Assembly (NCBI GenBank): GCA_028821775.1
Contig: JAPKFB010000024.1
Location: forward strand, 1 to 64,000
DNA length: 64,000 nt
Origin: Roseibacillus sp.
GTDB lineage: Bacteria; Verrucomicrobiota; Verrucomicrobiia; Verrucomicrobiales; Akkermansiaceae
Direction of reading: 5' to 3'
This document shows, one piece after another, positions 1-64,000 of the stretch. The position numbers and the translations under genes are program-made. The notes beneath the pieces are model-generated. The model did no database searches. It was not told the DNA's origin and worked only from the letters and a program-made list of their open reading frames with translations. Numbering within the stretch: the first letter of the stretch is position 1; each line of letters begins with the position of its first letter.

Positions 1-1
1 T

Positions 2-55
2 GCGGACGAACCTGCTGCGGACGAACCTGCTGCGGACGAACCTGCTGCGGACGAA
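2..55 (+). repeat. 15-bp tandem repeat in the nusA tail
   Basis: The unit GCGGACGAACCTGCT occurs three times perfectly (2-46) followed by a partial copy, and probably continues beyond the left edge. The unit is a multiple of three, so copy changes keep the frame. Confidence 0.9.
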
Positions 56-97
56 AAAGATTCCAAGGAGCCCGCCTCGACGGCAGACGAATCCTAG
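2..97 (+). CDS. nusA: C-terminal tail of NusA (partial, 5' end outside window)
   Basis: An open frame runs in from the left edge and stops at TAG 95-97. The visible residues are a low-complexity acidic tail made of the pentapeptide Ala-Asp-Glu-Pro-Ala repeated three times, then a charged end. Nothing catalytic is visible. The identity rests on position: nusA almost always lies directly upstream of infB, which begins about 45 bases later, and NusA proteins of this group can carry acidic C-terminal extensions. If so, it is the transcription elongation/termination factor. Any other protein with an acidic tail would look the same. Confidence 0.55.
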   Translation, partial: ADEPAADEPAADEPAADEKDSKEPASTADES

Positions 98-143
98 CCC
101 GAACGTGAGCGAAGCGCCTGGCGCTTTAATTATTCTACAAACG

Positions 144-2246
144 ATGCCCAACAAAGGCGACAGCGACGAAAAGAAGGAAACCCTCGATCTGATCGAGGAT
201 AAGAAACCGTCGCGTCGTGCCCGGCAGCGGGCGCAGGCAACTGAGCATAAAACGGTCGAAGATCAAAAGAAGGAAGCGCTGAATATCTTCGAGGAGGAAG
301 ACCAGAAGAAAGCGGCCGCGGTCAAGAAGACGGAGAAGTCCGGCAAGGTTCAGAAGCCCACCATTTCGAAGTTATTGGACGAGCAGCAGGATCCCGACTT
401 CATCGTCGGCGGATCAGTGGAACCGCCCGAGAGTGAGGAGGGGGAAGAATCCGCGCCAGAGAATGACGGCAACACGATCAGCATCAAGCCGCCGATCGTC
501 GTCAGCGTGCTGGCTGAGCGCATGAATCTGAAACCGTTTGAGATCATGAAGGATCTCATCAGTTTGGAAGTCTTTGTGGCTCCTCACCAGGCGATCGAGC
601 CGGACATCGCGGAGAAGGTCTGCGAATCTCATGGCTTTGTTTTCGAGCGTGAGAAGCGGGAGAAAGGTGGCGGGGTTCACAAGGTCGAGGAGGTCATCGA
701 AGAACCGGAGCCCGAAGAGGACGAGTCCGAGGAGAAGCTTCAGCTGCGCGCGCCCATCATCACCTTCATGGGGCACGTCGATCACGGCAAAACCTCGCTT
801 TTGGACTATGTGCGGAAGTCAAAGGTGGCCGACGGAGAAGCGGGCGGGATCACCCAGCACATCGGAGCGTACCGGGTGGAGCATGGCGGCCGCCCTATTA
901 CTTTCATTGATACCCCGGGTCACGCCATCTTCACAGAGATGCGGGCGCGCGGGGCGGACGTCACGGACATCGTTGTCCTGGTGGTGGCCGCGGATGACGG
1001 AATCATGCCCCAGACCAAGGAGGCGATCAGTCACGCCAAGGCAGCGGAAAAGACCATCATCGTCGCGATCAACAAGTGTGACGTGCCCGGGGCGGATCCG
1101 ATGCGCGTCAAGACGCAGTTGATGGAGCACGATCTGATGCCCACCGATCTTGGGGGGTCGATTGAGACAGTGGAAGTTTCGGCGATCACAGGACAGGGGA
1201 TAGACGCCCTTACAGAGCTCATGGCGCTGCAATCGGCAGTGCTTGAGCTCAAGGCCAACCCCGGTGCGAATGCGCGCGCGGCTGTCATCGAAGCCAAGGT
1301 GCGACCAGGTAAGGGGCCAACTGCCACGGTGATGGTGGAGGCCGGCACTTTGAAGGTGGGCACTCCCTTTATTTGCGGACCGTTTGCGGGAAAGGTGAAA
1401 TCGCTCTTCAACGACCACAACGAACAGGTTTCCGAAGCGGGGCCCGCCATGCCGGTGGAAGTGCTTGGCTTCGACGAGTTGCCCAATGTGGGTGACGAGT
1501 TGGTTGCGATGGAGAATGAGCGGGCCGCCAAGAAATTGAGCGATGAACGTCAATTGGAGCGCCGGCAGGACCGTCTTGTGACGCCCAAGAAGAGCCGCAT
1601 GGAGGACATGCTCAAGTTTGTGCAGGGCGGTCAGAATGCGGTGCTCAAACTGATTTTGAAGTGCGACATGCAGGGGTCGGTGGGTGCGATTTGCGGAGCG
1701 ATTGGGGATGTAGAGTCCTCGAAGGTCGATGTTCGATTCATTCACTCGGCTGCGGGATCGATCAGCGAGTCGGACATCCTGTTGGCGAGTAGTGCCGATG
1801 CGGTGGTGCTCGGATTTAACGTCAAGGTGGAGAGCAACGCGGTGAAAGCGGCCAAGCGCGAAGGAGTGCAGGTGAAGCTGTATTCGATCGTGTATGAGCT
1901 CATTGACCAGGTGAAGGAGACCATGCTGGGTCTTTTGGAGCCGCTTCTTCGCGAGAAGATCATTGGTCATGCCGAGGTGAAACAGGTCTTCAAGGTCAAG
2001 CGCGGTCGCGCGGCTGGTTGCCTGGTGGAGGACGGCAAGGTGACGCGCACGGCTCACGCGCGGGTCTTGCGCGGAAAGACGCCGGTCTTTGACGGGAAGA
2101 TGTCGACCTTGCGCCGGATCAACGACGACGTGGAAGAGGTCAAGCAAGGGATCGAATGCGGAATTCGCCTGGGTGAATTCAACGAGTACGAGGAAGGGGA
2201 CATCATTGAATGTTACACCCTCGAGAAAATCGCGCAGACGTTGTGA
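144..2246 (+). CDS. infB: Translation initiation factor IF-2
   Basis: This GTPase brings formyl-Met-tRNA to the 30S subunit and promotes subunit joining. After about 205 residues of charged linker and an IF2-N region come the G domain motifs: G1 GHVDHGKT (about residues 210-217), G2 [11 protein letters not shown]3 DTPGH, G4 NKCD and G5 SAITG, then the beta-barrel and C-terminal domains that bind the initiator tRNA. The length of 700 residues is near that of Bacillus-type IF-2. The start is uncertain. The frame is also open from a GTG at 105 (13 more residues), but the ATG at 144 begins a sequence typical of IF-2. Neither has a good ribosome binding site. It lies between nusA and rbfA as in many bacteria. 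Confidence 0.96.
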
Positions 2247-2289
2247 CGGCTTGTAGCCGTCGATCACGATTAATCAATTGGAGTGCGCC

Positions 2290-2658
2290 ATGTCGCGACG
2301 GATTGACAGAGTCAACGAACTGCTGAAACGCGAGATCAGCAGTGTGGTGCAACGCGATTTTGAGTTTGTTGGTTCTCTGGTGACGGTCAATGCAGTCGAA
2401 GTGGCGCAGGACCTCAAGGACGCCAAGGTTTATATCGGAGTGCTGGGTGGTCACGAGGACAAGGTGATCAGCCGATTGAATGTGAAACATGGCTTCATTC
2501 AGGCGCGCGTAATGAAGCGGGTGGTTCTGAAAAACACCCCGATTCTTCGCTTTGTGAGTGACCACTCGGTCGAGCGGGGAGTGGACATGGTGAATCTTCT
2601 CGATCAAGTGTCGGAATTGCCGACCGCGTCGCCGGAGGAGAACGAAGAAGAGGAGTAG
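2290..2658 (+). CDS. rbfA: 30S ribosome-binding factor A
   Basis: RbfA binds the immature 30S subunit and helps process the 5' end of 16S rRNA. The protein has 122 residues, the usual size, with the typical start RIDRVNELLKREIS, the KH-like core and the RVMKRVVLKNTPILRF strand region. It ends in a short run of glutamates. The ATG at 2290 is preceded by GGAG at 2280-2283, which decides this start over the TTG at 2278. It lies 43 bases after infB and is probably cotranscribed with it. Confidence 0.95.
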   Translation: MSRRIDRVNELLKREISSVVQRDFEFVGSLVTVNAVEVAQDLKDAKVYIGVLGGHEDKVISRLNVKHGFIQARVMKRVVLKNTPILRFVSDHSVERGVDMVNLLDQVSELPTASPEENEEEE

Positions 2659-2855
2659 GGGTTTCTGTTAGGCCGGTGATCGGCAGACTGGGCGGGACCG
2701 GATGCGGAGACTCCCTGTCGGGTTCAGAGGTTCCAGGGAGAGGCCTCGCCCGGACGGGGAGAGGGGATTGCGATTTTGGGATTCGGGGACCTGAATTCAT
2801 TGCCGGAATGGAGGTTTAGATTGTCGCATCATGAGGGAAGAGTTAGAGGGGAGGG

Positions 2856-5501
2856 ATGAAAGGGATACGGAATTTGGGACGAGGAGTGGTCGTGCTGTTC
2901 GGGGTGGGGTTTCTGGTGGGCGGATGTGAGGAGAAGAACTCCGCCGAGAAGCCGGCTCCTGAAGAGGAGACGAGGGTCCAAGTTGGTTCGGAAATTTCGG
3001 ATCCGAAGGAGAAGGAGAAGCCGGCTACAATTGTCGAGGGGGAGCGCAAGCGGGACGCAGCGTCCGAGGTAGAGGAGAAGCCCGAGCGAGTCCCGGAACG
3101 CAACAGGGTGGAGAGGAAGTCCGAGCGACCGACGGAGCCTTGGACTGTGGCTCACGCCGGGTTCGCAAAGAAGTTAACTCCCCAAAGCGATTTCTACCTC
3201 GATGCTCGCAAGTTGGAGGTGATCTGGAAGTGGTTGGAAGAGGCGGGGTCTCTGGAGGGTGCCAGGAAGTTTCTCACTGAAATCCTGAAGGAGGCCGAGG
3301 GGTCGGAGGAGATTCAGAAACTTGTGGGCGAAGGGATGGGGGTGTTACCTGATCTCTTTGAGGAAGAAGCCTTTTTCGCCACCCGGGGGATGACGTGGAG
3401 CTGGGAGACTGCGATGGGGGCGAACACCTGGATCTACCGTGCAATGGGATCGACCCTGGCCTCGGGGATGGCCTCCGGAAATGTGGGGAGGTTTTTCGAA
3501 GAAGAGGATCCCCTGAATGAGTCGATGATGAAGGGGCTCGGCGAGTGGATTGAAAAACGGATGGCCGAAGAAGGAGGCTTTCCTGAGGTTGCCATCTATG
3601 CGGGGGGGCGGGTTCAGGAAGAGAAGCGTGCCGCGGTTGTCAAGTGGCTCAAGGAGGTCTTGGCCCTCGTTGCCAAGGAAGCTCCCGCTCTTGAGCCGAT
3701 GGAGTTCGAAAAGTCCGGTGTGAAGTGGTCCGGCTTTGAAGTCATGCTCTCGAACCTGGAGGGATTTGATAATCCTCTTCCGGATGGCCTGGACCCCGGG
3801 CAATGGAACGAACTCCGACGGAAGATCGAGAATTGGAGCGTGGTAGTGGCTTGCGCGGAGGTGGATGACTACGTCGTGATTGCGATGGGCAATGGCAAGG
3901 AGTCGATCGAATTGTGCGAAGAGGTCGAGAACTCGCTCGCCATGAGCGAGGGGTTCAAGTTTTTCGAAGGGCATGATGCGAAGGAGGTGGTTTCCACCTT
4001 TTGGGCGAGCAGGGAGTTCATTGCTGCGATGCATGAGGGGACCTCCTATCTGCCCTTTTTTGAAGGAGCCCTGGAGGGGTTGAAGGACACCGCGCTGGAG
4101 CGGGGTGCCGAGATCATGAAGTCGCTTGGGGAATTCAACAGGCATTGGAAGGCCCGTCGGAGCGGAACGGCTCATGAGTGGGTGGGCACGGTGCTGGGAG
4201 GTGACGAGATTCGGGTGGAATCCCGCGGGGGTTGGGTGAGTGCGGGGGTCGACCTCGAAACGCCCTTGCGATTTACGAAGGCCTTTTCCGGGCTGGAGAA
4301 GGCGCCGTTCATTCGGGCGCACTGGAAGAAGAAGGCGGCATACCTCGATCACGGGCACAAGCAGGTGGAGGCCGGAATGCGTTTTCTCAAGTTGGTGGGT
4401 GCGGAAGTGATGGATGCCTTCGCGGAAGTGGCGCCGGATCCTGACGGGGACAAGCCAGGGGATCAGTTCCAGCGATGGAAGCGAGACCTGACTAGGGGCC
4501 TGGGAGACATTTGGAAGGGATACCGCGATCACTTCTCCAAGGCCTTTGGAGAGGAGTCGGCATTTGTCATGGACTTGGAGGGCGAGATGGTTCCGGCGGT
4601 CGGGGTGGAAGAAGAGGTCGTCAAGAACGGCAGAATTCCAAGGGTGGCCTTGGTGTGGCCGGTGGTGAAACGCGAAGCGTTGTCGGAGTCGTGGGACATT
4701 TGGCAGGGAGCGCTCACCAACTTGTTCGGGATTATCGCGGAATCGATTGACCAGCCGATTCCGTTTCCCGATACCATGACGGCGGAGAAGAACGATCTGC
4801 GGACCTACTTTTTTCCGTTTCCCTTCGCGTCCGATGATTTCTTGCCGAGTGTTTCGATCAGTGATGACCTCTTCATCCTGGGGAGTTCGAAGACGCTCTC
4901 GGAGAACTTGTATGAGGCTTCCCTGGATGCCAAGGGCGGCGAGGAGGAGGCCGGACTTTGGGTCGACGTCGATGCCGATGCCCTCTGGGGTTTTTGCGGG
5001 ATCTGGCTGGATGTTTATGAGAAAAGGAAGGCGGCCGGGGACGAGATTGAAGAAGATGATTTGAAGCGCGAGCGCGAGCGGGAGGATTTGTTGGACGGGG
5101 ACCCCAAGGCGGATGAGCCGGAGGATGCTCCGAGGAGGAACGGGGGAAATCCGCTCTTGAAGGAATTGTTTGGGGAGGGGGAGGATTTGCCGGAGTCTCT
5201 TCCGGAAGGAGAGGAAGGACCGCAGGGAGAGGGGGGAGATGCTCCGGAAGATCACCAGCAGGAGCTGAAGGCCCCGGAGGAAGAGGGCGCCGATGAAGGA
5301 CCCGAGGAGTTGTTGATCGAAGAGGAGTTGCAATTCGGAGGACCACTTTCACCGTTTGGAGTATTTTTGGACGGCGGACCGAATCCCGAGTTCTTGCGAT
5401 CTTTCCTGAACAAGTTGCGGGTCTTCCGCGGATTTCGCTACCATCGCCGGATGGAGGACGGGGTGCCGCGTGCGATCCTGCGTGTAAAACTGGGCGGTTG
5501 A
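2856..5501 (+). CDS. Large predicted lipoprotein of unknown function
   Basis: I do not recognise this 881-residue protein. It starts with a lipoprotein signal peptide (hydrophobic stretch about residues 9-23 ending FLVGGC, with Cys24 as the lipidated residue), so it is probably anchored in an envelope membrane. Residues 25-95 are a highly charged Glu/Lys linker. A long globular part follows to about residue 720, then a very acidic low-complexity segment rich in Glu, Asp, Pro and Gly (about 720-825), then a short folded-looking end. There is a strong ribosome binding site AGAGGGGAGG directly before ATG 2856. Its place between rbfA and nrnA, where other bacteria have none, is unusual. No enzyme motif was found. 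Confidence 0.85.
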   Translation: MKGIRNLGRGVVVLFGVGFLVGGCEEKNSAEKPAPEEETRVQVGSEISDPKEKEKPATIVEGERKRDAASEVEEKPERVPERNRVERKSERPTEPWTVAHAGFAKKLTPQSDFYLDARKLEVIWKWLEEAGSLEGARKFLTEILKEAEGSEEIQKLVGEGMGVLPDLFEEEAFFATRGMTWSWETAMGANTWIYRAMGSTLASGMASGNVGRFFEEEDPLNESMMKGLGEWIEKRMAEEGGFPEVAIYAGGRVQEEKRAAVVKWLKEVLALVAKEAPALEPMEFEKSGVKWSGFEVMLSNLEGFDNPLPDGLDPGQWNELRRKIENWSVVVACAEVDDYVVIAMGNGKESIELCEEVENSLAMSEGFKFFEGHDAKEVVSTFWASREFIAAMHEGTSYLPFFEGALEGLKDTALERGAEIMKSLGEFNRHWKARRSGTAHEWVGTVLGGDEIRVESRGGWVSAGVDLETPLRFTKAFSGLEKAPFIRAHWKKKAAYLDHGHKQVEAGMRFLKLVGAEVMDAFAEVAPDPDGDKPGDQFQRWKRDLTRGLGDIWKGYRDHFSKAFGEESAFVMDLEGEMVPAVGVEEEVVKNGRIPRVALVWPVVKREALSESWDIWQGALTNLFGIIAESIDQPIPFPDTMTAEKNDLRTYFFPFPFASDDFLPSVSISDDLFILGSSKTLSENLYEASLDAKGGEEEAGLWVDVDADALWGFCGIWLDVYEKRKAAGDEIEEDDLKREREREDLLDGDPKADEPEDAPRRNGGNPLLKELFGEGEDLPESLPEGEEGPQGEGGDAPEDHQQELKAPEEEGADEGPEELLIEEELQFGGPLSPFGVFLDGGPNPEFLRSFLNKLRVFRGFRYHRRMEDGVPRAILRVKLGG

Positions 5502-5705
5502 GGAAGGGAAGGGGGGCCTTCTGAGCGCTGTTCGATCACGGGTTACACTTCCTGGAGGCCGTCTGCTCCCTCTTCGGAAGCGGGCGCTTGCCAGTCCAAA
5601 TCAAGAGAGACTGGAGCCGTGGATCCGCCGCGGTGAAGTTTTGCTTGCGGAGAAGGGATCGCCGTAGACAATCCGCGCCCCTTCCCGCTGAACGTTCCAA
5701 CCGTC

Positions 5706-6683
5706 ATGGGCCAGACCATCTCCATATCAGATCTCTCCAAGGTATTTGCCGATCACGAGCGCTTCGTGCTCCTGAGTCACACTCGTCCCGATGGGGATGC
5801 GATCGGTTCGGAAGTTGCCCTCAAGGCGGTGTTGGAAGCGATGGGGAAGACGGTATGGGCGTTGAATGAAGACGGCACTCCGGAGCATCTTGAATTTCTG
5901 GAGGGAGCCGCGGGAGTGGAGCGACCGAGCGGGCCAGTCGATGCGGAGGTGGTGATTGCCTTGGATACCGCCAATCGGGAGCGTCTCGGGGCGAACTGCC
6001 TGGAGGCGGTGCGGGAGGTTCCCCTCTGGCTGAACATCGACCACCATATTTCGAACGAGCAGTACGGAGACCATGTGCTGATCGATTCGACCGCCGCGGC
6101 GACCGGAGAGATCCTGTACGCCATCATCAAGGAGCTGGGCCTGCCCTTGCCTGAGACCGCGCGCGATGCGCTCTACGTGGCGGCCTCGACGGACACGGGA
6201 TCGTTTCAATACTCGAACACGACGATGCGGACGCACGAGATGGCCGCTGATTTGGTGGGGAGGGGTCTGGATGTGGCGACCGTGACGGCGCGGCTCTATC
6301 ATCACTATCCGTTCCGCCGGGTGGAATTGCTGACGGTCTTGCTGGGAACCCTGGAGCGGTCCGCGGACGGCCGCATTGCGTGGTGGACGCTCTCCCTGGA
6401 GGTGAAGGAGCGTCTGGGCATCGAGGTGGGCGACAGCGAGGGACTGATCGATGTGATGCGGGCCATTCGCGGAGTGGTGGTGTGTGCCTTTGTGGAGGAG
6501 ATGCCGGATGGCAAGATCCGGCTCTCGCTGCGGTCCAAAAGCACGGAAGTGAACGTGTGCGACATATGCGCCAAGTTTGGTGGAGGGGGGCATGCCTTGG
6601 CGGCCGGAGCGCGGATGGCGGGGCCCCTCGCCGATGCGGTGGAGCAGATGCTGGCAGTGACGAAGAGTGCGCTGCAAATCTAG
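5706..6683 (+). CDS. nrnA: DHH/DHHA1 phosphoesterase, NrnA-like oligoribonuclease / pAp phosphatase
   Basis: Enzymes of this family degrade 2-5 nucleotide RNA fragments and often dephosphorylate 3'-phosphoadenosine 5'-phosphate, using two manganese ions. The DHH domain shows HTRPDGDAIGS (residues 25-35), ALDTA (Asp87), IDHH (111-114) and the STDTGSFQYSNT motif. The C-terminal DHHA1 domain has FGGGGH near residue 292. The length of 325 residues is normal. It sits just before truB, matching the frequent rbfA-nrnA-truB order. No clear ribosome binding site precedes the ATG. Whether it acts on RNA, pAp or cyclic dinucleotide products cannot be told from sequence. Confidence 0.92.
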   Translation: MGQTISISDLSKVFADHERFVLLSHTRPDGDAIGSEVALKAVLEAMGKTVWALNEDGTPEHLEFLEGAAGVERPSGPVDAEVVIALDTANRERLGANCLEAVREVPLWLNIDHHISNEQYGDHVLIDSTAAATGEILYAIIKELGLPLPETARDALYVAASTDTGSFQYSNTTMRTHEMAADLVGRGLDVATVTARLYHHYPFRRVELLTVLLGTLERSADGRIAWWTLSLEVKERLGIEVGDSEGLIDVMRAIRGVVVCAFVEEMPDGKIRLSLRSKSTEVNVCDICAKFGGGGHALAAGARMAGPLADAVEQMLAVTKSALQI

Positions 6684-6701
6684 AATTCTAACAGACAACT
6701 C

Positions 6702-7427
6702 ATGAGCGAACTGAATATAGTACCGAGCGGAGTGCTCCTGGTGGACAAGGATCCTGGAATGACTTCGCATGACGTGGTGGCCATTGCGCGCCGCTCGATG
6801 GGGATCAAAAAGATTGGGCACTGCGGCACGCTGGATCCGATGGCGACTGGCCTGCTCATGCTGGTGGTCGGGCGGGCAACCAAGATTCAGGATCTCCTCA
6901 TGAGTGAGGATAAGGAATATGTCGGGACCGTGATGCTCGGTTCGACGACCAGCACCCAGGATGCAGAGGGGGAGACCCTGCAAGAGTGGGAGGTTCCTGA
7001 ATTCAGCGAAGAAAAAGTGCGGGCCGTCTTCGATAAGTTTACGGGAGCATTTGAGCAGATTCCGCCGATGGTTTCGGCGATCAAGAAGGATGGCGTGCCC
7101 CTCTACAAGCTTGCGCGCAAGGGGCAGGAAGTGAAGCGCGATCCCCGGCCGGTGCATGTGACCTCCTATGAGTTGAACCGCATCGCGCTTCCCGAGGTGG
7201 GCTTCACGGTGAATTGCTCGAAGGGGTTTTACGTGCGGACCTATGCCCATGATATCGGGGCCGCGCTCGAGTGCGGAGGCCATCTTTCGGCGCTGCGCCG
7301 GACGCGATCGGGAAAGTTCAATCTTGAGAACTCGGTGAAAATTGACACCCTGAAGACGGCGGAATCGCAGGAATTGATCGATTCGATGGTGAGTTTGGCG
7401 GAAATTTCGTTGATGCGCGGCGCTTGA
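6702..7427 (+). CDS. truB: tRNA pseudouridine-55 synthase
   Basis: TruB converts uridine 55 in the T-loop of tRNAs to pseudouridine. The catalytic motif GTLDPMATGLL is present with Asp45, and the KxY-type motif KEYVG and the RTYAHDIG segment are seen. At 241 residues it is a short form without the C-terminal PUA-like extension of the E. coli enzyme (314 residues). It starts 18 bases after nrnA with no obvious ribosome binding site and is followed by ribF, a common arrangement. Confidence 0.95.
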   Translation: MSELNIVPSGVLLVDKDPGMTSHDVVAIARRSMGIKKIGHCGTLDPMATGLLMLVVGRATKIQDLLMSEDKEYVGTVMLGSTTSTQDAEGETLQEWEVPEFSEEKVRAVFDKFTGAFEQIPPMVSAIKKDGVPLYKLARKGQEVKRDPRPVHVTSYELNRIALPEVGFTVNCSKGFYVRTYAHDIGAALECGGHLSALRRTRSGKFNLENSVKIDTLKTAESQELIDSMVSLAEISLMRGA

Positions 7428-7465
7428 GGGTTTCACGATTCAGGATTTCAGTATCAAGTTGAGAA

Positions 7466-8407
7466 GTGCTGCGGCTATCGACCATTGCTGATTTGGAAAC
7501 GCTTGAGCGGCCGCTGCATCTTGCGCTGGGAGTCTTTGACGGGGTGCACATCGGTCACCAGGCGGTGATCGGAGCTGCGGTCGCAGGGGCCGAGGAGTCC
7601 GGTGGAGTGGCCGGAGTGCTGACCTTTGAGCCCCATCCCATTCAGATCCTTGCTCCGGATCGTGCGCCGCGCCGGATTCTGTCCTCGTTGGAGCACAAGG
7701 AACGGTTGCTGGAGGGGCTCGGAGTGACAGTTTTCCTGGTCCTGGAATTCACTTCCGAGCTCGCGCAACAACCAGCCGGGGAGTTTGCGGCGGGGCTTGT
7801 GGCGGCCCCGACCCTCCGGCAGTTGTCAGCGGGGGAGGACTGGAAGTTTGGACGACAGAGAGCGGGCACGGTGGCATTGCTGGAGAGCCTTGGCGCCCGG
7901 GAGGGCGTGATGGTGAGTGCAATATCCTCGGTGATGATGGACGGCGAGCGAGTGAGCAGCACCCGGCTTCGGCAGGCTCTCCGTGATGGAAACCTGAAGG
8001 CGGCGGCTGCGATGCTCGGTCGTCCCTACGCGGTGATGGGAGCGGTGGAGCGTGGCGCACAGTTGGGGCGAGCGCTGGGATTTCCGACCGCGAACATTGC
8101 GGTGGGAGACGAGCAGCTACCACCGGATGGAGTTTACGCGGTGGTGGTGACTGCGACGGGGGAGGACCGTCCGGGAATTGCAAATCTGGGAGTGCGACCG
8201 ACCGTGAGCGGTGAGCGCCGTCTCTTGGAGGTGCACCTCCTGAACTTCGAGGGTGATCTCTACGGCGTGGATGTCGAAGTTCGCTTTGGGAGGAGACTGC
8301 GAGGGGAGAAAAAGTATGCGGATGTGGACGCGCTCAAGGAGCAGATCTTGTGCGATGTGGCCGCAGCAAGGGCGCTGTTTGACGAGGGCGAGGCGATGGT
8401 GTGCTGA
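7466..8407 (+). CDS. ribF: Bifunctional riboflavin kinase / FAD synthetase
   Basis: RibF makes FMN from riboflavin and then FAD. The N-terminal adenylyltransferase domain has GVFDGVHIGH (HxGH at residues 28-31). The C-terminal kinase domain has GRALGFPTANI and the glutamate-containing ends typical of flavokinase. Length 313 is standard. The start is GTG 7466, because the conserved beta-strand before the HxGH motif begins shortly after it and no ATG is available. It ends the plus-strand run that began with nusA; the next gene converges on it from the other strand 55 bases on. Confidence 0.95.
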   Translation: MLRLSTIADLETLERPLHLALGVFDGVHIGHQAVIGAAVAGAEESGGVAGVLTFEPHPIQILAPDRAPRRILSSLEHKERLLEGLGVTVFLVLEFTSELAQQPAGEFAAGLVAAPTLRQLSAGEDWKFGRQRAGTVALLESLGAREGVMVSAISSVMMDGERVSSTRLRQALRDGNLKAAAAMLGRPYAVMGAVERGAQLGRALGFPTANIAVGDEQLPPDGVYAVVVTATGEDRPGIANLGVRPTVSGERRLLEVHLLNFEGDLYGVDVEVRFGRRLRGEKKYADVDALKEQILCDVAAARALFDEGEAMVC

Positions 8408-8462
8408 GCGCAGGCGGCACTGGCATCGGCCGGGGGAGGATCTTCTTGAGTGAAGAGTGCCT

Positions 8463-10703
8463 CTAGAAGGTGCCGTTGAGTTTTCGTCCGACCCAGAAGA
8501 ACGCGAGGAGCCCGATGAGGCAGGCGGCGATGTAGGGATTGAAGGCGAGGGGCTCCGGAATTACCTGCGGGCGAGGTTCCGGAAGATCGTAAATCTTTTG
8601 GGCGAGTTCATCGAGCTGGGCGGCGGTGACGACAGTGCCACGGGATACGCTGGAGAGTTCGGCAAGAACATCGGGACGGGCAGGGTGACCGGTCTTTTCG
8701 ATCTGGGTCCCCTGGGCAATCACCTTGGTGGTGGCCGCGCCTTCATCGCTTTGGGAAGTGCGGGCGCTGATCTTCCAGACGCCGGGCATGGTGATCTTGA
8801 AGCGTCCGGAGAAGGCGCCCCAGGCATCATCCGATTTGGCGAGTTCGAAGCGACGCACGCCGCCATCGGGCGCGGTGAGATCGATGAGGACATGGCCCTC
8901 CTGGAGGGGCGCTCCATTCTCTTCGAAGGCATTGGCGTTGAGGGTGACGCTATCGCCGGGGGATGGACGCTCAGGCGTGAAGTAGAGGCGGACGCGTTCG
9001 CCAGCCGCCATGTTTCGTTGGTAGGACATCCAGCGGGCAACCTGACCCCAGAAGCGATAGTGGTAGAGGTCTTCCACGCCGCGACGCCAACGCCATGCGG
9101 AATCAATTCCCATGAAGAGCACCTTGCCATTGCCGGCGCGGCTGGTGACGAGAAGGGGAATGCGGCCGTGTTGGTTGCGGCGGTTGGCGTGGACCGCGAG
9201 GACCTCGGTGCCGCTCTTGGCGCGCAACACGGGGGCGTGCCAATAAAATCCCGGGAGGCTTCGCCAGATGATGGGGTTTTCCTCTTCCGTGTTGCCGAGC
9301 ATGGTGAGCAGTGATCCTTCACCCTCGACCGTGAGGCGCAGCGGGGAAGCGGTGCTCTCTTCCTGCCCGTCCTGCTGCTTGTCATCGAGAATGACCGGGA
9401 TCAGGGAACCGAGATCGCTGTCGAGGAGGCTGAATTGATTTCCCTGCCAGCCCGGAATGAAGACGATGCCGGAGGCTTGGTTTTCGACCAGTCCCTTGAG
9501 GAGAGTGGCCTGTTCCTCGGTGAGTTGATCATCGGCGATCCCGACATCTCCGAGGAAGACGACGTCGTATTTCTGCAGGTCTTCGAGCTTGTCGGGAAAT
9601 TCGGTGATGTAGTCGGGGCCGTCGCCTTGACCCAGTTCCGGATGAAGAAGGAGGCAGTCGAGATCGACCCCGGGATCACGCGAGAGTGCGTTGCGGATGA
9701 AGCGGTATTCCCAGCGGGGCAGAGTCTCGATGACGAGGGCACGGATCGATTCCGGCCGACCGGCGATGTTGAATTTTCGGCGGTTGTTCTTCTCGACCAG
9801 TTCGCCATCGGCATAGGGAATGGAAAGCTCAAGGAGGGAGCTTCCTTCCTTTTGTAGGCGCCAGAGGATGGAATCGTAGTAGGTGGCGCCGCGGGGGATG
9901 GTGATGTTTTTGCTGCGTTCCACTCCGGAATCGTCGCGCAGGCGGACGACCGTGCGCACGTCACGATCGAGGGAGGACTCGATGGTGAAGGGGATTTGCA
10001 CATTTTCGCCGACAATGCCGTAGGTGGGGGCGGATACTCTGAGGAGGTCGAGATCGGGGAGGCGCGTTTCGCTGCCGGTCACGAGGGTGAAGAGGGGGAT
10101 GTCCTTAAGACGCATTTTCTGCGCCGCTGCCACGGGAGCCGGTTTGTCGGTGGCATTCCAATCCCCGTCGCCGATCATGATCACGGCGCGGAGATCCGGG
10201 CGGGTGTCGACGAGTTCGGAAAGGGCGGAATAAATATCGGTGACAGCGAGCGCGGTGACAATGGGGTCTTCGCTCTCGGGAGCCGCCGAAAAGGGGACCA
10301 GATTGACGACACTTTTGTTATCCTCTTCAAGGGGGGCCCAGAACTTGGTATCCAGAATGGAATCGACGAGCTCCTGGCGGGAGACTACTTCGCGCTCTGC
10401 ACTGAGGGCCTCGGGAAGCTGGGCATCGGCGGTGGTCATGGAGCCGGAGGCATCCCAGAGGATGACAATTTCCGGCTGTTTGGAGGGTTCCACTGTCTTG
10501 CGCCACTCCGGTTGCCAGAGCAGAAGGACGACTGCGGTGGCGCAGAGCAGGCGGATGAATTCGAGGAAGCCGGTGCGGGCGGGCCGCAGGCTACGTTTCC
10601 AGGCGATGATACAGAGTAGAAGGACCAGGCACCAAGCCGCGATCCCCGTGATGAAGATCTCGAGGCTGGCGGAAAAGTGGAGGTTGCCGAAATGGAAGCT
10701 CAC
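8463..10703 (-). CDS. VWA-domain membrane protein of a MoxR/Bat-type operon
   Basis: 746 residues. Two transmembrane segments at the N-terminus (about residues 10-32 and 47-62) are followed by a von Willebrand A domain with the metal site DASGS (84-88), a glutamine-amidotransferase-like region (about 380-480), Ig-like regions, and a last membrane helix at the C-terminus. The bulk is probably periplasmic. The start is GTG 10703, one base after the stop of the upstream gene; a longer frame to 10895 would lie inside that gene and its extra residues are a low-complexity artefact. Such proteins occur in MoxR-DUF58-BatA operons of Planctomycetes and Verrucomicrobia. Their exact role is not known; metal-dependent protein folding or envelope stress is usually suggested. 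Confidence 0.88.
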   Translation of the reverse strand: MSFHFGNLHFSASLEIFITGIAAWCLVLLLCIIAWKRSLRPARTGFLEFIRLLCATAVVLLLWQPEWRKTVEPSKQPEIVILWDASGSMTTADAQLPEALSAEREVVSRQELVDSILDTKFWAPLEEDNKSVVNLVPFSAAPESEDPIVTALAVTDIYSALSELVDTRPDLRAVIMIGDGDWNATDKPAPVAAAQKMRLKDIPLFTLVTGSETRLPDLDLLRVSAPTYGIVGENVQIPFTIESSLDRDVRTVVRLRDDSGVERSKNITIPRGATYYDSILWRLQKEGSSLLELSIPYADGELVEKNNRRKFNIAGRPESIRALVIETLPRWEYRFIRNALSRDPGVDLDCLLLHPELGQGDGPDYITEFPDKLEDLQKYDVVFLGDVGIADDQLTEEQATLLKGLVENQASGIVFIPGWQGNQFSLLDSDLGSLIPVILDDKQQDGQEESTASPLRLTVEGEGSLLTMLGNTEEENPIIWRSLPGFYWHAPVLRAKSGTEVLAVHANRRNQHGRIPLLVTSRAGNGKVLFMGIDSAWRWRRGVEDLYHYRFWGQVARWMSYQRNMAAGERVRLYFTPERPSPGDSVTLNANAFEENGAPLQEGHVLIDLTAPDGGVRRFELAKSDDAWGAFSGRFKITMPGVWKISARTSQSDEGAATTKVIAQGTQIEKTGHPARPDVLAELSSVSRGTVVTAAQLDELAQKIYDLPEPRPQVIPEPLAFNPYIAACLIGLLAFFWVGRKLNGTF

Positions 10704-10704
10704 G

Positions 10705-12693
10705 TCAGGAAGTTGGCTCGGGTGAGGGAGCCGTGCTGGTGTCGACGCGCTTGGGCTGCAGACAGAGGAGGGCTTCGATGATGAGGAAGAGGAGCATCGC
10801 AATAAGGAAGGCACGCCAGGCTTCGCTGAAGAAGGACTCGCTGGAGGAACTCTTGTCCTCGAGAAGGCTGTAGTCGGTGTCCAGCAGGGCGGCATCGAGC
10901 TGCGCGGTGGTCAGCATTTCGATGGAGTCCTCCCCGACGGGACGGTTGACGGCGACGGTGCGCTCGCCGAAACGGTAGACCCCTGCCTCGTAAGCGACGT
11001 TGCCGGCATCGCCTTCGGCGTAGCTGTCAACGCGGTCGCGAATTTCGTCCCCCTGAGGGATGGCGGAGTCCTCGCCGGCGACGCCAAAGAAGCCTGCGCC
11101 CAGGCGACGGTTTCCATCATCGAAGCTTCGTTGCAGGAGGACGAGGTGGAGGGCGGTCCGTTCGAAATTGGACCAAGTGTAGTCAGGAAGAGTGGAAAGA
11201 AAGAGGACCTGGCCCTGGCCAATGACACGGCGGGCGAGGAGCGGTTCCTCGTCATCCCAGCGCGCGAGGGAGATAAAATCGCCGACAAGCCCGCGTCGCT
11301 TGATGGCCCTGATGCGCTCGAGAGGAAGGGGAGCACCCCCGAGGGCGTCGCGAAATGCTCCGTCGGCGTGATCCCAATCATCGACAATGAAAAACTTGTC
11401 GGGGGGGGACTGGGTGATGGGGTCCCAGGAAATCCCCCCAAAGGAGGCGTCTGAATCTTCCTCGGGAGGAAAGAAGAGGGTCACTCCGCCCTTCTCGACA
11501 AACTCAAAAAGTTGGTTGGAGACGGGTGGTTTGGGGAGGGGGGCTTTCCAGACGATGAGGGAGGCCGAATCGAAGTTGATCTGGTGGGCCTGGCTCGGCT
11601 GGCGCACGGTGACTTCCTGATTGGCAAAACCGGGGGCGAGGCCCTTGGTGAGGGCCTCAAGGGCATCACTACTGGTGGCATTTTCGGTGACCAGGTAGGC
11701 GTGCACGGGAGCCTCCTTGCCATAAGCGTAGTAAGAGACATTGTTGCGAGAGTTGGCGTTGTCGGGAATGGAGACCCAGCCGTGACCCGCACCGGGGGCA
11801 CCTTCCAGCGGGATGCGTTTTTGGAAGCGCTGGGATTGTCCATTGAAGGAAACCTGGGTGGCGGACCGAGCTCCGAGGTGACTGATGGTGACTGCTTTGG
11901 TGGTGGGGCCGGTGTCCTGTTCGCGCGCGAGTTCCAGGTCGAGCACGAACTCTCCGGCTTCCCGTCGGGAGGAAAGAACGCGGATCGCGAAGTCATTGCG
12001 CTCGCGACCATTGAGGGCGAGCACGCGAAGTTTAACGTTGAAATCCAGTTCGTCAAGATTGGCTCGAAAGGCATCCCAACGGCTGTCGTCCAGCGCCCAA
12101 TCCTCGCGTTGCAGATCAGAGGCCACCCAGATTTCAGAGCGCCCGGGCTTGGCTTCCTGGATGTAGTCGAGAGCGGAGACCAACATGCCCGGAATATCTG
12201 CGGCAGAGTCGGTAGGAGCCGTGAAGGACAATTCGGGAAGGACATCGGGGGAGGGGACCTCCTGGGCGATGCCGGTGGCACTGTCGATGAGGACGAGGCG
12301 CGCTTCGCCAAGTTCCGCCATGGCTTCCGTCACCCGCTCGAGGACGCTCGTGCGCTTGCTCAACTGGATGTCCTTTTCGGAACGCTCCATGCTGGAGGAG
12401 CGGTCGAGAATGAGGATGACCGTTTCCACGCTTCCGCCACCCCATCCGAGGAAGCCGCCCACCAAGGGGCGGGCGATGGCGAAGATGAGCGCTGCAATCG
12501 CGAGCGAGCGCATGAGGAGGATGAGGATGTGCTTGAGTCGCTTCTTGCCACGGGACTCGCGAGTGGCCTTCAGGAGAAACTGCATCGCGCCCCACTCGAC
12601 GGTGCGAAACCGTCGGCGGTTGAGGAGATGAATGATGACCGGAATGGAGACCGCGAAGAGGCCCCAGAGCATGGTCTGCTGTAGAAAAGTCAT
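10705..12693 (-). CDS. BatA-like protein with aerotolerance N-terminal domain and VWA domain
   Basis: 662 residues. The start is the classic aerotolerance-regulator (BatA) N-terminal domain: a first membrane helix (about 5-23), the basic stretch HLLNRRRFR, and a second helix (about 55-75). A VWA domain follows with metal site DRSSS (97-101). A further membrane helix lies near the C-terminus (about 620-645). The middle is probably periplasmic. It is the third gene of the operon, and its stop is separated by one base from the next start, so translation is likely coupled. The family name comes from Bacteroides aerotolerance; a role in oxygen tolerance here is not shown. Confidence 0.9.
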   Translation of the reverse strand: MTFLQQTMLWGLFAVSIPVIIHLLNRRRFRTVEWGAMQFLLKATRESRGKKRLKHILILLMRSLAIAALIFAIARPLVGGFLGWGGGSVETVILILDRSSSMERSEKDIQLSKRTSVLERVTEAMAELGEARLVLIDSATGIAQEVPSPDVLPELSFTAPTDSAADIPGMLVSALDYIQEAKPGRSEIWVASDLQREDWALDDSRWDAFRANLDELDFNVKLRVLALNGRERNDFAIRVLSSRREAGEFVLDLELAREQDTGPTTKAVTISHLGARSATQVSFNGQSQRFQKRIPLEGAPGAGHGWVSIPDNANSRNNVSYYAYGKEAPVHAYLVTENATSSDALEALTKGLAPGFANQEVTVRQPSQAHQINFDSASLIVWKAPLPKPPVSNQLFEFVEKGGVTLFFPPEEDSDASFGGISWDPITQSPPDKFFIVDDWDHADGAFRDALGGAPLPLERIRAIKRRGLVGDFISLARWDDEEPLLARRVIGQGQVLFLSTLPDYTWSNFERTALHLVLLQRSFDDGNRRLGAGFFGVAGEDSAIPQGDEIRDRVDSYAEGDAGNVAYEAGVYRFGERTVAVNRPVGEDSIEMLTTAQLDAALLDTDYSLLEDKSSSSESFFSEAWRAFLIAMLLFLIIEALLCLQPKRVDTSTAPSPEPTS

Positions 12694-12733
12694 CGGGGAC
12701 AGGGGTCAGGAAAGGGACATGAGGAGACGGGAT

Positions 12734-13633
12734 TCACCGTGCTCCTTTCTTCGGTAAGCGGGTGGTCAAAAAGTCGCGCAGGACTTCCTCGTAGTCCTTG
12801 TCCGAGGTGACGAGATGGTAGTCGGCATGGACGTCATGGCACTTGGTCTCGACGGTCGCGAGGAACTCACGAATGGCCTGGTCGTACTCCTCCGCGATCA
12901 GGTTGGGCTCGGCCACGATCGTGGTGTTGTCCTCCAGATCGACGAAGCGGTAGGGGCGGGTGAAATCGAAGTTGATCTCCTGGGGATCCATGAGGTGGAA
13001 AACGGCGACGTCGTGCTTCCGATAGCGCAGGTGTTGGAGAGCGTCGCCAAAGGACTGAGGATCACAGAAGAGATCGGAGATGATGAAAATGAGCGCCCGC
13101 TGGCCGACCTTTTCCGCGACGGTGTGGAGGGCGTCCACGAGGCCTGTCTCGCCTTTCGGTTCGAGGGTACTGAGTACGTCGAAGAAGTTCTGCAGGTGGG
13201 CCGGGCGGCGGCTGGGAGGAAGTTCGAGGTGGATGGACTCGTCGCAGCAGGAGAGACCGGCGGAGTCGCCCTGATCCACGAGCAGGTAAGCCATGGTGGC
13301 GGCGAACTTGCGGGCGAACTGGATTTTTTGATCGTGTTCGCCCGAGGCGTATTTCATCGACCCGCTGCAATCGACCACGAAGTAGGCACGCAGGTTGGTG
13401 TCTGCTTCGAACTCCTTGATATAGTGACGATCGGAGCGGGCATAGGCTTTCCAATCGAGTCGGCGAGTGTCATCACCGGGCACGTATTTGCGATATTCTG
13501 CAAACTCGACGGACGACCCGCGGTGAGGGGAGCGGTGTTTGCCGGCCACGTTTCCAATCATGGCCAGACGGGCCTCAATCGGGAGGGCCCCGAGGCGGGA
13601 GAGGACGGCGGAGTCGAGAAAGTCGTATTTCAC
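12734..13633 (-). CDS. DUF58 domain protein (VWA-like)
   Basis: 299 residues, soluble. It has the DUF58 signature RxYxPGDDxRxxDWKAYARSD (about residues 48-68), followed by a VWA-like fold with DCSGS at 88-92. DUF58 proteins are almost always next to a MoxR ATPase, as here, and are thought to be its substrate or adaptor. The GTG at 13633 is chosen as the start because the family begins just before the conserved LDSAVLSRLG helix. The frame upstream of it is a Thr-Pro repeat that arises from a short tandem repeat, not a plausible N-terminus. Confidence 0.92.
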   Translation of the reverse strand: MKYDFLDSAVLSRLGALPIEARLAMIGNVAGKHRSPHRGSSVEFAEYRKYVPGDDTRRLDWKAYARSDRHYIKEFEADTNLRAYFVVDCSGSMKYASGEHDQKIQFARKFAATMAYLLVDQGDSAGLSCCDESIHLELPPSRRPAHLQNFFDVLSTLEPKGETGLVDALHTVAEKVGQRALIFIISDLFCDPQSFGDALQHLRYRKHDVAVFHLMDPQEINFDFTRPYRFVDLEDNTTIVAEPNLIAEEYDQAIREFLATVETKCHDVHADYHLVTSDKDYEEVLRDFLTTRLPKKGAR

Positions 13634-13771
13634 AGGCGGCGGGAGGATGAAGGGGAGGGGGCGAGTGGGAGTGGGAGTGGGAGTCCGGATCGACCTGAGG
13701 TGGGACCGGATTCCGGCCCGTCCCACTCCAAGTAGCGAAGATCAACCATCAAATATCACGCCCGGGGGTCG

Positions 13772-14875
13772 TTAATCCTCCCGCATCTCTTCCACCAGGC
13801 GCTCGACCACTTTCTTGGAGGTCATCCCTTGGGATTCGGCGGCGAAATTGGTGATCACGCGGTGGCCGAGGACCGGGACGGCAACGGCCTCGATGTCTTC
13901 GAGGGAAGCCATGTAGTTTCCACGGAGGGCCGCACGGCCCTTGGCTCCAATTACGAGGTACTGCACGGCGCGGGGACCAGCCCCCCAACCGACGTATTCC
14001 TTGATCCAGGAAGGGGCGTCATCAGAAGCGGGTCGGGTCTTGCGGACGATCTCGACCGCGTAGTCGTAGATATGATCCGGAACGGGCATGCGACGCACGA
14101 GGCGCTGGAAGGCGAGGACCCGTTCGCCGGTGATGATGGGAGTGAGAGCTTCGCGGTCCACGCCCGTGGTTTCGCGAGCGATCCGGCGCTCTTCGTCTTC
14201 GGTCGGGTAATCGACCTCGATGAGGAACATGAAGCGGTCGAGCTGGGCTTCGGGCAAGGGATAGGTTCCCTCCTGCTCGATGGGGTTCTGTGTTGCGAGG
14301 ACGAAGAAGGGCTTGTCGAGATCGTAGGTTCGTCCGAGGACGGTGACCTTGTTTTCCTGCATGGCCTCGAGGAGGGCGGACTGCGTTTTGGCGGGGGCGC
14401 GGTTGATCTCGTCTGCGAGGAGGAGGTTGGCGAAGACGGGACCCTTGATATACTCAAACCCCCGTTTGCCAGTGGCGGCGCTCTCTTGAATGATGTCGGT
14501 GCCGGTAATGTCGGCAGGCATCAGGTCCGGGGTGAACTGAATGCGGCTGAAGGAGAGGTCCATGCATTCTCCCACGCTTGAGATCAGGAGGGTCTTGGCG
14601 AGTCCGGGCACTCCCATGAGGAGAGCGTGGCCACGACCGAAAAGGCAGATCGCCAATTGTTCGACGACTTCGTGTTGACCGATGATGACCTTGCTCAGTT
14701 CGTCTCTGAGTGAGCGGTAGACTTTGCCGAGTTCATCGATGGCTTCGACGTCGTCCGGGGGGAGCGTGTTGGAGGTTGCGGAGGAGGAAGAAAGAGAGTC
14801 CTCCGGGATGGTGGGAGGTTCGGAGGAGATGGGTGGTTCCGAGGAATCGGGTGAATCAGCTGAGCGGGAGTCCAT
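13772..14875 (-). CDS. MoxR-family AAA+ ATPase
   Basis: 367 residues. An N-terminal Ser/Pro/Glu-rich tail of about 40 residues is followed by the AAA_3 core: Walker A GVPGLAKT (88-95), Walker B LLLADE (151-156), sensor 1 ATQNP, and the C-terminal lid domain. MoxR ATPases act as chaperones that insert metals or assemble complexes together with VWA-domain partners. This is the first gene of the four-gene minus-strand operon, so its 600-base upstream region should hold the promoter. The true start may be somewhat downstream, since the first 40 residues are low-complexity. Confidence 0.95.
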   Translation of the reverse strand: MDSRSADSPDSSEPPISSEPPTIPEDSLSSSSATSNTLPPDDVEAIDELGKVYRSLRDELSKVIIGQHEVVEQLAICLFGRGHALLMGVPGLAKTLLISSVGECMDLSFSRIQFTPDLMPADITGTDIIQESAATGKRGFEYIKGPVFANLLLADEINRAPAKTQSALLEAMQENKVTVLGRTYDLDKPFFVLATQNPIEQEGTYPLPEAQLDRFMFLIEVDYPTEDEERRIARETTGVDREALTPIITGERVLAFQRLVRRMPVPDHIYDYAVEIVRKTRPASDDAPSWIKEYVGWGAGPRAVQYLVIGAKGRAALRGNYMASLEDIEAVAVPVLGHRVITNFAAESQGMTSKKVVERLVEEMRED

Positions 14876-15487
14876 GAGGTTGGCGAATATTGTGTATCGG
14901 TTAAACGACGCTACGTGGCTGGGTTGTTTTGTCTAGCGAGGATTCGGAGAGGCAGAAGGGAGAATTCGTGAGATCGAGACGAGCGAGCACTCGCGATTTT
15001 ACGGCAACTCCCGCGACCTTGGGTTCCCCGTTCCCTATTTGAGAATAGCGCGATTTTCTTCCTGCCTGGGCACTCCGGGCTCCGATCATTCAATGGGCAT
15101 GGTCTGGCTCCTTGGAGCGGCAGTGCAGGACGCGCTGAAAGTGATGGCGGAGAGGGAGAGAGGCATCGCGATCCCTCTGGGAGGAGAACGGCCCGGAGGT
15201 TTGAGGGACAAAATGAGGGGAGAGGGCCCAGTTCAGAGACCCAATTCGAGGTCCTTGCGCTGGGGGAGAGGGGCGGAAAGAGAGCGCCAGGAGACTAGGT
15301 AACTAGGGGTGACACGAACTTCTTGAAGGAACGCTAATGAATCGGCGGGAAAATTCGAATTCCACGGAATGAAGATTCCTCGGAAAATCGAGGATTTCCG
15401 CTTGCCAGCGGGGGGAACTTTGCTAAACAGCTCGGCCCCTTTCGCGCCGAGGGATAAGTCGACGCGCCCATCACGCCTTCACACTAT
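14876..15487. other. Long intergenic region between divergent moxR and rpsM
   Basis: About 610 bases with no convincing gene. A plus-strand frame at 15039-15302 has no family resemblance and a biased composition, and I do not accept it. The region should contain the divergent promoters for the MoxR operon and the ribosomal protein operon. A small hairpin CTCGGC/GCCGAG lies at about 15431-15451, in the expected rpsM leader. Confidence 0.6.
15402..15429 (+). promoter_or_regulatory. Possible sigma-70 promoter of the rpsM operon
   Basis: TTGCCA (15402-15407) and TAAACA (15424-15429) are separated by 16 bases and lie about 60 bases upstream of rpsM. The -10 match is weak, so this is only a candidate. 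Confidence 0.3.
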
Positions 15488-15856
15488 ATGGCACGCATTT
15501 TCGGAATTGAAATCCCCAACGAGAAACGCATCGAAGCATCTCTCTCTTACCTCTATGGCATCGGGCACAAAACGGCCCTCAAGATTCTGGAGCAGGCGGC
15601 TGTTGACGGCAACCTGCGGACCGGTGAGCTCTCCGAAGAGCATCTTGTGAAGATCGCCCAGGTGATTCAGTCCGAGGGGATCATGATTGAGGGCGACCTT
15701 CGTCGCAAGAAGCAGGCCGCCTTGAAGCGCCTGACGTCGATCAATTGCTATCGTGGGCAACGGCACAAGCGGGGACTTCCCGTTCGTGGCCAGCGCACCC
15801 GCACCAATGCTCGTACCCGGAAAGGCCGCAAGAAGACGGTGGGTGCCAAGAATTAG
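15488..15856 (+). CDS. rpsM: 30S ribosomal protein S13
   Basis: 122 residues, standard length. S13 sits in the head of the 30S subunit and contacts the 50S and tRNA. The sequence has the family start [18 protein letters not shown], the helix-two-turn-helix segment and the basic end [18 protein letters not shown]. It is the first gene of the rpsM-rpsK-rpsD group. There is no Shine-Dalgarno sequence before the ATG; the 20 bases upstream are C-rich. Confidence 0.98.
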
Positions 15857-15891
15857 GAACGAAACGTAAAACGATTTTCCCATTCCCAAAG

Positions 15892-16575
15892 ATGGCCGAG
15901 GAAGAAAACACCAAGCCGGAAGCTCCGGACGAGAAGCCCGCTGCCGCTGAGGCCGCGCCCGCTGAAAAAAAGCCCGCTGCCGCTGAGGCCGCGCCCGCTG
16001 AAAAAAAGCCCGCGGCCAAGGCTGCTGTGCCGGAGGACAAGCCTGCTAAGAAGAAGTCAGGAGCTGAGAAACCCGCCGCTGAGGGCGACGCCAAGCCGGA
16101 GTCCAAAGAGGGCGAAGGTGGCGAAGAGGGTGGCAAGAAAAAGGAAGAGAAGAAGGACATCTTCGCCGAGATCATGGGTGAAGAGGCCGCTGAGGCGGTC
16201 AAGATTCACAAGGCCAAGAAGAGCAAGAACGTCATCAAGGGGATCGTTCATGTGGCCGCCACCTTTAACAATACAATGGTGACCATCACGGATGTGAATG
16301 GAAATTCCATCGGTTGGTCGAGCGCCGGCAAGATGGGCTTCAAAGGATCCCGAAAAAGCACTGCCTATGCCGCGCAGGTTGTTTCGCAGGACGCCTGCCG
16401 CCAAGCGATGGCCCACGGTCTCAAGGAAGTAGAAATTCGGGTCAAGGGCCCGGGCGCTGGTCGTGAGGCCGCCGTGCGTGCGGTGCAGGCGATCGGCATT
16501 GAGGTCAGCAACATCAAGGACGTGACTCCCATCCCCCACAACGGCTGCCGGCCCAAGAAGGCTCGGCGGGTGTAA
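15892..16575 (+). CDS. rpsK: 30S ribosomal protein S11 with a long charged N-terminal extension
   Basis: 227 residues against about 130 for ordinary S11. Residues 1 to about 100 are low-complexity and rich in Ala, Glu, Lys and Pro, including a 12-residue block repeated twice. The normal S11 fold then follows, with [18 protein letters not shown], the [22 protein letters not shown] platform segment and the conserved end [18 protein letters not shown]. The ATG 15892 lies 35 bases after rpsM and is the natural start; the frame extends further upstream only inside rpsM. The extension may protrude from the small-subunit platform. Its function is unknown. Confidence 0.95.
15936..16007 (+). repeat. 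36-bp perfect tandem duplication in rpsK
   Basis: Two identical 36-bp units (15936-15971 and 15972-16007) are followed by a partial third copy. Each encodes 12 residues of the Ala/Glu/Lys/Pro extension, so the frame is kept. Confidence 0.95.
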
Positions 16576-16606
16576 CGCGAACAATTCCTCATACCACTCT
16601 TAAAAC

Positions 16607-17218
16607 ATGGCACGTTACACAGGTCCCAAGGATAGAATCAGCCGCCGCTTTCTGGTGCCGCTGTTTGGCTCCTCGCGCGCTCTCGAGCGTCGCAACTACC
16701 CTCCCGGTCAGCACGGTCTCCGCGCCGGTCGCCGCAAGAAGTCGGAATACTCGATCGCACTGGGCGAGAAGCAGAAGCTCAAGTTTCAGTATGGAGTGCT
16801 AGAGAAGCAGTTCCGTCGTTGCTACGAAGAAGCTGCCAAACGCCGTGGGATTACGGGTGATATTCTGATGCAACTTCTCGAGACCCGTCTCGACAATGTC
16901 TGCTTCCGTCTCGGATTTGGAAACTCGCGCCAAGCAGCCCGCCAGCTGGTTGGTCATGGCCACGTGCTCGTGAATGGCAATAAACTCGATGTTCCCAGCT
17001 ATCACTGTAAGCCGGGTGATAAGATCAAGATTGGTCCCAAGCCCTCTTCGCAGCAACTCGGTTTGCGCATGATGGACCTGACCCAGGCCGTTGCGCTCAA
17101 GGACTGGGTGGTCTTGGATCGCGAGACTATGGAGGGCGTCGTGGCACGCCTTCCGGAACTCGAGGACAGCGATCCGCTGGTCAATGTCCAACTCATTGTC
17201 GAACTTTACTCACGATAG
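16607..17218 (+). CDS. rpsD: 30S ribosomal protein S4
   Basis: 203 residues, normal size. S4 nucleates assembly of the 30S body. The sequence shows the start ARYTGPKDRISRRF, NYPPGQHG, and the S4 RNA-binding domain (LETRLDNVCFRLGF...ARQLVGHGHVLVNG). The N-terminal zinc cysteines found in some S4 proteins are absent, so it is a zinc-free type. In many bacteria S4 represses its own operon. It is the last gene before a clear terminator; rpoA and rplQ, the usual next genes, are not here. Confidence 0.98.
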   Translation: MARYTGPKDRISRRFLVPLFGSSRALERRNYPPGQHGLRAGRRKKSEYSIALGEKQKLKFQYGVLEKQFRRCYEEAAKRRGITGDILMQLLETRLDNVCFRLGFGNSRQAARQLVGHGHVLVNGNKLDVPSYHCKPGDKIKIGPKPSSQQLGLRMMDLTQAVALKDWVVLDRETMEGVVARLPELEDSDPLVNVQLIVELYSR

Positions 17219-17243
17219 ATTTGGCAGACCCCAAGTGATTTCG

Positions 17244-17273
17244 AAGGCCTCGCAGCGATGCGGGGCCTTTTTG
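17244..17273 (+). terminator. Rho-independent terminator after rpsD
   Basis: An 11-bp stem (17244-17254 with 17259-17269, one T-G pair) closes on a GCGA tetraloop and is followed by a run of five T. It starts 25 bases after the rpsD stop and ends the rpsM-rpsK-rpsD unit. Confidence 0.88.
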
Positions 17274-17359
17274 TATTGGAGCGCCTGGGGGGGCACGCTT
17301 CGAGCGCCCAGACAACCCTTCTCCCCTTTCCCAAGAGACTACTCATCCCAACCCCAGCT

Positions 17360-17407
17360 CTCAAACATTGCTTTCCCGTTGCAAATCGCGGAGGGGAATG
17401 CTTTGAG
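17360..17407 (+). promoter_or_regulatory. Hairpin in the thrS leader, possible translational operator
   Basis: Arms 17360-17377 and 17393-17407 pair as 6 + 4 + 3 bp with small bulges, ending 11 bases before the thrS start. It could control access to the thrS start, as thrS operators do elsewhere. There is no T-box motif. The regulatory role is inference. Confidence 0.35.
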
Positions 17408-17418
17408 AAGCACCACAA

Positions 17419-19299
17419 ATGGCTGACGAAAAAGAGCGCAAGACTCTCGATGAACGGAACCAGATGAGCGACCTGGAACGGTTGCGGCACTCCTGTGCCC
17501 ACGTTATGGCCACGGCGATTGCGAAACTCTGGCCCGATGCCCAGTTCGCAGCCGGCCCCCCCGTTGAAGGGGGGTTCTATTACGACGTGGAATTGGAGCA
17601 TCGCCTCTCCCCTGACGACTTCCCCCTCATCGAAGCCGAGATGAAGAAGGTGGTGAAGCAAAACCAGGTCTTCGAGCGCCAGGTGGTCAGTCGCGAGGAA
17701 GCGATGGGCCTGGCGCAGAGTGGGCGCCTGGCGGCTCTCAGCGAGCGCGACGCTCCCTCGGTCTTCAAGGTCGATCTCCTGGAATCCATTCCCGAGGGCG
17801 AAGAGATCTCCCTCTTCAAGAATGGGGATTTCTGGGATCTATGCGCGGGACCTCATGTGGGGCGCACCGGAAATTGCAAAGCCTACAAACTGATGAGTGT
17901 GGCGAGCGCGTTCTACAAGGGGGACGCCAACAACGCGCAACTGCAACGCATTTACGGAACCGGCTTCAAGAACAAGACCCTGCTGCTGGAGCACCTCGAA
18001 CGGCTCGAGGAAGCAAAGAAGCGTGATCATCGCAAGCTGGGACGCGAACTAGGGCTCTTCCATTTCGATGAAATGGTTGGACAGGGCCTGCCGCTTTGGA
18101 AGCCCAAGGGCGCGATCATTCGGCGTCAGTTGCAGAACTTCATTGCCGGTGAACTGGACAAGCAGGGATATCAAGAGGTCTTCACGCCCCACATCGGCAA
18201 ACTCGATCTCTACCGGGCCAGCGGACACTTTCCGTATTATGAAGAGAGCCAGTATCCGCCCTTTGCAGGGCGTGATGCCTTGCGCAAACTCTCGGAGGAG
18301 GGGAGCACCTGTGGCGAGTTGATGAACGCCTTGCGCACCGGGGAGGTGGAAGGCTTCATGTTGAAGCCCATGAACTGTCCGCACCACATTCGAATTTTCG
18401 CCAGCGACCATCACAGCTATCGTGATCTTCCCGTCCGCCTCGCGGAATTTGGAACGGTCTATCGGTGGGAGCAGAGTGGTGAGTTGGGTGGGATCACCCG
18501 CACCCGGAGCTTTACCCAGGACGACGCCCACCTGTTCTGCACCCCGGAGCAGCTCGGTGATGAGATCCAGGGCTGCCTGGAACTGGTCAAGACGGTCTTC
18601 GGGGTGCTCGGAATGGCAGACTACACGGTGCGGCTTTCCCTGCGCGACCCCGACTCCGACAAGTATGTCGGCAATCCGGAAAATTGGGAAAAGGCCGAGA
18701 CTGCCCTGCGCGTAGCCGTGCAGACCCTGGGGGTGGAATACACGGAAGAGATTGGCGAAGCCGCCTTCTACGGACCGAAAATCGACTTTGTGGTGAAGGA
18801 TGTGATCGGGCGGGAGTGGCAGCTGGGCACCGTGCAGGTGGACTACAATTTGCCGGAGCGCTTTGATCTCAGCTACGTGGGAGCGGACAACAAACCGCAC
18901 CGTCCGGTCATGATTCACCGGGCTCCCTTCGGCTCCCTGGAGCGATTCTGCGGGCTCCTCATTGAGCACTTTGAGGGGAAGTTTCCCGTCTGGCTGGCAC
19001 CCGAGCAAGTGAGGGTCCTTTCGATTTCCGAAAAGCACAGCGACTTTGCCGAGATGGTGACCAAGACCCTTTCGGCGGAAGGAGTCCGGGCGAAGAGCGA
19101 CCTCACCGGGGATAAGATTGGAGCCAAAATTCGTCTTGCGCGGTTGGATCGGATACCTTATATGCTGGTCATCGGCGCGCGGGAAGAAGAGTCTCAAAGT
19201 GTGAGCGTGCGCCACCGAGATCGCGACGATCTCGGCACAATGACTCTCAATGATTTCGTCGGCCAAGTATGCGAAGAGATTCGAAACCGTTCACTATGA
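17419..19299 (+). CDS. thrS: Threonyl-tRNA synthetase lacking the TGS domain
   Basis: 626 residues. This class II synthetase charges tRNA-Thr. The editing domain has the HSCAH motif at 24-28 and CAGPH near 152-156. The catalytic core has MNCPHH with zinc ligand Cys320, motif 2 FGTVYRWEQSGELGG.TRTRSFTQDDAH, and the C-terminal anticodon-binding domain. The N-terminal TGS domain (about the first 60 residues in E. coli) is missing, since the editing motif begins at residue 24. Instead there is an insertion of about 23 residues just before MNCPHH (about 281-312). No good ribosome binding site is seen. infC follows, as in many bacteria. Confidence 0.96.
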   Translation: MADEKERKTLDERNQMSDLERLRHSCAHVMATAIAKLWPDAQFAAGPPVEGGFYYDVELEHRLSPDDFPLIEAEMKKVVKQNQVFERQVVSREEAMGLAQSGRLAALSERDAPSVFKVDLLESIPEGEEISLFKNGDFWDLCAGPHVGRTGNCKAYKLMSVASAFYKGDANNAQLQRIYGTGFKNKTLLLEHLERLEEAKKRDHRKLGRELGLFHFDEMVGQGLPLWKPKGAIIRRQLQNFIAGELDKQGYQEVFTPHIGKLDLYRASGHFPYYEESQYPPFAGRDALRKLSEEGSTCGELMNALRTGEVEGFMLKPMNCPHHIRIFASDHHSYRDLPVRLAEFGTVYRWEQSGELGGITRTRSFTQDDAHLFCTPEQLGDEIQGCLELVKTVFGVLGMADYTVRLSLRDPDSDKYVGNPENWEKAETALRVAVQTLGVEYTEEIGEAAFYGPKIDFVVKDVIGREWQLGTVQVDYNLPERFDLSYVGADNKPHRPVMIHRAPFGSLERFCGLLIEHFEGKFPVWLAPEQVRVLSISEKHSDFAEMVTKTLSAEGVRAKSDLTGDKIGAKIRLARLDRIPYMLVIGAREEESQSVSVRHRDRDDLGTMTLNDFVGQVCEEIRNRSL

Positions 19300-19439
19300 G
19301 CGGCGCTGAAGGATGTTGCCTGTGATGATGCAGCAACTGTTTGACTTCGGCCCCGGCATGACACCCGGAGCGCACCTGCGTCTCCATCCGCGGTCCCTCG
19401 TTGCAGAGACCGTGTGTTCAACCCAAGGGAACTGACACT

Positions 19440-20111
19440 ATCGCTAAGAAAAAGAAAAAGAGATTTCGTCCGCGTCGGGACATGACGCGGGTCAATGAAC
19501 GGATCCGAGCACCCCGTGTGCGAGTGGTATCTGGCAAGGGAGAACAACTTGGGGTGATGGACACCCGCGAAGCAGTTCAAAGGGCCAAGGCCATCGGACT
19601 CGACTTGGTGGAAGTTGCGACCAAGGCAGATCCGCCGGTGTGTCGAGTCGTTGATTACGGAAAGTGGAAGTATGAGCAGTCGAAGCTCAAGAAGAACACC
19701 AAGAGCAAAGCGGTCACCCGACTCAAGGAGGTGAAATTCCGCGTTCGAACCGAGGCTCACGACTACAACATCAAACTCGGGCGTGCCGAGGCCTTCCTCG
19801 ATGAGGGCCACAAGGTGCGCATGCAGTTGCAGTTTCGTGGTCGGGAGAATGCCCACCGCGAACTCGGCTTCGAGAAGATGGTGCGCATCAAGGGAGATCT
19901 CAAAACCATGGGGCACGTGGATCAGGAGCCAAAGTTGGTGGGCCGCAATGTTGTCATGGTCCTCTCACCATTGCCCGAGAGTCAGCGTGAACGGAAGTTC
20001 AAGTTGAGTCACGGCGATCTCATTGAGGAAGATGATTTCGAAGAGGATGATCTCGAGGAAGAGGGATCTGATGCGGAGGTGGAGGATCACGCTGGCGACG
20101 AGGAGGAGTAG
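19440..20111 (+). CDS. infC: Translation initiation factor IF-3, probably starting at AUC
   Basis: IF-3 checks start-codon pairing on the 30S subunit. The N-domain (MTRVNERIRAPRVRVV..GEQLG) and C-domain (RFRVRTEAHDYNIKLG, FRGRENAH) are complete. A final tail of about 30 residues, almost all Glu/Asp, is unusual. The start is placed at ATC 19440, giving a 223-residue protein beginning Met-Ala then a lysine run. AAGGGA lies nine bases upstream. IF-3 genes in many bacteria use a near-cognate start so that IF-3 represses itself. The alternatives are ATG 19482 (209 residues, no good ribosome binding site) and TTG 19401. rpmI and rplT, the usual followers, are absent. Confidence 0.93.
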   Translation: MAKKKKKRFRPRRDMTRVNERIRAPRVRVVSGKGEQLGVMDTREAVQRAKAIGLDLVEVATKADPPVCRVVDYGKWKYEQSKLKKNTKSKAVTRLKEVKFRVRTEAHDYNIKLGRAEAFLDEGHKVRMQLQFRGRENAHRELGFEKMVRIKGDLKTMGHVDQEPKLVGRNVVMVLSPLPESQRERKFKLSHGDLIEEDDFEEDDLEEEGSDAEVEDHAGDEEE

Positions 20112-20140
20112 GATCGCACCGTTGATCTCCTCCTGATGCG

Positions 20141-20518
20141 ATGCAGGGTCGCCTCGTTCTCTTCGATATCGATGGTACGCTGATCGATACCCGAGGGGCG
20201 GGGTTCAGGGCGTTCCGGAAGGCCGTTCACGATCTCCATGACGTAGTCGTGGGGGAACTCGATTTGTGTGGCGCCACCGATGCGGGGCTCGTTCGTGGTA
20301 TTCTCTCCTTCTTTGATCTGGAGGTCAGTGAGGAATCGACGGCTGCAATCTACGAAGCCGACCTGGTTCGCTTGGCGGAGCAATTGAACCACCGCGGATT
20401 CGGGGGCGTGATCTTGCCCGCGGTTCCCGAACTGCTGGAGGTCCTCCAGGAGGCGGGGGCGGTTCTCGGTCGATCAACTACGAGCGCACGGGCCCACCAT
20501 GGTGGTGGATTGCTTTGA
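20141..20518 (+). pseudogene. Truncated HAD-superfamily phosphatase gene
   Basis: The 5' part encodes a HAD hydrolase of the phosphoglycolate phosphatase type, with motif I FDIDGTLIDT and the cap region. Just after the second core strand (EAGAVLG) the frame is lost. The residues N-Y-E-R-T-G, which usually follow this strand in the family, appear at about 20477-20494 in the next frame, so a small out-of-frame deletion happened there. The rest of the hydrolase, with the catalytic Lys and the acidic motif IV, is missing; about 100 residues are gone. It starts 30 bases after infC. A residual function is unlikely. Confidence 0.75.
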
Positions 20519-20621
20519 AAAGCCTCTCAAGATTTGGTCGCAATTGAAGAGTGATCCTGACAAAGGGAGTTGATCGCGGTTGCGAATGGAGGCATAGTGT
20601 AACTTTCGACCGGAAGGATTG

Positions 20622-21317
20622 ATGTCCCAGCAGCTCTATAGCATATATCCGGGTTCGTGGCCCCTTGTTGCGGAAAGCCGTGTCTTGTCTTCGGTCCAGG
20701 CGGAGGTGATGGACGAGTTGTGGGCGATTGGGTGGAGAAATTTCGGAACCGACTTTTTTCGGGCCAGTTTGATGGCGGATGAAATGAGTCTGAAGCGTCA
20801 AATTGCGCTGCGCATCAACGTGGCCGAATTTGAAATGTCCAAGAGTCAGCGCCGTACTTACCGAAGGAATTCCGACCTGCAACTGACCATTGATGGGGCG
20901 GCCTTGACAGAGGAGGTGAAGGATCTCTTCGAAATTCACAAGATGCGTTTTGTGCGAAACATTCCGGACCGCTTGGAGGATTTTCTCGGAGTGGAGCCCA
21001 ACGGGCAGCCCTGCGAGTGTCAGCAGTTTAGTGTGCGTTCGGGTAGCCGTCTCCTCGCCGCCAGCTATCTGGCCCTTGGGAAGCGGGCTTGTTCGAGCAT
21101 CTACGCGGTCTTTGATCCTGAGTTCTCGAAACGCCGGCTTGGGGTCTTCACGATGCTTGCGGAGTTGGAGTATGCCAAGGCGCTGGGATACGAGCACTTC
21201 TACAGTGGCTATGCCACCGTGGAGTCGAGTTGCTACGACTATAAGAAGGAGTTCCAGGCTCTGCACTACTACGGCTGGGAGGGCCGCTGGGCTCCCATCG
21301 GTGAGTTGAAGAGCTGA
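20622..21317 (+). CDS. Arginyl-tRNA--protein transferase-like protein (ATE C-terminal domain)
   Basis: 231 residues. The second half resembles the GNAT-fold C-terminal domain of aminoacyl-tRNA--protein transferases: YxVFDPExxxRRLGVFTMLxELEYAKxLGYxHFYSGY, then an aromatic-rich end HYYGWEGRW. Such enzymes add an amino acid to protein N-termini and so mark them for degradation. The Cys-rich N-terminal motif of true Ate/Bpt enzymes is missing, so the substrate and activity are uncertain. ATG 20622 is preferred over the TTG three bases earlier; GGAAGG at 20612-20617 is a good ribosome binding site. Confidence 0.72.
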   Translation: MSQQLYSIYPGSWPLVAESRVLSSVQAEVMDELWAIGWRNFGTDFFRASLMADEMSLKRQIALRINVAEFEMSKSQRRTYRRNSDLQLTIDGAALTEEVKDLFEIHKMRFVRNIPDRLEDFLGVEPNGQPCECQQFSVRSGSRLLAASYLALGKRACSSIYAVFDPEFSKRRLGVFTMLAELEYAKALGYEHFYSGYATVESSCYDYKKEFQALHYYGWEGRWAPIGELKS

Positions 21318-21367
21318 GGTATTCTTCCGGGACCCCCCGGGTTGCATTCGGGAGAAGAGGGTCTAGG

Positions 21368-23059
21368 GTGCCAGCCCCGGAGATGAGTAGGCTGTCACGA
21401 CGAGATGTTTTGCGAGGTTCCGCCTTGGCGGGGGCTTCCGTTATTTTACCGAGACCCGCTGAGGCTGCTCGGGAACCGCGGGCCATCCGGACGATTTCGA
21501 TCCTGCACACCACCGATCTCCACGGGCACATCCGGCCCACCCAGAGCTATCGTGGCATTGCCAATGTGGGGGGGCTCGCGCGCTGTTCCTCGCAGATTCG
21601 ACGGTGGAAGGAGGAAAGCCCGCATTCCTTACTCCTCGATATTGGTGACATCTACCAGGGGACCGCGGTGGGGTGGATGACGCGTGGGCGGCTTATGGTC
21701 GATCTCTTCAATCAGCTCAACTATGATGGATGGGTCCTGGGCAATCACGAGTTTGATTGGGGGCCCGAAGTGGTGCTTGATGCGGTCACCCGTTCGACGA
21801 TGCCCATTCTAACCGGGAACATGAAGTTGGAAGGCAAGCTGGCAGGGACCTTCGAGGACTCGTCTCACCCCTTGGCCAAGATCGTGCCCCATATCGTAAA
21901 GAATGTGGGCGGATTTCGCATCGGAGTGATCGGGCTCACCACCCCCGGTCTGCCCTACTGGCTTCGCCCGGAATTATTGAATGGCTTCGAAGTGACTGAT
22001 CCGGTTGAGGTTCTCAACGCAGGGCTCAAGTACCTGCGTGAAGAAGCCAAGGTGGATGCGGTGGTGGTCTGTGGACACATGGGACTGCACGAGGAAGACG
22101 ACTTCGCAAACCGTGTCCATGCGCTGCTCGAATCCGAGGAGGGCCCCGACGTCTACCTCGGAGGACACACTCATCGCGACCAACCCAATCTCATCCTCAA
22201 CAAGACGCTCTACACGCAGGCGGATTACTATGGCATCCATTGTGGACGGGTGGATTTGAGTTTCGATCTGGAGAAGCGGAGCATCGTAGAGAAGCGCGCT
22301 TACACGGTCCTGATGGACGACCGGATCCCGGAGGATCCCCTGGTCCTGGAAATCGCGGGCAAGGATCTTGGGGATGCCCGGAGCTACCTCGCGGAGGAGA
22401 TGGGCGAATTGGCGGTCGAGCTTTCTCAGAAACAGCCAGTCGCGGGAATGGGGAGTCCCTTGCAGTCTCTGATTGCTTCTTCCGTCTTGCACGCTGCGGA
22501 GAAACACGATTTGAAACCTGATGGGGTCTTCCACGGGACCTTCAACACGGGGACCTTGCCCGCGGGGAAGAAGACCATCGCGTCCGCTTGGACGGTTCTT
22601 CCATACGACAATCGACTGGTCGCGCTTTACCTCACCCGAGAAGAACTGGTCGCGGTGCTCAACGAATCGTTCGCTGGGAACACTGACCGAACGCTCTTTG
22701 GATTCGAACTCGAGCTTTCCTCCAGCGAAGCGGCGAAGGGGGACTCGCGGGGAAGCAGATTTGTGCGTGGTCTCACCGCCTTGCGCAATCCAGGCCCCAA
22801 GCAAGCTGGGTATCGTTACTGCATCGTGTTCAACTCCTACGATGTGCAGTCGGGTGGCAAGCGCCTGATGCGATTACGAGCCCTTGCAAAACAAGGAGAG
22901 TGCAAAGCGACCCTGCTTCCGCCCTCCAGCCGGCAAGCCCTGATCGATTTTTTCGCAGACCTCCGCGTGGTGAGGGCTGCTGACCTTTCGCCGGGCCTTC
23001 CGGAGGATGCTCCGGCTCCCGCACCGGCCATTCCTAAAGAGCCTGCGCCGCAGCCCTGA
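21368..23059 (+). CDS. Tat-exported 5'-nucleotidase-type metallophosphoesterase
   Basis: 563 residues. It begins with a twin-arginine signal (SRRDVLRG then a hydrophobic segment ending AEA), so it is exported folded. The metallophosphoesterase domain has TTDLHG (Asp50, His52), DIGDIYQG, GNHEFD, GHMGLHE and GGHTHRD. The C-terminal 5'-nucleotidase domain has NTGTLPAG and PYDNRLVALYLTREEL. It probably hydrolyses nucleotides or related phosphate esters in the periplasm. GTG 21368 has AGAAGAGGG at a good distance; the ATG at 21383 is an alternative that keeps the whole signal peptide. Its 3' end overlaps the convergent DAHP synthase gene by 26 bases. Confidence 0.9.
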   Translation: MPAPEMSRLSRRDVLRGSALAGASVILPRPAEAAREPRAIRTISILHTTDLHGHIRPTQSYRGIANVGGLARCSSQIRRWKEESPHSLLLDIGDIYQGTAVGWMTRGRLMVDLFNQLNYDGWVLGNHEFDWGPEVVLDAVTRSTMPILTGNMKLEGKLAGTFEDSSHPLAKIVPHIVKNVGGFRIGVIGLTTPGLPYWLRPELLNGFEVTDPVEVLNAGLKYLREEAKVDAVVVCGHMGLHEEDDFANRVHALLESEEGPDVYLGGHTHRDQPNLILNKTLYTQADYYGIHCGRVDLSFDLEKRSIVEKRAYTVLMDDRIPEDPLVLEIAGKDLGDARSYLAEEMGELAVELSQKQPVAGMGSPLQSLIASSVLHAAEKHDLKPDGVFHGTFNTGTLPAGKKTIASAWTVLPYDNRLVALYLTREELVAVLNESFAGNTDRTLFGFELELSSSEAAKGDSRGSRFVRGLTALRNPGPKQAGYRYCIVFNSYDVQSGGKRLMRLRALAKQGECKATLLPPSSRQALIDFFADLRVVRAADLSPGLPEDAPAPAPAIPKEPAPQP

Positions 23060-24083
23060 GGAGAGATTCCGTGGTCTTCCAGTCGATGCACTTGTCAGTG
23101 ATTGACTGCCCGTAAGTGAGATCTTCGATTGGTTGGGGGAACTTCTGGTTTCCCGCCACCAGGTTGCTTTCCAGCATGCTACCGACGATGCCCTTGGTGC
23201 CCGTCGCGCGTTGGCGGACGATTTCCTCAAAGACGGCCGGCATCTTCTCGTGATCCTTTCCGCAATTGGCGTGCGAGGCGTCGATCATCACGACAGGAGG
23301 GAGCCCCGAGTCGGCCATTTGGGTCAGGGAGGACCGCACGCTCTCTTCGTCATGATTCGGTCCTTCTTCGCCACCGCGCAGGATCACGTGGCAGTCCGGA
23401 TTTCCGGAAGTTGAAACCGCGGAAGCGACTCCCTGCTCCGAGACTCCGAGAAAGGTCTGCGGTTTGGTTGCCGCACCGATGGCATTGATGGCCGCCTTGA
23501 GATCTCCACTCACCGTGTTCTTGAATCCGATTGGCATCGAGAGTCCGGAGGCCATCTGGCGGTGAGTCTGACTCTCACTGGTGCGGGCTCCAATCGCCGA
23601 CCAGCAAATGAGATCTGCGATATACTGTGGCGTGATGGGGTCGAGCAGTTCAGTAGCGGTGGGAATTCCAAGGTCGATGATCTTGCGGAGGAACTCTCGT
23701 GCGACCAGCAAGCCTCGCGGAATATTGTCGGTCCCATCCAGTTCAGGATCCATGATGAGGCCTTTCCAACCCACCGTGGTGCGTGGTTTTTCGAAGTAGA
23801 CTCGCATCACGAGGTAGAATTTGTCCTCTACTTCGGCGGCCAGCTTCCTGAATTTTTCAGCGTAATCCAATCCCGCGGTGGTGTCGTGAATGGAACAGGG
23901 CCCCACAATGACAAGCATGCGCTCGTCCGCACCAGCGAGGATTGCCCTGATCGTTTCGCGCGACTGGGCGACAAAGGATGCGGCCTCATCACTCCGCTTG
24001 ATCTCGGAGAGGATAAAGGTCGGAGCGGGGAGGGGTAAGTTCTGAACGACGTGGAGATCGGTGATCTGGGCTGCAGTGTTCAT
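23034..24083 (-). CDS. aroF: 3-deoxy-7-phosphoheptulonate synthase (DAHP synthase, class I)
   Basis: 349 residues. This enzyme condenses phosphoenolpyruvate with erythrose 4-phosphate, the first step of aromatic amino acid synthesis. The class I sequence is clear: GPCSIHD (residues 61-67), MRVYFEKPRTTVGWKGLIMDP, SESQTHRQMASGLSMPIGFKN, and the metal-ligand region IDASHANCGKDH. It is an AroF/G/H-type enzyme, so feedback control by an aromatic amino acid is likely, but which one cannot be told. It stands alone here, away from other aro genes. Confidence 0.96.
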   Translation of the reverse strand: MNTAAQITDLHVVQNLPLPAPTFILSEIKRSDEAASFVAQSRETIRAILAGADERMLVIVGPCSIHDTTAGLDYAEKFRKLAAEVEDKFYLVMRVYFEKPRTTVGWKGLIMDPELDGTDNIPRGLLVAREFLRKIIDLGIPTATELLDPITPQYIADLICWSAIGARTSESQTHRQMASGLSMPIGFKNTVSGDLKAAINAIGAATKPQTFLGVSEQGVASAVSTSGNPDCHVILRGGEEGPNHDEESVRSSLTQMADSGLPPVVMIDASHANCGKDHEKMPAVFEEIVRQRATGTKGIVGSMLESNLVAGNQKFPQPIEDLTYGQSITDKCIDWKTTESLLRAAAQAL

Positions 24084-24326
24084 GGGGCTGCGGTTGGAAT
24101 AGTTGATCCGAGCCAGATGGAAACCAGAAACCGCGGGAAGAGGGTATTTCGACGGCTCGGAGCGCCCGGGCCGGATTGATCGTGCTCTTGGAGGGTTGGA
24201 GATCAGGAGAACGGGAACCAGGCAGGGAGGCGCCTGCGCCGGGCCAAAGGATGAATGGAGATCATCGAAAATCTGCTTCTTGCCGAATTCTCTTTCGTGC
24301 TTCTGGTGCTTTTCTAGGCTTCAGGC

Positions 24327-25403
24327 ATGGCAACCAAATCGGAAACCCTGCTCAAGCGCTTTACGGAAGCGCATGGGCCGTCAGGCTTTGAGGGCGAGGT
24401 CCGTGACTTATTCAGGAAGGAGCTCGATGGGGTAGGAAAGTTTTCTACCGACCGGACCGGTTCGGTTCTTTGCGATCTCGGGGGGAAAGGGCCCCGAGTG
24501 CTCCTGGAAGCTCACATGGACGAAGTGGGCTTTCGCGTGCAAGCGATCACTTCCAATGGATTCCTGCAGTTGATCACCGTTGGCGGGTGGTGGCCGCACG
24601 TCGTGTTGGCGAAACAGCTCATCGTGAAGACGAGCAAGGGGAAAAAGATCCTCGGAGTGGTCGGATCGAAGCCTCCCCATTTCCTGCCCGAGGCCGAGCG
24701 CAAGTTGGTGATGTCGATTGACAGCATGTTCGTCGACATCGGTGCGACTTCGCGCGAGGAAGTCGCCAAGCTCGGAGTGCGTCTTGGTGATCCCGTGGCA
24801 CCGCGCACCACCTTCGAGCCTCTCGCCCGGAAGGGTCGGTATGTTGCCAAGGCCTTCGACAATCGGGTTGGCATGGCCGCCCTGGTCGAAGCCGGGCACA
24901 AGATTGCGGGGATGAAGCGTAGCAATCACGTGCTCCTGGGGGCAAGTGTGCAGGAGGAAGTGGGACTCCGCGGAGTGCAAACCTTGGTGCGTCATGCGCG
25001 GCCCGAGGTGGCGGTGATCCTGGAGGGGACCCCGGCCGATGATACCCCGGGATTCCGTTCCGATGAATCTCAGGGAACGATGGGAAAAGGGGTGCAGATC
25101 CGCATGCATGATCCGACTGCGATCATGAATCCCGTGCTGGCCGAGCTGGCGATCGAAATCGCAGAGAAGGAAAACATTCCGCACCAACTGGCGGTGCGGC
25201 GGAGTGGAGGGACCGATGCGGGACGCATTCACCTGGCGGGGGAAGGAGTTCCCTGCGTGGTGCTGGGGGTGCCGGCCCGCTACATCCATTCGCACAACAG
25301 CATCATCGACATCGCTGATTACCGCGCGATGGTGGGCCTCAGTGTCGCCCTGATCAAGAAATTGACCGCCCGCCAGACCTCCAAGTTGGTCGAGTATCTT
25401 TAG
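24327..25403 (+). CDS. M42-family metal-dependent aminopeptidase
   Basis: 358 residues. M42 peptidases form large tetrahedral complexes that trim peptides in the cytoplasm, using two metal ions. The ligands and catalytic residues are visible: EAHMDEVG (His63, Asp65), AFDNRVG (about 182), QEEVGLRG with the catalytic Glu pair (about 214), and YIHSHNS (about 324). The family includes glutamyl aminopeptidases and proteins once called cellulase M. The N-terminal substrate-preference is not readable. It is monocistronic and its stop is directly followed by a dispersed repeat that can form a hairpin. Confidence 0.93.
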   Translation: MATKSETLLKRFTEAHGPSGFEGEVRDLFRKELDGVGKFSTDRTGSVLCDLGGKGPRVLLEAHMDEVGFRVQAITSNGFLQLITVGGWWPHVVLAKQLIVKTSKGKKILGVVGSKPPHFLPEAERKLVMSIDSMFVDIGATSREEVAKLGVRLGDPVAPRTTFEPLARKGRYVAKAFDNRVGMAALVEAGHKIAGMKRSNHVLLGASVQEEVGLRGVQTLVRHARPEVAVILEGTPADDTPGFRSDESQGTMGKGVQIRMHDPTAIMNPVLAELAIEIAEKENIPHQLAVRRSGGTDAGRIHLAGEGVPCVVLGVPARYIHSHNSIIDIADYRAMVGLSVALIKKLTARQTSKLVEYL

Positions 25404-25514
25404 GGTGGGTTCGAAAACCGGGTGAGTGGCGGGATGGGAACAAATTCGGAAGAAGAACTCAGGCGCTGCGAGGAGCGCGGCGAAGAGGAAGCGCGGCCGG
25501 TTTTCGAACCCACC
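25404..25514. repeat. 18-bp inverted pair of a dispersed repeat (copies A and B)
   Basis: GGTGGGTTCGAAAACCGG at 25404-25421 and its exact reverse complement at 25497-25514 are 75 bases apart. They could form a long hairpin directly after the M42 peptidase gene. The same sequence recurs at 51845-51862 and, diverged, at about 55559-55592. The rest of the gap up to lgt (25515-25754) shows no gene. Confidence 0.85.
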
Positions 25515-25754
25515 AGACTGGAGCAAGGCACAACCCTTCGCCGGCGTGCCGGGTGCGAGGCCGGGCAAATGACTGGGTGGTTGTGCCCCCCGGGGGAATC
25601 GTGGTTTTGATCGAGATCCCGGAGGGATGGCCGTATAGGAGCGTGAAGGTGAGCGCTTCGTCGCCGGGGGGAGAGCGTATTCTTTCGCGGGTCAGCGGAG
25701 TAGAGCGGATTCTCAAGTCAATCCGCTCGACTCCGGCTTGCGTCGAGGGAGGCG

Positions 25755-26816
25755 ATGGGTTCTGTTAACGCCATGCTAGGAGTGTGGGTCCACAATTTAA
25801 AGCCGGAGATCCTTGAGATCAGTGACAAGTTTGCGCTTCGTTGGTACGGCCTCGCTTACTTGGCAGGGTTTGTTACCGGCTACTTCGTGTTGAAGTGGAT
25901 GGCGGAGCGCAAGCTCTGGGTTGTCAAACCCGACAAAGTGGGGGATTTTATTGCCTACTCCGCGCTCTTCGGAGTCTTTCTCGGCGGCCGATTGGGATAC
26001 GTGCTGTTCTACATGATTCCGACTCATGGTTTTGGATACGTGATGAGCGATCCGTGGGTTGTGATCCGAGTGTGGGAAGGGGGAATGGCGAGTCACGGTG
26101 GGATTCTCGGGCTCACCATCTTTGCCTTTTTCTATGCCAGGAACACCAAGGTCTCGTGGCCGGGAATTGGAGATGGGCTGGTCATCGTCTCCAGCCTCGG
26201 AGTTTTCTTTGGGCGCATCGCGAACTTCATCAATGGGGAGCTTTACGGTCGCGTGACCTCGGCGGGGATTGGAATGAAATTTCCCAAAGAACTTCTCGAA
26301 CCAGAAAACGAGGGCAACCTGCGAGCTGCCATGGCCGAGGCCAAGGGGGCGGATCCAGAGAGGTTGGGCCAACTCTGGCAGGCCTACGATCAGGCGCCCA
26401 ACGAATTGAGAGGCCAAATGTTTGAAGAAGTGATGACGGTCAGTCGCGACAATCCCGCCGTCCTGGAGGTCCTTGCCAAGTATGTGGAAACGCGCCATCC
26501 CTCGCAACTCTATCAGGCCCTGTTAGAGGGGCTCGGGCTGTGTCTCATTCTCTTCATGATGCGGATCCGCTGGCCCAGGATGCCACATGGAGTGATCACG
26601 GGGACCTTTTTCATTCTTTACGCGACTTTCCGTATCGTCGCCGAGCAGTTCCGCCAACCGGACTCGGCGTGGGTGGTGGAAAATATGGTCACCAAGGGTC
26701 AGTTTTACTCGGTCTTCATGTTTGTGATTGGCGCATTGTTCCTCGTCTTCGCCTTTCGGGGGAAGACTGGCCGCTTGGGTGAGGATGGCAGCAAGAAGAA
26801 CGTGTCTGGACGCTGA
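25755..26816 (+). CDS. lgt: Prolipoprotein diacylglyceryl transferase
   Basis: 353 residues, inner membrane. Lgt moves diacylglycerol from phosphatidylglycerol to the lipobox cysteine of prolipoproteins, the first step of lipoprotein maturation. The signature GRIANFINGELYGRVT and the later RHPSQLYQALLEG are present, with about seven membrane helices. Between them lies a soluble insertion of about 60 residues (roughly 175-240) not present in the E. coli enzyme. The ATG 25755 follows a GAGGGAGG site. Several predicted lipoproteins in this window would be its substrates. Confidence 0.95.
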   Translation: MGSVNAMLGVWVHNLKPEILEISDKFALRWYGLAYLAGFVTGYFVLKWMAERKLWVVKPDKVGDFIAYSALFGVFLGGRLGYVLFYMIPTHGFGYVMSDPWVVIRVWEGGMASHGGILGLTIFAFFYARNTKVSWPGIGDGLVIVSSLGVFFGRIANFINGELYGRVTSAGIGMKFPKELLEPENEGNLRAAMAEAKGADPERLGQLWQAYDQAPNELRGQMFEEVMTVSRDNPAVLEVLAKYVETRHPSQLYQALLEGLGLCLILFMMRIRWPRMPHGVITGTFFILYATFRIVAEQFRQPDSAWVVENMVTKGQFYSVFMFVIGALFLVFAFRGKTGRLGEDGSKKNVSGR

Positions 26817-26966
26817 CCTCGCGAATGGCGGCGAAGGGAGCTTCGAGTCCGGATCACAGCCCAAGTGCCGTGAGCACGCGAAGCTCCTTCCAGGTCAGGC
26901 GAGGGAGGACCTTGCGGGAGACCCCGGCGAGCCTTCTGGCATGGGGGATCGCCAAGAAAACTGATC

Positions 26967-27524
26967 CTACTTTGGGATCTTGAGGGTCTGACCGAGGCGA
27001 ATGTTTGTTCCGCTGATTCCGTTTGCGTGTTGAATGGAGCTCACCGACGTTCCGTAGTGGCGGCCGAGGCTGTAGAGGGTGTCGCCCTTCTTGACCAAAT
27101 GGCGCACGACCGGCTTGGGCTTGGGCTTCGTCGGTGTCGGCTTGGGACGAACGATGGGCTTGGGAGAAGGGGTGGAGACCACAGGCGGCGGAGTGGGCTT
27201 GGACCGCGGGGAACTCGCCGGGCGTCTGATCGGCGAGTTCGCAACACGTGGAGGGCTCATCAGGCGGGGGGAATTGCTCGCGATGAGCATGGGATTATTC
27301 CGGGTCGGGGTCGCAGTTGGGGTGGGCTTGGGAGTGGGCGTTTTCTTGGACCACCAGTGTTTCTTGGCGGGCTTGTCCGCCCATGCTTCCACGTAGTTTC
27401 CATTTTGATCGAACGGTCCGTAGCCCGGATTATAGGAAGCCGTCGCATTGATCCCGTTGCGGGTACACCCGGAGAGGATTGCCACGAACATGGCGGCCAT
27501 GACAGGCAGGCAAAAACACCTCAT
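26967..27524 (-). CDS. LysM-domain lipoprotein
   Basis: 185 residues. The N-terminus is a lipoprotein signal with LSGC and Cys20. A long Pro/Thr/Lys-rich linker follows (about 60-140), and a single LysM domain closes the protein (VKKGDTLYSLGRHYGTSV...LGQTLKIPK). LysM binds the glycan of peptidoglycan, so the protein probably tethers a membrane to the cell wall. No enzymatic domain is present. The ATG 27524 is chosen because the signal peptide begins there; the frame extends 21 residues further upstream without any sense. Confidence 0.88.
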   Translation of the reverse strand: MRCFCLPVMAAMFVAILSGCTRNGINATASYNPGYGPFDQNGNYVEAWADKPAKKHWWSKKTPTPKPTPTATPTRNNPMLIASNSPRLMSPPRVANSPIRRPASSPRSKPTPPPVVSTPSPKPIVRPKPTPTKPKPKPVVRHLVKKGDTLYSLGRHYGTSVSSIQHANGISGTNIRLGQTLKIPK

Positions 27525-27844
27525 GCGTCGGACTATGGCACAGCGCTCCGAAAGCACAATTGTATCTTGGGAGGAGGAGAGGATCAAAAAGTGAGACGCC
27601 CCACCGTCGTCGCTGGCGCGCCTCTGAAAGAGTAGTTGAGAGCAGTCGGCGCCCAGGAAGAGGATTCCTGGTGGCGAGGAGAGGATCGCCCTGCTACTCG
27701 GTCAGGATTGATATGAGGTGTGGAATGAAGTGCTGGCTGCGTTCCCGACTCGTGGAGGATGGCCATATCCACGGCTCTTCGGGGCCTTGCCAGTAATCTC
27801 TCCTCTCCTGCGCGCCGATCTCTCAAATCAACCCTGGCGGAACA
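27525..27844. other. Intergenic region with hairpin and dispersed repeat
   Basis: No gene is seen in these 320 bases. A perfect 7-bp hairpin CCAGGAA/TTCCTGG lies at 27653-27671. The stretch 27737-27848 is a diverged copy of a sequence at 57101-57212. Confidence 0.6.
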
Positions 27845-27848
27845 CTAG
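27737..27848 (+). repeat. Dispersed intergenic repeat, copy 1 of 2
   Basis: About 110 bases align with 57101-57212: shared blocks include TGCGTTCCCGA, CGGGGCCTTGCCAG/CGGCGCCTTGTCAG, CTCCTGCGCGC and the end GGCGGAACACTAG/GACAGAACCCCAG. Both copies lie beside the 3' end of a minus-strand gene. Confidence 0.65.
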
Positions 27849-28000
27849 TCGTCGTCGCCAAAAAGCATTCCGTCGACCATGCCGTGCAGGTTTTCGGGAA
27901 TGCGTTCCTTGATGAACTCGACCACGAGGTTGATCGTCTCCTGGCTCTTTTCTGCGTCGAGGCCGATTTTTTCCATCAGGCGGCTTTTGAGGTCATCCAT
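27845..28000 (-). CDS. Small 51-residue protein of unknown function
   Basis: An open frame from ATG 28000 to TAG 27845 gives 51 residues. It begins MDDLKSRLMEKIGLDAEKSQ and ends with three aspartates. The composition is that of a soluble alpha-helical protein, with two amphipathic helices (Leu/Ile/Val spaced by charged residues) followed by a glycine/methionine-containing turn. There is no membrane segment or known domain that I recognise. It lies 30 bases downstream of tRNA-Leu on the same strand and might be read from the same transcript. The codon use and sensible protein composition make it more than a random frame. Confidence 0.6.
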   Translation of the reverse strand: MDDLKSRLMEKIGLDAEKSQETINLVVEFIKERIPENLHGMVDGMLFGDDD

Positions 28001-28030
28001 GATATCTTTTGTCTACTAAGGTGGGGAACA

Positions 28031-28113
28031 TACCGGGAACAGGGCTCGAACCTGCACGTCCAAAGGACACCTGATCCTAAATCAGGCGCGTCTACCAATT
28101 CCGCCATCCCGGC
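28031..28113 (-). tRNA. tRNA-Leu (anticodon UAG)
   Basis: On the minus strand the sequence folds as a full cloverleaf. The acceptor stem GCCGGGA pairs with TCCCGGT, the D-arm contains AATTGGTAGAC, the anticodon arm is CCTGA-TTTAGGA-TCAGG, and a long class II variable arm is followed by the T-arm with GGTTCGAGCCC. The anticodon is UAG and the long variable arm fits leucine. The CCA end is not encoded. Confidence 0.95.
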
Positions 28114-28387
28114 TCAGGGGGTGAAAACGCGTCCTCAGGTTTTGAGAACCGCGCGTCTGGGCGACACTATGCGCCAGAGGGAAAGGGCGGCAAGGTTCAA
28201 AGATGCTGTTTTTCAGCAGGATCCCGAGAGGACAGGCGGTCTTCCCGCCTGACTCCGTCCCTCACGGAAAAGCATCGTATTCCCTAATACTGGGGAGAAT
28301 AGATTGTTTGTCCTCCGCTCCCATTTGAATGCTCATCCGGGGGGCTTCAAGACCCCTGGCCCATCAGAAAACGTCATCTACTTCATT

Positions 28388-28826
28388 ATGAAAAACCGTC
28401 TGGAATCACTTCGCGCCCTTCTTCTTGTTCCCATCCTGGCTCTCGCCCTGGCTACTTCTGACCCTAGTTGCGGAGAGCGCGCTTGAAAAGGAGAGGTCCA
28501 AGATCAACCAAGGCTACAAGCTCCTTGGAAAACAGGCGTGGAGTGGCAAATTTGAATACGAGGCCCTCGCGAAGGCCATTGCGGAGGCGAAATCCACATC
28601 GGAAGCGGCGGCCAGATTTATTCCTGACCAGATCGAGGAGGTGAAGAGCGCGAGCGCCCAGAAGAAAGTCCTTGCGACCTACAAAAAGAAAATCGCAGCC
28701 CTGACCAATCGACTATCGAGTATTGGCGCGCTCTGCATAGCCCGGGACGCAGGCAAGTTCAGGGCCGCTTCGGCCCAGCTCAGGAAGATGAAAAAAGAAG
28801 GGCATGACAAATTCATTGATGACTAG
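28388..28826 (+). pseudogene. Frameshifted cytochrome b562-like periplasmic protein gene
   Basis: A signal peptide (MKNRLESLRALLLVPILALAL) starts at ATG 28388 in one frame and stops at TGA 28484-28486. The sensible mature part (from about ESALEKERSKINQGYKLLG to the stop 28824) is in another frame that has no good start. One small insertion or deletion near 28445-28475 would join them. The mature part is a charged helical protein ending LRKMKKEGHDKF, which resembles the C-terminal helix with the His ligand of cytochrome b562-like proteins; this resemblance is weak. It lies upstream of the cytochrome cluster. The gene is either inactivated or read by frameshift. Confidence 0.6.
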
Positions 28827-29132
28827 GGAGGCGGATCATTCAAAATGAATCCCGAGTGCGTGTCGGGGGATCGCCGTGATCGCTCATGCGTGGGAAAGAC
28901 CAATCGGCTTCGCCCGGACAAGTGCTCCACAGAAGGGGCCTCACGAGTTGAGTGGAATCCACTTGGGGATCACGAAATACGTTGTGTCGCTGGAAAATCC
29001 ACGAACACTACGGATTGAGAGTAAGGCTGAGGAGGCTCGATCTATGGCCAAGGAGAAACTTCAAGAAGGGAACGAGAAACTCATGGTCAGGAAGAGCTGG
29101 AAATTCAATACTTGGAGTGCTCTTCGGAGGCC
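28827..29132. other. Intergenic region before the multiheme cytochrome gene
   Basis: About 300 bases. A plus-strand frame (28876-29136) is open but its product looks like no protein family. I see no convincing gene; a promoter for the cytochrome genes may lie here. Confidence 0.5.
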
Positions 29133-29966
29133 ATGAATCTCCCCCTCTTCAAGCGGGCTGCCCTCCAGTTCCGATTTCGGAAGGAGCTGGTTCTTCCCGC
29201 TTTAGCGGTGACCCTGGGGCTTACTTTAACGACACACCTCGTGATCTCTTGTGCGGGAAGCCGCACGGTGGTGGTGGCTCCTCCCAGCATCCGGGGCGCA
29301 AAGGTTGTGGGTTCGAAAACCTGTGCGACTTGCCATGAGTCGATCAGCAAGAAATTTTCGGGCAGTGTGCACTCACGGATTCATCCGGTGGCCGGAGCGG
29401 AGGGGGTGAACACCAGCTGTGAATCCTGTCATGGAGGAGGCAGTCTGCACGTGGAAGCGGGTGGGGGAACGGCCTTTCATCGTTTGATCGTAAATCCCGG
29501 CAAGTCTTCGGAGGCCTGCTTCAAGTGTCATGTGGGTGTGCACTCCGAATTTCGCCTTCCTTCCCATCATCCGGTCTTGGAGAAAAAAATGAACTGCGTG
29601 GAGTGTCATGATCCGCACGGTCACGATATCAAGAAACCTGCAGGCGGGTTGGGACTGGCAAGGTTGAATCAATCTTGTGCCCAGTGCCATCGAGAGCAGA
29701 CCCGGAACTTCGTCTTTGAACATGAAGCGATGCGGGAAGGCTGCACTACTTGTCACCAACCCCATGGGTCGGTGAATGACAAGTTGCTTGTGCAGCGTGG
29801 TGCCAATCTCTGTCTGAAGTGTCATGCTCAAGTCCCCGGAGCCAGTGGCAGGCTGGTCATCGGGAAAGCGGACCATTCGTTGTTTCTGCGGCAGGGAAAC
29901 TGTTCAACCTCCGGTTGCCACACGGCGGTTCATGGCTCCAACATCCATCCCAAGTTCCTCTACTGA
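29133..29966 (+). CDS. Eight-heme c-type cytochrome, predicted lipoprotein
   Basis: 277 residues. It has seven CxxCH heme sites (CATCH 64-68, CESCH 96-100, CFKCH 129-133, CVECH 155-159, CAQCH 182-186, CTTCH 204-208, CLKCH 227-231) and one CX4CH site (Cys257, Cys262, His263), plus many extra histidines that can be axial ligands. The overall look is that of DmsE/MtrA-type periplasmic electron-transfer cytochromes. The N-terminal hydrophobic segment ends LVISC, so Cys40 may be lipidated. GGAGG lies two bases before the ATG. The next gene, 11 bases on, is the heme-bearing outer-membrane barrel, so the two probably form one conduit. Exact partners are inferred. Confidence 0.9.
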   Translation: MNLPLFKRAALQFRFRKELVLPALAVTLGLTLTTHLVISCAGSRTVVVAPPSIRGAKVVGSKTCATCHESISKKFSGSVHSRIHPVAGAEGVNTSCESCHGGGSLHVEAGGGTAFHRLIVNPGKSSEACFKCHVGVHSEFRLPSHHPVLEKKMNCVECHDPHGHDIKKPAGGLGLARLNQSCAQCHREQTRNFVFEHEAMREGCTTCHQPHGSVNDKLLVQRGANLCLKCHAQVPGASGRLVIGKADHSLFLRQGNCSTSGCHTAVHGSNIHPKFLY

Positions 29967-29977
29967 GCTGAAGTCGG

Positions 29978-32725
29978 ATGCAGTCTCGAGCATTCACTCT
30001 CTCATTCGGATTGACTGCGTTGTCCGTTGCCTTGAGCGCTTCCCCCTGTTTGGCCGAGGCGGACTTCACAAAACAAATCCGGCCCCTCCTGCAACGAAAA
30101 TGTTGGAAGTGCCATGGACCAGAGAAGGCCAAGAGTGGCTTTCGGTTGGATAGCCGGGCGGCCGCGCTCAAGGGCGGAGATGATGGAGTGGCAATCATTT
30201 CGGGAAACAGCGCGGACAGTCCGCTCATTCACCTGGTGGAGGACGAGGACATGCCTCCCAAGGGGGCCCCTCTGACCAAGCAGGAAATTGTGCTTTTGCG
30301 GAGTTGGATCGACCATGGCGCTCCCTGGGGAACGGTGGCAAAACCGAACCCGCCGGCCGGGGCCGTCAAGCCGCCGCAGGCTGAAGAGGCAACCCAGAGA
30401 GAGAATGCACCCACCTTGCCCGCAGGAGAATTGGTCGATTTGGTCCTGCCTCCGGCGAGCGGGGAGAACGTGGAGTTTGCGCGGGACATTCACCCCCTGA
30501 TCCAACGTAAGTGTGCGAAGTGCCACGGACCGGAAAACCCGAAGAGCCGTTTCAGATTGGACAATCGGGCCTCTGCGCTGAAAGGGGGTGCCGAGGGGGT
30601 GGCCATTATTCCCGGAGACAGCCAGAACAGTCCGTTGATTCACCTGGTAGCTGACCAGGAAATGCCTCCGGAAGGCGAACCGCTCACCCAGGAGGAGGTC
30701 ACGCTCTTGCGAGCGTGGATCGATCAAGGGGCCAAGTGGGGAGGGGTGTCAGACACTCCGGATTTTGCCTTCTCGCTTGCTCCCACCCGGCAGTGGTTTT
30801 CCGTCGACGGAAACGAACAGAAATTTCGGGAACACAGCTGGATGCGGGAGGGGTGGACCGGCGGCGTTGGGCAACTCACCTTGGAGAGTTGGCTAGATCC
30901 CGACACCAGGGTTACTGCAGAAGGATCGGCTCATGGGCCGGCCAACCTGGATCTCACTCTTGCCCTCAACCGGCAGGAGGTGGGTTTTGTCCGCGGAGGG
31001 GTGGAGCAGTTCCGCCGTTATTATAATAACTATGGAGGTCATTTCGACCCGTTTGCAATTTCTGATTTCAAGTTGGACCAGGAATTGCACCTCGATACGG
31101 GCTGCTTCTGGACCGAGGTTGGCTTGCGACGAACAGGCTGGCCGGAGATCACGCTGGGGTATGAATACCGTTTCCGGGAGGGCATGAAATCAACTTTGCA
31201 TTGGGGGCAATCCACTCAGGGAGGGGAAACGCGAAAGATCTATCCGGCCTACAAACGAATCAAAGAGGACGTCCACATCTTGCGGGCGAATGTGAAGTAC
31301 GATTGGGCCGGATTGCTCCTGGAGAACAATTTCATGGCGGAGTTTCTGGATTTGGAAACGCAGCGCTACGAAGTGAGCCCTGCGAGTGGGGGGGCGGTGC
31401 CGGACACCTTCACCACGATCGAGGATTCTCATGAGGCCTTTCAATTCTCCAATACCTTCAGCCTCCAGAAAGAGATCAAGGATTGGGGGCTCCTTTCCGG
31501 AGGGTACTACTACTCACACTTGGATGCCGATGCGGCTTTTCGGCAATCCACCATGAATGGGATGGGGGCGCTTGTCGTTGGCCAACACTGGTTTGCGCAA
31601 CCGATCATTCATGATTGGAGTGCGCATATCTTCAACCTGAGCACCCGGTTGGGACCCTGGGAGGGGCTGACATTCTCGGGAGGGGTGCAGAACAACTGGG
31701 AACGTCAGAATTCGGTCGGAAGCTCGACTCTGTTCTTTGGGCTTCCGAATGCCATGATGGCGATTCCCCCGTTTTTTGTTTCGAGAGTGAGTTCGAGCAA
31801 GCAGAAGGTGACCACTACCGAGCATGCCACGCTCCGCTACGACCGGATTCCCCATACCGTGCTCTTTGCGGAGGCGGAATTTGAGCAAGGGCGCATCGAT
31901 TACTTTGAGCGCGACCCGGGGGCGCTGCAGGGATTTCTGCGCGATACGGAGTCGCGAAGCAGAGATCAGGACTACCGGGCGGGCTTCACCTTGTCTCCAT
32001 GGAGTCGGGTCTCCTTGAATGCGCACTATCGCTATCGCCAACAAGAAGACGATTATGATCACCTCCGCAATGAAGCGGGCGGGGGGGCCAACGTTGGATT
32101 TCCCGGGTTCATCCTTGGTCGCGACTTGGAGACGCGGGAGTTCCGAACCCGGCTCAATGTGCGCCCGACACCTTGGTTGCGAGTGTTTCTGACCTACCAG
32201 ATGCAAGCAACGGACTACCGGACCGAAACCGACGCGGTCACCTTCGGTCTGCCCTCCGACACGGTGGGAGGGGATCATCTTGCGGGCGAATTTGACTCCA
32301 GGATCTATAGTCTCAACGTGGTGGCTACGCCGTGGCAGCGAGTGGCTCTGAACGGCACGTTTTCGTTTCACGACAGTCAAACGCGCACCGCCAACAATGG
32401 TGACCCTGCGGTCGAAGACTACGAGGGGGAGATCTATTCGATCCTCTTTGGCGGCTCGTATCAGCTTGATGACAAGACAGACATTTCTGCCCACTATACT
32501 TTTTCGCAGGGTGATTTTTCGCAGGGGAACACCGCTGAGGGTCTGCCCCTGGGCATCGAGTACCGGCAGCACGGATTGCAGGCTGGGATCGCAACTCAAA
32601 TCGGCGATAACCTTCGAGCCCAGCTTCAATATCAGCTTCAGCACTACGGAGAACCCTCCAGTGGTGGGGTCAATGACTACACGGCACACGGGGTCTTCTT
32701 GAATTGTGCGTTGAACTGGAAGTAG
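29978..32725 (+). CDS. Predicted outer-membrane beta-barrel fused to two c-type heme domains
   Basis: 915 residues. A signal peptide (1 to about 26, ending CLAEA) is followed by two similar cytochrome domains of the type seen in Planctomycetes (about 28-118 and 165-255), each with CxKCHGP (CWKCH 42-46, CAKCH 179-183), RLDxRxxALKGG and a possible Met ligand (Met92, Met229). A Pro-rich linker separates them. From about residue 270 to the end, alternating aromatic and polar strands and tight turns look like a large outer-membrane barrel, as in porin-cytochrome proteins. It ends NWK rather than in Phe. It is the likely outer-membrane part of an electron conduit with the preceding cytochrome. The barrel call is from sequence pattern only. 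Confidence 0.8.
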   Translation: MQSRAFTLSFGLTALSVALSASPCLAEADFTKQIRPLLQRKCWKCHGPEKAKSGFRLDSRAAALKGGDDGVAIISGNSADSPLIHLVEDEDMPPKGAPLTKQEIVLLRSWIDHGAPWGTVAKPNPPAGAVKPPQAEEATQRENAPTLPAGELVDLVLPPASGENVEFARDIHPLIQRKCAKCHGPENPKSRFRLDNRASALKGGAEGVAIIPGDSQNSPLIHLVADQEMPPEGEPLTQEEVTLLRAWIDQGAKWGGVSDTPDFAFSLAPTRQWFSVDGNEQKFREHSWMREGWTGGVGQLTLESWLDPDTRVTAEGSAHGPANLDLTLALNRQEVGFVRGGVEQFRRYYNNYGGHFDPFAISDFKLDQELHLDTGCFWTEVGLRRTGWPEITLGYEYRFREGMKSTLHWGQSTQGGETRKIYPAYKRIKEDVHILRANVKYDWAGLLLENNFMAEFLDLETQRYEVSPASGGAVPDTFTTIEDSHEAFQFSNTFSLQKEIKDWGLLSGGYYYSHLDADAAFRQSTMNGMGALVVGQHWFAQPIIHDWSAHIFNLSTRLGPWEGLTFSGGVQNNWERQNSVGSSTLFFGLPNAMMAIPPFFVSRVSSSKQKVTTTEHATLRYDRIPHTVLFAEAEFEQGRIDYFERDPGALQGFLRDTESRSRDQDYRAGFTLSPWSRVSLNAHYRYRQQEDDYDHLRNEAGGGANVGFPGFILGRDLETREFRTRLNVRPTPWLRVFLTYQMQATDYRTETDAVTFGLPSDTVGGDHLAGEFDSRIYSLNVVATPWQRVALNGTFSFHDSQTRTANNGDPAVEDYEGEIYSILFGGSYQLDDKTDISAHYTFSQGDFSQGNTAEGLPLGIEYRQHGLQAGIATQIGDNLRAQLQYQLQHYGEPSSGGVNDYTAHGVFLNCALNWK

Positions 32726-32764
32726 TGGGCTGCCACACTTGGGCCCTTCTCAGGTGCCATCCCC

Positions 32765-33949
32765 ATGAAGATGAACAAACCCAACAAACCTTTCGCTCTC
32801 GCCATTGCTTTCGCCGTCCTCTTTTGCACGCTTGTCGTGGATTCCGCCGACGCGAGGTCGGGTAAGCCGCCCATCAATCGAACCGGGGCTCCCGGGCACA
32901 GCACATGTGCCAGTTGTCATACCAGTGCAGGCACCGGCAATGTGAGCTTGGACTTCTCCGGCTTCGGGGAATACGAGCCAAGCCAGATCTATAGCATGAT
33001 AGTTACGGTGGCAGATCTCGGAAAGTTCCGCTTTGGGTTTTCCATGGTGGCGCGGGATGCGGACAACAACACGGCCGATGTGGGGAGTTGGAGTGCAGGG
33101 AGTGCCGACACCCAGGTGCATGGGACGGCGGGCAGTCATGCCAGCCACAAGAACGCACCCTTTGTGGCGGATGCCCATACCTTCACCGTGAATTGGACCG
33201 CGCCTGCCACTGGAGTTGGAGATGTCACGTTCTATGTGGCGGCCGTGGGGGCGAATGGCAATGGGTCCAACGGAACGGGGGACGTTACCTATACCAAGAC
33301 TCTGACGGTCACGGAATTGGTGGCCATGAATGTGGCGCCCGTGGTCGCGGTGGTCGACGGGACCTTGCATGCCACCACAGGCTTTGAGATTCCGATTGGT
33401 GGCGTGTCGATCAGCGATGATGATGCCGGGGGCGGGGATCTCACCGTGATCTTGTCCGTCAATAGAGGATTCCTCAACGTGTCAGCTTCGGTTCCCGGTG
33501 GAATTGCGTCCGGAGACATTACTGGCAATGGATCCGCCAGAGTCACGATGGAGGGCGCCTTGGCGGAACTCAATGCGACCTTTGGGGATGCCGCCGGAAT
33601 CAGGTATCATAGTGACCCGAACTTCGTGGGGACGGACACCCTGAATATATCGGCCAATGACAACGGCAATACGGGGCCCGGGGGAGCGCAGACCGGGGAG
33701 GCGGGAATGTTGATCATGGTGAATCCTCCCCCATCGCTCAGTAATCTGCGGTTTCTCGGGAACGGAGATTTTGCCCTCACCCTCACCGGAGTTCCCGGTC
33801 TCACCTACACGGTGGAACGGAGCGAGGATATGGACGTCTGGGTGCCCCATGAGCAGGTCATTCTCGTTGGTGCCACGGCGGAGATTGTCGACAGTGGGGT
33901 CTCGGGATTTTCGTCCCGATTCTACCGTGCCCTGAAGAGTCAACCGTAA
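32765..33949 (+). CDS. Secreted protein with a single c-type heme motif and choice-of-anchor V / Reelin-like domain
   Basis: 394 residues. A signal peptide (1 to about 30, ending ADA) is followed by GHSTCASCHTSAG with one CxxCH site (48-52). The next 160 residues resemble the 'choice-of-anchor V' / Reelin-type domain (FRFGFSM, HGTAGSHASHKNAPF, FTVNWTAPATGVGDVTFYVAAVGANGNG). A cadherin-like module follows (about 190-320), and a short C-terminal domain ends the protein. It should be exported and may act outside the cell. It starts 39 bases after the barrel gene, so it is probably the last gene of the cytochrome operon. Confidence 0.85.
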   Translation: MKMNKPNKPFALAIAFAVLFCTLVVDSADARSGKPPINRTGAPGHSTCASCHTSAGTGNVSLDFSGFGEYEPSQIYSMIVTVADLGKFRFGFSMVARDADNNTADVGSWSAGSADTQVHGTAGSHASHKNAPFVADAHTFTVNWTAPATGVGDVTFYVAAVGANGNGSNGTGDVTYTKTLTVTELVAMNVAPVVAVVDGTLHATTGFEIPIGGVSISDDDAGGGDLTVILSVNRGFLNVSASVPGGIASGDITGNGSARVTMEGALAELNATFGDAAGIRYHSDPNFVGTDTLNISANDNGNTGPGGAQTGEAGMLIMVNPPPSLSNLRFLGNGDFALTLTGVPGLTYTVERSEDMDVWVPHEQVILVGATAEIVDSGVSGFSSRFYRALKSQP

Positions 33950-34061
33950 GCTCTTGCCGACTCTTCCAGATACCCCCGTTTCGAGAGGGTGGGGCGAGGG
34001 CGGGCGCCATCCCCAGAAGTAGCAACGAATCGCGAAGAGGGAGAGGCGACTTGCCACGGGC

Positions 34062-35255
34062 TCACCCTGCAGCCAGGTCCTGCGAGGCGCAGGGAAAGCG
34101 GAAGCTGGGATCGAGTGCGCCCTGCGTGAGTTCCAGGACATGAAATCGTGATCCAAAAAATCCCGGGTGAGTGAGGGTGCGGAATTGACGGATGAAGGAG
34201 AGTGAAGCGGGGCCGTCCGGAAGAGTCCGAAGGAGCGGTGCTGCCAAATTGGTGAGATAGGATTCCTGGCGAGCAAAGCCGTGAAGACGGAGCGCGGCGA
34301 GGCGGGCGCTGGCAGCCGCCGCAGTGAAGTTGACATGGGTGGTGATGTCGCGCAGTCCGGGCGAATCGAGAGGATCGTCGCCAGCCTGGTGGGCGCAGTA
34401 GGTTTGCAGTGTGCCTTCGGTGCGATCTGGGTGGTAGTAGTCTTGGTGGGTAAAGCCGTAGTCGATGAAGAGGAAGAGGCCACGATCGAAGAGCCGCGCG
34501 AGGTCTTGGAAAAGGGGGTAGCCCCCGCAAAGCTCGGTCTGGTAGCCGTTGGTAAAATCGTCTCCCAAGAAGGCGAGAGTGTGGGGATCGTCCTCGATGA
34601 GATCGCTCCAAGTGAGGGCGCCATCTTGGTCCAGGTCGACCCAACGCTGGTGCCAGCTGCCACCGGTGAATCGCAGGAGTTTCACGGGCAGGGCATCGAG
34701 GACTTCGTTGGCGAGCACGACTCCGAACTCTCCCCGGTGCTCCCGGGGAGTGTCGGACGCCTGCAGGTGGGGTTCCTCACTCTGGGCGAAGCGTGTGGCG
34801 AGAATGGCTCGCTTGCGCGTGGAGTGTTCGCAGGCAGTGTAGCGGAGCGAGGCGCGGAAATCCGGAGAGAGTTGATGCGCCCATTTGAGAATGTCGAGAG
34901 CAAGGGAGCCGTCTTCAGGGCCGAGTTCAAAAATGTGAAGAACGGCAGGGGAGCGATGAGCGATCCAAAACTCGTGCAGTCTTAGGGCGAGGAGGCGCCC
35001 GAAGGTTTCCCCGACGCTGATATTGGTCGCAAAGTCTCCACCGCGACCCACCCGGACGCGCTCGGGATCACTGTAGTAGCCGTGCTCTTCGTGGTAGAGG
35101 GCGAGCTCCATGAAGCGTGGAAACGGGAGAGGGCCCTCCTTCTCGATGAGAGGACGCAGGATCTGCTCAAACAGAGGGGTTGCCCCGATCCCGGAAGAGG
35201 GGTAAATAACTGGCGCAGGGAGCTTGGAGGGCTCTCGTGGATTCCCTGTTTCCAT
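34062..35255 (-). CDS. MidA-family SAM-dependent methyltransferase
   Basis: 397 residues. The family is the bacterial relative of mitochondrial NDUFAF7/MidA, an arginine methyltransferase used in complex I assembly. The N-terminal pattern PFPRFMELALYHEEHGYYS and the SAM-binding site FELGPEDGSLALDIL are present, with ANEVLDALPV and FIDYGF further on. The role in this organism is not shown. ATG 35255 is the start; it overlaps the start of the divergent penicillin-binding protein gene by two bases, so each gene's ribosome binding site lies in the coding sequence of the other. A later start would remove conserved sequence. Confidence 0.88.
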   Translation of the reverse strand: METGNPREPSKLPAPVIYPSSGIGATPLFEQILRPLIEKEGPLPFPRFMELALYHEEHGYYSDPERVRVGRGGDFATNISVGETFGRLLALRLHEFWIAHRSPAVLHIFELGPEDGSLALDILKWAHQLSPDFRASLRYTACEHSTRKRAILATRFAQSEEPHLQASDTPREHRGEFGVVLANEVLDALPVKLLRFTGGSWHQRWVDLDQDGALTWSDLIEDDPHTLAFLGDDFTNGYQTELCGGYPLFQDLARLFDRGLFLFIDYGFTHQDYYHPDRTEGTLQTYCAHQAGDDPLDSPGLRDITTHVNFTAAAASARLAALRLHGFARQESYLTNLAAPLLRTLPDGPASLSFIRQFRTLTHPGFFGSRFHVLELTQGALDPSFRFPCASQDLAAG

Positions 35256-37743
35256 GGCGAAAGTGAAACCGACAAACCGACGGAAACGTCGTTTTTACAA
35301 GCGGAAAGGACTTTGGATCTTTTTCATGCTCTGTGGCATTGCGGGCTTGGGCGGTCTCAAGATCGCCAGGGAAAAGCTCCAGCCCTATAAGGATCAGGCA
35401 GCCGCGATCGATATTTCGACCATCGATGATGTCGAGATTCCCAGTATTATCCTCGATCAAAAGGGGCGCGAAATCGGGCGCATGTTCGTGGAGAACCGAA
35501 GCAAAGTCAGCCTTGAAGAGGTTCCCCAGAAGCTCATTGATGCGCTCCTTGCCCAGGAGGATCAGCGGTTTTTTGAGCACGACGGGGTGGATCGGATCGG
35601 GGTGGCGCGAGCCATTTATCTGAATCTGAAGGCGGGCGATATTACCCAGGGGGCGAGCACCATCACGATGCAGCTCGCACGGAACGCCTTCGATTTGAAG
35701 ACCATCGCGGTCGAAAAAGGGCAGCGTGGGTTTGAGCGCAAGATTGTGGAAGCCTTTCTGGCCCTGCGGATCGAGGAAAAGCTCATGGACGGGATCGCGG
35801 AGGAATATCCCGATGAGGTGGAGCGCAAGGCGAAAATGAAGCGCATTGTGCTGGAGTATTATCTGAATCGGATTCCGTTCGGAACGGGCTACTACGGGAT
35901 TCGTTCCGCTGCGCTTGGTTACTTCGGAAAGGAGCCCATGGCTCTCGGCATCGAGGAGTGCGCATCTCTGGTGGCCTGCGTGAAAAATCCGCAGGAAATT
36001 TCTCCACTGAGAAACATCGCCAAGAATCGCAAAGCTCGCAATCACGTCCTGAACCGGATGCTGGCGGAAGAGATGATCACCGAGATCGAGTGGATGACGA
36101 TCGGCGCCAAACCCGTGGTGGTGAATCCGAAGCCCCTGCGAAAGGGGAAGTCCCATCTCTATGAGATCGTCGACGATATAGCCCTTGAAAAAGTCGGGAT
36201 CGAAGCGATGTCGCGGGGTGGCTTCAGGATTTACACCACCATCGATCGTGATGTCCAAGAGCGGGCGGAGCGCAGTTTGCGCGAGCAACTGGATCGTCTC
36301 GAGGGGGAACCGAGTTACCGCAACCCCAAACGCAGCGAGTATCAAAAGGAAACGGGCAAAGTGCCGGCCTATCTGCAGGGTGCGGCACTCATGATCGATT
36401 CCAGGACAGGTGATGTTCTCGCCCATGTCGGAGGGCGCGACTACGCGCACTCGCAGTACGATTTCATCGTTCTTGGGAAACGAACGATTGGAACGGCCTT
36501 CCTCCCGGTGATCTATACGGCAGCGCTGGAATCGGGTCGCCATCCGTGTAGCACGGTGACCGATGAAGCGATGGACGCCCGCGCGGTTGGGATCGGGGGA
36601 ACTGAGGGAATCCTTGGGGAGTGGGGAATGGAGGTTCCTCATCCCCAGTATGAGGGGAGAGTGACCAGCCGGCGGGCGCTCTCGGCGTCCAAGCTGGCTG
36701 CTTCCGTGCGTCTGGGCCGAGACCTTGGTCTGGAAACTGTGGCCAAGCAGGCGAAAGATTTTGGTTTCAAGGTCGATGACGAACTGCGCAACCGGATGCT
36801 TCTGGGGTGGGACTTGAGCTCGCTTCCGGAGATGGTGCGCGCCTACACCGCGATCTCGCAGAGGGGGAGGCTTCTTGATGAGCTCCGCTATATCAAGCGG
36901 ATTGAAAATGGAGATGGGGAAGTGGTGTATCAGGCGCCGGATCCTAAAGAGGAGAGCAGCTTGGAGCACGCCTGCGACGAAATCACGGCTTATCAGATTC
37001 ACAACATGTTGGGCCAGGCCATTAAGACCGGGAATCTCGCTGCGGATTCCAGTTCCCTCAAGCGACAACCCTTTCCGGGAGCTGTCAAAACCGGCACCAC
37101 CCACAATTTTGCGGATGGTTGGTGCGTTGGCTATAATGGGACCGTCACCCTTGGGATCTGGGTTGGCTTTCACCAGGGTACCTCGGCGATTCATGAGAAT
37201 GCCTTTGGGCGGACGTTGGCGTTTCGTCCGTGGTCGGAGGTGATGAATGTTGCTGAGAAGGAGTATCCCGGCCTCGCGCTGGAGCCGCCCTCGGCCTTGA
37301 CTCCGGTGAGGGTCTGTTCCGGATCGGGATTGTTGGCAACGCGCTACTGTTATGAGCCGGTCGAGGATCCGGAGAAGGGAATCAGCTTCCGCTACACCGG
37401 CCACGCCGAACTGCTGCGGACGGATGGCCAGAAGCTTGGTCTCTGTGATCTCCATGGCCAGGGAGGGATCGGGACCAACGAAGTACTCGAGCGATACGGG
37501 CCGTTGCCGGTGGAGTCCGGGGAACAGCAGCATCTCGCGGTGGCCCAGATCCTCCCGAAGGCTTCTGGATTGATCGGAGAGGATCCCTATGAAGCGGAAC
37601 TGATCAACACCCAGCCCGCTGCGGAGGAAATTAGCATTTTTGTCCGGGGCCCTAGCTTGTTGCTGGACACGAAGATTATCGAGAAAGGTGATGGAGGACT
37701 ACGTCTCCGCCGACCGAAGAAGATCAAAATCGAAACGAATTGA
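35254..37743 (+). CDS. Class A penicillin-binding protein with degenerate transpeptidase site
   Basis: 829 residues, bound by one N-terminal membrane helix (about 19-38). The glycosyltransferase (GT51) domain that polymerises lipid II is intact: EDQRFFEHDG with catalytic Glu102, and QGASTITMQLARN (132-144). The C-terminal transpeptidase domain has lost its catalytic site: where SxxK is expected the sequence reads T414-A-F-L417, and the SxN motif reads Ser479-Lys-Leu481. The third motif KTGTT (612-616) is kept. The protein should therefore polymerise glycan strands but not crosslink peptides or bind beta-lactams normally. The start overlaps that of the divergent methyltransferase. Confidence 0.9.
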   Translation: MAKVKPTNRRKRRFYKRKGLWIFFMLCGIAGLGGLKIAREKLQPYKDQAAAIDISTIDDVEIPSIILDQKGREIGRMFVENRSKVSLEEVPQKLIDALLAQEDQRFFEHDGVDRIGVARAIYLNLKAGDITQGASTITMQLARNAFDLKTIAVEKGQRGFERKIVEAFLALRIEEKLMDGIAEEYPDEVERKAKMKRIVLEYYLNRIPFGTGYYGIRSAALGYFGKEPMALGIEECASLVACVKNPQEISPLRNIAKNRKARNHVLNRMLAEEMITEIEWMTIGAKPVVVNPKPLRKGKSHLYEIVDDIALEKVGIEAMSRGGFRIYTTIDRDVQERAERSLREQLDRLEGEPSYRNPKRSEYQKETGKVPAYLQGAALMIDSRTGDVLAHVGGRDYAHSQYDFIVLGKRTIGTAFLPVIYTAALESGRHPCSTVTDEAMDARAVGIGGTEGILGEWGMEVPHPQYEGRVTSRRALSASKLAASVRLGRDLGLETVAKQAKDFGFKVDDELRNRMLLGWDLSSLPEMVRAYTAISQRGRLLDELRYIKRIENGDGEVVYQAPDPKEESSLEHACDEITAYQIHNMLGQAIKTGNLAADSSSLKRQPFPGAVKTGTTHNFADGWCVGYNGTVTLGIWVGFHQGTSAIHENAFGRTLAFRPWSEVMNVAEKEYPGLALEPPSALTPVRVCSGSGLLATRYCYEPVEDPEKGISFRYTGHAELLRTDGQKLGLCDLHGQGGIGTNEVLERYGPLPVESGEQQHLAVAQILPKASGLIGEDPYEAELINTQPAAEEISIFVRGPSLLLDTKIIEKGDGGLRLRRPKKIKIETN

Positions 37744-37783
37744 GCGAGTCTTGGGCATGCAATAGGAATGGCCCGCACTAATC

Positions 37784-39139
37784 ATGGCGAACGACGATGC
37801 GGCAAAGGATAATTGGCTCGGGTTCTCCTGCCCGGTGTGCCACATCCTCTTTCGCGTCCCGCGGGAGAGCGTGGGAACGCAGGTTAAGTGTCCCAGTTGT
37901 GCTGGGATCGTGGTGATTCCAAGGGAGGGTGCCCCGCCGCTGAGTCGCCCGAAGCCTCCGGGAGCGGTGCCTCCGGATCCGCCCGTAGCCCAAGCTCCTT
38001 CTCCGCCGAGGAGGAAGCACGAGGCTCGACCAGAAAAGAGAGCCTCGAATCAATTTCGAACGACCGAAGAAGTGGCGAAGAGCAATCTCGTGATTCGCGA
38101 GCAGAGGACTGAACCCGCTGAGGACGAGAATGCCGGTCGTCAGCATGGCTGTGAGGATGGGAGCCCGGATGCGGAGAAAGTTGTTGGCTCGCAATTGGTG
38201 CGGCGGAAGCACCGGAATAAGCCGCTGGAAGAGATCGAGGAACCTGATTGGGAAAAGGAGGAAGGGTCAAGGGAGAGGTCAGGTGGCGTCGTCATCTCGC
38301 AGACGGTGCTCCTTGGTGGCATGGCCATTCTGATTTTCCTCGCCGGGGTGGTCGCGCTGGTCCTCTTGCGTGAGAAGGATCCCAAGGACGTGAAGATCCT
38401 GCAGGAGCGTCTTCCTGGAAGGACGTGGGAGGAAAGTTCAAATCCTGCGGTGCCGGAGGAGTCCGAGCCGATCGAGGTTGACTTGAAGATGGTCTTGGAG
38501 GAGATCGAAGTCGCGGTGAAGCGATTCCTGAGTGCAAAAACGGTGGATGAGGTGATCACACTTGTGCGAAGCGGGGAAGAGTTGGAGCCGCGCATACGCA
38601 GTTTCTATCAGGAGGCTCCGCTCGTTCCCTTCGTTCCGCGGTCGGTGGCAAAATCAGGTGTTTTCATGAGGAGCGGTAAGATCTCGGCAGTCGATGTGGA
38701 GTTGCGAGACTTCTCCATTCGCTCCCTCGCCGTGGAAAAGACCGAGGAGGGTTACCTGGCTGATTGGGAGAGCTGGGTAGGATATTCGGAGCTTTCCTGG
38801 GAAGAGATGCAAGAGAAGCGACCACAGGAGCCCAAGCTCTTTCGGGTGCTCTGCTCGTCGGTAAATTACTACAATTTTGGATTTTCCGACAGCGAGTGGC
38901 GAGCCTTTCGATTGAGGTCTCCCAATGGAGAGCACGTTCTTTACGCGTATGCTCCACGCTATTCGATTCAAGAGAGCATGATGAGCTCGGTCAAAGGAGC
39001 GAGAGGCAAAGGGGCAGCCTTTATGTTGAGGATTCACTACCCGGAAAACGCACCGAATGGGAATCAGGTTTTGATATCGGAAGTAGTGGAGCCCGGGTGG
39101 ATTGCCCGTAAAGGGAAATCCAAAGCTTCGCAGAAGTAA
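37784..39139 (+). CDS. Zinc-ribbon, single-span membrane protein of unknown function
   Basis: 451 residues. It has an N-terminal zinc ribbon (CPVC at 16-19 and CPSC at 36-39), a Pro/Arg/Glu-rich linker, one membrane helix (about 169-195) and a C-terminal extracytoplasmic domain of about 250 residues without recognisable motifs. N-terminal zinc ribbon followed by a linker and one helix is common in hypothetical proteins of Planctomycetes and Verrucomicrobia. I do not know a function. It starts 40 bases after the penicillin-binding protein gene and may share its transcript. Confidence 0.85.
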   Translation: MANDDAAKDNWLGFSCPVCHILFRVPRESVGTQVKCPSCAGIVVIPREGAPPLSRPKPPGAVPPDPPVAQAPSPPRRKHEARPEKRASNQFRTTEEVAKSNLVIREQRTEPAEDENAGRQHGCEDGSPDAEKVVGSQLVRRKHRNKPLEEIEEPDWEKEEGSRERSGGVVISQTVLLGGMAILIFLAGVVALVLLREKDPKDVKILQERLPGRTWEESSNPAVPEESEPIEVDLKMVLEEIEVAVKRFLSAKTVDEVITLVRSGEELEPRIRSFYQEAPLVPFVPRSVAKSGVFMRSGKISAVDVELRDFSIRSLAVEKTEEGYLADWESWVGYSELSWEEMQEKRPQEPKLFRVLCSSVNYYNFGFSDSEWRAFRLRSPNGEHVLYAYAPRYSIQESMMSSVKGARGKGAAFMLRIHYPENAPNGNQVLISEVVEPGWIARKGKSKASQK

Positions 39140-39163
39140 GGCCGCATTGTAATAATCAAGACC

Positions 39164-40453
39164 GTGGAATTTCTCGACCTCGCCGCTGTCCTTCTCGTTT
39201 TGGCTGCCGTCTTTGGCTACATCAACCTGAAGCTTTTCAAGTTGCCAACCACGATCGGGATCATGCTGATCGGTCTGATTCTCAGCACCTTGCTCCTCGT
39301 CTTCCGCGATACGGTTCCGCTCATTCCAGATCTTGCGGACCGCTTCGTGGAGTCCATCGATTTAAACGAGGCTCTCATGGAGGGCATGCTGAGTTTTCTT
39401 CTCTTTGCCGGTGCTCTGCACGTGAATCTCGGAAATCTCGCGGATCAGAAAAAGCTGATCGGCATGCTCGCGAGTTTCGGAGTGCTCCTCTCCACATTTT
39501 TGATTGGTGGAGCCGCCTATTATCTCTTTCCCGTCTTTGGCTTTGAAATGCCTTTCCTCTGGTGCCTGGTCTTTGGCGCCTTGATTTCCCCGACCGATCC
39601 GGTGGCGGTCCTGGGGATCTTGAAAACTGCGAACGCGCCCAAGTCATTGGAGACCAAGATCACGGGCGAGTCGCTGTTCAACGATGGAGTGGGCGTGGTG
39701 ATCTATCTCGCGGTTCTTGGAATTGCCATGGGAGGTCACGGAGATCATGGCATCAATGGCGCAGGGGATGTCTTGAAGCTCTTCGTGGTCGAGGCGGGCG
39801 GTGGGATGATCTTTGGCTTTGCGCTCGGAATCCTGGCCTTTTTCATGTTGCGCTCGGTCGACAACTACCAGATCGAAGTGCTGATCACCCTCGCTCTGGT
39901 CACGGCTGGTTACCGCCTCGCTTCGCATTGGCATCTCAGTGGTCCGCTCGCGATGGTGGTCGCGGGGTTGATGATTGGAAATCACGGGAGAGCGCATGCG
40001 ATGAGTGACAAGACTCGCGAGCACATCGATACCTTCTGGGAATTGGTCGACGAAGTTCTCAATGCGGTGCTCTTTCTGCTCATCGGTCTCGAACTGTTCG
40101 TTCTCGATCTTTCGGGTGGCGCCTTGGCGGCGGGAGGGGTCTTGATTTTGGTGGTGCTCGCTGCTCGCTTCATCGCGGTATCGATTCCCATCACTCTCCT
40201 CAAGCGCAACCGTACCTTCACGCCGGGGGTGGTGAAAATTCTGACCTGGGGCGGACTGCGGGGCGGAATCTCGGTGGCTCTCGCGCTCGGAATTCCCAAG
40301 GGTGGAGCACACCCTGAATATCGCGAAGTGATCCTGGTGGTGACCTACGTAATCGTCGTCTTCTCGATCGCAGTGCAAGGCCTCACCCTCAAGTCGATGG
40401 TGGCGAAGGTTGTGAAGGCAGAAGCAGGGGCCAGAGCGGCGGAAGAGCAGTAG
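39164..40453 (+). CDS. CPA1-family Na+/H+ antiporter
   Basis: 429 residues, with about 12 membrane helices. The transport motifs of the CPA1/NhaP group are present: SPTDPVAVLGIL with the ion-binding Asp and GESLFNDGVGVVIYL, and a later GGLRGGISVALAL. It exchanges cytoplasmic Na+ (or K+) for external H+ to control pH and salt. GTG 39164 is the start, since the first helix begins at once (EFLDLAAVLLVLAAVFGY). It is shorter than NhaP types with a long cytosolic tail, and has no TrkA-C-like regulatory domain. Confidence 0.93.
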   Translation: MEFLDLAAVLLVLAAVFGYINLKLFKLPTTIGIMLIGLILSTLLLVFRDTVPLIPDLADRFVESIDLNEALMEGMLSFLLFAGALHVNLGNLADQKKLIGMLASFGVLLSTFLIGGAAYYLFPVFGFEMPFLWCLVFGALISPTDPVAVLGILKTANAPKSLETKITGESLFNDGVGVVIYLAVLGIAMGGHGDHGINGAGDVLKLFVVEAGGGMIFGFALGILAFFMLRSVDNYQIEVLITLALVTAGYRLASHWHLSGPLAMVVAGLMIGNHGRAHAMSDKTREHIDTFWELVDEVLNAVLFLLIGLELFVLDLSGGALAAGGVLILVVLAARFIAVSIPITLLKRNRTFTPGVVKILTWGGLRGGISVALALGIPKGGAHPEYREVILVVTYVIVVFSIAVQGLTLKSMVAKVVKAEAGARAAEEQ

Positions 40454-40533
40454 GGGGGGATTCGCCAGCAGGCGCCAAGGCGGCGAAAGGGGGAACGGAT
40501 TGGAGATTCACGACCGACGAGCACTCCCCCAAA

Positions 40534-41073
40534 TTAGTGTCCGTCCTTCGGCTTGAGAAGGTCGAAGGGGGTGCCACAGAATTGACAGCGGAAGTGTTGG
40601 CGTAGGATGGAACGAATAACATTCGAGGTTCCGTAGTTGAGGGGAAAGAAGCGCACCGCCTTTTCATGGCGGGTTGCACCGCTATCGAGGAGGGGAGTGC
40701 CCTTACAGATTGGGCAGTGACAGCTGCGCCGTTTGGAGAAGCTGAAGAACCAGAGGAAGGCGCTAAATCCGGCAAACCCGATCAGAAGAGATGCGGCGTT
40801 CTTGTTGGGGGTGACCATGAGAGCAAAGAGGGCCGCTGCGGTGCCGATGAGGAGGAGGTAGAAGAAGGCCGAGACCAAGAGAGCGGTGATGAAGGGGCGC
40901 TTGCAGGGCACGGAGCGGGCTTGCCTCGCGATGGGCTCTTTCTTGCGCTTGTGGCGCTCGTGACCTTGCCCGGGAGGTGCAGGGGTGGGCGTAGGAGACC
41001 GTCTCGGCGTCGGAGGCGTCGACGGGGGAGCGGCGACTCGAGCAGTGGCAGGTGCGGGTTGGGCAGATTGCAT
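40534..41073 (-). CDS. Zinc-ribbon membrane protein of unknown function
   Basis: 179 residues. A Pro/Thr/Ala-rich and then Arg/Lys-rich N-terminus (about 1-60) is followed by two membrane helices (about 62-85 and 93-108) and a C-terminal zinc ribbon (HCPICK ... FRCQFC, four Cys). I do not recognise a function. The ribbon resembles that of the broken gene at 51863-52452, suggesting a family. ATG 41073 is preferred over the TTG just before it. Confidence 0.7.
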   Translation of the reverse strand: MQSAQPAPATARVAAPPSTPPTPRRSPTPTPAPPGQGHERHKRKKEPIARQARSVPCKRPFITALLVSAFFYLLLIGTAAALFALMVTPNKNAASLLIGFAGFSAFLWFFSFSKRRSCHCPICKGTPLLDSGATRHEKAVRFFPLNYGTSNVIRSILRQHFRCQFCGTPFDLLKPKDGH

Positions 41074-41385
41074 CAAGCGGACTTCGAGGAGAAGCTTAAT
41101 ATATCTTAACTAAATGCGCAATCCCCTAAAGAGGGTGGGAAGGGGCTCCCCCCTGAGGGTCCACTGGGATGGACTTTGATCCTGGAAGGGAGAGCGGCTT
41201 AGAAGCGGGGGGCTTGGGAGGAGGGGCCTCCTTCGTTGAGGCGAGGCGAAATGAAGACTGAAGTAGCCGCCGCCCCGAGGTTTGGGGGAATCGAAGCGAC
41301 CCTGAATGGCCAGTCTGGGAGGCTCACAGGGGGAAGCGAGCAGTCATGAAGAGAGGTGCTGCAGGGCGGGGGAGCCCTCAATACT
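41074..41385. other. Intergenic region upstream of a zinc-ribbon gene and downstream of hppA
   Basis: Roughly 310 bases with no gene seen. An AT-rich stretch (TTAATATATCTTAACTAAAT) at about 41096-41115 stands out from the surrounding GC-rich sequence and may hold the promoter of the minus-strand zinc-ribbon gene. Confidence 0.45.
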
Positions 41386-43557
41386 TCAGGCGAGGAGAGG
41401 AGCGATCACGAGGCTCACGATAGCCATCACGTTGATCATGATGTTCATCGAGGGCCCAGAGGTGTCCTTGAGGGGATCGCCCACGGTGTCGCCGATGACG
41501 CAACCTTTGTGAGTCTCTCCGCCCTTGCCACCAAAGTGTCCGTTTTCCACGTATTTCTTGGCGTTGTCCCAAGCTCCACCAGCGTTGGACATCATGAGGG
41601 CGAGCAGGATGCAGCCCAGGAGTGCGCCGCAGAGCGTTCCCGCAAGAGCGACCGCACCATTATCCTGGAAGCCGAAGCCAACGAGGAGCGGGGTCCCGAC
41701 CGCGAGGACCGCCGGCAGGATCATTCGTCTTGTGGCCGCCCTGGTGGCAATGTCGATACAGCGATCGGAATCTGGTTCGCCGGTCCCCTCGAGGAGGCCG
41801 GGAATTTCACGGAACTGGCGACGAATCTCCGAGATCATTTCGAAGGCCGCCTTGCCGACGGCGTCCATCGTGATGGCCCCATTGAGGAAGGGCACGACTC
41901 CGCCGATGAAGACGCCGACGATAAAGGTTCGGAGGATTTCTGGTTCGCTCAAGTTGAGATAGACGCCGGTCTTCTGGATAAACGCGGTGGTGAGCGCGAG
42001 GGCCGAGAGCCCCGCGGCTCCGATGGCGAAGCCTTTGCCGATGGCCGCGGTGGTGTTCCCGACCGCGTCGAGCCCATCCGTGATCTTACGGGTTTCCTCA
42101 CCCATGCTCGCCATCTCCGCGATGCCACCGGCATTGTCCGCGACCGGACCGTAAGCGTCGATGGCCATCGTGATGCCCACCGTGCCGAGCATGCCCACGG
42201 CAGCGATCCCCACTCCGTAGAGGCCGCCGAATTCGTAGGAAATGTAGATCGTGGCAGCGATGGTGAGGAGCGGAACGGCCACCGATTTCAATCCGAGGGA
42301 GAGGCCGGAGATCATGATGGTAGCGACTCCGGTTTCTCCCTGGCGGGCGATTTCCCTCACCGGAGCACCCCCGGTGTAGTGCTCCGTGATGAGGCCAATA
42401 ATGATGCCGCCAACCGCGCCACACAGAATGCAGAGGCCGATACTCGAGGTGAAGCCGAGCATGTTGGCGAGCCCGAAGGAGGCGCCGATGAAAAGGATGG
42501 CAGCTCCGATGGTGCCAAAGCGAAGGGCTTCCGCGGGGTTCTTGTTCGCCAAGACCCGCACGAGCAGGATTCCGAGAACGGAGCAGAGAAGGCCGATGGT
42601 GGTGAGAAGCAACGGGAGTTGCATCAACTGGGAGGTGGCATGCTCACCGGTGGCACCGAGCTTCTCGAGGAGAGCAACTGCTCCCTGGGCAGCGTCAGAC
42701 TGGGCGGAGGCTTCGATGGCGTCCTTGAGATTGTCTGTGCTCCCGGATCTCACTGCTGCATTGGCCTCCTCGGAGGCCGCGGCAGTCTGGGCCGCCTTGG
42801 CCGCTGTCGCCCCCACTGCGGCTGCGATGGCGATGGTGGCGATCTGAGCGTTGCAGTAGGATTCGAAAATGTCGGATCCCATGCCGGCCACATCACCAAC
42901 ATTGTCCCCAACGTTGTCAGCAATCACGCCCGGGTTGCGGGGATCATCTTCAGGAATACCCGCCTCGACCTTGCCGACAAGATCGGCTCCGACGTCAGCC
43001 GCTTTGGTGAAGATGCCCCCACCGACCCGATAGAAGAGTGCGACCAGGGAAGCGCCCATCGCGAAGCCTTCCATGATCTCTGCCACATCGTGGTGGCCAC
43101 TGAAGAACCAGAAGAGGCCCCCCAATCCGATCAGCCCCATCGATGCCACGGTGAGCCCCATCACGGATCCTCCGAAGAAGGCCACGGAGAGTGCTGCGGC
43201 AGCGCCTTCGTTTTTGGCGGCGAGGGTGGTCCGAACATTCGCCTTGGTGGCGGTATACATTCCGATGAAGCCCGCGACTGAAGAGGAGAGGGCGCCGAGG
43301 AAGAAGGCGAGCGATTGCTGTTTGCCGTAGGCTTCGGGTTGAAACAGGAAGAGAGCGCCACCGATGATGATCGCAAAAATGGAAATCAGGAAAAACTCAC
43401 GGCGCATGAAGACCATCGCACCGCGGTGAATCTTCTCCGCAATTTCAGCGATTTTTCCATCGCCCCCGCTGAGCCTGACGATTCGGGAGAGAAGAACGAA
43501 GGCGATGACCAAGCCAGCGACACCGGCAATTGGAGTGATGATCGGATCGACGGTCAT
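41386..43557 (-). CDS. hppA: Membrane-bound, probably K+-dependent, ion-pumping pyrophosphatase
   Basis: 723 residues, about 16 membrane helices. It couples pyrophosphate hydrolysis to pumping of H+ or Na+ across the membrane. The active-site signature DVGADLVGKVEAGIPEDDPRNPGVIADNVGDNVGDVAGMGSD is intact, with the later GPVADNAGGIAEM and DTVGDPLKDTSGP. The segment GNTTAA (Ala, not Lys) points to the K+-dependent subfamily. Whether H+ or Na+ is pumped cannot be decided here. ATG 43557 is chosen, since the frame extends 19 residues further without a signal. Together with the CPA1 antiporter nearby it suggests ion-gradient use. Confidence 0.96.
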   Translation of the reverse strand: MTVDPIITPIAGVAGLVIAFVLLSRIVRLSGGDGKIAEIAEKIHRGAMVFMRREFFLISIFAIIIGGALFLFQPEAYGKQQSLAFFLGALSSSVAGFIGMYTATKANVRTTLAAKNEGAAAALSVAFFGGSVMGLTVASMGLIGLGGLFWFFSGHHDVAEIMEGFAMGASLVALFYRVGGGIFTKAADVGADLVGKVEAGIPEDDPRNPGVIADNVGDNVGDVAGMGSDIFESYCNAQIATIAIAAAVGATAAKAAQTAAASEEANAAVRSGSTDNLKDAIEASAQSDAAQGAVALLEKLGATGEHATSQLMQLPLLLTTIGLLCSVLGILLVRVLANKNPAEALRFGTIGAAILFIGASFGLANMLGFTSSIGLCILCGAVGGIIIGLITEHYTGGAPVREIARQGETGVATIMISGLSLGLKSVAVPLLTIAATIYISYEFGGLYGVGIAAVGMLGTVGITMAIDAYGPVADNAGGIAEMASMGEETRKITDGLDAVGNTTAAIGKGFAIGAAGLSALALTTAFIQKTGVYLNLSEPEILRTFIVGVFIGGVVPFLNGAITMDAVGKAAFEMISEIRRQFREIPGLLEGTGEPDSDRCIDIATRAATRRMILPAVLAVGTPLLVGFGFQDNGAVALAGTLCGALLGCILLALMMSNAGGAWDNAKKYVENGHFGGKGGETHKGCVIGDTVGDPLKDTSGPSMNIMINVMAIVSLVIAPLLA

Positions 43558-43769
43558 TGATTGTAGTGGGTAAACGGCCTGAAATTTGACCGGGACGCAA
43601 TCTCTCAACAGCACCCCGGGGAGCGATTGAGATTAAAATCAGGGAGTGTTCTGGCAACGGAAAAAATCAGGGATTGTCCACAATTCTGTGAGACAAATTG
43701 AGGGGTGAATTGGGCTTGCTGCTGGGGAGGATCGGGAGCGAGGTTGATCTTGTCCATCTCTCAAGAGGC

Positions 43770-46169
43770 TCAATTGTTGGCTGCGGTCCAATTCGGGAAT
43801 TCTTTGAGCAATTGCTTCCGAATTCTGGAGGCTTCGGCCGGTTGGTCGTTCTTCTCCAGGGCCTCGGCCGCCCGGAAGAGGGCCAAGGGTTTGATCTCCT
43901 TGTCCCCGATGAACATCTCGGAGGTGCGGAGATAGCTGTTCGCCGCGCTCTCGAAGTCCTTGCTGGTCATGGCGATATCGGCGAGTGCCATGTAGAGGCC
44001 CGCTTGCACGGTGCCCTGCGGATCGAGGGCAAGCCCAGCGTGGGCCGCCTCCCGAGCGTCCTTCCACTGTTCCAAGCCGATCAGGGCGTGGCTGAGGTCG
44101 AGATGAGCATCCGACTGCCAAAAGTCCTCCTGCTTCTGGTCAATGAGAATCTTGAGTGCTTCCACCGCGCTTTCGAAGGACTTCGTTTCAATGCGCGCCT
44201 TGGCAAGGTGTCGCCACACGATGATATCCGTGAGCGAGGGCTCCTCCGGGGTAGTGGCCAATCCGAGAAAGCGATTGGAGCCCTCGTAATCGCCCTTGGA
44301 AAAGCGCTCCAAGCCGAGCCAAATCAGCATCCGGGTAGGTGCCCGTTGTCGGGGAGCATCGACCATCAGTCTTTCCACGGCCTCCTTCAGTTTGTTCGAG
44401 TCGAGGAGGGAATAGGCGGCCAGGACGAGATGTACTCCGGCTGGCTCGCGGTAGCGTTGGGGCATCAGGTCGCGGGCTGCTTCAAGATGGGGAATGGCCT
44501 TGGCCCACTCTTCCAGCTTGTAGTATCCCCAACCGAGCCAGTAGTTGGAATCTGCCCGTGACCTGTTGTCCAGGATTCCCGGGACGGCCAGGAGGCCTTC
44601 ATATCCTGCAATCATCTCGGGCCAGCGCTGCTCTTCATAATGAATTCGCCCCGAGTTCTGGTGCGCAAAGGAAGCGAGGGTGGCTTCCGGGTTGCGCTCA
44701 AGAAGTCGCTTGAAGTCGCTCAGGGCCGAGGCACGATCCCCGATCTGCAGATAGGCGTGACCCCGTTTTGCCAGAGCTTCGCTGATTTTGGCATGATCGG
44801 GGTAGTTGGCGATGAAGCTGGAGAGGTTTTGCGCGGCGCGTCCATACTCTCCGGAATCGCTCAAACACCAACCGCGCTTGAAGTAGACGTCAGCTCTCAC
44901 TTCCTCGGGCAGGGCTGAGACAACGATGGCATTGTAGGCCACGGACGCGAGGGTGAGAGCGCCTTGTTGGAAGAGAGTCTCGGCCTTCATGAGGCGGGCC
45001 TTGTGGATCCGGGAATTCGCGGGATGGGTCTCCGCATAGATCTTCACGAAGGCATCGACCTGGGCTGGAATGTTCGCCCCGTTGATCTTGTAGAAACTAC
45101 TAAGGCGATAGTAGGCTGCTTCGAACCCGAGCTCTGCGAGAGGCTCGGGCTTGACGCTGACCCCGAGGCGCTCCGCGTTGAAGAACTGCTGGATCGCTTC
45201 ATTGTGGCGATCCAGTTTATAGAGTGAGTGTCCGGCGATCAGGTAGAGCTTGGCCAAAACGTCCCGCTCGCCCACAAACTCGCCGCGGCGAAACACCTTT
45301 ACGGTCTCGGTGTAGTTCTTCTCATTGAATCGCATCTCCATGAGGGCGAGTTGCGCTTTGGCCTTGTATTTGGGGTCGAGACCGACGGAATCGATGGTTT
45401 GATTGAGGAAGGTTTTTGCTTTGACGTGCTGCCCCAACTTGGAAGCGGACACTCCTGCGGCCAAGAGGGCCTTGGCCCGTTCCTGCGGCGCGGTGTTGGG
45501 CGCGAGGAGAATTTCAAATTGCACGAGCGCCTTTTCATGATCGTCGGCTTCGGCGTGGAGCTCTCCGATCGCGAGACGAGCATACTCACGAAACGGGTTG
45601 GAGGGATCGTTCACGATCTGTTCCAAGCGCTTGATCGCCTGCTCGATTTTGCCGTCGAATTTTAGACAGCGGGATTCGTAAAAAATGGATTTATGACCGA
45701 GATCCTTCTCGGTGGCCTCCCGGCTCGCGACTGCGAAGTAGGGGGCGGCGCGGGCCCAGTCCTGACGATTGTAGAGCTGGGCCGCGAGGCGATAGGAGGC
45801 CTGAGCGACCCAGTTGCCGGTGCGATAGCGTTGAATGATGGCACTGAAGGTGAGCTCGGCCATCTCCCGTTCCCCGGTTAAGAGGAGCGCCATGCCCAGT
45901 TGATATCTCGCTTGTTGGGCGAGATTGCCCAGGGGGTCGGTATTGAGATACTCGCGAAAGAGGGGGATGGACATTTTGAGGGTCCGCCGTTTTTCGTCGA
46001 GGTCCTGACTATCGTTCCCATACTTGAAATAGCGATTGGCGCGGAGATAGAGTTCCCCCCCATTGTCGAAGGGCTCGATGATTCCGGGTGCCTGAGCACC
46101 AAGCGGGCTGAGCGGGCAAAGCAGGATGCTGAGGGCCAGGACGAGGAGGCGGGTGCTGGTCGCGGACAT
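43770..46169 (-). CDS. Large exported TPR-repeat protein (second of two)
   Basis: 799 residues. A signal peptide (about 1-26, ending LGAQA) is followed by many tetratricopeptide-like helical repeats across the whole length, for example AQASYRLAAQLYNRQDWARAAPYF. The protein should be periplasmic and serve as a scaffold. The ATG at 46169 has GGAGAG directly upstream. It is the last gene of the exbB-exbD-TPR-TPR unit, 101 bases after the other TPR gene, whose product has a similar layout; the two look like an old duplication. Function unknown; the context suggests a TonB/Tol-like energised process. Confidence 0.85.
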   Translation of the reverse strand: MSATSTRLLVLALSILLCPLSPLGAQAPGIIEPFDNGGELYLRANRYFKYGNDSQDLDEKRRTLKMSIPLFREYLNTDPLGNLAQQARYQLGMALLLTGEREMAELTFSAIIQRYRTGNWVAQASYRLAAQLYNRQDWARAAPYFAVASREATEKDLGHKSIFYESRCLKFDGKIEQAIKRLEQIVNDPSNPFREYARLAIGELHAEADDHEKALVQFEILLAPNTAPQERAKALLAAGVSASKLGQHVKAKTFLNQTIDSVGLDPKYKAKAQLALMEMRFNEKNYTETVKVFRRGEFVGERDVLAKLYLIAGHSLYKLDRHNEAIQQFFNAERLGVSVKPEPLAELGFEAAYYRLSSFYKINGANIPAQVDAFVKIYAETHPANSRIHKARLMKAETLFQQGALTLASVAYNAIVVSALPEEVRADVYFKRGWCLSDSGEYGRAAQNLSSFIANYPDHAKISEALAKRGHAYLQIGDRASALSDFKRLLERNPEATLASFAHQNSGRIHYEEQRWPEMIAGYEGLLAVPGILDNRSRADSNYWLGWGYYKLEEWAKAIPHLEAARDLMPQRYREPAGVHLVLAAYSLLDSNKLKEAVERLMVDAPRQRAPTRMLIWLGLERFSKGDYEGSNRFLGLATTPEEPSLTDIIVWRHLAKARIETKSFESAVEALKILIDQKQEDFWQSDAHLDLSHALIGLEQWKDAREAAHAGLALDPQGTVQAGLYMALADIAMTSKDFESAANSYLRTSEMFIGDKEIKPLALFRAAEALEKNDQPAEASRIRKQLLKEFPNWTAANN

Positions 46170-46270
46170 TACTCTCCGGGGTCGACCAAGAGTCGACTGC
46201 CACTTGGCGGCGGAGGGTGAAAGTTGCACAGCGGAGGAGTGGGCCGTTCTGGCATGAAGGAAGCGAGAAT

Positions 46271-48700
46271 TCAATCCCCGGTGCCCGATTTGGTCGCATT
46301 CTGGAGCTTCTGAAGTTGTGCTCGGTAACGCTTGGCCGATTTTTTGGAAGCCTCGTCCCCTTTGAGATCGAGTGAACTGATTGCCCGGAGAAGAGCCTTG
46401 TGCGCGATTGTGGGATCCTTACTGTAGAGTTCGACCACCGGCACGTAGTATTGGGCCGCGGTGTTTGGGTTGCCCTGGGCCATGGCGATGTCCCCAAGAA
46501 GGAGGCGGGCTTTGGCGTTGAGGATGCCCTGGGGCTTGAGTTCGAGACAGGATTCTGCGGCCTTGCGGGCGCGCTCAGTATCCTTGAGTGCGAGGTGGGC
46601 GCTCCCCAGGAAGAAGTGAGTTTCCGCCTTCCGGAACTGATTTTCTTCGACTTGGAGGACGATGGCGAGAGGTCGCAGGGCTTCTTCGTAGGCCCCGGCC
46701 TCCAGGGCACTGCGGCCGGCGGCGCGCCAGACCACGACCTTGGTCTCGGCTGGTTTGGTGGGGGTGATGGCGTGTTTCAGATAGCGCCATCCTTCCGGAT
46801 AGTTTTTCTCCGCGGCGAATGAGGTGCCCAGCCAGGCAAAGACGGGGCGCGGGACTTTTTCCTTGGGGTAATTCTTAATCAGGGCATCGAGTTCGGTCTT
46901 GAGGTCATCGCGTTTCTGCAAGTGATAGTTCGCGAGGGCGAGGTGCAGGCTAGCCTCGCGCCCGAGCAAACTTTCGTTTGCCTTGCGCGCCCGTTTGAAG
47001 GGGAGGATGCAGAGGTCGAACTCGTTTTTCCGGTAGAAGGCCCATCCCCGCCAGAACTCGGAGGCCGCTCTCTTTTTCGGATCGCGCTTGGGAAAGTCGG
47101 CCAGAAGCCGGCCATGGCACTCCGCAAACTTGGCCAGAATCCTGTTCTTGGCGGCATCGTCGATGGAATGCCCGACGGCTTCCTTGTAGAGAATCGCCTT
47201 TTGGGCCCAAGCGTATTCCATGAGTTGGGGGTCTTGGGAGAATTTGAGGAGGCGCTCAAGTTCGAGATGGGCTTTCGGGGCGTCCTTTGCTTCGAGAAAG
47301 GAATCCGCCCGTTTCACGATCGCACTGGTCGCTTGGGGGTGGTCGGGGTGTTTCTCGATGAAGACATTGAAGGCCTCAAGCGCGCGTTGTCGTTGGTCGG
47401 AATGCAGAAGGGAGGTCGCCAGACGATAGTGGAGTCCGGCGTGATTCTCCTTGGCGATGTGCTTGAGATCGATCGTTCCGTAAGCTGATGCGGCCGGAGG
47501 GTAGCGCTTCGCCTTGTAGTGGCCTTCCGCCAGCATGAGTCGGGCGTTATGAATACGCGCCTCGTTTGGATGATTCTGCTCAAAGCGTTTGAGAAAATCC
47601 TCCGCCATCTTGATCAACTTGCCGCTGCCCGTCTTGTATTCGCGCGAGAGCACCACGTATCCCGCCTCGAAAGCGGTCATGTTGTCGGGCGCGATCCTGG
47701 CGAGTTCGGCGAAAAGAGCGGTGGATTGATCCTTGTCGCCGAGAGCTTCGTAGGCGCTGGCGGCAATTTGCAACCGGCGGGCCTTGGGATCCAGATCGAG
47801 CGGGTATTTCCCCTTTTGATAGTAGTCGACCACCGCCTGGTGATTGCTCGCCAGGGAGGCTTCACTCATCAGAGAGAGTTGCGCTTCGCCCCGCCACTCT
47901 TCCAGGCCGGGCGTGACCAGGATTTCTTCGAAGTAGCGTCGCGCGAAGTCCCTCTTGTTCAGACTCCGTGCGAGGAGAGCAGTTTGCAAAACGGCATCGG
48001 CCTTGGTCTTGAGGTCCTTGGAGTTGGACAGGTTGATGAAGTGCGCCATTGCCTCTTCCTCAGCGCCGGCCTTTTTGTAGTAGTGCGCGAGCACGCGTTC
48101 GGCTTGCACGAGGAAGGGAGACCCCTCGTCCGCGAGAACGGCCTTCAGGGCCATGATGGTCTCCTGAGCCTTTCCCAGTTTCTCAAAGCAGAGCGCCCGG
48201 CTGTAAATGGCCCGATGCCGGAAATTGTCACTGTCAGTTTCGGCGGCGGACTTGAGATACAAGGGCTCGGCCTTGTCGTACTGTTCGGCTTTGTAGTGCG
48301 CAAGGGCCAGTTGGTAGGCCGCCGCTCCCACCAGCGGTCCCTTGCTCCAAGTGGTGACCACCTTGGCGAGGTAGCGCCGGTAGTTTTTCAGGTCGCCCAC
48401 CTTCTGGTGACAGATCGCAGCGTAGTACCATGATTTGATCGCATTGGGGTGCTTGGAGTGCGAGGTGTGGAAGCGATCGAATTGCCGGATCGCGGCCATG
48501 TAGGTCTCCTTCTGCCGGGCCGCATTTTTTTGTTCGCCCGCTTCCCGATAGGTGCGCACCGCCAACTCGAAAAGATCGTTTTGAGAATCCGGGAGCAGAG
48601 GCTGGTCGGCTGGTTTGGGCTTCTCCTCCTGACTCCACACGGGAAGGAGCAGGGCCAGGACCGTCAGGAGGGAGACGGGGATGATTGGGTAACTCCGCAT
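46271..48700 (-). CDS. Large exported TPR-repeat protein (first of two)
   Basis: 809 residues. A signal peptide (about 1-25, ending PVWSQ) precedes an array of TPR-like repeats, such as AAYQLALAHYKAEQYDKAEPLYLKSA. It is periplasmic or membrane-associated. ATG 48700 is the start; the longer frame to 48763 begins with a stretch that overlaps the intergenic sequence after exbD. It follows exbD by 76 bases, so the two are likely one transcript. TPR proteins of this size next to ExbB/ExbD occur in Verrucomicrobia; their cargo or partner is unknown. Confidence 0.85.
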   Translation of the reverse strand: MRSYPIIPVSLLTVLALLLPVWSQEEKPKPADQPLLPDSQNDLFELAVRTYREAGEQKNAARQKETYMAAIRQFDRFHTSHSKHPNAIKSWYYAAICHQKVGDLKNYRRYLAKVVTTWSKGPLVGAAAYQLALAHYKAEQYDKAEPLYLKSAAETDSDNFRHRAIYSRALCFEKLGKAQETIMALKAVLADEGSPFLVQAERVLAHYYKKAGAEEEAMAHFINLSNSKDLKTKADAVLQTALLARSLNKRDFARRYFEEILVTPGLEEWRGEAQLSLMSEASLASNHQAVVDYYQKGKYPLDLDPKARRLQIAASAYEALGDKDQSTALFAELARIAPDNMTAFEAGYVVLSREYKTGSGKLIKMAEDFLKRFEQNHPNEARIHNARLMLAEGHYKAKRYPPAASAYGTIDLKHIAKENHAGLHYRLATSLLHSDQRQRALEAFNVFIEKHPDHPQATSAIVKRADSFLEAKDAPKAHLELERLLKFSQDPQLMEYAWAQKAILYKEAVGHSIDDAAKNRILAKFAECHGRLLADFPKRDPKKRAASEFWRGWAFYRKNEFDLCILPFKRARKANESLLGREASLHLALANYHLQKRDDLKTELDALIKNYPKEKVPRPVFAWLGTSFAAEKNYPEGWRYLKHAITPTKPAETKVVVWRAAGRSALEAGAYEEALRPLAIVLQVEENQFRKAETHFFLGSAHLALKDTERARKAAESCLELKPQGILNAKARLLLGDIAMAQGNPNTAAQYYVPVVELYSKDPTIAHKALLRAISSLDLKGDEASKKSAKRYRAQLQKLQNATKSGTGD

Positions 48701-48776
48701 TCCGGTCTCTAGATTACGCCAGAACCAGAAAAGTTCGCGTAAAAATGCGAAAAACAGCAGCATTCCCAGTCGTTTC

Positions 48777-49187
48777 CTATTCCGGTTTTCGGGTCGCGAA
48801 GGAAATATTCCAGATCCCCGCCTTTTGGCAGATATCGATCACGCCCATGAGGGTTTGATAAGTGATTTCCCCGTCCCCCCGCAGACGCACCGGTTGGTTT
48901 TCGTAGACTTCCACAATGGCTCGCAATTTACCGAGAAGTTGTTCCTCGTTCAGGGCCTGACCATTGATCACCAAGTCGCCATTGCCCCGAATGTTCACCA
49001 CGATCTCACTCTGGGCGCGATGCTCTTCCTTGCCTTGGGTGGAGGTGGGGACCTTCACCTTGCTGTCCTGCTCCGAGCGTGAGAACTGCCAGGTGACCAG
49101 AAAGAAAATGAGAAGCAGGAAGACAATGTCGATCAGGGGCGCCATTTGAATGACGCTTTCAGGGGGCTTCTCTGATTTGAATTTCAC
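48777..49187 (-). CDS. exbD: ExbD/TolR-type transport protein
   Basis: 136 residues. It has a cytoplasmic start, one membrane helix (MAPLIDIVFLLLIFFLVTW) with the essential proton-path Asp (about residue 20), and the periplasmic domain. With ExbB it turns the proton gradient into mechanical energy for TonB or a similar protein. No TonB gene is present in this window. It begins 17 bases after exbB, on the same strand, and leads into the two large TPR genes. Confidence 0.92.
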   Translation of the reverse strand: MKFKSEKPPESVIQMAPLIDIVFLLLIFFLVTWQFSRSEQDSKVKVPTSTQGKEEHRAQSEIVVNIRGNGDLVINGQALNEEQLLGKLRAIVEVYENQPVRLRGDGEITYQTLMGVIDICQKAGIWNISFATRKPE

Positions 49188-49204
49188 CAGATGGATCGTT
49201 TTTA

Positions 49205-50050
49205 TTAGGCTCCGTGAATGTCCGCTTGGTCGGCGCGAGAGGGGGCAGTGCGCTGGCTGCGGGGCACTTCGTATTCTTCGGGGTGGTCTGGCGGCAGGGT
49301 TTGGTCAGCCGGTTGCTGATAGCGGCCGGTTCGTTGAAGCTGGGATCCGAGCAGCGCAAGCAGATGAGTGGAGGCTGCTTCCAACTCGGCGAGCGATCGC
49401 TGGACCCGGCCCCGAAAGACCGCGTAAAAAATCATGGCGACGATTCCGATGGAGAGGCCGCTCGCGGTGGTCACGAGCGCTTCCGCCACCCCGCCGGCCA
49501 ATTTCATCTGCCGCACGACCTCCACATTGCCGGTGTTGATTTCAAGGAAGGCGCGAATCATGCCTAGCACGGTTCCCAAGAGGCCAACCATCGGTGCGAT
49601 TGCCCCGATGTCGGCCAGATAGCTGATGCGCTGATTGAGGCTGCTGGCCTGCCGCGAACCCTCTGCTTCCGCCACCTCCCGGATCTCGGTGAACTGGGCT
49701 TCGGAATTCTTGGTCGCGAAATCGAGAGTCTTCTGCGTGATCCGGGCAATGCATTCGCCCCGGCGGTGTGCATAGCCCACCAAACCGAGGTAGTCGCGCT
49801 TGCGAATGAGGCTCTCGGCGACCCGCATGAAACGATCGCTCACCACCGTGGCGCGGCGGATGGTGAAGAAAAAAAGGAGGATGAGGACCACGGACGTGAT
49901 CGAGAGGAGGCCCAAGGGCCACATCATGATCCCGCCCTCCTTGATGATCTCAAGGACGTTGACCTTGGTGGGATCAACCGGGGCATCGGCACCAAGGGCG
50001 ACGCCGGTGGTGGCCAGGAAAGCCGGAGCGGAGAGCAAAAGGCGATTCAT
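49205..50050 (-). CDS. exbB: ExbB/TolQ-type proton channel protein
   Basis: 281 residues. A signal peptide (about 1-21, ending LGADA) precedes the MotA/TolQ/ExbB proton-channel domain. It has three membrane helices: WPLGLLSITSVVLILLFFF, IAPMVGLLGTVLGMIRAF, and the one beginning LVTTASGLSIGIVAMIFYAVF. The extra signal peptide at the N-terminus is seen in many ExbB proteins. It is the first gene of the minus-strand operon exbB-exbD-TPR-TPR. A low-complexity Pro/Gln tail ends the protein. Confidence 0.93.
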   Translation of the reverse strand: MNRLLLSAPAFLATTGVALGADAPVDPTKVNVLEIIKEGGIMMWPLGLLSITSVVLILLFFFTIRRATVVSDRFMRVAESLIRKRDYLGLVGYAHRRGECIARITQKTLDFATKNSEAQFTEIREVAEAEGSRQASSLNQRISYLADIGAIAPMVGLLGTVLGMIRAFLEINTGNVEVVRQMKLAGGVAEALVTTASGLSIGIVAMIFYAVFRGRVQRSLAELEAASTHLLALLGSQLQRTGRYQQPADQTLPPDHPEEYEVPRSQRTAPSRADQADIHGA

Positions 50051-50258
50051 GGATCGGGGGTAGTGTATCCTCTGTTGGGGGAGGTTCAAGCACCGTAGCT
50101 GTCAGCAACGTTGAACATTCATCTCCTTAGCGGGCGCTTTGTCCAGATTTGTTATGCTATTTTTGCAGCATTTTCTCGGAGCGCGTTGTGGGGGGAGCGA
50201 AATCGGAGGGATTCTCGCGCTGTTGCTGGGGAGGGAAGTGGTCTAGATTGGTCCCACG

Positions 50259-51812
50259 ATGGCAGAGCAGCCGGATTTGAGATCCCGACTGGCAGAGGTG
50301 CCGCACCAACCGGGAGTCTACCTGATGAAGGATCGCCTCGGGTCGGTGATCTATGTGGGCAAGGCGCGCGATTTGCGGAAGCGCCTGGCGAGTTACTTCA
50401 TGCCCTCGCGCAAGCAGAAGGCCGATCTCAAGACCCGGGCGCTTCTGGAGACCATCTGGGACTTTCAGATTCACTTCGTGCGCAATGAGCAGGAAGCCCT
50501 TCTCCTCGAGGGGAAACTCATCAAGCAGTACCGGCCGCGCTACAATGTCAGCTTTCGCGACGACAAGCGCTTCCTTCTTGCCAAGATCAACCTACGTGAT
50601 CCCTGGCCGCGCTTTGTGCTGACCCGGTTGAAGAAAGATGACGGAGCGCGCTACTTTGGTCCATTCGCTCATTCAGGAGCCCTGCGTGGTACCATTGCGT
50701 GGCTTAACAAGGAATTTGGATTGCGCAGCTGCCGGACGCGGATTCCGACCGAGAAGGACTACAAGCATTGCAGCGCGGATGTGATCCGGAAGTGTAGCGC
50801 TCCGTGCGTTGAGAAGATCAGCCACCAAGAATACCTGGAGCGGGTCGAGCAAGCCGCGGAGTTGTTGGAAGGGAAAGGGCGGCGCGAGCGATTGAAATCG
50901 TTGCACCAGGACATGGAAAAGGCAGTGGCCCGTCTCGATTTCGAACGCGCGGCGCGGCTGCGCGACATCGTGCAGAATCTGGAACTCACCCTGAATCCCA
51001 CCCGTCAGTTTTCGCGCGGTCGTGGAGTGCCCACCACCGTGAAGCCTCTGGACGACCTCTCGGAACTCGCCGATGCCCTGCAGCTTCCCGCCTCGCCCGG
51101 GACCATGGAGTGCTTCGATATTTCCAACGTCTCGAGCAATCACATCGTGGCCTCCATGGTGCGCTTCGTCGATGGTTTGCCCGACAGCCAGAACTACCGG
51201 CGCTACCGAATCAGGACGGTGGCAGGTCAGGACGACTTCGCCAGCATGGCCGAAGTCATTCGGCGTCGCTACTCGCGCATCCTGAGGCAAAGTGCGGAGG
51301 CCAATCCTGACGCGGTCGAATCCCAGGAAGGAGTGATCGAAGCGATGCGGCGTCTCGCCAAGGAAGGCAAGGCTCCCATCACGCTGCCCGATCTTGTCAT
51401 CGTGGACGGGGGGAAGGGGCAACTGAGCTCCGCCACGGGAGAGTTGCAGCGACTTGGGCTGCACGAACTGCCCATCATCGGTCTGGCCAAGAAACGCGAG
51501 GAGATTTTTCGTCCGGGAGAGAGCGATCCGCTCGTGCTCAGTCATGACACGGGCGCACTCAAGCTCCTGCAGCGCATTCGGGACGAAGCGCACCGTTTCG
51601 CCAACAATTACAACGAACTGCTCCTGCGCAAGCGCATGAAGGAATCGCTCCTCGACGACTGCCCGGGCGTCTCTCCCAAGCGCAAGGCGACCTTGTTGGA
51701 GAAGTTTGGGTCGGTGGAGCGCATCCGCAAGAAGAGTGCCGGGGAGATCGCGGAATTGCCGGGGATCTCACTCAAGACGGCGGAAGCGATGTTGCAGTGG
51801 TTGAATCGTTGA
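50259..51812 (+). CDS. uvrC: Excinuclease ABC subunit C
   Basis: 517 residues. UvrC makes the two incisions in nucleotide excision repair. The GIY-YIG nuclease domain (GVYLMKDRLGSVIYVGKARDL, residues 19-39) makes the 3' cut. The UVR motif that binds UvrB, the RNase H-like nuclease (MECFDISNVSSNHIVASMV...), and the two HhH motifs at the end (CPGVSPKRKATLL, ELPGISLKTAEAML) follow. It is shorter than the E. coli protein (about 610 residues), but all domains are visible. It stands alone on the plus strand. Confidence 0.95.
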   Translation: MAEQPDLRSRLAEVPHQPGVYLMKDRLGSVIYVGKARDLRKRLASYFMPSRKQKADLKTRALLETIWDFQIHFVRNEQEALLLEGKLIKQYRPRYNVSFRDDKRFLLAKINLRDPWPRFVLTRLKKDDGARYFGPFAHSGALRGTIAWLNKEFGLRSCRTRIPTEKDYKHCSADVIRKCSAPCVEKISHQEYLERVEQAAELLEGKGRRERLKSLHQDMEKAVARLDFERAARLRDIVQNLELTLNPTRQFSRGRGVPTTVKPLDDLSELADALQLPASPGTMECFDISNVSSNHIVASMVRFVDGLPDSQNYRRYRIRTVAGQDDFASMAEVIRRRYSRILRQSAEANPDAVESQEGVIEAMRRLAKEGKAPITLPDLVIVDGGKGQLSSATGELQRLGLHELPIIGLAKKREEIFRPGESDPLVLSHDTGALKLLQRIRDEAHRFANNYNELLLRKRMKESLLDDCPGVSPKRKATLLEKFGSVERIRKKSAGEIAELPGISLKTAEAMLQWLNR

Positions 51813-51844
51813 TTACAGGCCCCTTGCAGGGTCCTAGGGGGTGC

Positions 51845-51862
51845 CCGGTTTTCGAACCCACC
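51845..51862 (+). repeat. Dispersed repeat, copy C
   Basis: CCGGTTTTCGAACCCACC, identical to the copies at 25404-25421 and 25497-25514. With flanking bases 51844-51865 it matches copy A (reverse complement) over 22 bases. It lies between the uvrC stop and the stop of the broken zinc-ribbon gene. Confidence 0.85.
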
Positions 51863-52452
51863 CTAGAAGTGCTGCTCCTGATCACGCGGAGGAGGTTGCG
51901 GACGGCGGGAAGTTCTCCCGTGGGTAATGTTCTTGGTGGCGGTCAAGCGGTAGCACTGGGCGTTGTCGTCAACGATGAGCACTTCCTGGAGGTGATCTTT
52001 GGGTGCGATGAAAATTCCGGGCGAATCAAGGGTTTTGTCGATCTCAAGTGTGGTGACAGGATGGGATCGATAGGACGGCTCGATGCTCCGGGCCGGAAAG
52101 AAGAGCTGACCTCTCCAAGTGGAGTAGAGGGGTGGGTGACCTTCCGGAATTCCGATTCGCTCGATGAGGACCGAAGTGACTTCACCCTTTTCGACTCCTC
52201 CTGCGGCATCGAGATCGATCCCCTCCATGCTGGTGGTGAAGCTGGTGCTTGCGCTGGCGCTGGCGGAGATCGGGGGGGCGTAGTGAAGTCCAAGATGCCA
52301 ATGAGGAGGAGGACCAAACGCGTGAGGCCGCCCAAGGCATCCTGGCCGCCCTGATAACCCCGATGGCATTTGGGACAGCGGAATCAATGACGAGGATAGG
52401 CCTCATCCAAAGGATTTTCTTCCCGGCAGACCTTGCAACGCACGGGGGTCAT
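51863..52452 (-). pseudogene. Broken zinc-ribbon membrane protein gene
   Basis: Read from ATG 52452, a zinc ribbon begins (CKVC at residues 6-9), but codon 23 is TGA (52384-52386). The same frame continues after it with the second half of the ribbon (FRCPKCH), a membrane helix (LTRLVLLLIGILDFTT) and a Pro-rich linker. The C-terminal part that looks real is in another frame, from about FTTSMEGIDLDAAGG to 51863, so a shift lies near 52240. The gene thus has a nonsense codon and a frameshift. The design is that of the intact gene at 40534-41073. It lies between uvrC and sufE. Confidence 0.65.
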
Positions 52453-52659
52453 GAAATTACGTTAGCCTGCGGAGCCCATGCTGTGGATTATAGGAGAGAG
52501 TGCAATTTGGAATCGGCTGGAATGATCGGAATTGCAGGGGAAGGCCCATCCGGCTCGATTCCGGAAGGCTCAGGAAGAGGGATTTCGTAGACACGGCATC
52601 CGCAGTTCGGGGAGCCTTTTCCTGAGAGGACAGGGGAAGGGATCGGAAACGAGAAGCGT

Positions 52660-53079
52660 CTACTTCTTTAGAGCAAGTTCGAGGGCCCGCTGTTTCATTT
52701 GCCCGGCCATCAGCTTGAGGGCGTTCGCACGAGTGGGAGCGAGGTGTTCCTTGAGACCGGTCTTCGCGATGAAGGCAAAGTCGGCGGTGAGAATGTTGTC
52801 GGCGGACTCGCCGCTGAGGAAGCGGATGAACAGGGCGATTATGCCTTTGGTGATCTGGGAGTCGGAGTCCGCGACAAAGAGGACCGCGCCATTCTCGAGG
52901 CTGGCGTCGAGCCAGACTTGCGATTGGCAGCCTTCGATGAGTCGATCCTTGGTTTTGAGCTCCTCGTCCATGGCGGGGAGTTGGCGCCCGAGGCCAATCA
53001 CGTATTCGTAGCGCTCGGTCCAGTCCTGGAAGAGGTTGAGCTCCTCCAGCAATTGCTCCTGTTTCTCGGCGATGGTCAT
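52660..53079 (-). CDS. sufE: SufE-type sulfur acceptor for Fe-S cluster assembly
   Basis: 139 residues, the usual size. SufE takes sulfur from the cysteine desulfurase SufS on an active Cys and hands it on. That Cys is Cys51 in EGCQSQVWL, the family signature. The rest (GIIALFIRFLSG, LAPTRANALKLM) also fits. Its partner gene sufS lies at 55612-56835 on the same strand, with two other genes between. The rest of the suf operon is not in the window. The 207 bases to the broken zinc-ribbon gene downstream carry nothing I can identify. Confidence 0.94.
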   Translation of the reverse strand: MTIAEKQEQLLEELNLFQDWTERYEYVIGLGRQLPAMDEELKTKDRLIEGCQSQVWLDASLENGAVLFVADSDSQITKGIIALFIRFLSGESADNILTADFAFIAKTGLKEHLAPTRANALKLMAGQMKQRALELALKK

Positions 53080-53200
53080 GCGCGGGGAAGTGAACCGGGC
53101 AGGGACCCAGATGCACGCAGATTTTTTTGTGCATCGTGAAAATCGTGAAATACGCGAAAAAACTGGTGGAGAGGGGCCCGTTTCAGATGGTGGGAAACTG

Positions 53201-55186
53201 ATGATGAGAGCGTGTTTGGTTTGGATATGTTGCGCGGCGGCCGGCTGGGCGGATCGGGCGGACCTTGGGAGCGAGGAGTTGGAGCGTTATTTTGATCAGC
53301 GGGTCGCTGAGTTGGAGGGGCCCTTGGATAGGGTCGAGGAAAATGATTGGCGTTCGCAGCAGGCCGCGAACCGGAAACGTCTTCTTGAAATGCTGGGCCT
53401 GAGTCCGCTGCCGGATCGAACTCCGCTGCAGCCGACGGTGACGGGGAAACTGGTGAGGGACGAGATCGTGGTGGAAAATCTGCACTTCCAGTCGTCGCCG
53501 GGACTCTATGTCACCGCGAACCTCTACCTCCCGAAAAAGCGGGAGGGGAAAATCCCAGCCATCCTCTACCTGTGTGGTCACGGAGGCGTAAAAATTGATG
53601 GCGTGCCCCATGGCAACAAAGTGCACTATCAGCATCACGGAATCTGGTTTGCGCGCAACGGCTATGCCTGCCTTGTCATCGACACGCTGCAGCTGGGTGA
53701 GATCGAGGGTGTTCATCACGGAACCTACAATCACGGTCGCTGGTGGTGGCACGCCCGGGGCTACACCCCGGCCGGAGTGGAGGCGTGGAACTGCATGCGG
53801 GCACTCGACTACCTCGAGACTCGCGCCGAAGTGGATGCCACCCGGATCGGGGTGACCGGTCGGAGTGGGGGCGGAGCCTACAGCTGGTGGATTGCAGCGA
53901 TTGACGATCGGATCATGGCGGCGGTGCCGGTGGCTGGAATTACCTCCCTGCGCAATCACGTGGTCGATGGTTGCGTGGAGGGGCACTGCGATTGCATGTA
54001 TCACCTCAATACCTACCGGTGGGACTTTGAGCAGATCGCATCCCTGATCGCCCCCCGGCCCCTGTTGATATCGAATACGGACAAGGATTCGATCTTCCCG
54101 CTGGATGGTGTCTACCAGGTCTACCGATCGGTGCGGCGCATCTACGAGCTCGCGGAGGCCGCCGGAAATCTTGGCCTGAACATTGAGGAGGGGCCCCACA
54201 AGGATACCCAGCCCCTGCGGACCTCCGCGTTTCACTGGATGAATCGTCACCTGAAGGGAACCACGCCTTCGGACACCTTTGCAATGGCGGCGGTGAAACT
54301 TTTCGAGCCCGCGGAACTCAAGGTCTTCGGCAAACTTCCTGCGGATGAGATCAACACCACGATCGATGAAGTCTTTGTTTCGAAGGTCGCAGAGGCGATC
54401 CTGCCCAAAGAGGCATCCGCCTGGCAGCGGCAGAAAGAGAAATGGATGGCCGCCTTGCGCGAGCAGAGCTTTCGGGGATGGCCTACGGTCAAGACCGAGC
54501 GCAGCGCCAAGCAGCTCGCCGACGGGGTGGTGGGGACGGTTCATACCAGGAGAATGAGCTATCAATCGGAGGATGAAGTGACGTGTTCGATCACCCTCCT
54601 GCACGCCGCGGGAACGAGGTTGCAGGAACTTACTGAAGTCGACCTGCGGATCATCGAGGGACCTTTGCCGGGTGATCTGGAGGAGCCCCGGAAACCAGGG
54701 CACGCTCTCGTCTATCTGCAGCCGCGTGGTTTTGGAGCACCTCGTTGGAAGGCCTGGGAGGACGAGCGAAAATCCGTCCAGATCCGGAGACGCTTTGCCT
54801 TGATCGGGCAGACCCTTGATGGCATGCGCGTGCATGATATTCGGACCGGAATCGAAGTTCTGCAGGGGATCGTGAACGCGGAGGCGGTGATTGCGGTGGA
54901 GGCGCAGGGATCGGCGGCAGGGAACACGCTCTACGCGTCCCTCTTTCTGGAGAAGCCCGTCGAGAGCCTCAGCTTGCGCGAATTGGCGACCTCTCATCGG
55001 AAGGGGCCGATTTATCTCAATGTTCTCAAGTTCATGGATCTCCCGCAAGCGGTGGCGATGGCTGCGGAGCGCAGCGCCCTTACGATCGAAGGAAACCAAG
55101 AACGCTGGGAATTCCCGAAATTGGTGGCGAAGAGATTTGGTTGGGCAGAGAAGCAATTGGTGATCAAAAATGCCGTGCGGAAGTAA
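53201..55186 (+). CDS. Exported alpha/beta-hydrolase, acetylxylan-esterase-like
   Basis: 661 residues. A signal peptide (about 1-17, ending GWA) directs export. The alpha/beta-hydrolase domain has the nucleophile motif GRSGGG with Ser222, an oxyanion region CGHGG, RPLLISNTDKDSIFPLDGVYQVY with a likely Asp, and a later His (EEGPHKD). The pattern fits the large secreted esterase group of Planctomycetes and Verrucomicrobia related to acetylxylan esterases and glucuronoyl esterases. The substrate is probably a polysaccharide ester. A C-terminal part of about 280 residues has no clear domain. Start ATG 53201; the ATG at 53204 is equally possible. Confidence 0.82.
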   Translation: MMRACLVWICCAAAGWADRADLGSEELERYFDQRVAELEGPLDRVEENDWRSQQAANRKRLLEMLGLSPLPDRTPLQPTVTGKLVRDEIVVENLHFQSSPGLYVTANLYLPKKREGKIPAILYLCGHGGVKIDGVPHGNKVHYQHHGIWFARNGYACLVIDTLQLGEIEGVHHGTYNHGRWWWHARGYTPAGVEAWNCMRALDYLETRAEVDATRIGVTGRSGGGAYSWWIAAIDDRIMAAVPVAGITSLRNHVVDGCVEGHCDCMYHLNTYRWDFEQIASLIAPRPLLISNTDKDSIFPLDGVYQVYRSVRRIYELAEAAGNLGLNIEEGPHKDTQPLRTSAFHWMNRHLKGTTPSDTFAMAAVKLFEPAELKVFGKLPADEINTTIDEVFVSKVAEAILPKEASAWQRQKEKWMAALREQSFRGWPTVKTERSAKQLADGVVGTVHTRRMSYQSEDEVTCSITLLHAAGTRLQELTEVDLRIIEGPLPGDLEEPRKPGHALVYLQPRGFGAPRWKAWEDERKSVQIRRRFALIGQTLDGMRVHDIRTGIEVLQGIVNAEAVIAVEAQGSAAGNTLYASLFLEKPVESLSLRELATSHRKGPIYLNVLKFMDLPQAVAMAAERSALTIEGNQERWEFPKLVAKRFGWAEKQLVIKNAVRK

Positions 55187-55200
55187 TCGAGAGAAACGTG

Positions 55201-55460
55201 ATGACCGACTCCGTAAAACCATTCCCGACGGCTACCACAGCGTCACTCCCTATCTCGTCATCGACGGCGCAGCGGAGGCCATCGAGTTTTACAAGAAGGC
55301 CCTGGGGGTGGGCGAGGTCATGTGCATGCCCGGACCGGGAGGGCAAATCGGCCATGCCGAGCTTCAAATTGGTGATTCGCGGATCATGCTGGCAGATGAG
55401 CATCCCGAGATGGGAGTGAAGGGTCCGGGTGCCTATGGAGGTTTACCGGTGATGTTCCAC
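55201..55460 (+). pseudogene. Broken VOC-family (PhnB-like) protein gene
   Basis: The start MTDSVKP at 55201 and the rest of a VOC/glyoxalase fold (IPDGYHSVTPYLVIDGAAEAIEFYKKALG...GGQIGHAELQIGDSRIMLADEHPE) are in different frames, needing a one-base deletion near 55220. After about FHLYL (about 55460) the family sequence stops and a different Arg/Leu/Pro-rich sequence follows. So both ends are damaged. Products of this family are small metal-binding proteins of unknown role. Confidence 0.65.
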
Positions 55461-55558
55461 CTCTACCTGTTCCCGTCTCGCTGCGTCCTCGTCCGGCTCT
55501 GTGGGCTCGCCCATCGCCACCGACCGACGCCTTGCCAATCGAAAAAATTGCTCACGTC

Positions 55559-55592
55559 GCCACTCATCCGGGTTCTCGAAGACACCCTAGAA
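55559..55592 (+). repeat. Dispersed repeat, diverged copy D
   Basis: CCACTCAtCCGGgTTcTCGAAgacACCCTAgAA aligns with copy A read on the minus strand, including the CCACTCA flank. About four in five bases match. It lies 20 bases beyond the sufS stop. Confidence 0.5.
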
Positions 55593-55611
55593 ATTCCTGG
55601 CGGGGGCGCGG

Positions 55612-56835
55612 TTATCGTAGCATGCGAGCTCCCTTGGTGACGGCATCGGCCAGTCGTTGCACGTCCCCTTCGTCGTTGAAGCAAGCGAAGGAGGCGCGGA
55701 TGGTGCCCGTGATTCCGAAGCGGGCCATGAGCGGTTGGCAGCAGTGGTGGCCGGTCCGGACGGCCACCCCCATCTGATCGAGGAGCGTTCCTAGATCGTA
55801 GTGGTGGATGCCGTCGATGTTGAAGGAGAGGGCGCCGGCGCGATCGTGGGGGCCGTAGAGTTTCAGGCCCTCGATCGCGGAGAGCGCGGTGGCGGCGTGT
55901 TCAATGAGACTGGCTTCGTGGCTGTGCAGATCATCGAGTCCGATCTCGTTGAGGAAATCGAGGGCAGCTCCGAGAGCAAGGGCGCCTTCGATATTCGGAG
56001 TACCCGCTTCGTACTTGAAGGGGAGATCGTTGTAGGTCGTTCCCGCGTAGTCGACCTTTTTGATCATCTCCCCGCCGCCTCGCCATGGGGGGAGCGCTTC
56101 GAGGTGCTCGCGCTTTCCGTAGAGCACTCCGATGCCGGTGGGGGCATAGGCCTTGTGGCCGGAGAAGACATAAAAGTCGGCATCCAACTCCTGCACATCG
56201 ATGGAGAGATGGGGGACAGCCTGGGCTCCATCGATCAGGACAAGCGCGCCAGCTTCATGGGCCGATTGAATCAGGGGACGCACCGGCAAGACGGAGCCGA
56301 AGGCGTTGGAAATGTGGGTGAGGGCGATGAGGATGGGATTCTCATCGAGGTATCGGTGAAAGACATCGAGCTCGAGGGTGCCATCCTCGTGCACGGGAAG
56401 GACCTTGAGCTCGGCCCCGGTTCGTTCGCAGAGCATCTGCCACGGGACCGTGTTGGAGTGATGTTCCAGGTTTGAGATCACGATCGAGTCGCGCTTGCCG
56501 ATGCGTCCCGAGTATCCGAGGACGGAAGAGATCAGGTTGATGCCGTCGGTGGTGCCGCTGGTGAAGATGATCTCGTCAGGTGATCCGGCATTGAGATGAG
56601 TGGCGATCTTTTCGCGGGCCTTCTCGTGGGCAGCGGTGGCTTCCTGGGCGAGATAGTGCGTTCCGCGATGGATGTTAGAGTTGAGCTTCTCGTAGTAGTG
56701 TCGACTGACGTCGAGGACGGCCCTTGGCTTTTGCGAGGTGGCGGCGTTGTCGAGATAGACAAGAGGTAGCCCATGCACCTCTTGCTCAAGGATGGGAAAT
56801 TGAGCGCGCAGGGCGCTGACATCGTATCCGCTCAT
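55612..56835 (-). CDS. sufS: Cysteine desulfurase SufS
   Basis: 407 residues. This PLP enzyme takes sulfur from cysteine for Fe-S clusters. The PLP lysine is in SGHKAYAPTG (about residue 226), and the active Cys is in RTGHHCCQP (about 364), as in group II desulfurases. SNLEHHSN and DGAQAVPH are further PLP-site motifs. ATG 56835 begins MSGYDVSALRAQFPIL, the usual SufS start; the frame upstream of it is not conserved. SufE is encoded about 2.5 kb away on the same strand. Confidence 0.96.
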   Translation of the reverse strand: MSGYDVSALRAQFPILEQEVHGLPLVYLDNAATSQKPRAVLDVSRHYYEKLNSNIHRGTHYLAQEATAAHEKAREKIATHLNAGSPDEIIFTSGTTDGINLISSVLGYSGRIGKRDSIVISNLEHHSNTVPWQMLCERTGAELKVLPVHEDGTLELDVFHRYLDENPILIALTHISNAFGSVLPVRPLIQSAHEAGALVLIDGAQAVPHLSIDVQELDADFYVFSGHKAYAPTGIGVLYGKREHLEALPPWRGGGEMIKKVDYAGTTYNDLPFKYEAGTPNIEGALALGAALDFLNEIGLDDLHSHEASLIEHAATALSAIEGLKLYGPHDRAGALSFNIDGIHHYDLGTLLDQMGVAVRTGHHCCQPLMARFGITGTIRASFACFNDEGDVQRLADAVTKGARMLR

Positions 56836-57222
56836 GGACGGGGGAAGAGGTACCGCGGATGGGGGCAGATGCACGCAGAATCTTTGGGAGCATGTTCCGG
56901 AGTGAGTTCGAGGATCCGGGGCCACCGCGGGACCAGAGATTTCCTCCTGGTGGGGAAAAGTGCGGAGAGTCCGACTCTGAAGAACGGGGCCCCGGAAGGC
57001 GGTGGGCCCTTCTTTTGCAAGTCATGTTGCGCCTCGGTCGCAGCTCCAGTGCTCAGTTAGGAGTAATTTGACGGAGGAACCCTCGGAGGGAAAAGTGCCC
57101 GGTGCGTTCCCGAATTTTCGAAGGTTACCCACGCCACTGCCGTTCGGCGCCTTGTCAGGGCTCCATTCTCCTGCGCGCTGATTTCTCAGCTCAACTCTGA
57201 CAGAACCCCAGCACCCTGCGTG
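56836..57222. other. Intergenic region with dispersed repeat copy 2
   Basis: About 390 bases without a convincing gene. The stretch 57101-57212 is the second copy of the repeat at 27737-27848, ending 10 bases beyond the tamA stop. Confidence 0.6.
57101..57212 (+). repeat. Dispersed intergenic repeat, copy 2 of 2
   Basis: Aligns with 27737-27848 over about 110 bases with roughly 70% identity by eye. The best conserved parts are TGCGTTCCCGA, the CTTGTCAG block, CTCCTGCGCGC and the final ACAGAACCCCAG. Confidence 0.65.
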
Positions 57223-59211
57223 CTAGAAGGCAGATCCGATCGCAAAGTGGAAAGCTCCGTAGCGTTCGTTGCGCTCGGGATTGAGGGCGTGGCCGTATTC
57301 GAAGCGGACGGGGCCGATCGGGAGATCTAGACGAATCCCGAGTCCGACAGCGTATTTGATATCGCCGGTCAGGAGGGCGTAGTGATCACGACTGAGGGAG
57401 CCTGCATCGAAGAAGAGGACGCCGTTGAGGGGACCCGCAATGCTGTGAATATACTCGGCGTTGGCCACCCAGTAAGCTTCGCCGCCCTGAGGGACGCCAT
57501 TGACTGCCTCGGGACCGAGTTCGCGATCCGGGAAACTCCGCACGGAAGCTCCACCTCCTAGGAAGTAGCGCAGATTGACTGGGAGGTTGGCATCGGAGCC
57601 ATTGGGCACAACCACACCCGCTCGTGCGCCGAGCACCACCGCACTCTTGTCGAAGATTTGCTTGTGGTAGCTCACCTGTCCTTCTCCTCGCAGGAAGGAG
57701 ACGCCGCCTCCGCCCAGCGTGAGACCAAGCTCGGTGTTGAGCTTGGCGAAGAATCCGTCCTTGGGGAGGACAGGATTGCTCCGGGTATCATAAGTTTGGG
57801 AAAATCCGAGGACGTGGAGGAGATAAACGTCTGATCCCAATTCCTTCTGAGGGAGCCCATTGGTGTTGAGAGTGACGAGCGCGTTTTGAAATGAGCCCTT
57901 CATGATCCAGTGGTCGGTGACCGGCCACTCCAATTCCGCCTGGAGACCGGCCTCGGCCTGTTTGTATCCCGGATAGGATCGGGTGGTGAGGTGAGCGGAG
58001 GATGTGAGGCGCAGGTCGTATCCGAGGAAGCGCGGTTCGGTGACGCTGACTTCGCCGAGGAGGCCGAGGCCAGACCACTCTGCGCGGGTCGAGAGATTCC
58101 AGAGATTGCCGAGGAGATTGCGGTTGAAGTAGCCAGCACCGATGATGGGGCCTTCAAAGCTGCCCACCCCGCCGTAGAAGTAGTAGCCTTCGGGTTTGGA
58201 TTCGGTGAGGTGGAGGGTGAGATCGATGAACGCGTCAGGGCGGGGCTCCTCATCCAGGTGCACACCGGCAAAGGCGCCGGTCCCGAGGAGTTTCCGCAGC
58301 TCGGCATTGATGGCGTCGCTATCGTAGTGGTCGCCTTGAAAGTCGCGAAAGCGGTCCTGAACGAGATGGGGGTTCACTTTTCCGGCTCCGGTGACCTTGA
58401 TTTCGCCCACGCGATAACGTGGTCTGGCCGTGAGGTCGAACTGGAGTTGGGTTCTGCCCTGGCGGTCGGTGGCGAAGGCCTTGGTGGTGGCAAAGTGGTG
58501 ACCACGTTTGCGATAGAACTGCTCAATCCTCGCCCGTGCATTGCGAATGTTTTTCGTGGTGGCCACCTGCCCGTTAAAATCCTCAAGCAGCCGGGTCTTG
58601 AGATTCGGGTGAACATCTTCGCTGCCTTTGAATTGAAAGGGAAGCAGGTGGTAGAGAGGGCCGGGCTTGGCCTCCAGGAAGATGTCCACCTCCGAACCTG
58701 CGTGTCGGGTGGTCTTTATGAGCCGGACGACCGCATCCCGGTAGCCCTTTGACTGGAGGAGGCGATTACAGTCCTCGACGGCTTCCTTGTTGTGTTCAAT
58801 GAGGAAGGGGGTCGCTTCGCCAAGTTCAAAGGTAGGTGCCTTGTGCGCGGAACGCACCTGTGCCTCGATGCTCTCGCGGAGTTCGGGATCGGCGCCAATG
58901 ATTTCGATTTTTCCAAGAGTGGAGCGGGGTCCTTCCACGACCGTGAGGAGGATTTGGTTTCCGCCGGGCAGACTCCAGTCGACGCTGGGTTGGGTGAAAC
59001 CATGTTGCACGAGGAGGCGATCCAACAGAAATGCGGCGTCGTCTGCTCGCGAAGAGGAAGCAGGACGCTCCTTGAGATGTTCCAGGCGGGCACTGATCAA
59101 ATTGATCGCCTCGCTTTCTGGAATCGAGCGCATCCCGCGGATCCGCACTTTCGCGCCCTGCGCCGGGAAGGCGAGGAGACACGCGAGAAAGACGATCGTG
59201 ATGCGCAGCAT
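57223..59211 (-). CDS. tamA: Omp85-family outer-membrane protein, TamA-like
   Basis: 662 residues. A signal peptide (about 1-19, ending AQGA) is followed by POTRA domains (about 20-290) and an Omp85 barrel (about 300-662). The barrel has RSFPDRELGPE, the lid-loop motif of the family, and ends with Phe (AIGSAF), the usual barrel terminus. The protein probably works with TamB, encoded seven bases upstream, to insert proteins or move lipids. BamA is the closest alternative, but length, POTRA number and the neighbour favour TamA. ATG 59211 begins the signal peptide; the frame before it lies in tamB. Confidence 0.88.
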   Translation of the reverse strand: MLRITIVFLACLLAFPAQGAKVRIRGMRSIPESEAINLISARLEHLKERPASSSRADDAAFLLDRLLVQHGFTQPSVDWSLPGGNQILLTVVEGPRSTLGKIEIIGADPELRESIEAQVRSAHKAPTFELGEATPFLIEHNKEAVEDCNRLLQSKGYRDAVVRLIKTTRHAGSEVDIFLEAKPGPLYHLLPFQFKGSEDVHPNLKTRLLEDFNGQVATTKNIRNARARIEQFYRKRGHHFATTKAFATDRQGRTQLQFDLTARPRYRVGEIKVTGAGKVNPHLVQDRFRDFQGDHYDSDAINAELRKLLGTGAFAGVHLDEEPRPDAFIDLTLHLTESKPEGYYFYGGVGSFEGPIIGAGYFNRNLLGNLWNLSTRAEWSGLGLLGEVSVTEPRFLGYDLRLTSSAHLTTRSYPGYKQAEAGLQAELEWPVTDHWIMKGSFQNALVTLNTNGLPQKELGSDVYLLHVLGFSQTYDTRSNPVLPKDGFFAKLNTELGLTLGGGGVSFLRGEGQVSYHKQIFDKSAVVLGARAGVVVPNGSDANLPVNLRYFLGGGASVRSFPDRELGPEAVNGVPQGGEAYWVANAEYIHSIAGPLNGVLFFDAGSLSRDHYALLTGDIKYAVGLGIRLDLPIGPVRFEYGHALNPERNERYGAFHFAIGSAF

Positions 59212-59218
59212 GAGGGGG

Positions 59219-62200
59219 TTAGCGGAAGCGGACGGAAAAGATAACCACCCCGCGGGTGTCGCCGGTCGCATCGACGGCCGCGGAGAGGAACCAGTTTTTC
59301 GCGACCTTCATGGTGGCGGAGTTGAGTTTTCGGCCGCTGAAGGGATCATTCTCTCCGACGTTCAGCTCCAATTCGTCGAGACCTGCGAGGGCGCGGTGGA
59401 AGAGGTTTTTCTTGCCTAGTTTCTGGAACTTGTCCTTGAGCCAGTTGATGGCGAGTTGTGCGCCCTTCATGGCGGCCGCGTCCTTGTCAAGGGCCTCGAG
59501 ATTTTCGGTGGTGGTCCCGGTTGCGAGAAGAGTGAGGATTTCGCTTTCCGGCAGCGGGGGATCGGAGAAGAGATTGTATTGAGGGCTGTTGGCGGTGCCA
59601 AAGATGTTCAACTTGATGTTGTAGCGATCAATCGTGGCGGCTCCTCGCAAGTCGAGCTCGGGGTCGTAGGGGGCGTGGGGGCGCAGGGTGACGACGCTCT
59701 GACGGAGGTTGAGTTTGCCAGCCAGTGGGAGGCGGGCCCAGGCGTCCTGAATGGTGACCGTTCCGGATGGTCGCGGATGGGCGAGGGTGCCACCGATCCG
59801 GGCGTGGGCGTTGACTTTTCCGGTGGCGAAGTTGCCTCCGCGAATGAGAATGGGGTCCTGGGTGCGAATGGTGAGGTCGAGAGTCCAGCGGCCAAAAGCT
59901 TCCGGGATGTCGTCACTGACCTTGACCGCGTTCTCCTGGTCGATTTGCGGCAGTCGGGGCTTGGGCACATTGGCGGTCGGGACCCCGATCGGAATCATCT
60001 CGATGTCCTTGTAGAAGAGGCTTTCGACGAACTGCACCTCGCCCGTGATGCGCGCCGCGCTGAAGGGGCCGTCGAGCTTGAGCTGAGCATTGTTGCGCAG
60101 GATGACGTTGTCGTCCCGCCAAGCGAGGAGGTGATCGGCTTGGAGGCGAATCGCAAACTCCGGCTCGGTTTTTCCTATTGCGATGGATCCCGCGAGGTTG
60201 ATCTTTCCGCCCGCACAATTGATCTCGGTGGTCGGGTCGATCACGATTTTAGAGTCCTCAAGGCGCAGCACGACCTTCGAATCGCGCACATCGCGATAGG
60301 GAGTGTCGGGGAGGGGGAAGCGATCGATCTTGATGGTTGCACCCCCGGTCAAGACGGGCTCTCCAACACTCCCGGTGAGATGGAGGTCAGCATTGAGGTG
60401 TCCTTCGGCATCGGCTAGGGCTGGAGCCAAGAGTTGGAGGCGGTGCAGGGCAAACTCTTGGAGATGAGCATTGGCCGTGATCTGGAGGGTCTGGAAGTGA
60501 TCGGGGTTCTCGAGGCAGGCTTTCAGTTCGAGGGGAAGGCTCGCGTCGAGGAGGACGATCCTGCCCTCGGGTTCGGTCATCGATCCTGTTGCGCTGAGCC
60601 GCTGATCTTTGGTCGCGAAGGTGAGAGTGGTGGCAAGGAGGGGGAGGTTTTTCGGGTCCGGCACGCGCACGTCGCTGACGGTGAATTGTCCATCAAGGGT
60701 CGGTGCGCCGGGAGTGCCTCCGAGAGTGAGGTCGTACTGGAGGGTGGCTCCCAGGCCCTCGGGAAGCGCGAGGGGAAGCAGCTTGCCGATGCGGGCAAGC
60801 TTGAGATCGGTGCCTTCGAGTTTGAGATTGAGAGCGTCGTTTTGCGCAAGGTACTTCTCTGCGGTGAGGGCATCGAGGGAGAGTGGTGCGTGGCCCTTCA
60901 GGGTCGTGACCGGTCCGCTCTCATCGTGAAAGCCCAGTTCGCTGATGGTGAGCGTATTGTTCGCCCACTTGGTGCTGCCCTTCAGCCCGAGGTCGCCGTT
61001 TCTGAGGGAAATGGAAGTGACATCGACCAGGTTCGGCCAATCGTAGGCGACCTCAAGGGTGATCTCGGTGAGGCTTTCCTGGGGGGCGGTGAGGGTGAGT
61101 TTTTTGAGTTGGAGAGAGCCCTTGTGAACGGGCTCATCGGCCAGAGATCCGTTCCCGTTCCAGGTGGCCATGATGGGCCCCCTGGGTTTCCAGAGTGGAT
61201 CGTCGTTCGGAATGAGCGGGAGGAGCCAGGAGGGATCGGGGAGGGTCGTTTCGAGATTCGCGGAGTAGATCCTGCTCTTGAGGTCGAAGTTGGTGGAGAG
61301 CTTCAATTGTTCCTCGGGGTGGGGATCGGCAAGCTCGACGACGGCCCCCAGGGCGTCGCCCTCGAGGGTGGCGTCGCCCTGGAGATCGGGGATGGAGTCA
61401 TCCTGGTAGGCGATGTCCGAGAAACGCCACCTCAAAGCAGAGTGCGAGACCCCACGTGCACCGCCCAGAGTGACGCTGCCTTGCAAGCCCAGCGCACCCT
61501 CGGGAAGGGAGGCGAGGTCCGGTAAGGGCTGACCGGCTGCGGGCAGGATGTGGTGCAGGGCGGTGCGCAGAGAGGGGGCCTTTAGATTCAGGGCGATGAC
61601 GAGGCCATCCATCCACTCCGTGAGATCGAGGGTGTCACCCCTCGGGCGGGGGGCAGAGGCTTCGAGATTGAGATCAGAGGAGAGGTTCGCTTTCAGGGTG
61701 AGCATCTCTCCGAGGGCACAGTCGGCCGCGACCTGGGCGAGTTTGCCTTGGGGCCATCGCAAGTCTTGCGCTTCCACGATGGCGGTCCCACTCCAAGCTT
61801 CCGGCTTCTGCAGCAGATTTTCGAAATCGACCGAGAGCTTGTCGATGGTGCCGGCAAGCTCCAAGTCGGGAAAGGAGGCCAGCTTGGAGAGGTCGAGGAC
61901 TTGATCCTTCAGGTTGATGCGAACATTGCCGGTATCGTCGGCGAAGAGCTGGAGTTCGGTCCCGAGGGCGCCGACCATGGCGTCGATGGAAAGCCTGCCT
62001 CCGATGGGGAAATCGATCGCGAGGGATTGCACGGCCAGTTCGGGGATGATCTGGGCGTGACTGAGCATGATCTGTTCGTCTTCCCAGGTCAGGACGAGGC
62101 TTTGCTCGCGGAGTCCTTCTACGCCGAGGGCATTGCTTTCAAGATTCTCGAGGGTGATCTTCGATGTCCCCGGCGTATGCTTGAGGGCTCCGAGGGTGAA

Positions 62201-62737
62201 GCGCAGGGGAAGATCCTCCTGCGGACCCTTGAGAGTGAGGTCGATCTCGGAGATGTCGATCTGGACGGGAAGAAAGAGAGGACGGTATTTGCGGAGAGCG
62301 TCTCCGAGGGCGCGATAGTCGGGAGGGGTTGAAGCCTCTTCCGTTTCTTCGGAGGGTTCCTCGAGTGAAGATTTGGCCACCACCACAATTTTGCGGATCA
62401 CGAGTGCGTCGATCTTCTTGCCGGGAAGATCCAGGATCCAATAGCTCACCCCAATTTCATCGAAGCTCAGCAATTCGATCTCACCAACTCCGGTGAAGTG
62501 TCCCTTGCGAAGAGTGAACCCTTTGTGAAGTGCGCCTTCGACCGCAAGCTTTCCCGCAAGGCCCCGTTCCGCCAGTTTTTCCTTGATTGTATGGGCGATG
62601 AACCATCGTGCGATCGGACCGTTGAGGGCAAGGCCAAGCGCGATCGAGAGTCCGCACAAAATCAAAAGGACACGCAACCAGCGCCGTTTTTTTCGGCGTG
62701 GTGGAGAGGTAGGCTTTTTGCCCTGCGATTTGGACAC
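59219..62737 (-). CDS. tamB: TamB-like translocation and assembly module protein
   Basis: 1172 residues. A basic start (KKPTSPPRRKKRRW) precedes one membrane helix (about 25-45), and a long periplasmic beta-rich part follows, ending in the TamB (DUF490) domain with NPQYNLFSDPPLPESEILTLLATGTT. TamB spans the periplasm from the inner membrane to the outer-membrane partner TamA, encoded directly downstream; AsmA-like proteins of this type are now linked to phospholipid transport. GTG 62737 is chosen as the start; upstream codons (to 62812) do not look like a protein start. Confidence 0.88.
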   Translation of the reverse strand: MSKSQGKKPTSPPRRKKRRWLRVLLILCGLSIALGLALNGPIARWFIAHTIKEKLAERGLAGKLAVEGALHKGFTLRKGHFTGVGEIELLSFDEIGVSYWILDLPGKKIDALVIRKIVVVAKSSLEEPSEETEEASTPPDYRALGDALRKYRPLFLPVQIDISEIDLTLKGPQEDLPLRFTLGALKHTPGTSKITLENLESNALGVEGLREQSLVLTWEDEQIMLSHAQIIPELAVQSLAIDFPIGGRLSIDAMVGALGTELQLFADDTGNVRINLKDQVLDLSKLASFPDLELAGTIDKLSVDFENLLQKPEAWSGTAIVEAQDLRWPQGKLAQVAADCALGEMLTLKANLSSDLNLEASAPRPRGDTLDLTEWMDGLVIALNLKAPSLRTALHHILPAAGQPLPDLASLPEGALGLQGSVTLGGARGVSHSALRWRFSDIAYQDDSIPDLQGDATLEGDALGAVVELADPHPEEQLKLSTNFDLKSRIYSANLETTLPDPSWLLPLIPNDDPLWKPRGPIMATWNGNGSLADEPVHKGSLQLKKLTLTAPQESLTEITLEVAYDWPNLVDVTSISLRNGDLGLKGSTKWANNTLTISELGFHDESGPVTTLKGHAPLSLDALTAEKYLAQNDALNLKLEGTDLKLARIGKLLPLALPEGLGATLQYDLTLGGTPGAPTLDGQFTVSDVRVPDPKNLPLLATTLTFATKDQRLSATGSMTEPEGRIVLLDASLPLELKACLENPDHFQTLQITANAHLQEFALHRLQLLAPALADAEGHLNADLHLTGSVGEPVLTGGATIKIDRFPLPDTPYRDVRDSKVVLRLEDSKIVIDPTTEINCAGGKINLAGSIAIGKTEPEFAIRLQADHLLAWRDDNVILRNNAQLKLDGPFSAARITGEVQFVESLFYKDIEMIPIGVPTANVPKPRLPQIDQENAVKVSDDIPEAFGRWTLDLTIRTQDPILIRGGNFATGKVNAHARIGGTLAHPRPSGTVTIQDAWARLPLAGKLNLRQSVVTLRPHAPYDPELDLRGAATIDRYNIKLNIFGTANSPQYNLFSDPPLPESEILTLLATGTTTENLEALDKDAAAMKGAQLAINWLKDKFQKLGKKNLFHRALAGLDELELNVGENDPFSGRKLNSATMKVAKNWFLSAAVDATGDTRGVVIFSVRFR

Positions 62738-62912
62738 GGTCGGAGTGGGTGAGCGCGGAACCTTGCGTCGGGCTAGATCGTCTTGTTCGCGCGCGTCCCG
62801 ATACCTAAGCAAAGGAACCCGTTCCGTTCAAGCATTGCAGTGCTTGGATCTCTACCCTAAACATTGAGGGATTCTGATGGTCGAAGTATCTGCTACTTTG
62901 GGTCTCGCGTGC

Positions 62913-63502
62913 TCAACCGCCCGTGGCGGCAGTTCGTGTCACGGTGATGAGGAGATATTCGATCTGTCTGCTTGAGCCGGAGCAACGCTGGACAAGAGCC
63001 TGACCGTTGGGAATGCGTTGCCCGACTCTGGTGGTCTGATTGCGGAAAGGAATGGTTCCCGGGGTGATGGGTTCCTCCGGCGCGCGGGTGATGGCATCGC
63101 TTTGTCTGGAGGAACTCCCGCCGCTCAAATCCTCACCGACCACCATGGGGATCTCCTTCCCCTGATGTCACAACAAAGGTCGCTCGTAGGTCATGCGGGT
63201 CTCGGTGGTGGACTCGATACAGTGGATGGTGAAAGCGGGTGCGTGTTCCCAGCCAGAAGCTTTGAAGGGAGGTGGACCAGTCGCGCCGTGCTCTTTCCTG
63301 GCTTTGTGCAGCCACTCGTCGGCCTCGGCAGGAGAGGGGACCTCATCTGGCACTTTGGGGTTTCGCTCAAAAGTCGCATTCCTGATCTCGAGCTTGAGGG
63401 TATGGAGTGGAGAGATCGTCGGCTCAGGCTTCTCAAGAGGGTACTCACGCGAAGCTGATCATGGAGCGAAGAATGGATCCGCAGGGTTGAGGTGAGCTGA
63501 AG
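62913..63502 (-). pseudogene. Decayed reading frame downstream of rpoD
   Basis: On the minus strand one frame stays open over about 590 bases except for two TGA codons (63459-63461 and 63168-63170). The translated parts look like a real, helical charged protein: for example DEVPSPAEADEWLHKARKEHG and, after the second TGA, HQGKEIPMVVGEDLSGG, ending RQIEYLLITVTRTAATGG. No start codon or family is recognised. It is best read as a gene inactivated by point mutations, or two short genes. The rest of the gap (62738-62912) shows nothing. Confidence 0.5.
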
Positions 63503-63514
63503 TAGCTACGGGGC

Positions 63515-64000
63515 TTACATGTTGGGCAGTTCGATGAAGCCTTCCAGCTTCCGAATGCGCGTCGGGTGACGCATCTTGCGAAGGGCCTTCGCTTCGATCT
63601 GGCGAATGCGCTCGCGGGTGACCTGAAACTGGCGGCCGACTTCCTCCAGGGTGCGGCTGTAGCCGTCCTTGAGGCCGAAGCGTTGTTCGAGAACTTCGCG
63701 CTCGCGCTCGGTGAGGGTGTCGAGGACCTCGTTGATCTTGTCCTTCAACATGGAGAAGCCCGCTTCCTCCATCGGGTTCTCGGCAGTCTTGTCCTCGATG
63801 AAGTCACCGAAGGAGGTGTCGTCGCTGTCCCCCACGGGAGCTTGCAGCGAAATGGGCTGCTGAGCCATCTTGAGGACGGCGCGCACCCGTTCGACGGGAA
63901 GGTGGATCTCCTCCGCGATTTCATCCGGAGTGGGTTCGCGGCCGTATTCCTGGACGAGCTGCTTCTGCACCCGCATGAGCTTGTTGATGGTCTCGATCAT
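63515..64000 (-). CDS. rpoD: RNA polymerase primary sigma factor, C-terminal part (5' end outside window)
   Basis: The frame enters at the right edge and stops at TAA 63515. The 161 residues seen cover the end of region 2/3 and region 4: [15 protein letters not shown] start, [20 protein letters not shown]-type region 3.2 ([13 protein letters not shown]), [15 protein letters not shown], and the -35-binding helix-turn-helix [30 protein letters not shown]. This is the housekeeping sigma factor. The first residue Met here is internal to the full protein. Confidence 0.96.

Follow-up and report, generated by a model that had tools for sequence, protein, structure and literature searches.

A protein chain that joins c-type heme domains to an outer-membrane beta-barrel raises the question of whether such a protein is an electron conduit in itself or one part of a larger one. 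A chain of this kind is encoded in the window (the whole 64,000-nucleotide stretch of the Roseibacillus sp. genome that was analysed). A sequence-only reading had proposed it as a fused conduit, passing over an octaheme gene upstream of it and a monoheme gene 39 bp downstream. The features of the three-gene cluster are as follows.

29133..29966, + strand: octaheme MtrA-type cytochrome (seven CXXCH motifs and one CX4CH, with profile matches; the listed ORF starts at TTG 29112)
29978..32725, + strand: fused gene for a 26-strand MtrB-like barrel behind a signal peptide and two PSCyt1 heme domains (ORF, Pfam, AlphaFold2, Foldseek)
29978..30055, + strand: signal-peptide-like N-terminus, aa 1-26 (read from the sequence)
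30065..30328, + strand: heme domain 1, aa 30-117, with CWKCH (aa 42-46) at 30101-30115 (Pfam, AlphaFold2)
30329..30469, + strand: linker, aa 118-164, 47 aa (AlphaFold2, sequence)
30470..30739, + strand: heme domain 2, aa 165-254, with CAKCH (aa 179-183) at 30512-30526 (Pfam, AlphaFold2)
30767..32719, + strand: barrel, aa 264-914, 26 predicted strands (PF11854, AlphaFold2, Foldseek)
32765..33949, + strand: third cluster gene, one CXXCH (CASCH) and a choice-of-anchor V domain (NF041895, E 6.4e-25)

The fused ORF opens with ATG and runs through 915 aa with zero internal stops. Both of its heme motifs lie in PSCyt1 domains: PF07635 matched in two stretches with 104.6 bits against a cut-off of 22 (E 4e-30), each with a CXXCH, and in both domains the Met of an MPP motif follows the first Cys by 50 residues. 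The domains are 64% identical, so the term tandem duplication, applied to them earlier, is a fair one. CXXCH and the MPP Met were kept in all 26 domains tested (25 fused, one stand-alone). The heme-domain tree had poor resolution, with stars on 3 of 23 inner branches and a bootstrap that did not settle, and it did not show which heme domain is the older copy; domain 2 was slightly nearer to the single domains, with a mean identity of 59.3% vs 55.1% for domain 1. The Roseibacillus genome as a whole is rich in PSCyt1-like matches: of 57 places that match the fused protein, 55 do so only within residues 1-272.

AlphaFold2 predicted a pair of small domains made of helices (residues 30-112 and 167-249) ahead of the barrel, with lower confidence for the heme domains than for the barrel. 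The linker between the domains, mostly of low pLDDT and made up to 81% of P/A/E/K/Q/S/G/T/N/D, is 47 aa long in the window protein and 56 and 71 aa in two other two-heme proteins, a contour length of 169-256 angstrom for 47-71 residues at 3.6 per residue. The distance from the end of heme domain 2 to strand 1 of the barrel is ∼10 residues. The ORF, Pfam, AlphaFold2 and Foldseek thus agree with the earlier assignment of signal peptide, heme domains and barrel to one chain, the start being signal-peptide-like by reading of the sequence.

The sequence-only reading expected residues 270-915 to form a barrel of many strands and named a soluble beta-propeller or beta-helix as the folds that would speak against it. 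The AlphaFold2 model of the fused protein, built on an alignment of 21 sequences (the window protein and 20 translated loci), had a mean pLDDT of 80.3 and a pTM of 0.67. In residues 264-914, 26 strands of at least 10 residues were counted from the printed AlphaFold2 elements, a count that omits two 3-residue strands. The first Foldseek match was 6r2q_B ('Structure of the Mtr complex'; E 2.7e-15, TM 0.71 on the target), and the next best reached E 1.5e-10 and TM 0.40. We take 6r2q_B to be MtrB and 6r2q_A to be MtrA, the latter being titled 'Cystathionine beta-synthase' in the PDB table. The predicted fold is a 26-strand barrel like that of 6r2q_B, which bears out the expectation and rules out a propeller or helix. 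TonB-dependent receptors made up most of the best 50 of 766 Foldseek matches, but this class was rejected on its TM values (0.33-0.49 below rank 1 vs 0.71).

The profile comparison with the MtrB/PioB and PSCyt families, proposed as a check on the barrel claim, came out for the heme part and was divided for the barrel. Pfam MtrB_PioB (PF11854) matched residues 658-891 of the window protein with 28.2 bits (cut-off 23), but at E 0.01 it matched only 3 of the 21 aligned members, and TIGR03509 gave 15.2 bits vs a cut-off of 240, so the link to MtrB rests mostly on fold. By the usual porin rule, the short-turn side of a barrel is periplasmic. The strand number is even, and the loops measure 3-20 aa from odd to even strands and 2-6 aa from even to odd strands; by that rule both barrel ends, and hence the heme domains, would be periplasmic. 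The heme domains therefore probably face the periplasm in the model, as had been suggested. The first six barrel strands are 10-16 residues long and most later ones are longer; MtrB is described as having 26 strands, the first four shorter (openly licensed text of PMC7198977).

The octaheme gene ends 11 bp before the fused gene starts. In an alignment of 23 octaheme sequences (window and 22 loci, L087 being omitted as a near copy of L086), 16 His were invariant in every row, one in each of the eight heme motifs and eight elsewhere, which fits eight bis-His hemes. The eighth motif, CX4CH in the window, is CXXCH in L094, which speaks for a genuine heme site. All 23 sequences matched the GSU2203 and DmsE decaheme models; the window octaheme stayed under both curated cut-offs (158.3 vs 325 bits and 143.2 vs 192.2 bits, respectively). 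The best PDB match of the alignment profile was 6r2q_A (E 1.1e-36). With eight motifs rather than ten, the protein is related to MtrA and is not a decaheme MtrA. An invariant Cys near its N-terminus (Cys40 in the window) is lipobox-like, and the lipobox pattern matched 22 of the 23 rows, at a different Cys in L090 and L092. The AlphaFold2 model of the octaheme had a pLDDT of 48.

The barrel thus has an MtrA-related multiheme cytochrome beside it, as in MtrAB-type conduits, and, judged from sequence, this octaheme is probably a likelier wire than the PSCyt1 domains of the fused chain. Of the idea of a fused conduit, the joining of an MtrB-like barrel to two c-type heme domains stands; the idea that one chain is the whole conduit gives way to a probable MtrAB-type conduit with extra hemes on its barrel.

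The third gene starts 39 bp downstream of the fused gene. The corresponding genes of L002 (the paralogous cluster) and L082 match Reeler, and the window gene itself had zero Pfam matches at E 0.001 or E 1. A scan for promoters and terminators gave signals at chance level. Elsewhere in the window, a 133-aa ORF upstream of the octaheme gene (28425-28826, + strand) matched cytochrome b562 with 24.2 bits, below the cut-off of 30, and an H+-translocating pyrophosphatase gene (PF03030) lies at 41386-43614 on the - strand.

A second copy of the three-gene cluster was found on another contig (C19) of the same genome, its fused paralogue being 55% identical. With the barrel alone as query, 23 loci were found in named genomes, all titled Verrucomicrobia(ota) or members thereof. 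Their porins carry one heme motif in 20 cases, two in one and none in two; record L082, the one with two motifs, is identical with the G461 contig and was counted once, and contig ends truncate L092, L101, L103 and L104. The octaheme gene lies upstream of the porin in all 23 loci and beside both copies in the Roseibacillus genome. Presence of the fused architecture in the paralogue and in 21 of the 23 loci indicates that it is not due to chance, and its recurrence on two contigs of one genome and in 21 named records rules out an assembly artefact. Two of the records, L086 and L088, are MAGs titled Akkermansia muciniphila that carry fused conduits; L086 closely resembles L087 (titled Pedosphaera sp., Baikal), so the Akkermansia muciniphila titles look wrong.

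Barrel matches occurred in 18 of 288 genomes of the phylum and 20 of 386 of the order (the Roseibacillus genome counted in both), and in none of the nine other genomes of the genus listed. Among the places examined in these scans, 19 heme-less loci with flanks (L100 being the same place as G126) and 20 with short flanks, heme-fused porins were confined to the Roseibacillus genome and G461; the central frames of the 20 short-flank heme-less places held no CXXCH (frames broken or short in G032, G059 and G338). In a tree of 34 barrels, a subset of the loci, the fused porins formed one group (support 100/99) with the two-heme porins as one group inside it (100/100), and the labels need only two changes. 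A plasmid origin was rejected, the only three plasmid matches all lying within residues 4-261, as was a phage origin (zero phage matches).

Heme-less and fused porins differ in what follows them. For 11 of the 19 heme-less porins with flanks, the start of a 104-153 aa monoheme ORF lies -91 to +83 bp from the porin end, and 10 of the 20 short-flank heme-less places have a CASCH-type small ORF directly behind the porin, the locus ending at the porin in several of the others. Of the 23 fused porins, 18 are followed by 800 bp or more of sequence (L086 and L087 among them being near copies), and behind none of these was such an ORF found within 3 kb or up to the contig end. This count leaves out two short ORFs of doubtful status, one of 79 aa in L096 and one of 94 aa in L097, 2.4 kb off. 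It also leaves out the larger, Reeler-type monoheme genes that lie downstream in each of the three two-heme clusters and belong to another family (259, 394 and 514+ aa). Fisher's test on 11/19 vs 0/18 gave p = 1e-4, as an association only, the rows being related; a single event on one branch may account both for the fusion and for the disappearance of the loose cytochrome, which leaves the counts non-independent. One small ORF of the set, that of L075, is a cbb3-type class-I cytochrome c by Pfam. The best reading is that the fused PSCyt1 domains replace a loose periplasmic shuttle.

We therefore read the cluster as an outer-membrane conduit of the MtrAB/MtoAB/PioAB type, with an octaheme in the barrel and a barrel-borne periplasmic PSCyt1 relay, at a probability of roughly 0.65. 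The octaheme protein is predicted to assemble with the 26-strand barrel and to sit inside it as a wire, and the N-terminal class-I-type (PSCyt1) cytochrome domains of the barrel protein, if occupied by heme, would lie on the periplasmic side. Heme domain 2, which ends so close to strand 1, would be placed at the periplasmic mouth of the wire, and domain 1 would hang on the flexible linker of 47-71 residues. The PSCyt1 domains would relay electrons between the periplasmic end of the wire and soluble or inner-membrane carriers, a task that in relatives probably falls to an untethered monoheme cytochrome c. A more elaborate version is speculative: domain 1 might shuttle on its Pro/Ala-rich disordered tether from the wire in the outer membrane to carriers of the inner membrane and back, which would tie the periplasmic path covalently to the conduit, the fusion having arisen once in Verrucomicrobiota and the second heme domain having been added later.

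The least certain point is the direction of flow. We lean slightly, at about even odds, to electron uptake rather than export, with an extracellular donor feeding an oxidase. His/Met ligation gives hemes a higher potential than bis-His ligation, and the MPP Met kept in every domain tested suggests His/Met ligation and thus a higher potential. Zero matches to NapC/NirT, to the OmcA/MtrC family (searched with the OmcA/MtrC model) and to the RuBisCO large chain were found in the Roseibacillus genome (94.5% complete), which has two COX1 genes; together these favour uptake by an aerobic organism, although the RuBisCO result was itself counted against uptake. The known shuttle of MtoAB, MtoD, is described as bis-His (PMC4412085, openly licensed text), so uptake can do without a Met ligand.

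The scan of neighbours covered 10 fused loci besides the window, picked by eye as possibly redox. Within ∼2 kb of the fused porins, cupredoxin domains were found in L091, L093, L097 and L098 and Rieske in L085 and L089. Cytochrome b lies near the fused porin in L103, with a stand-alone PSCyt1 upstream of the conduit, and SCO1 and CusF lie near that of L093. The only match near the fused porin of L083 was a carbohydrate-binding one, and nothing of a redox type scored above cut-off for two other ORFs, from L091 and L093. Four cupredoxin matches were found elsewhere in the Roseibacillus genome. Four ORFs of 289-681 aa that lie ahead of fused conduits share an FYRVGRLPNP tail, perhaps a sorting signal (L093 2704-3570, L094 2719-3714, L096 3676-4647, L097 1694-3736); those of L093 and L097 are plastocyanin-like.

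The same conduit might instead run outward, to humic substances or Fe(III), with the PSCyt1 domains fed by periplasmic donors. He et al. 2017 proposed this direction for Verrucomicrobia porin-multiheme clusters and tied such clusters to genomes from an anoxic humic bog (PMC5615132, openly licensed text). A six-CXXCH ORF of 498-600 aa near 13 of the 19 heme-less porins, of NapC type in L075, the one tested, agrees with export, but it is near none of the 23 fused porins (several contigs being short); the high-potential-type carriers within ∼2 kb of seven fused loci and the lack of NapC/NirT and OmcA/MtrC family matches in the Roseibacillus genome also speak against it, and we consider export possible, at rather less than even chances.

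A role of the heme domains in assembly or docking alone, for instance toward the third, Reeler-like monoheme protein, with no part in a relay, is improbable; the abundance of PSCyt1-like domains in the genome would suit such a role, but the retention of CXXCH and MPP in 26 of 26 domains argues against it. Still less probable is a single-chain conduit in which the PSCyt1 domains plug the barrel and carry electrons across as in Cyc2, which has the identical order of signal peptide, heme domain and barrel (PMC8406198, openly licensed text), given 26 predicted strands rather than 16, the octaheme gene beside the barrel in all 23 loci and in both copies of the Roseibacillus genome, and one or two hemes that would be too few to span the membrane in so wide a barrel.

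The proposed MtrAB-type conduit with a tethered relay shares with MtrAB/MtoAB/PioAB (structure 6R2Q) the 26-strand barrel and an MtrA-related multiheme partner in the adjacent gene, and resembles Mto and Pio, described as lacking an extracellular cytochrome (PMC6344600), in the absence of an OmcA/MtrC family match from the genome. It differs in its octaheme rather than decaheme wire, the lipobox-like Cys on that wire and the fusion of the barrel to PSCyt1 domains, one or two in number. The clusters of He et al. 2017 (PMC5615132) agree in phylum, in a porin of at least 20 transmembrane motifs and in an adjoining eight-heme periplasmic cytochrome, and the text passages on them in that paper mention no porin heme and do not use the word 'fused'. 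MtoD, a free class-1 monoheme shuttle, resembles the proposed relay in its place next to a conduit but is a separate, bis-His protein (PMC4412085).

The earlier premise that heme protein and barrel are always separate does not hold, since fusions are known or predicted. Cyc2 and Cyc572 join an N-terminal c-type heme domain to a barrel (PMC8406198, PMC10654088), but Cyc2 has a single heme, 16 (PMC8406198) or about 17 strands (PMC10654088) and no multiheme wire, whereas the fused protein has 26 strands and two hemes. GM18_3465 of Geobacter sp. M18 combines a predicted porin and hemes in one chain, with ten hemes in loops and 21 predicted strands (PMC4245776). In text passages of openly licensed papers, no earlier description of PSCyt1 on an MtrB-type barrel was found (PMC5615132, PMC6344600, PMC11475568, PMC10654088, PMC10732223, PMC8805035, PMC4245776, PMC4412085, PMC7198977, PMC12285243, PMC8406198); the simpler cytochrome-barrel fusions are known.

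In our judgement, many models of extracellular electron transfer are weak on the periplasmic crossing between outer-membrane conduit and respiratory chain, since the carriers there are untethered and redundant. Here evolution has seemingly fixed a carrier to the barrel, so that partner and direction may be testable in one protein. PSCyt1 fused to an MtrB-type barrel is also a recognisable marker for candidate conduits in Verrucomicrobiota genomes.
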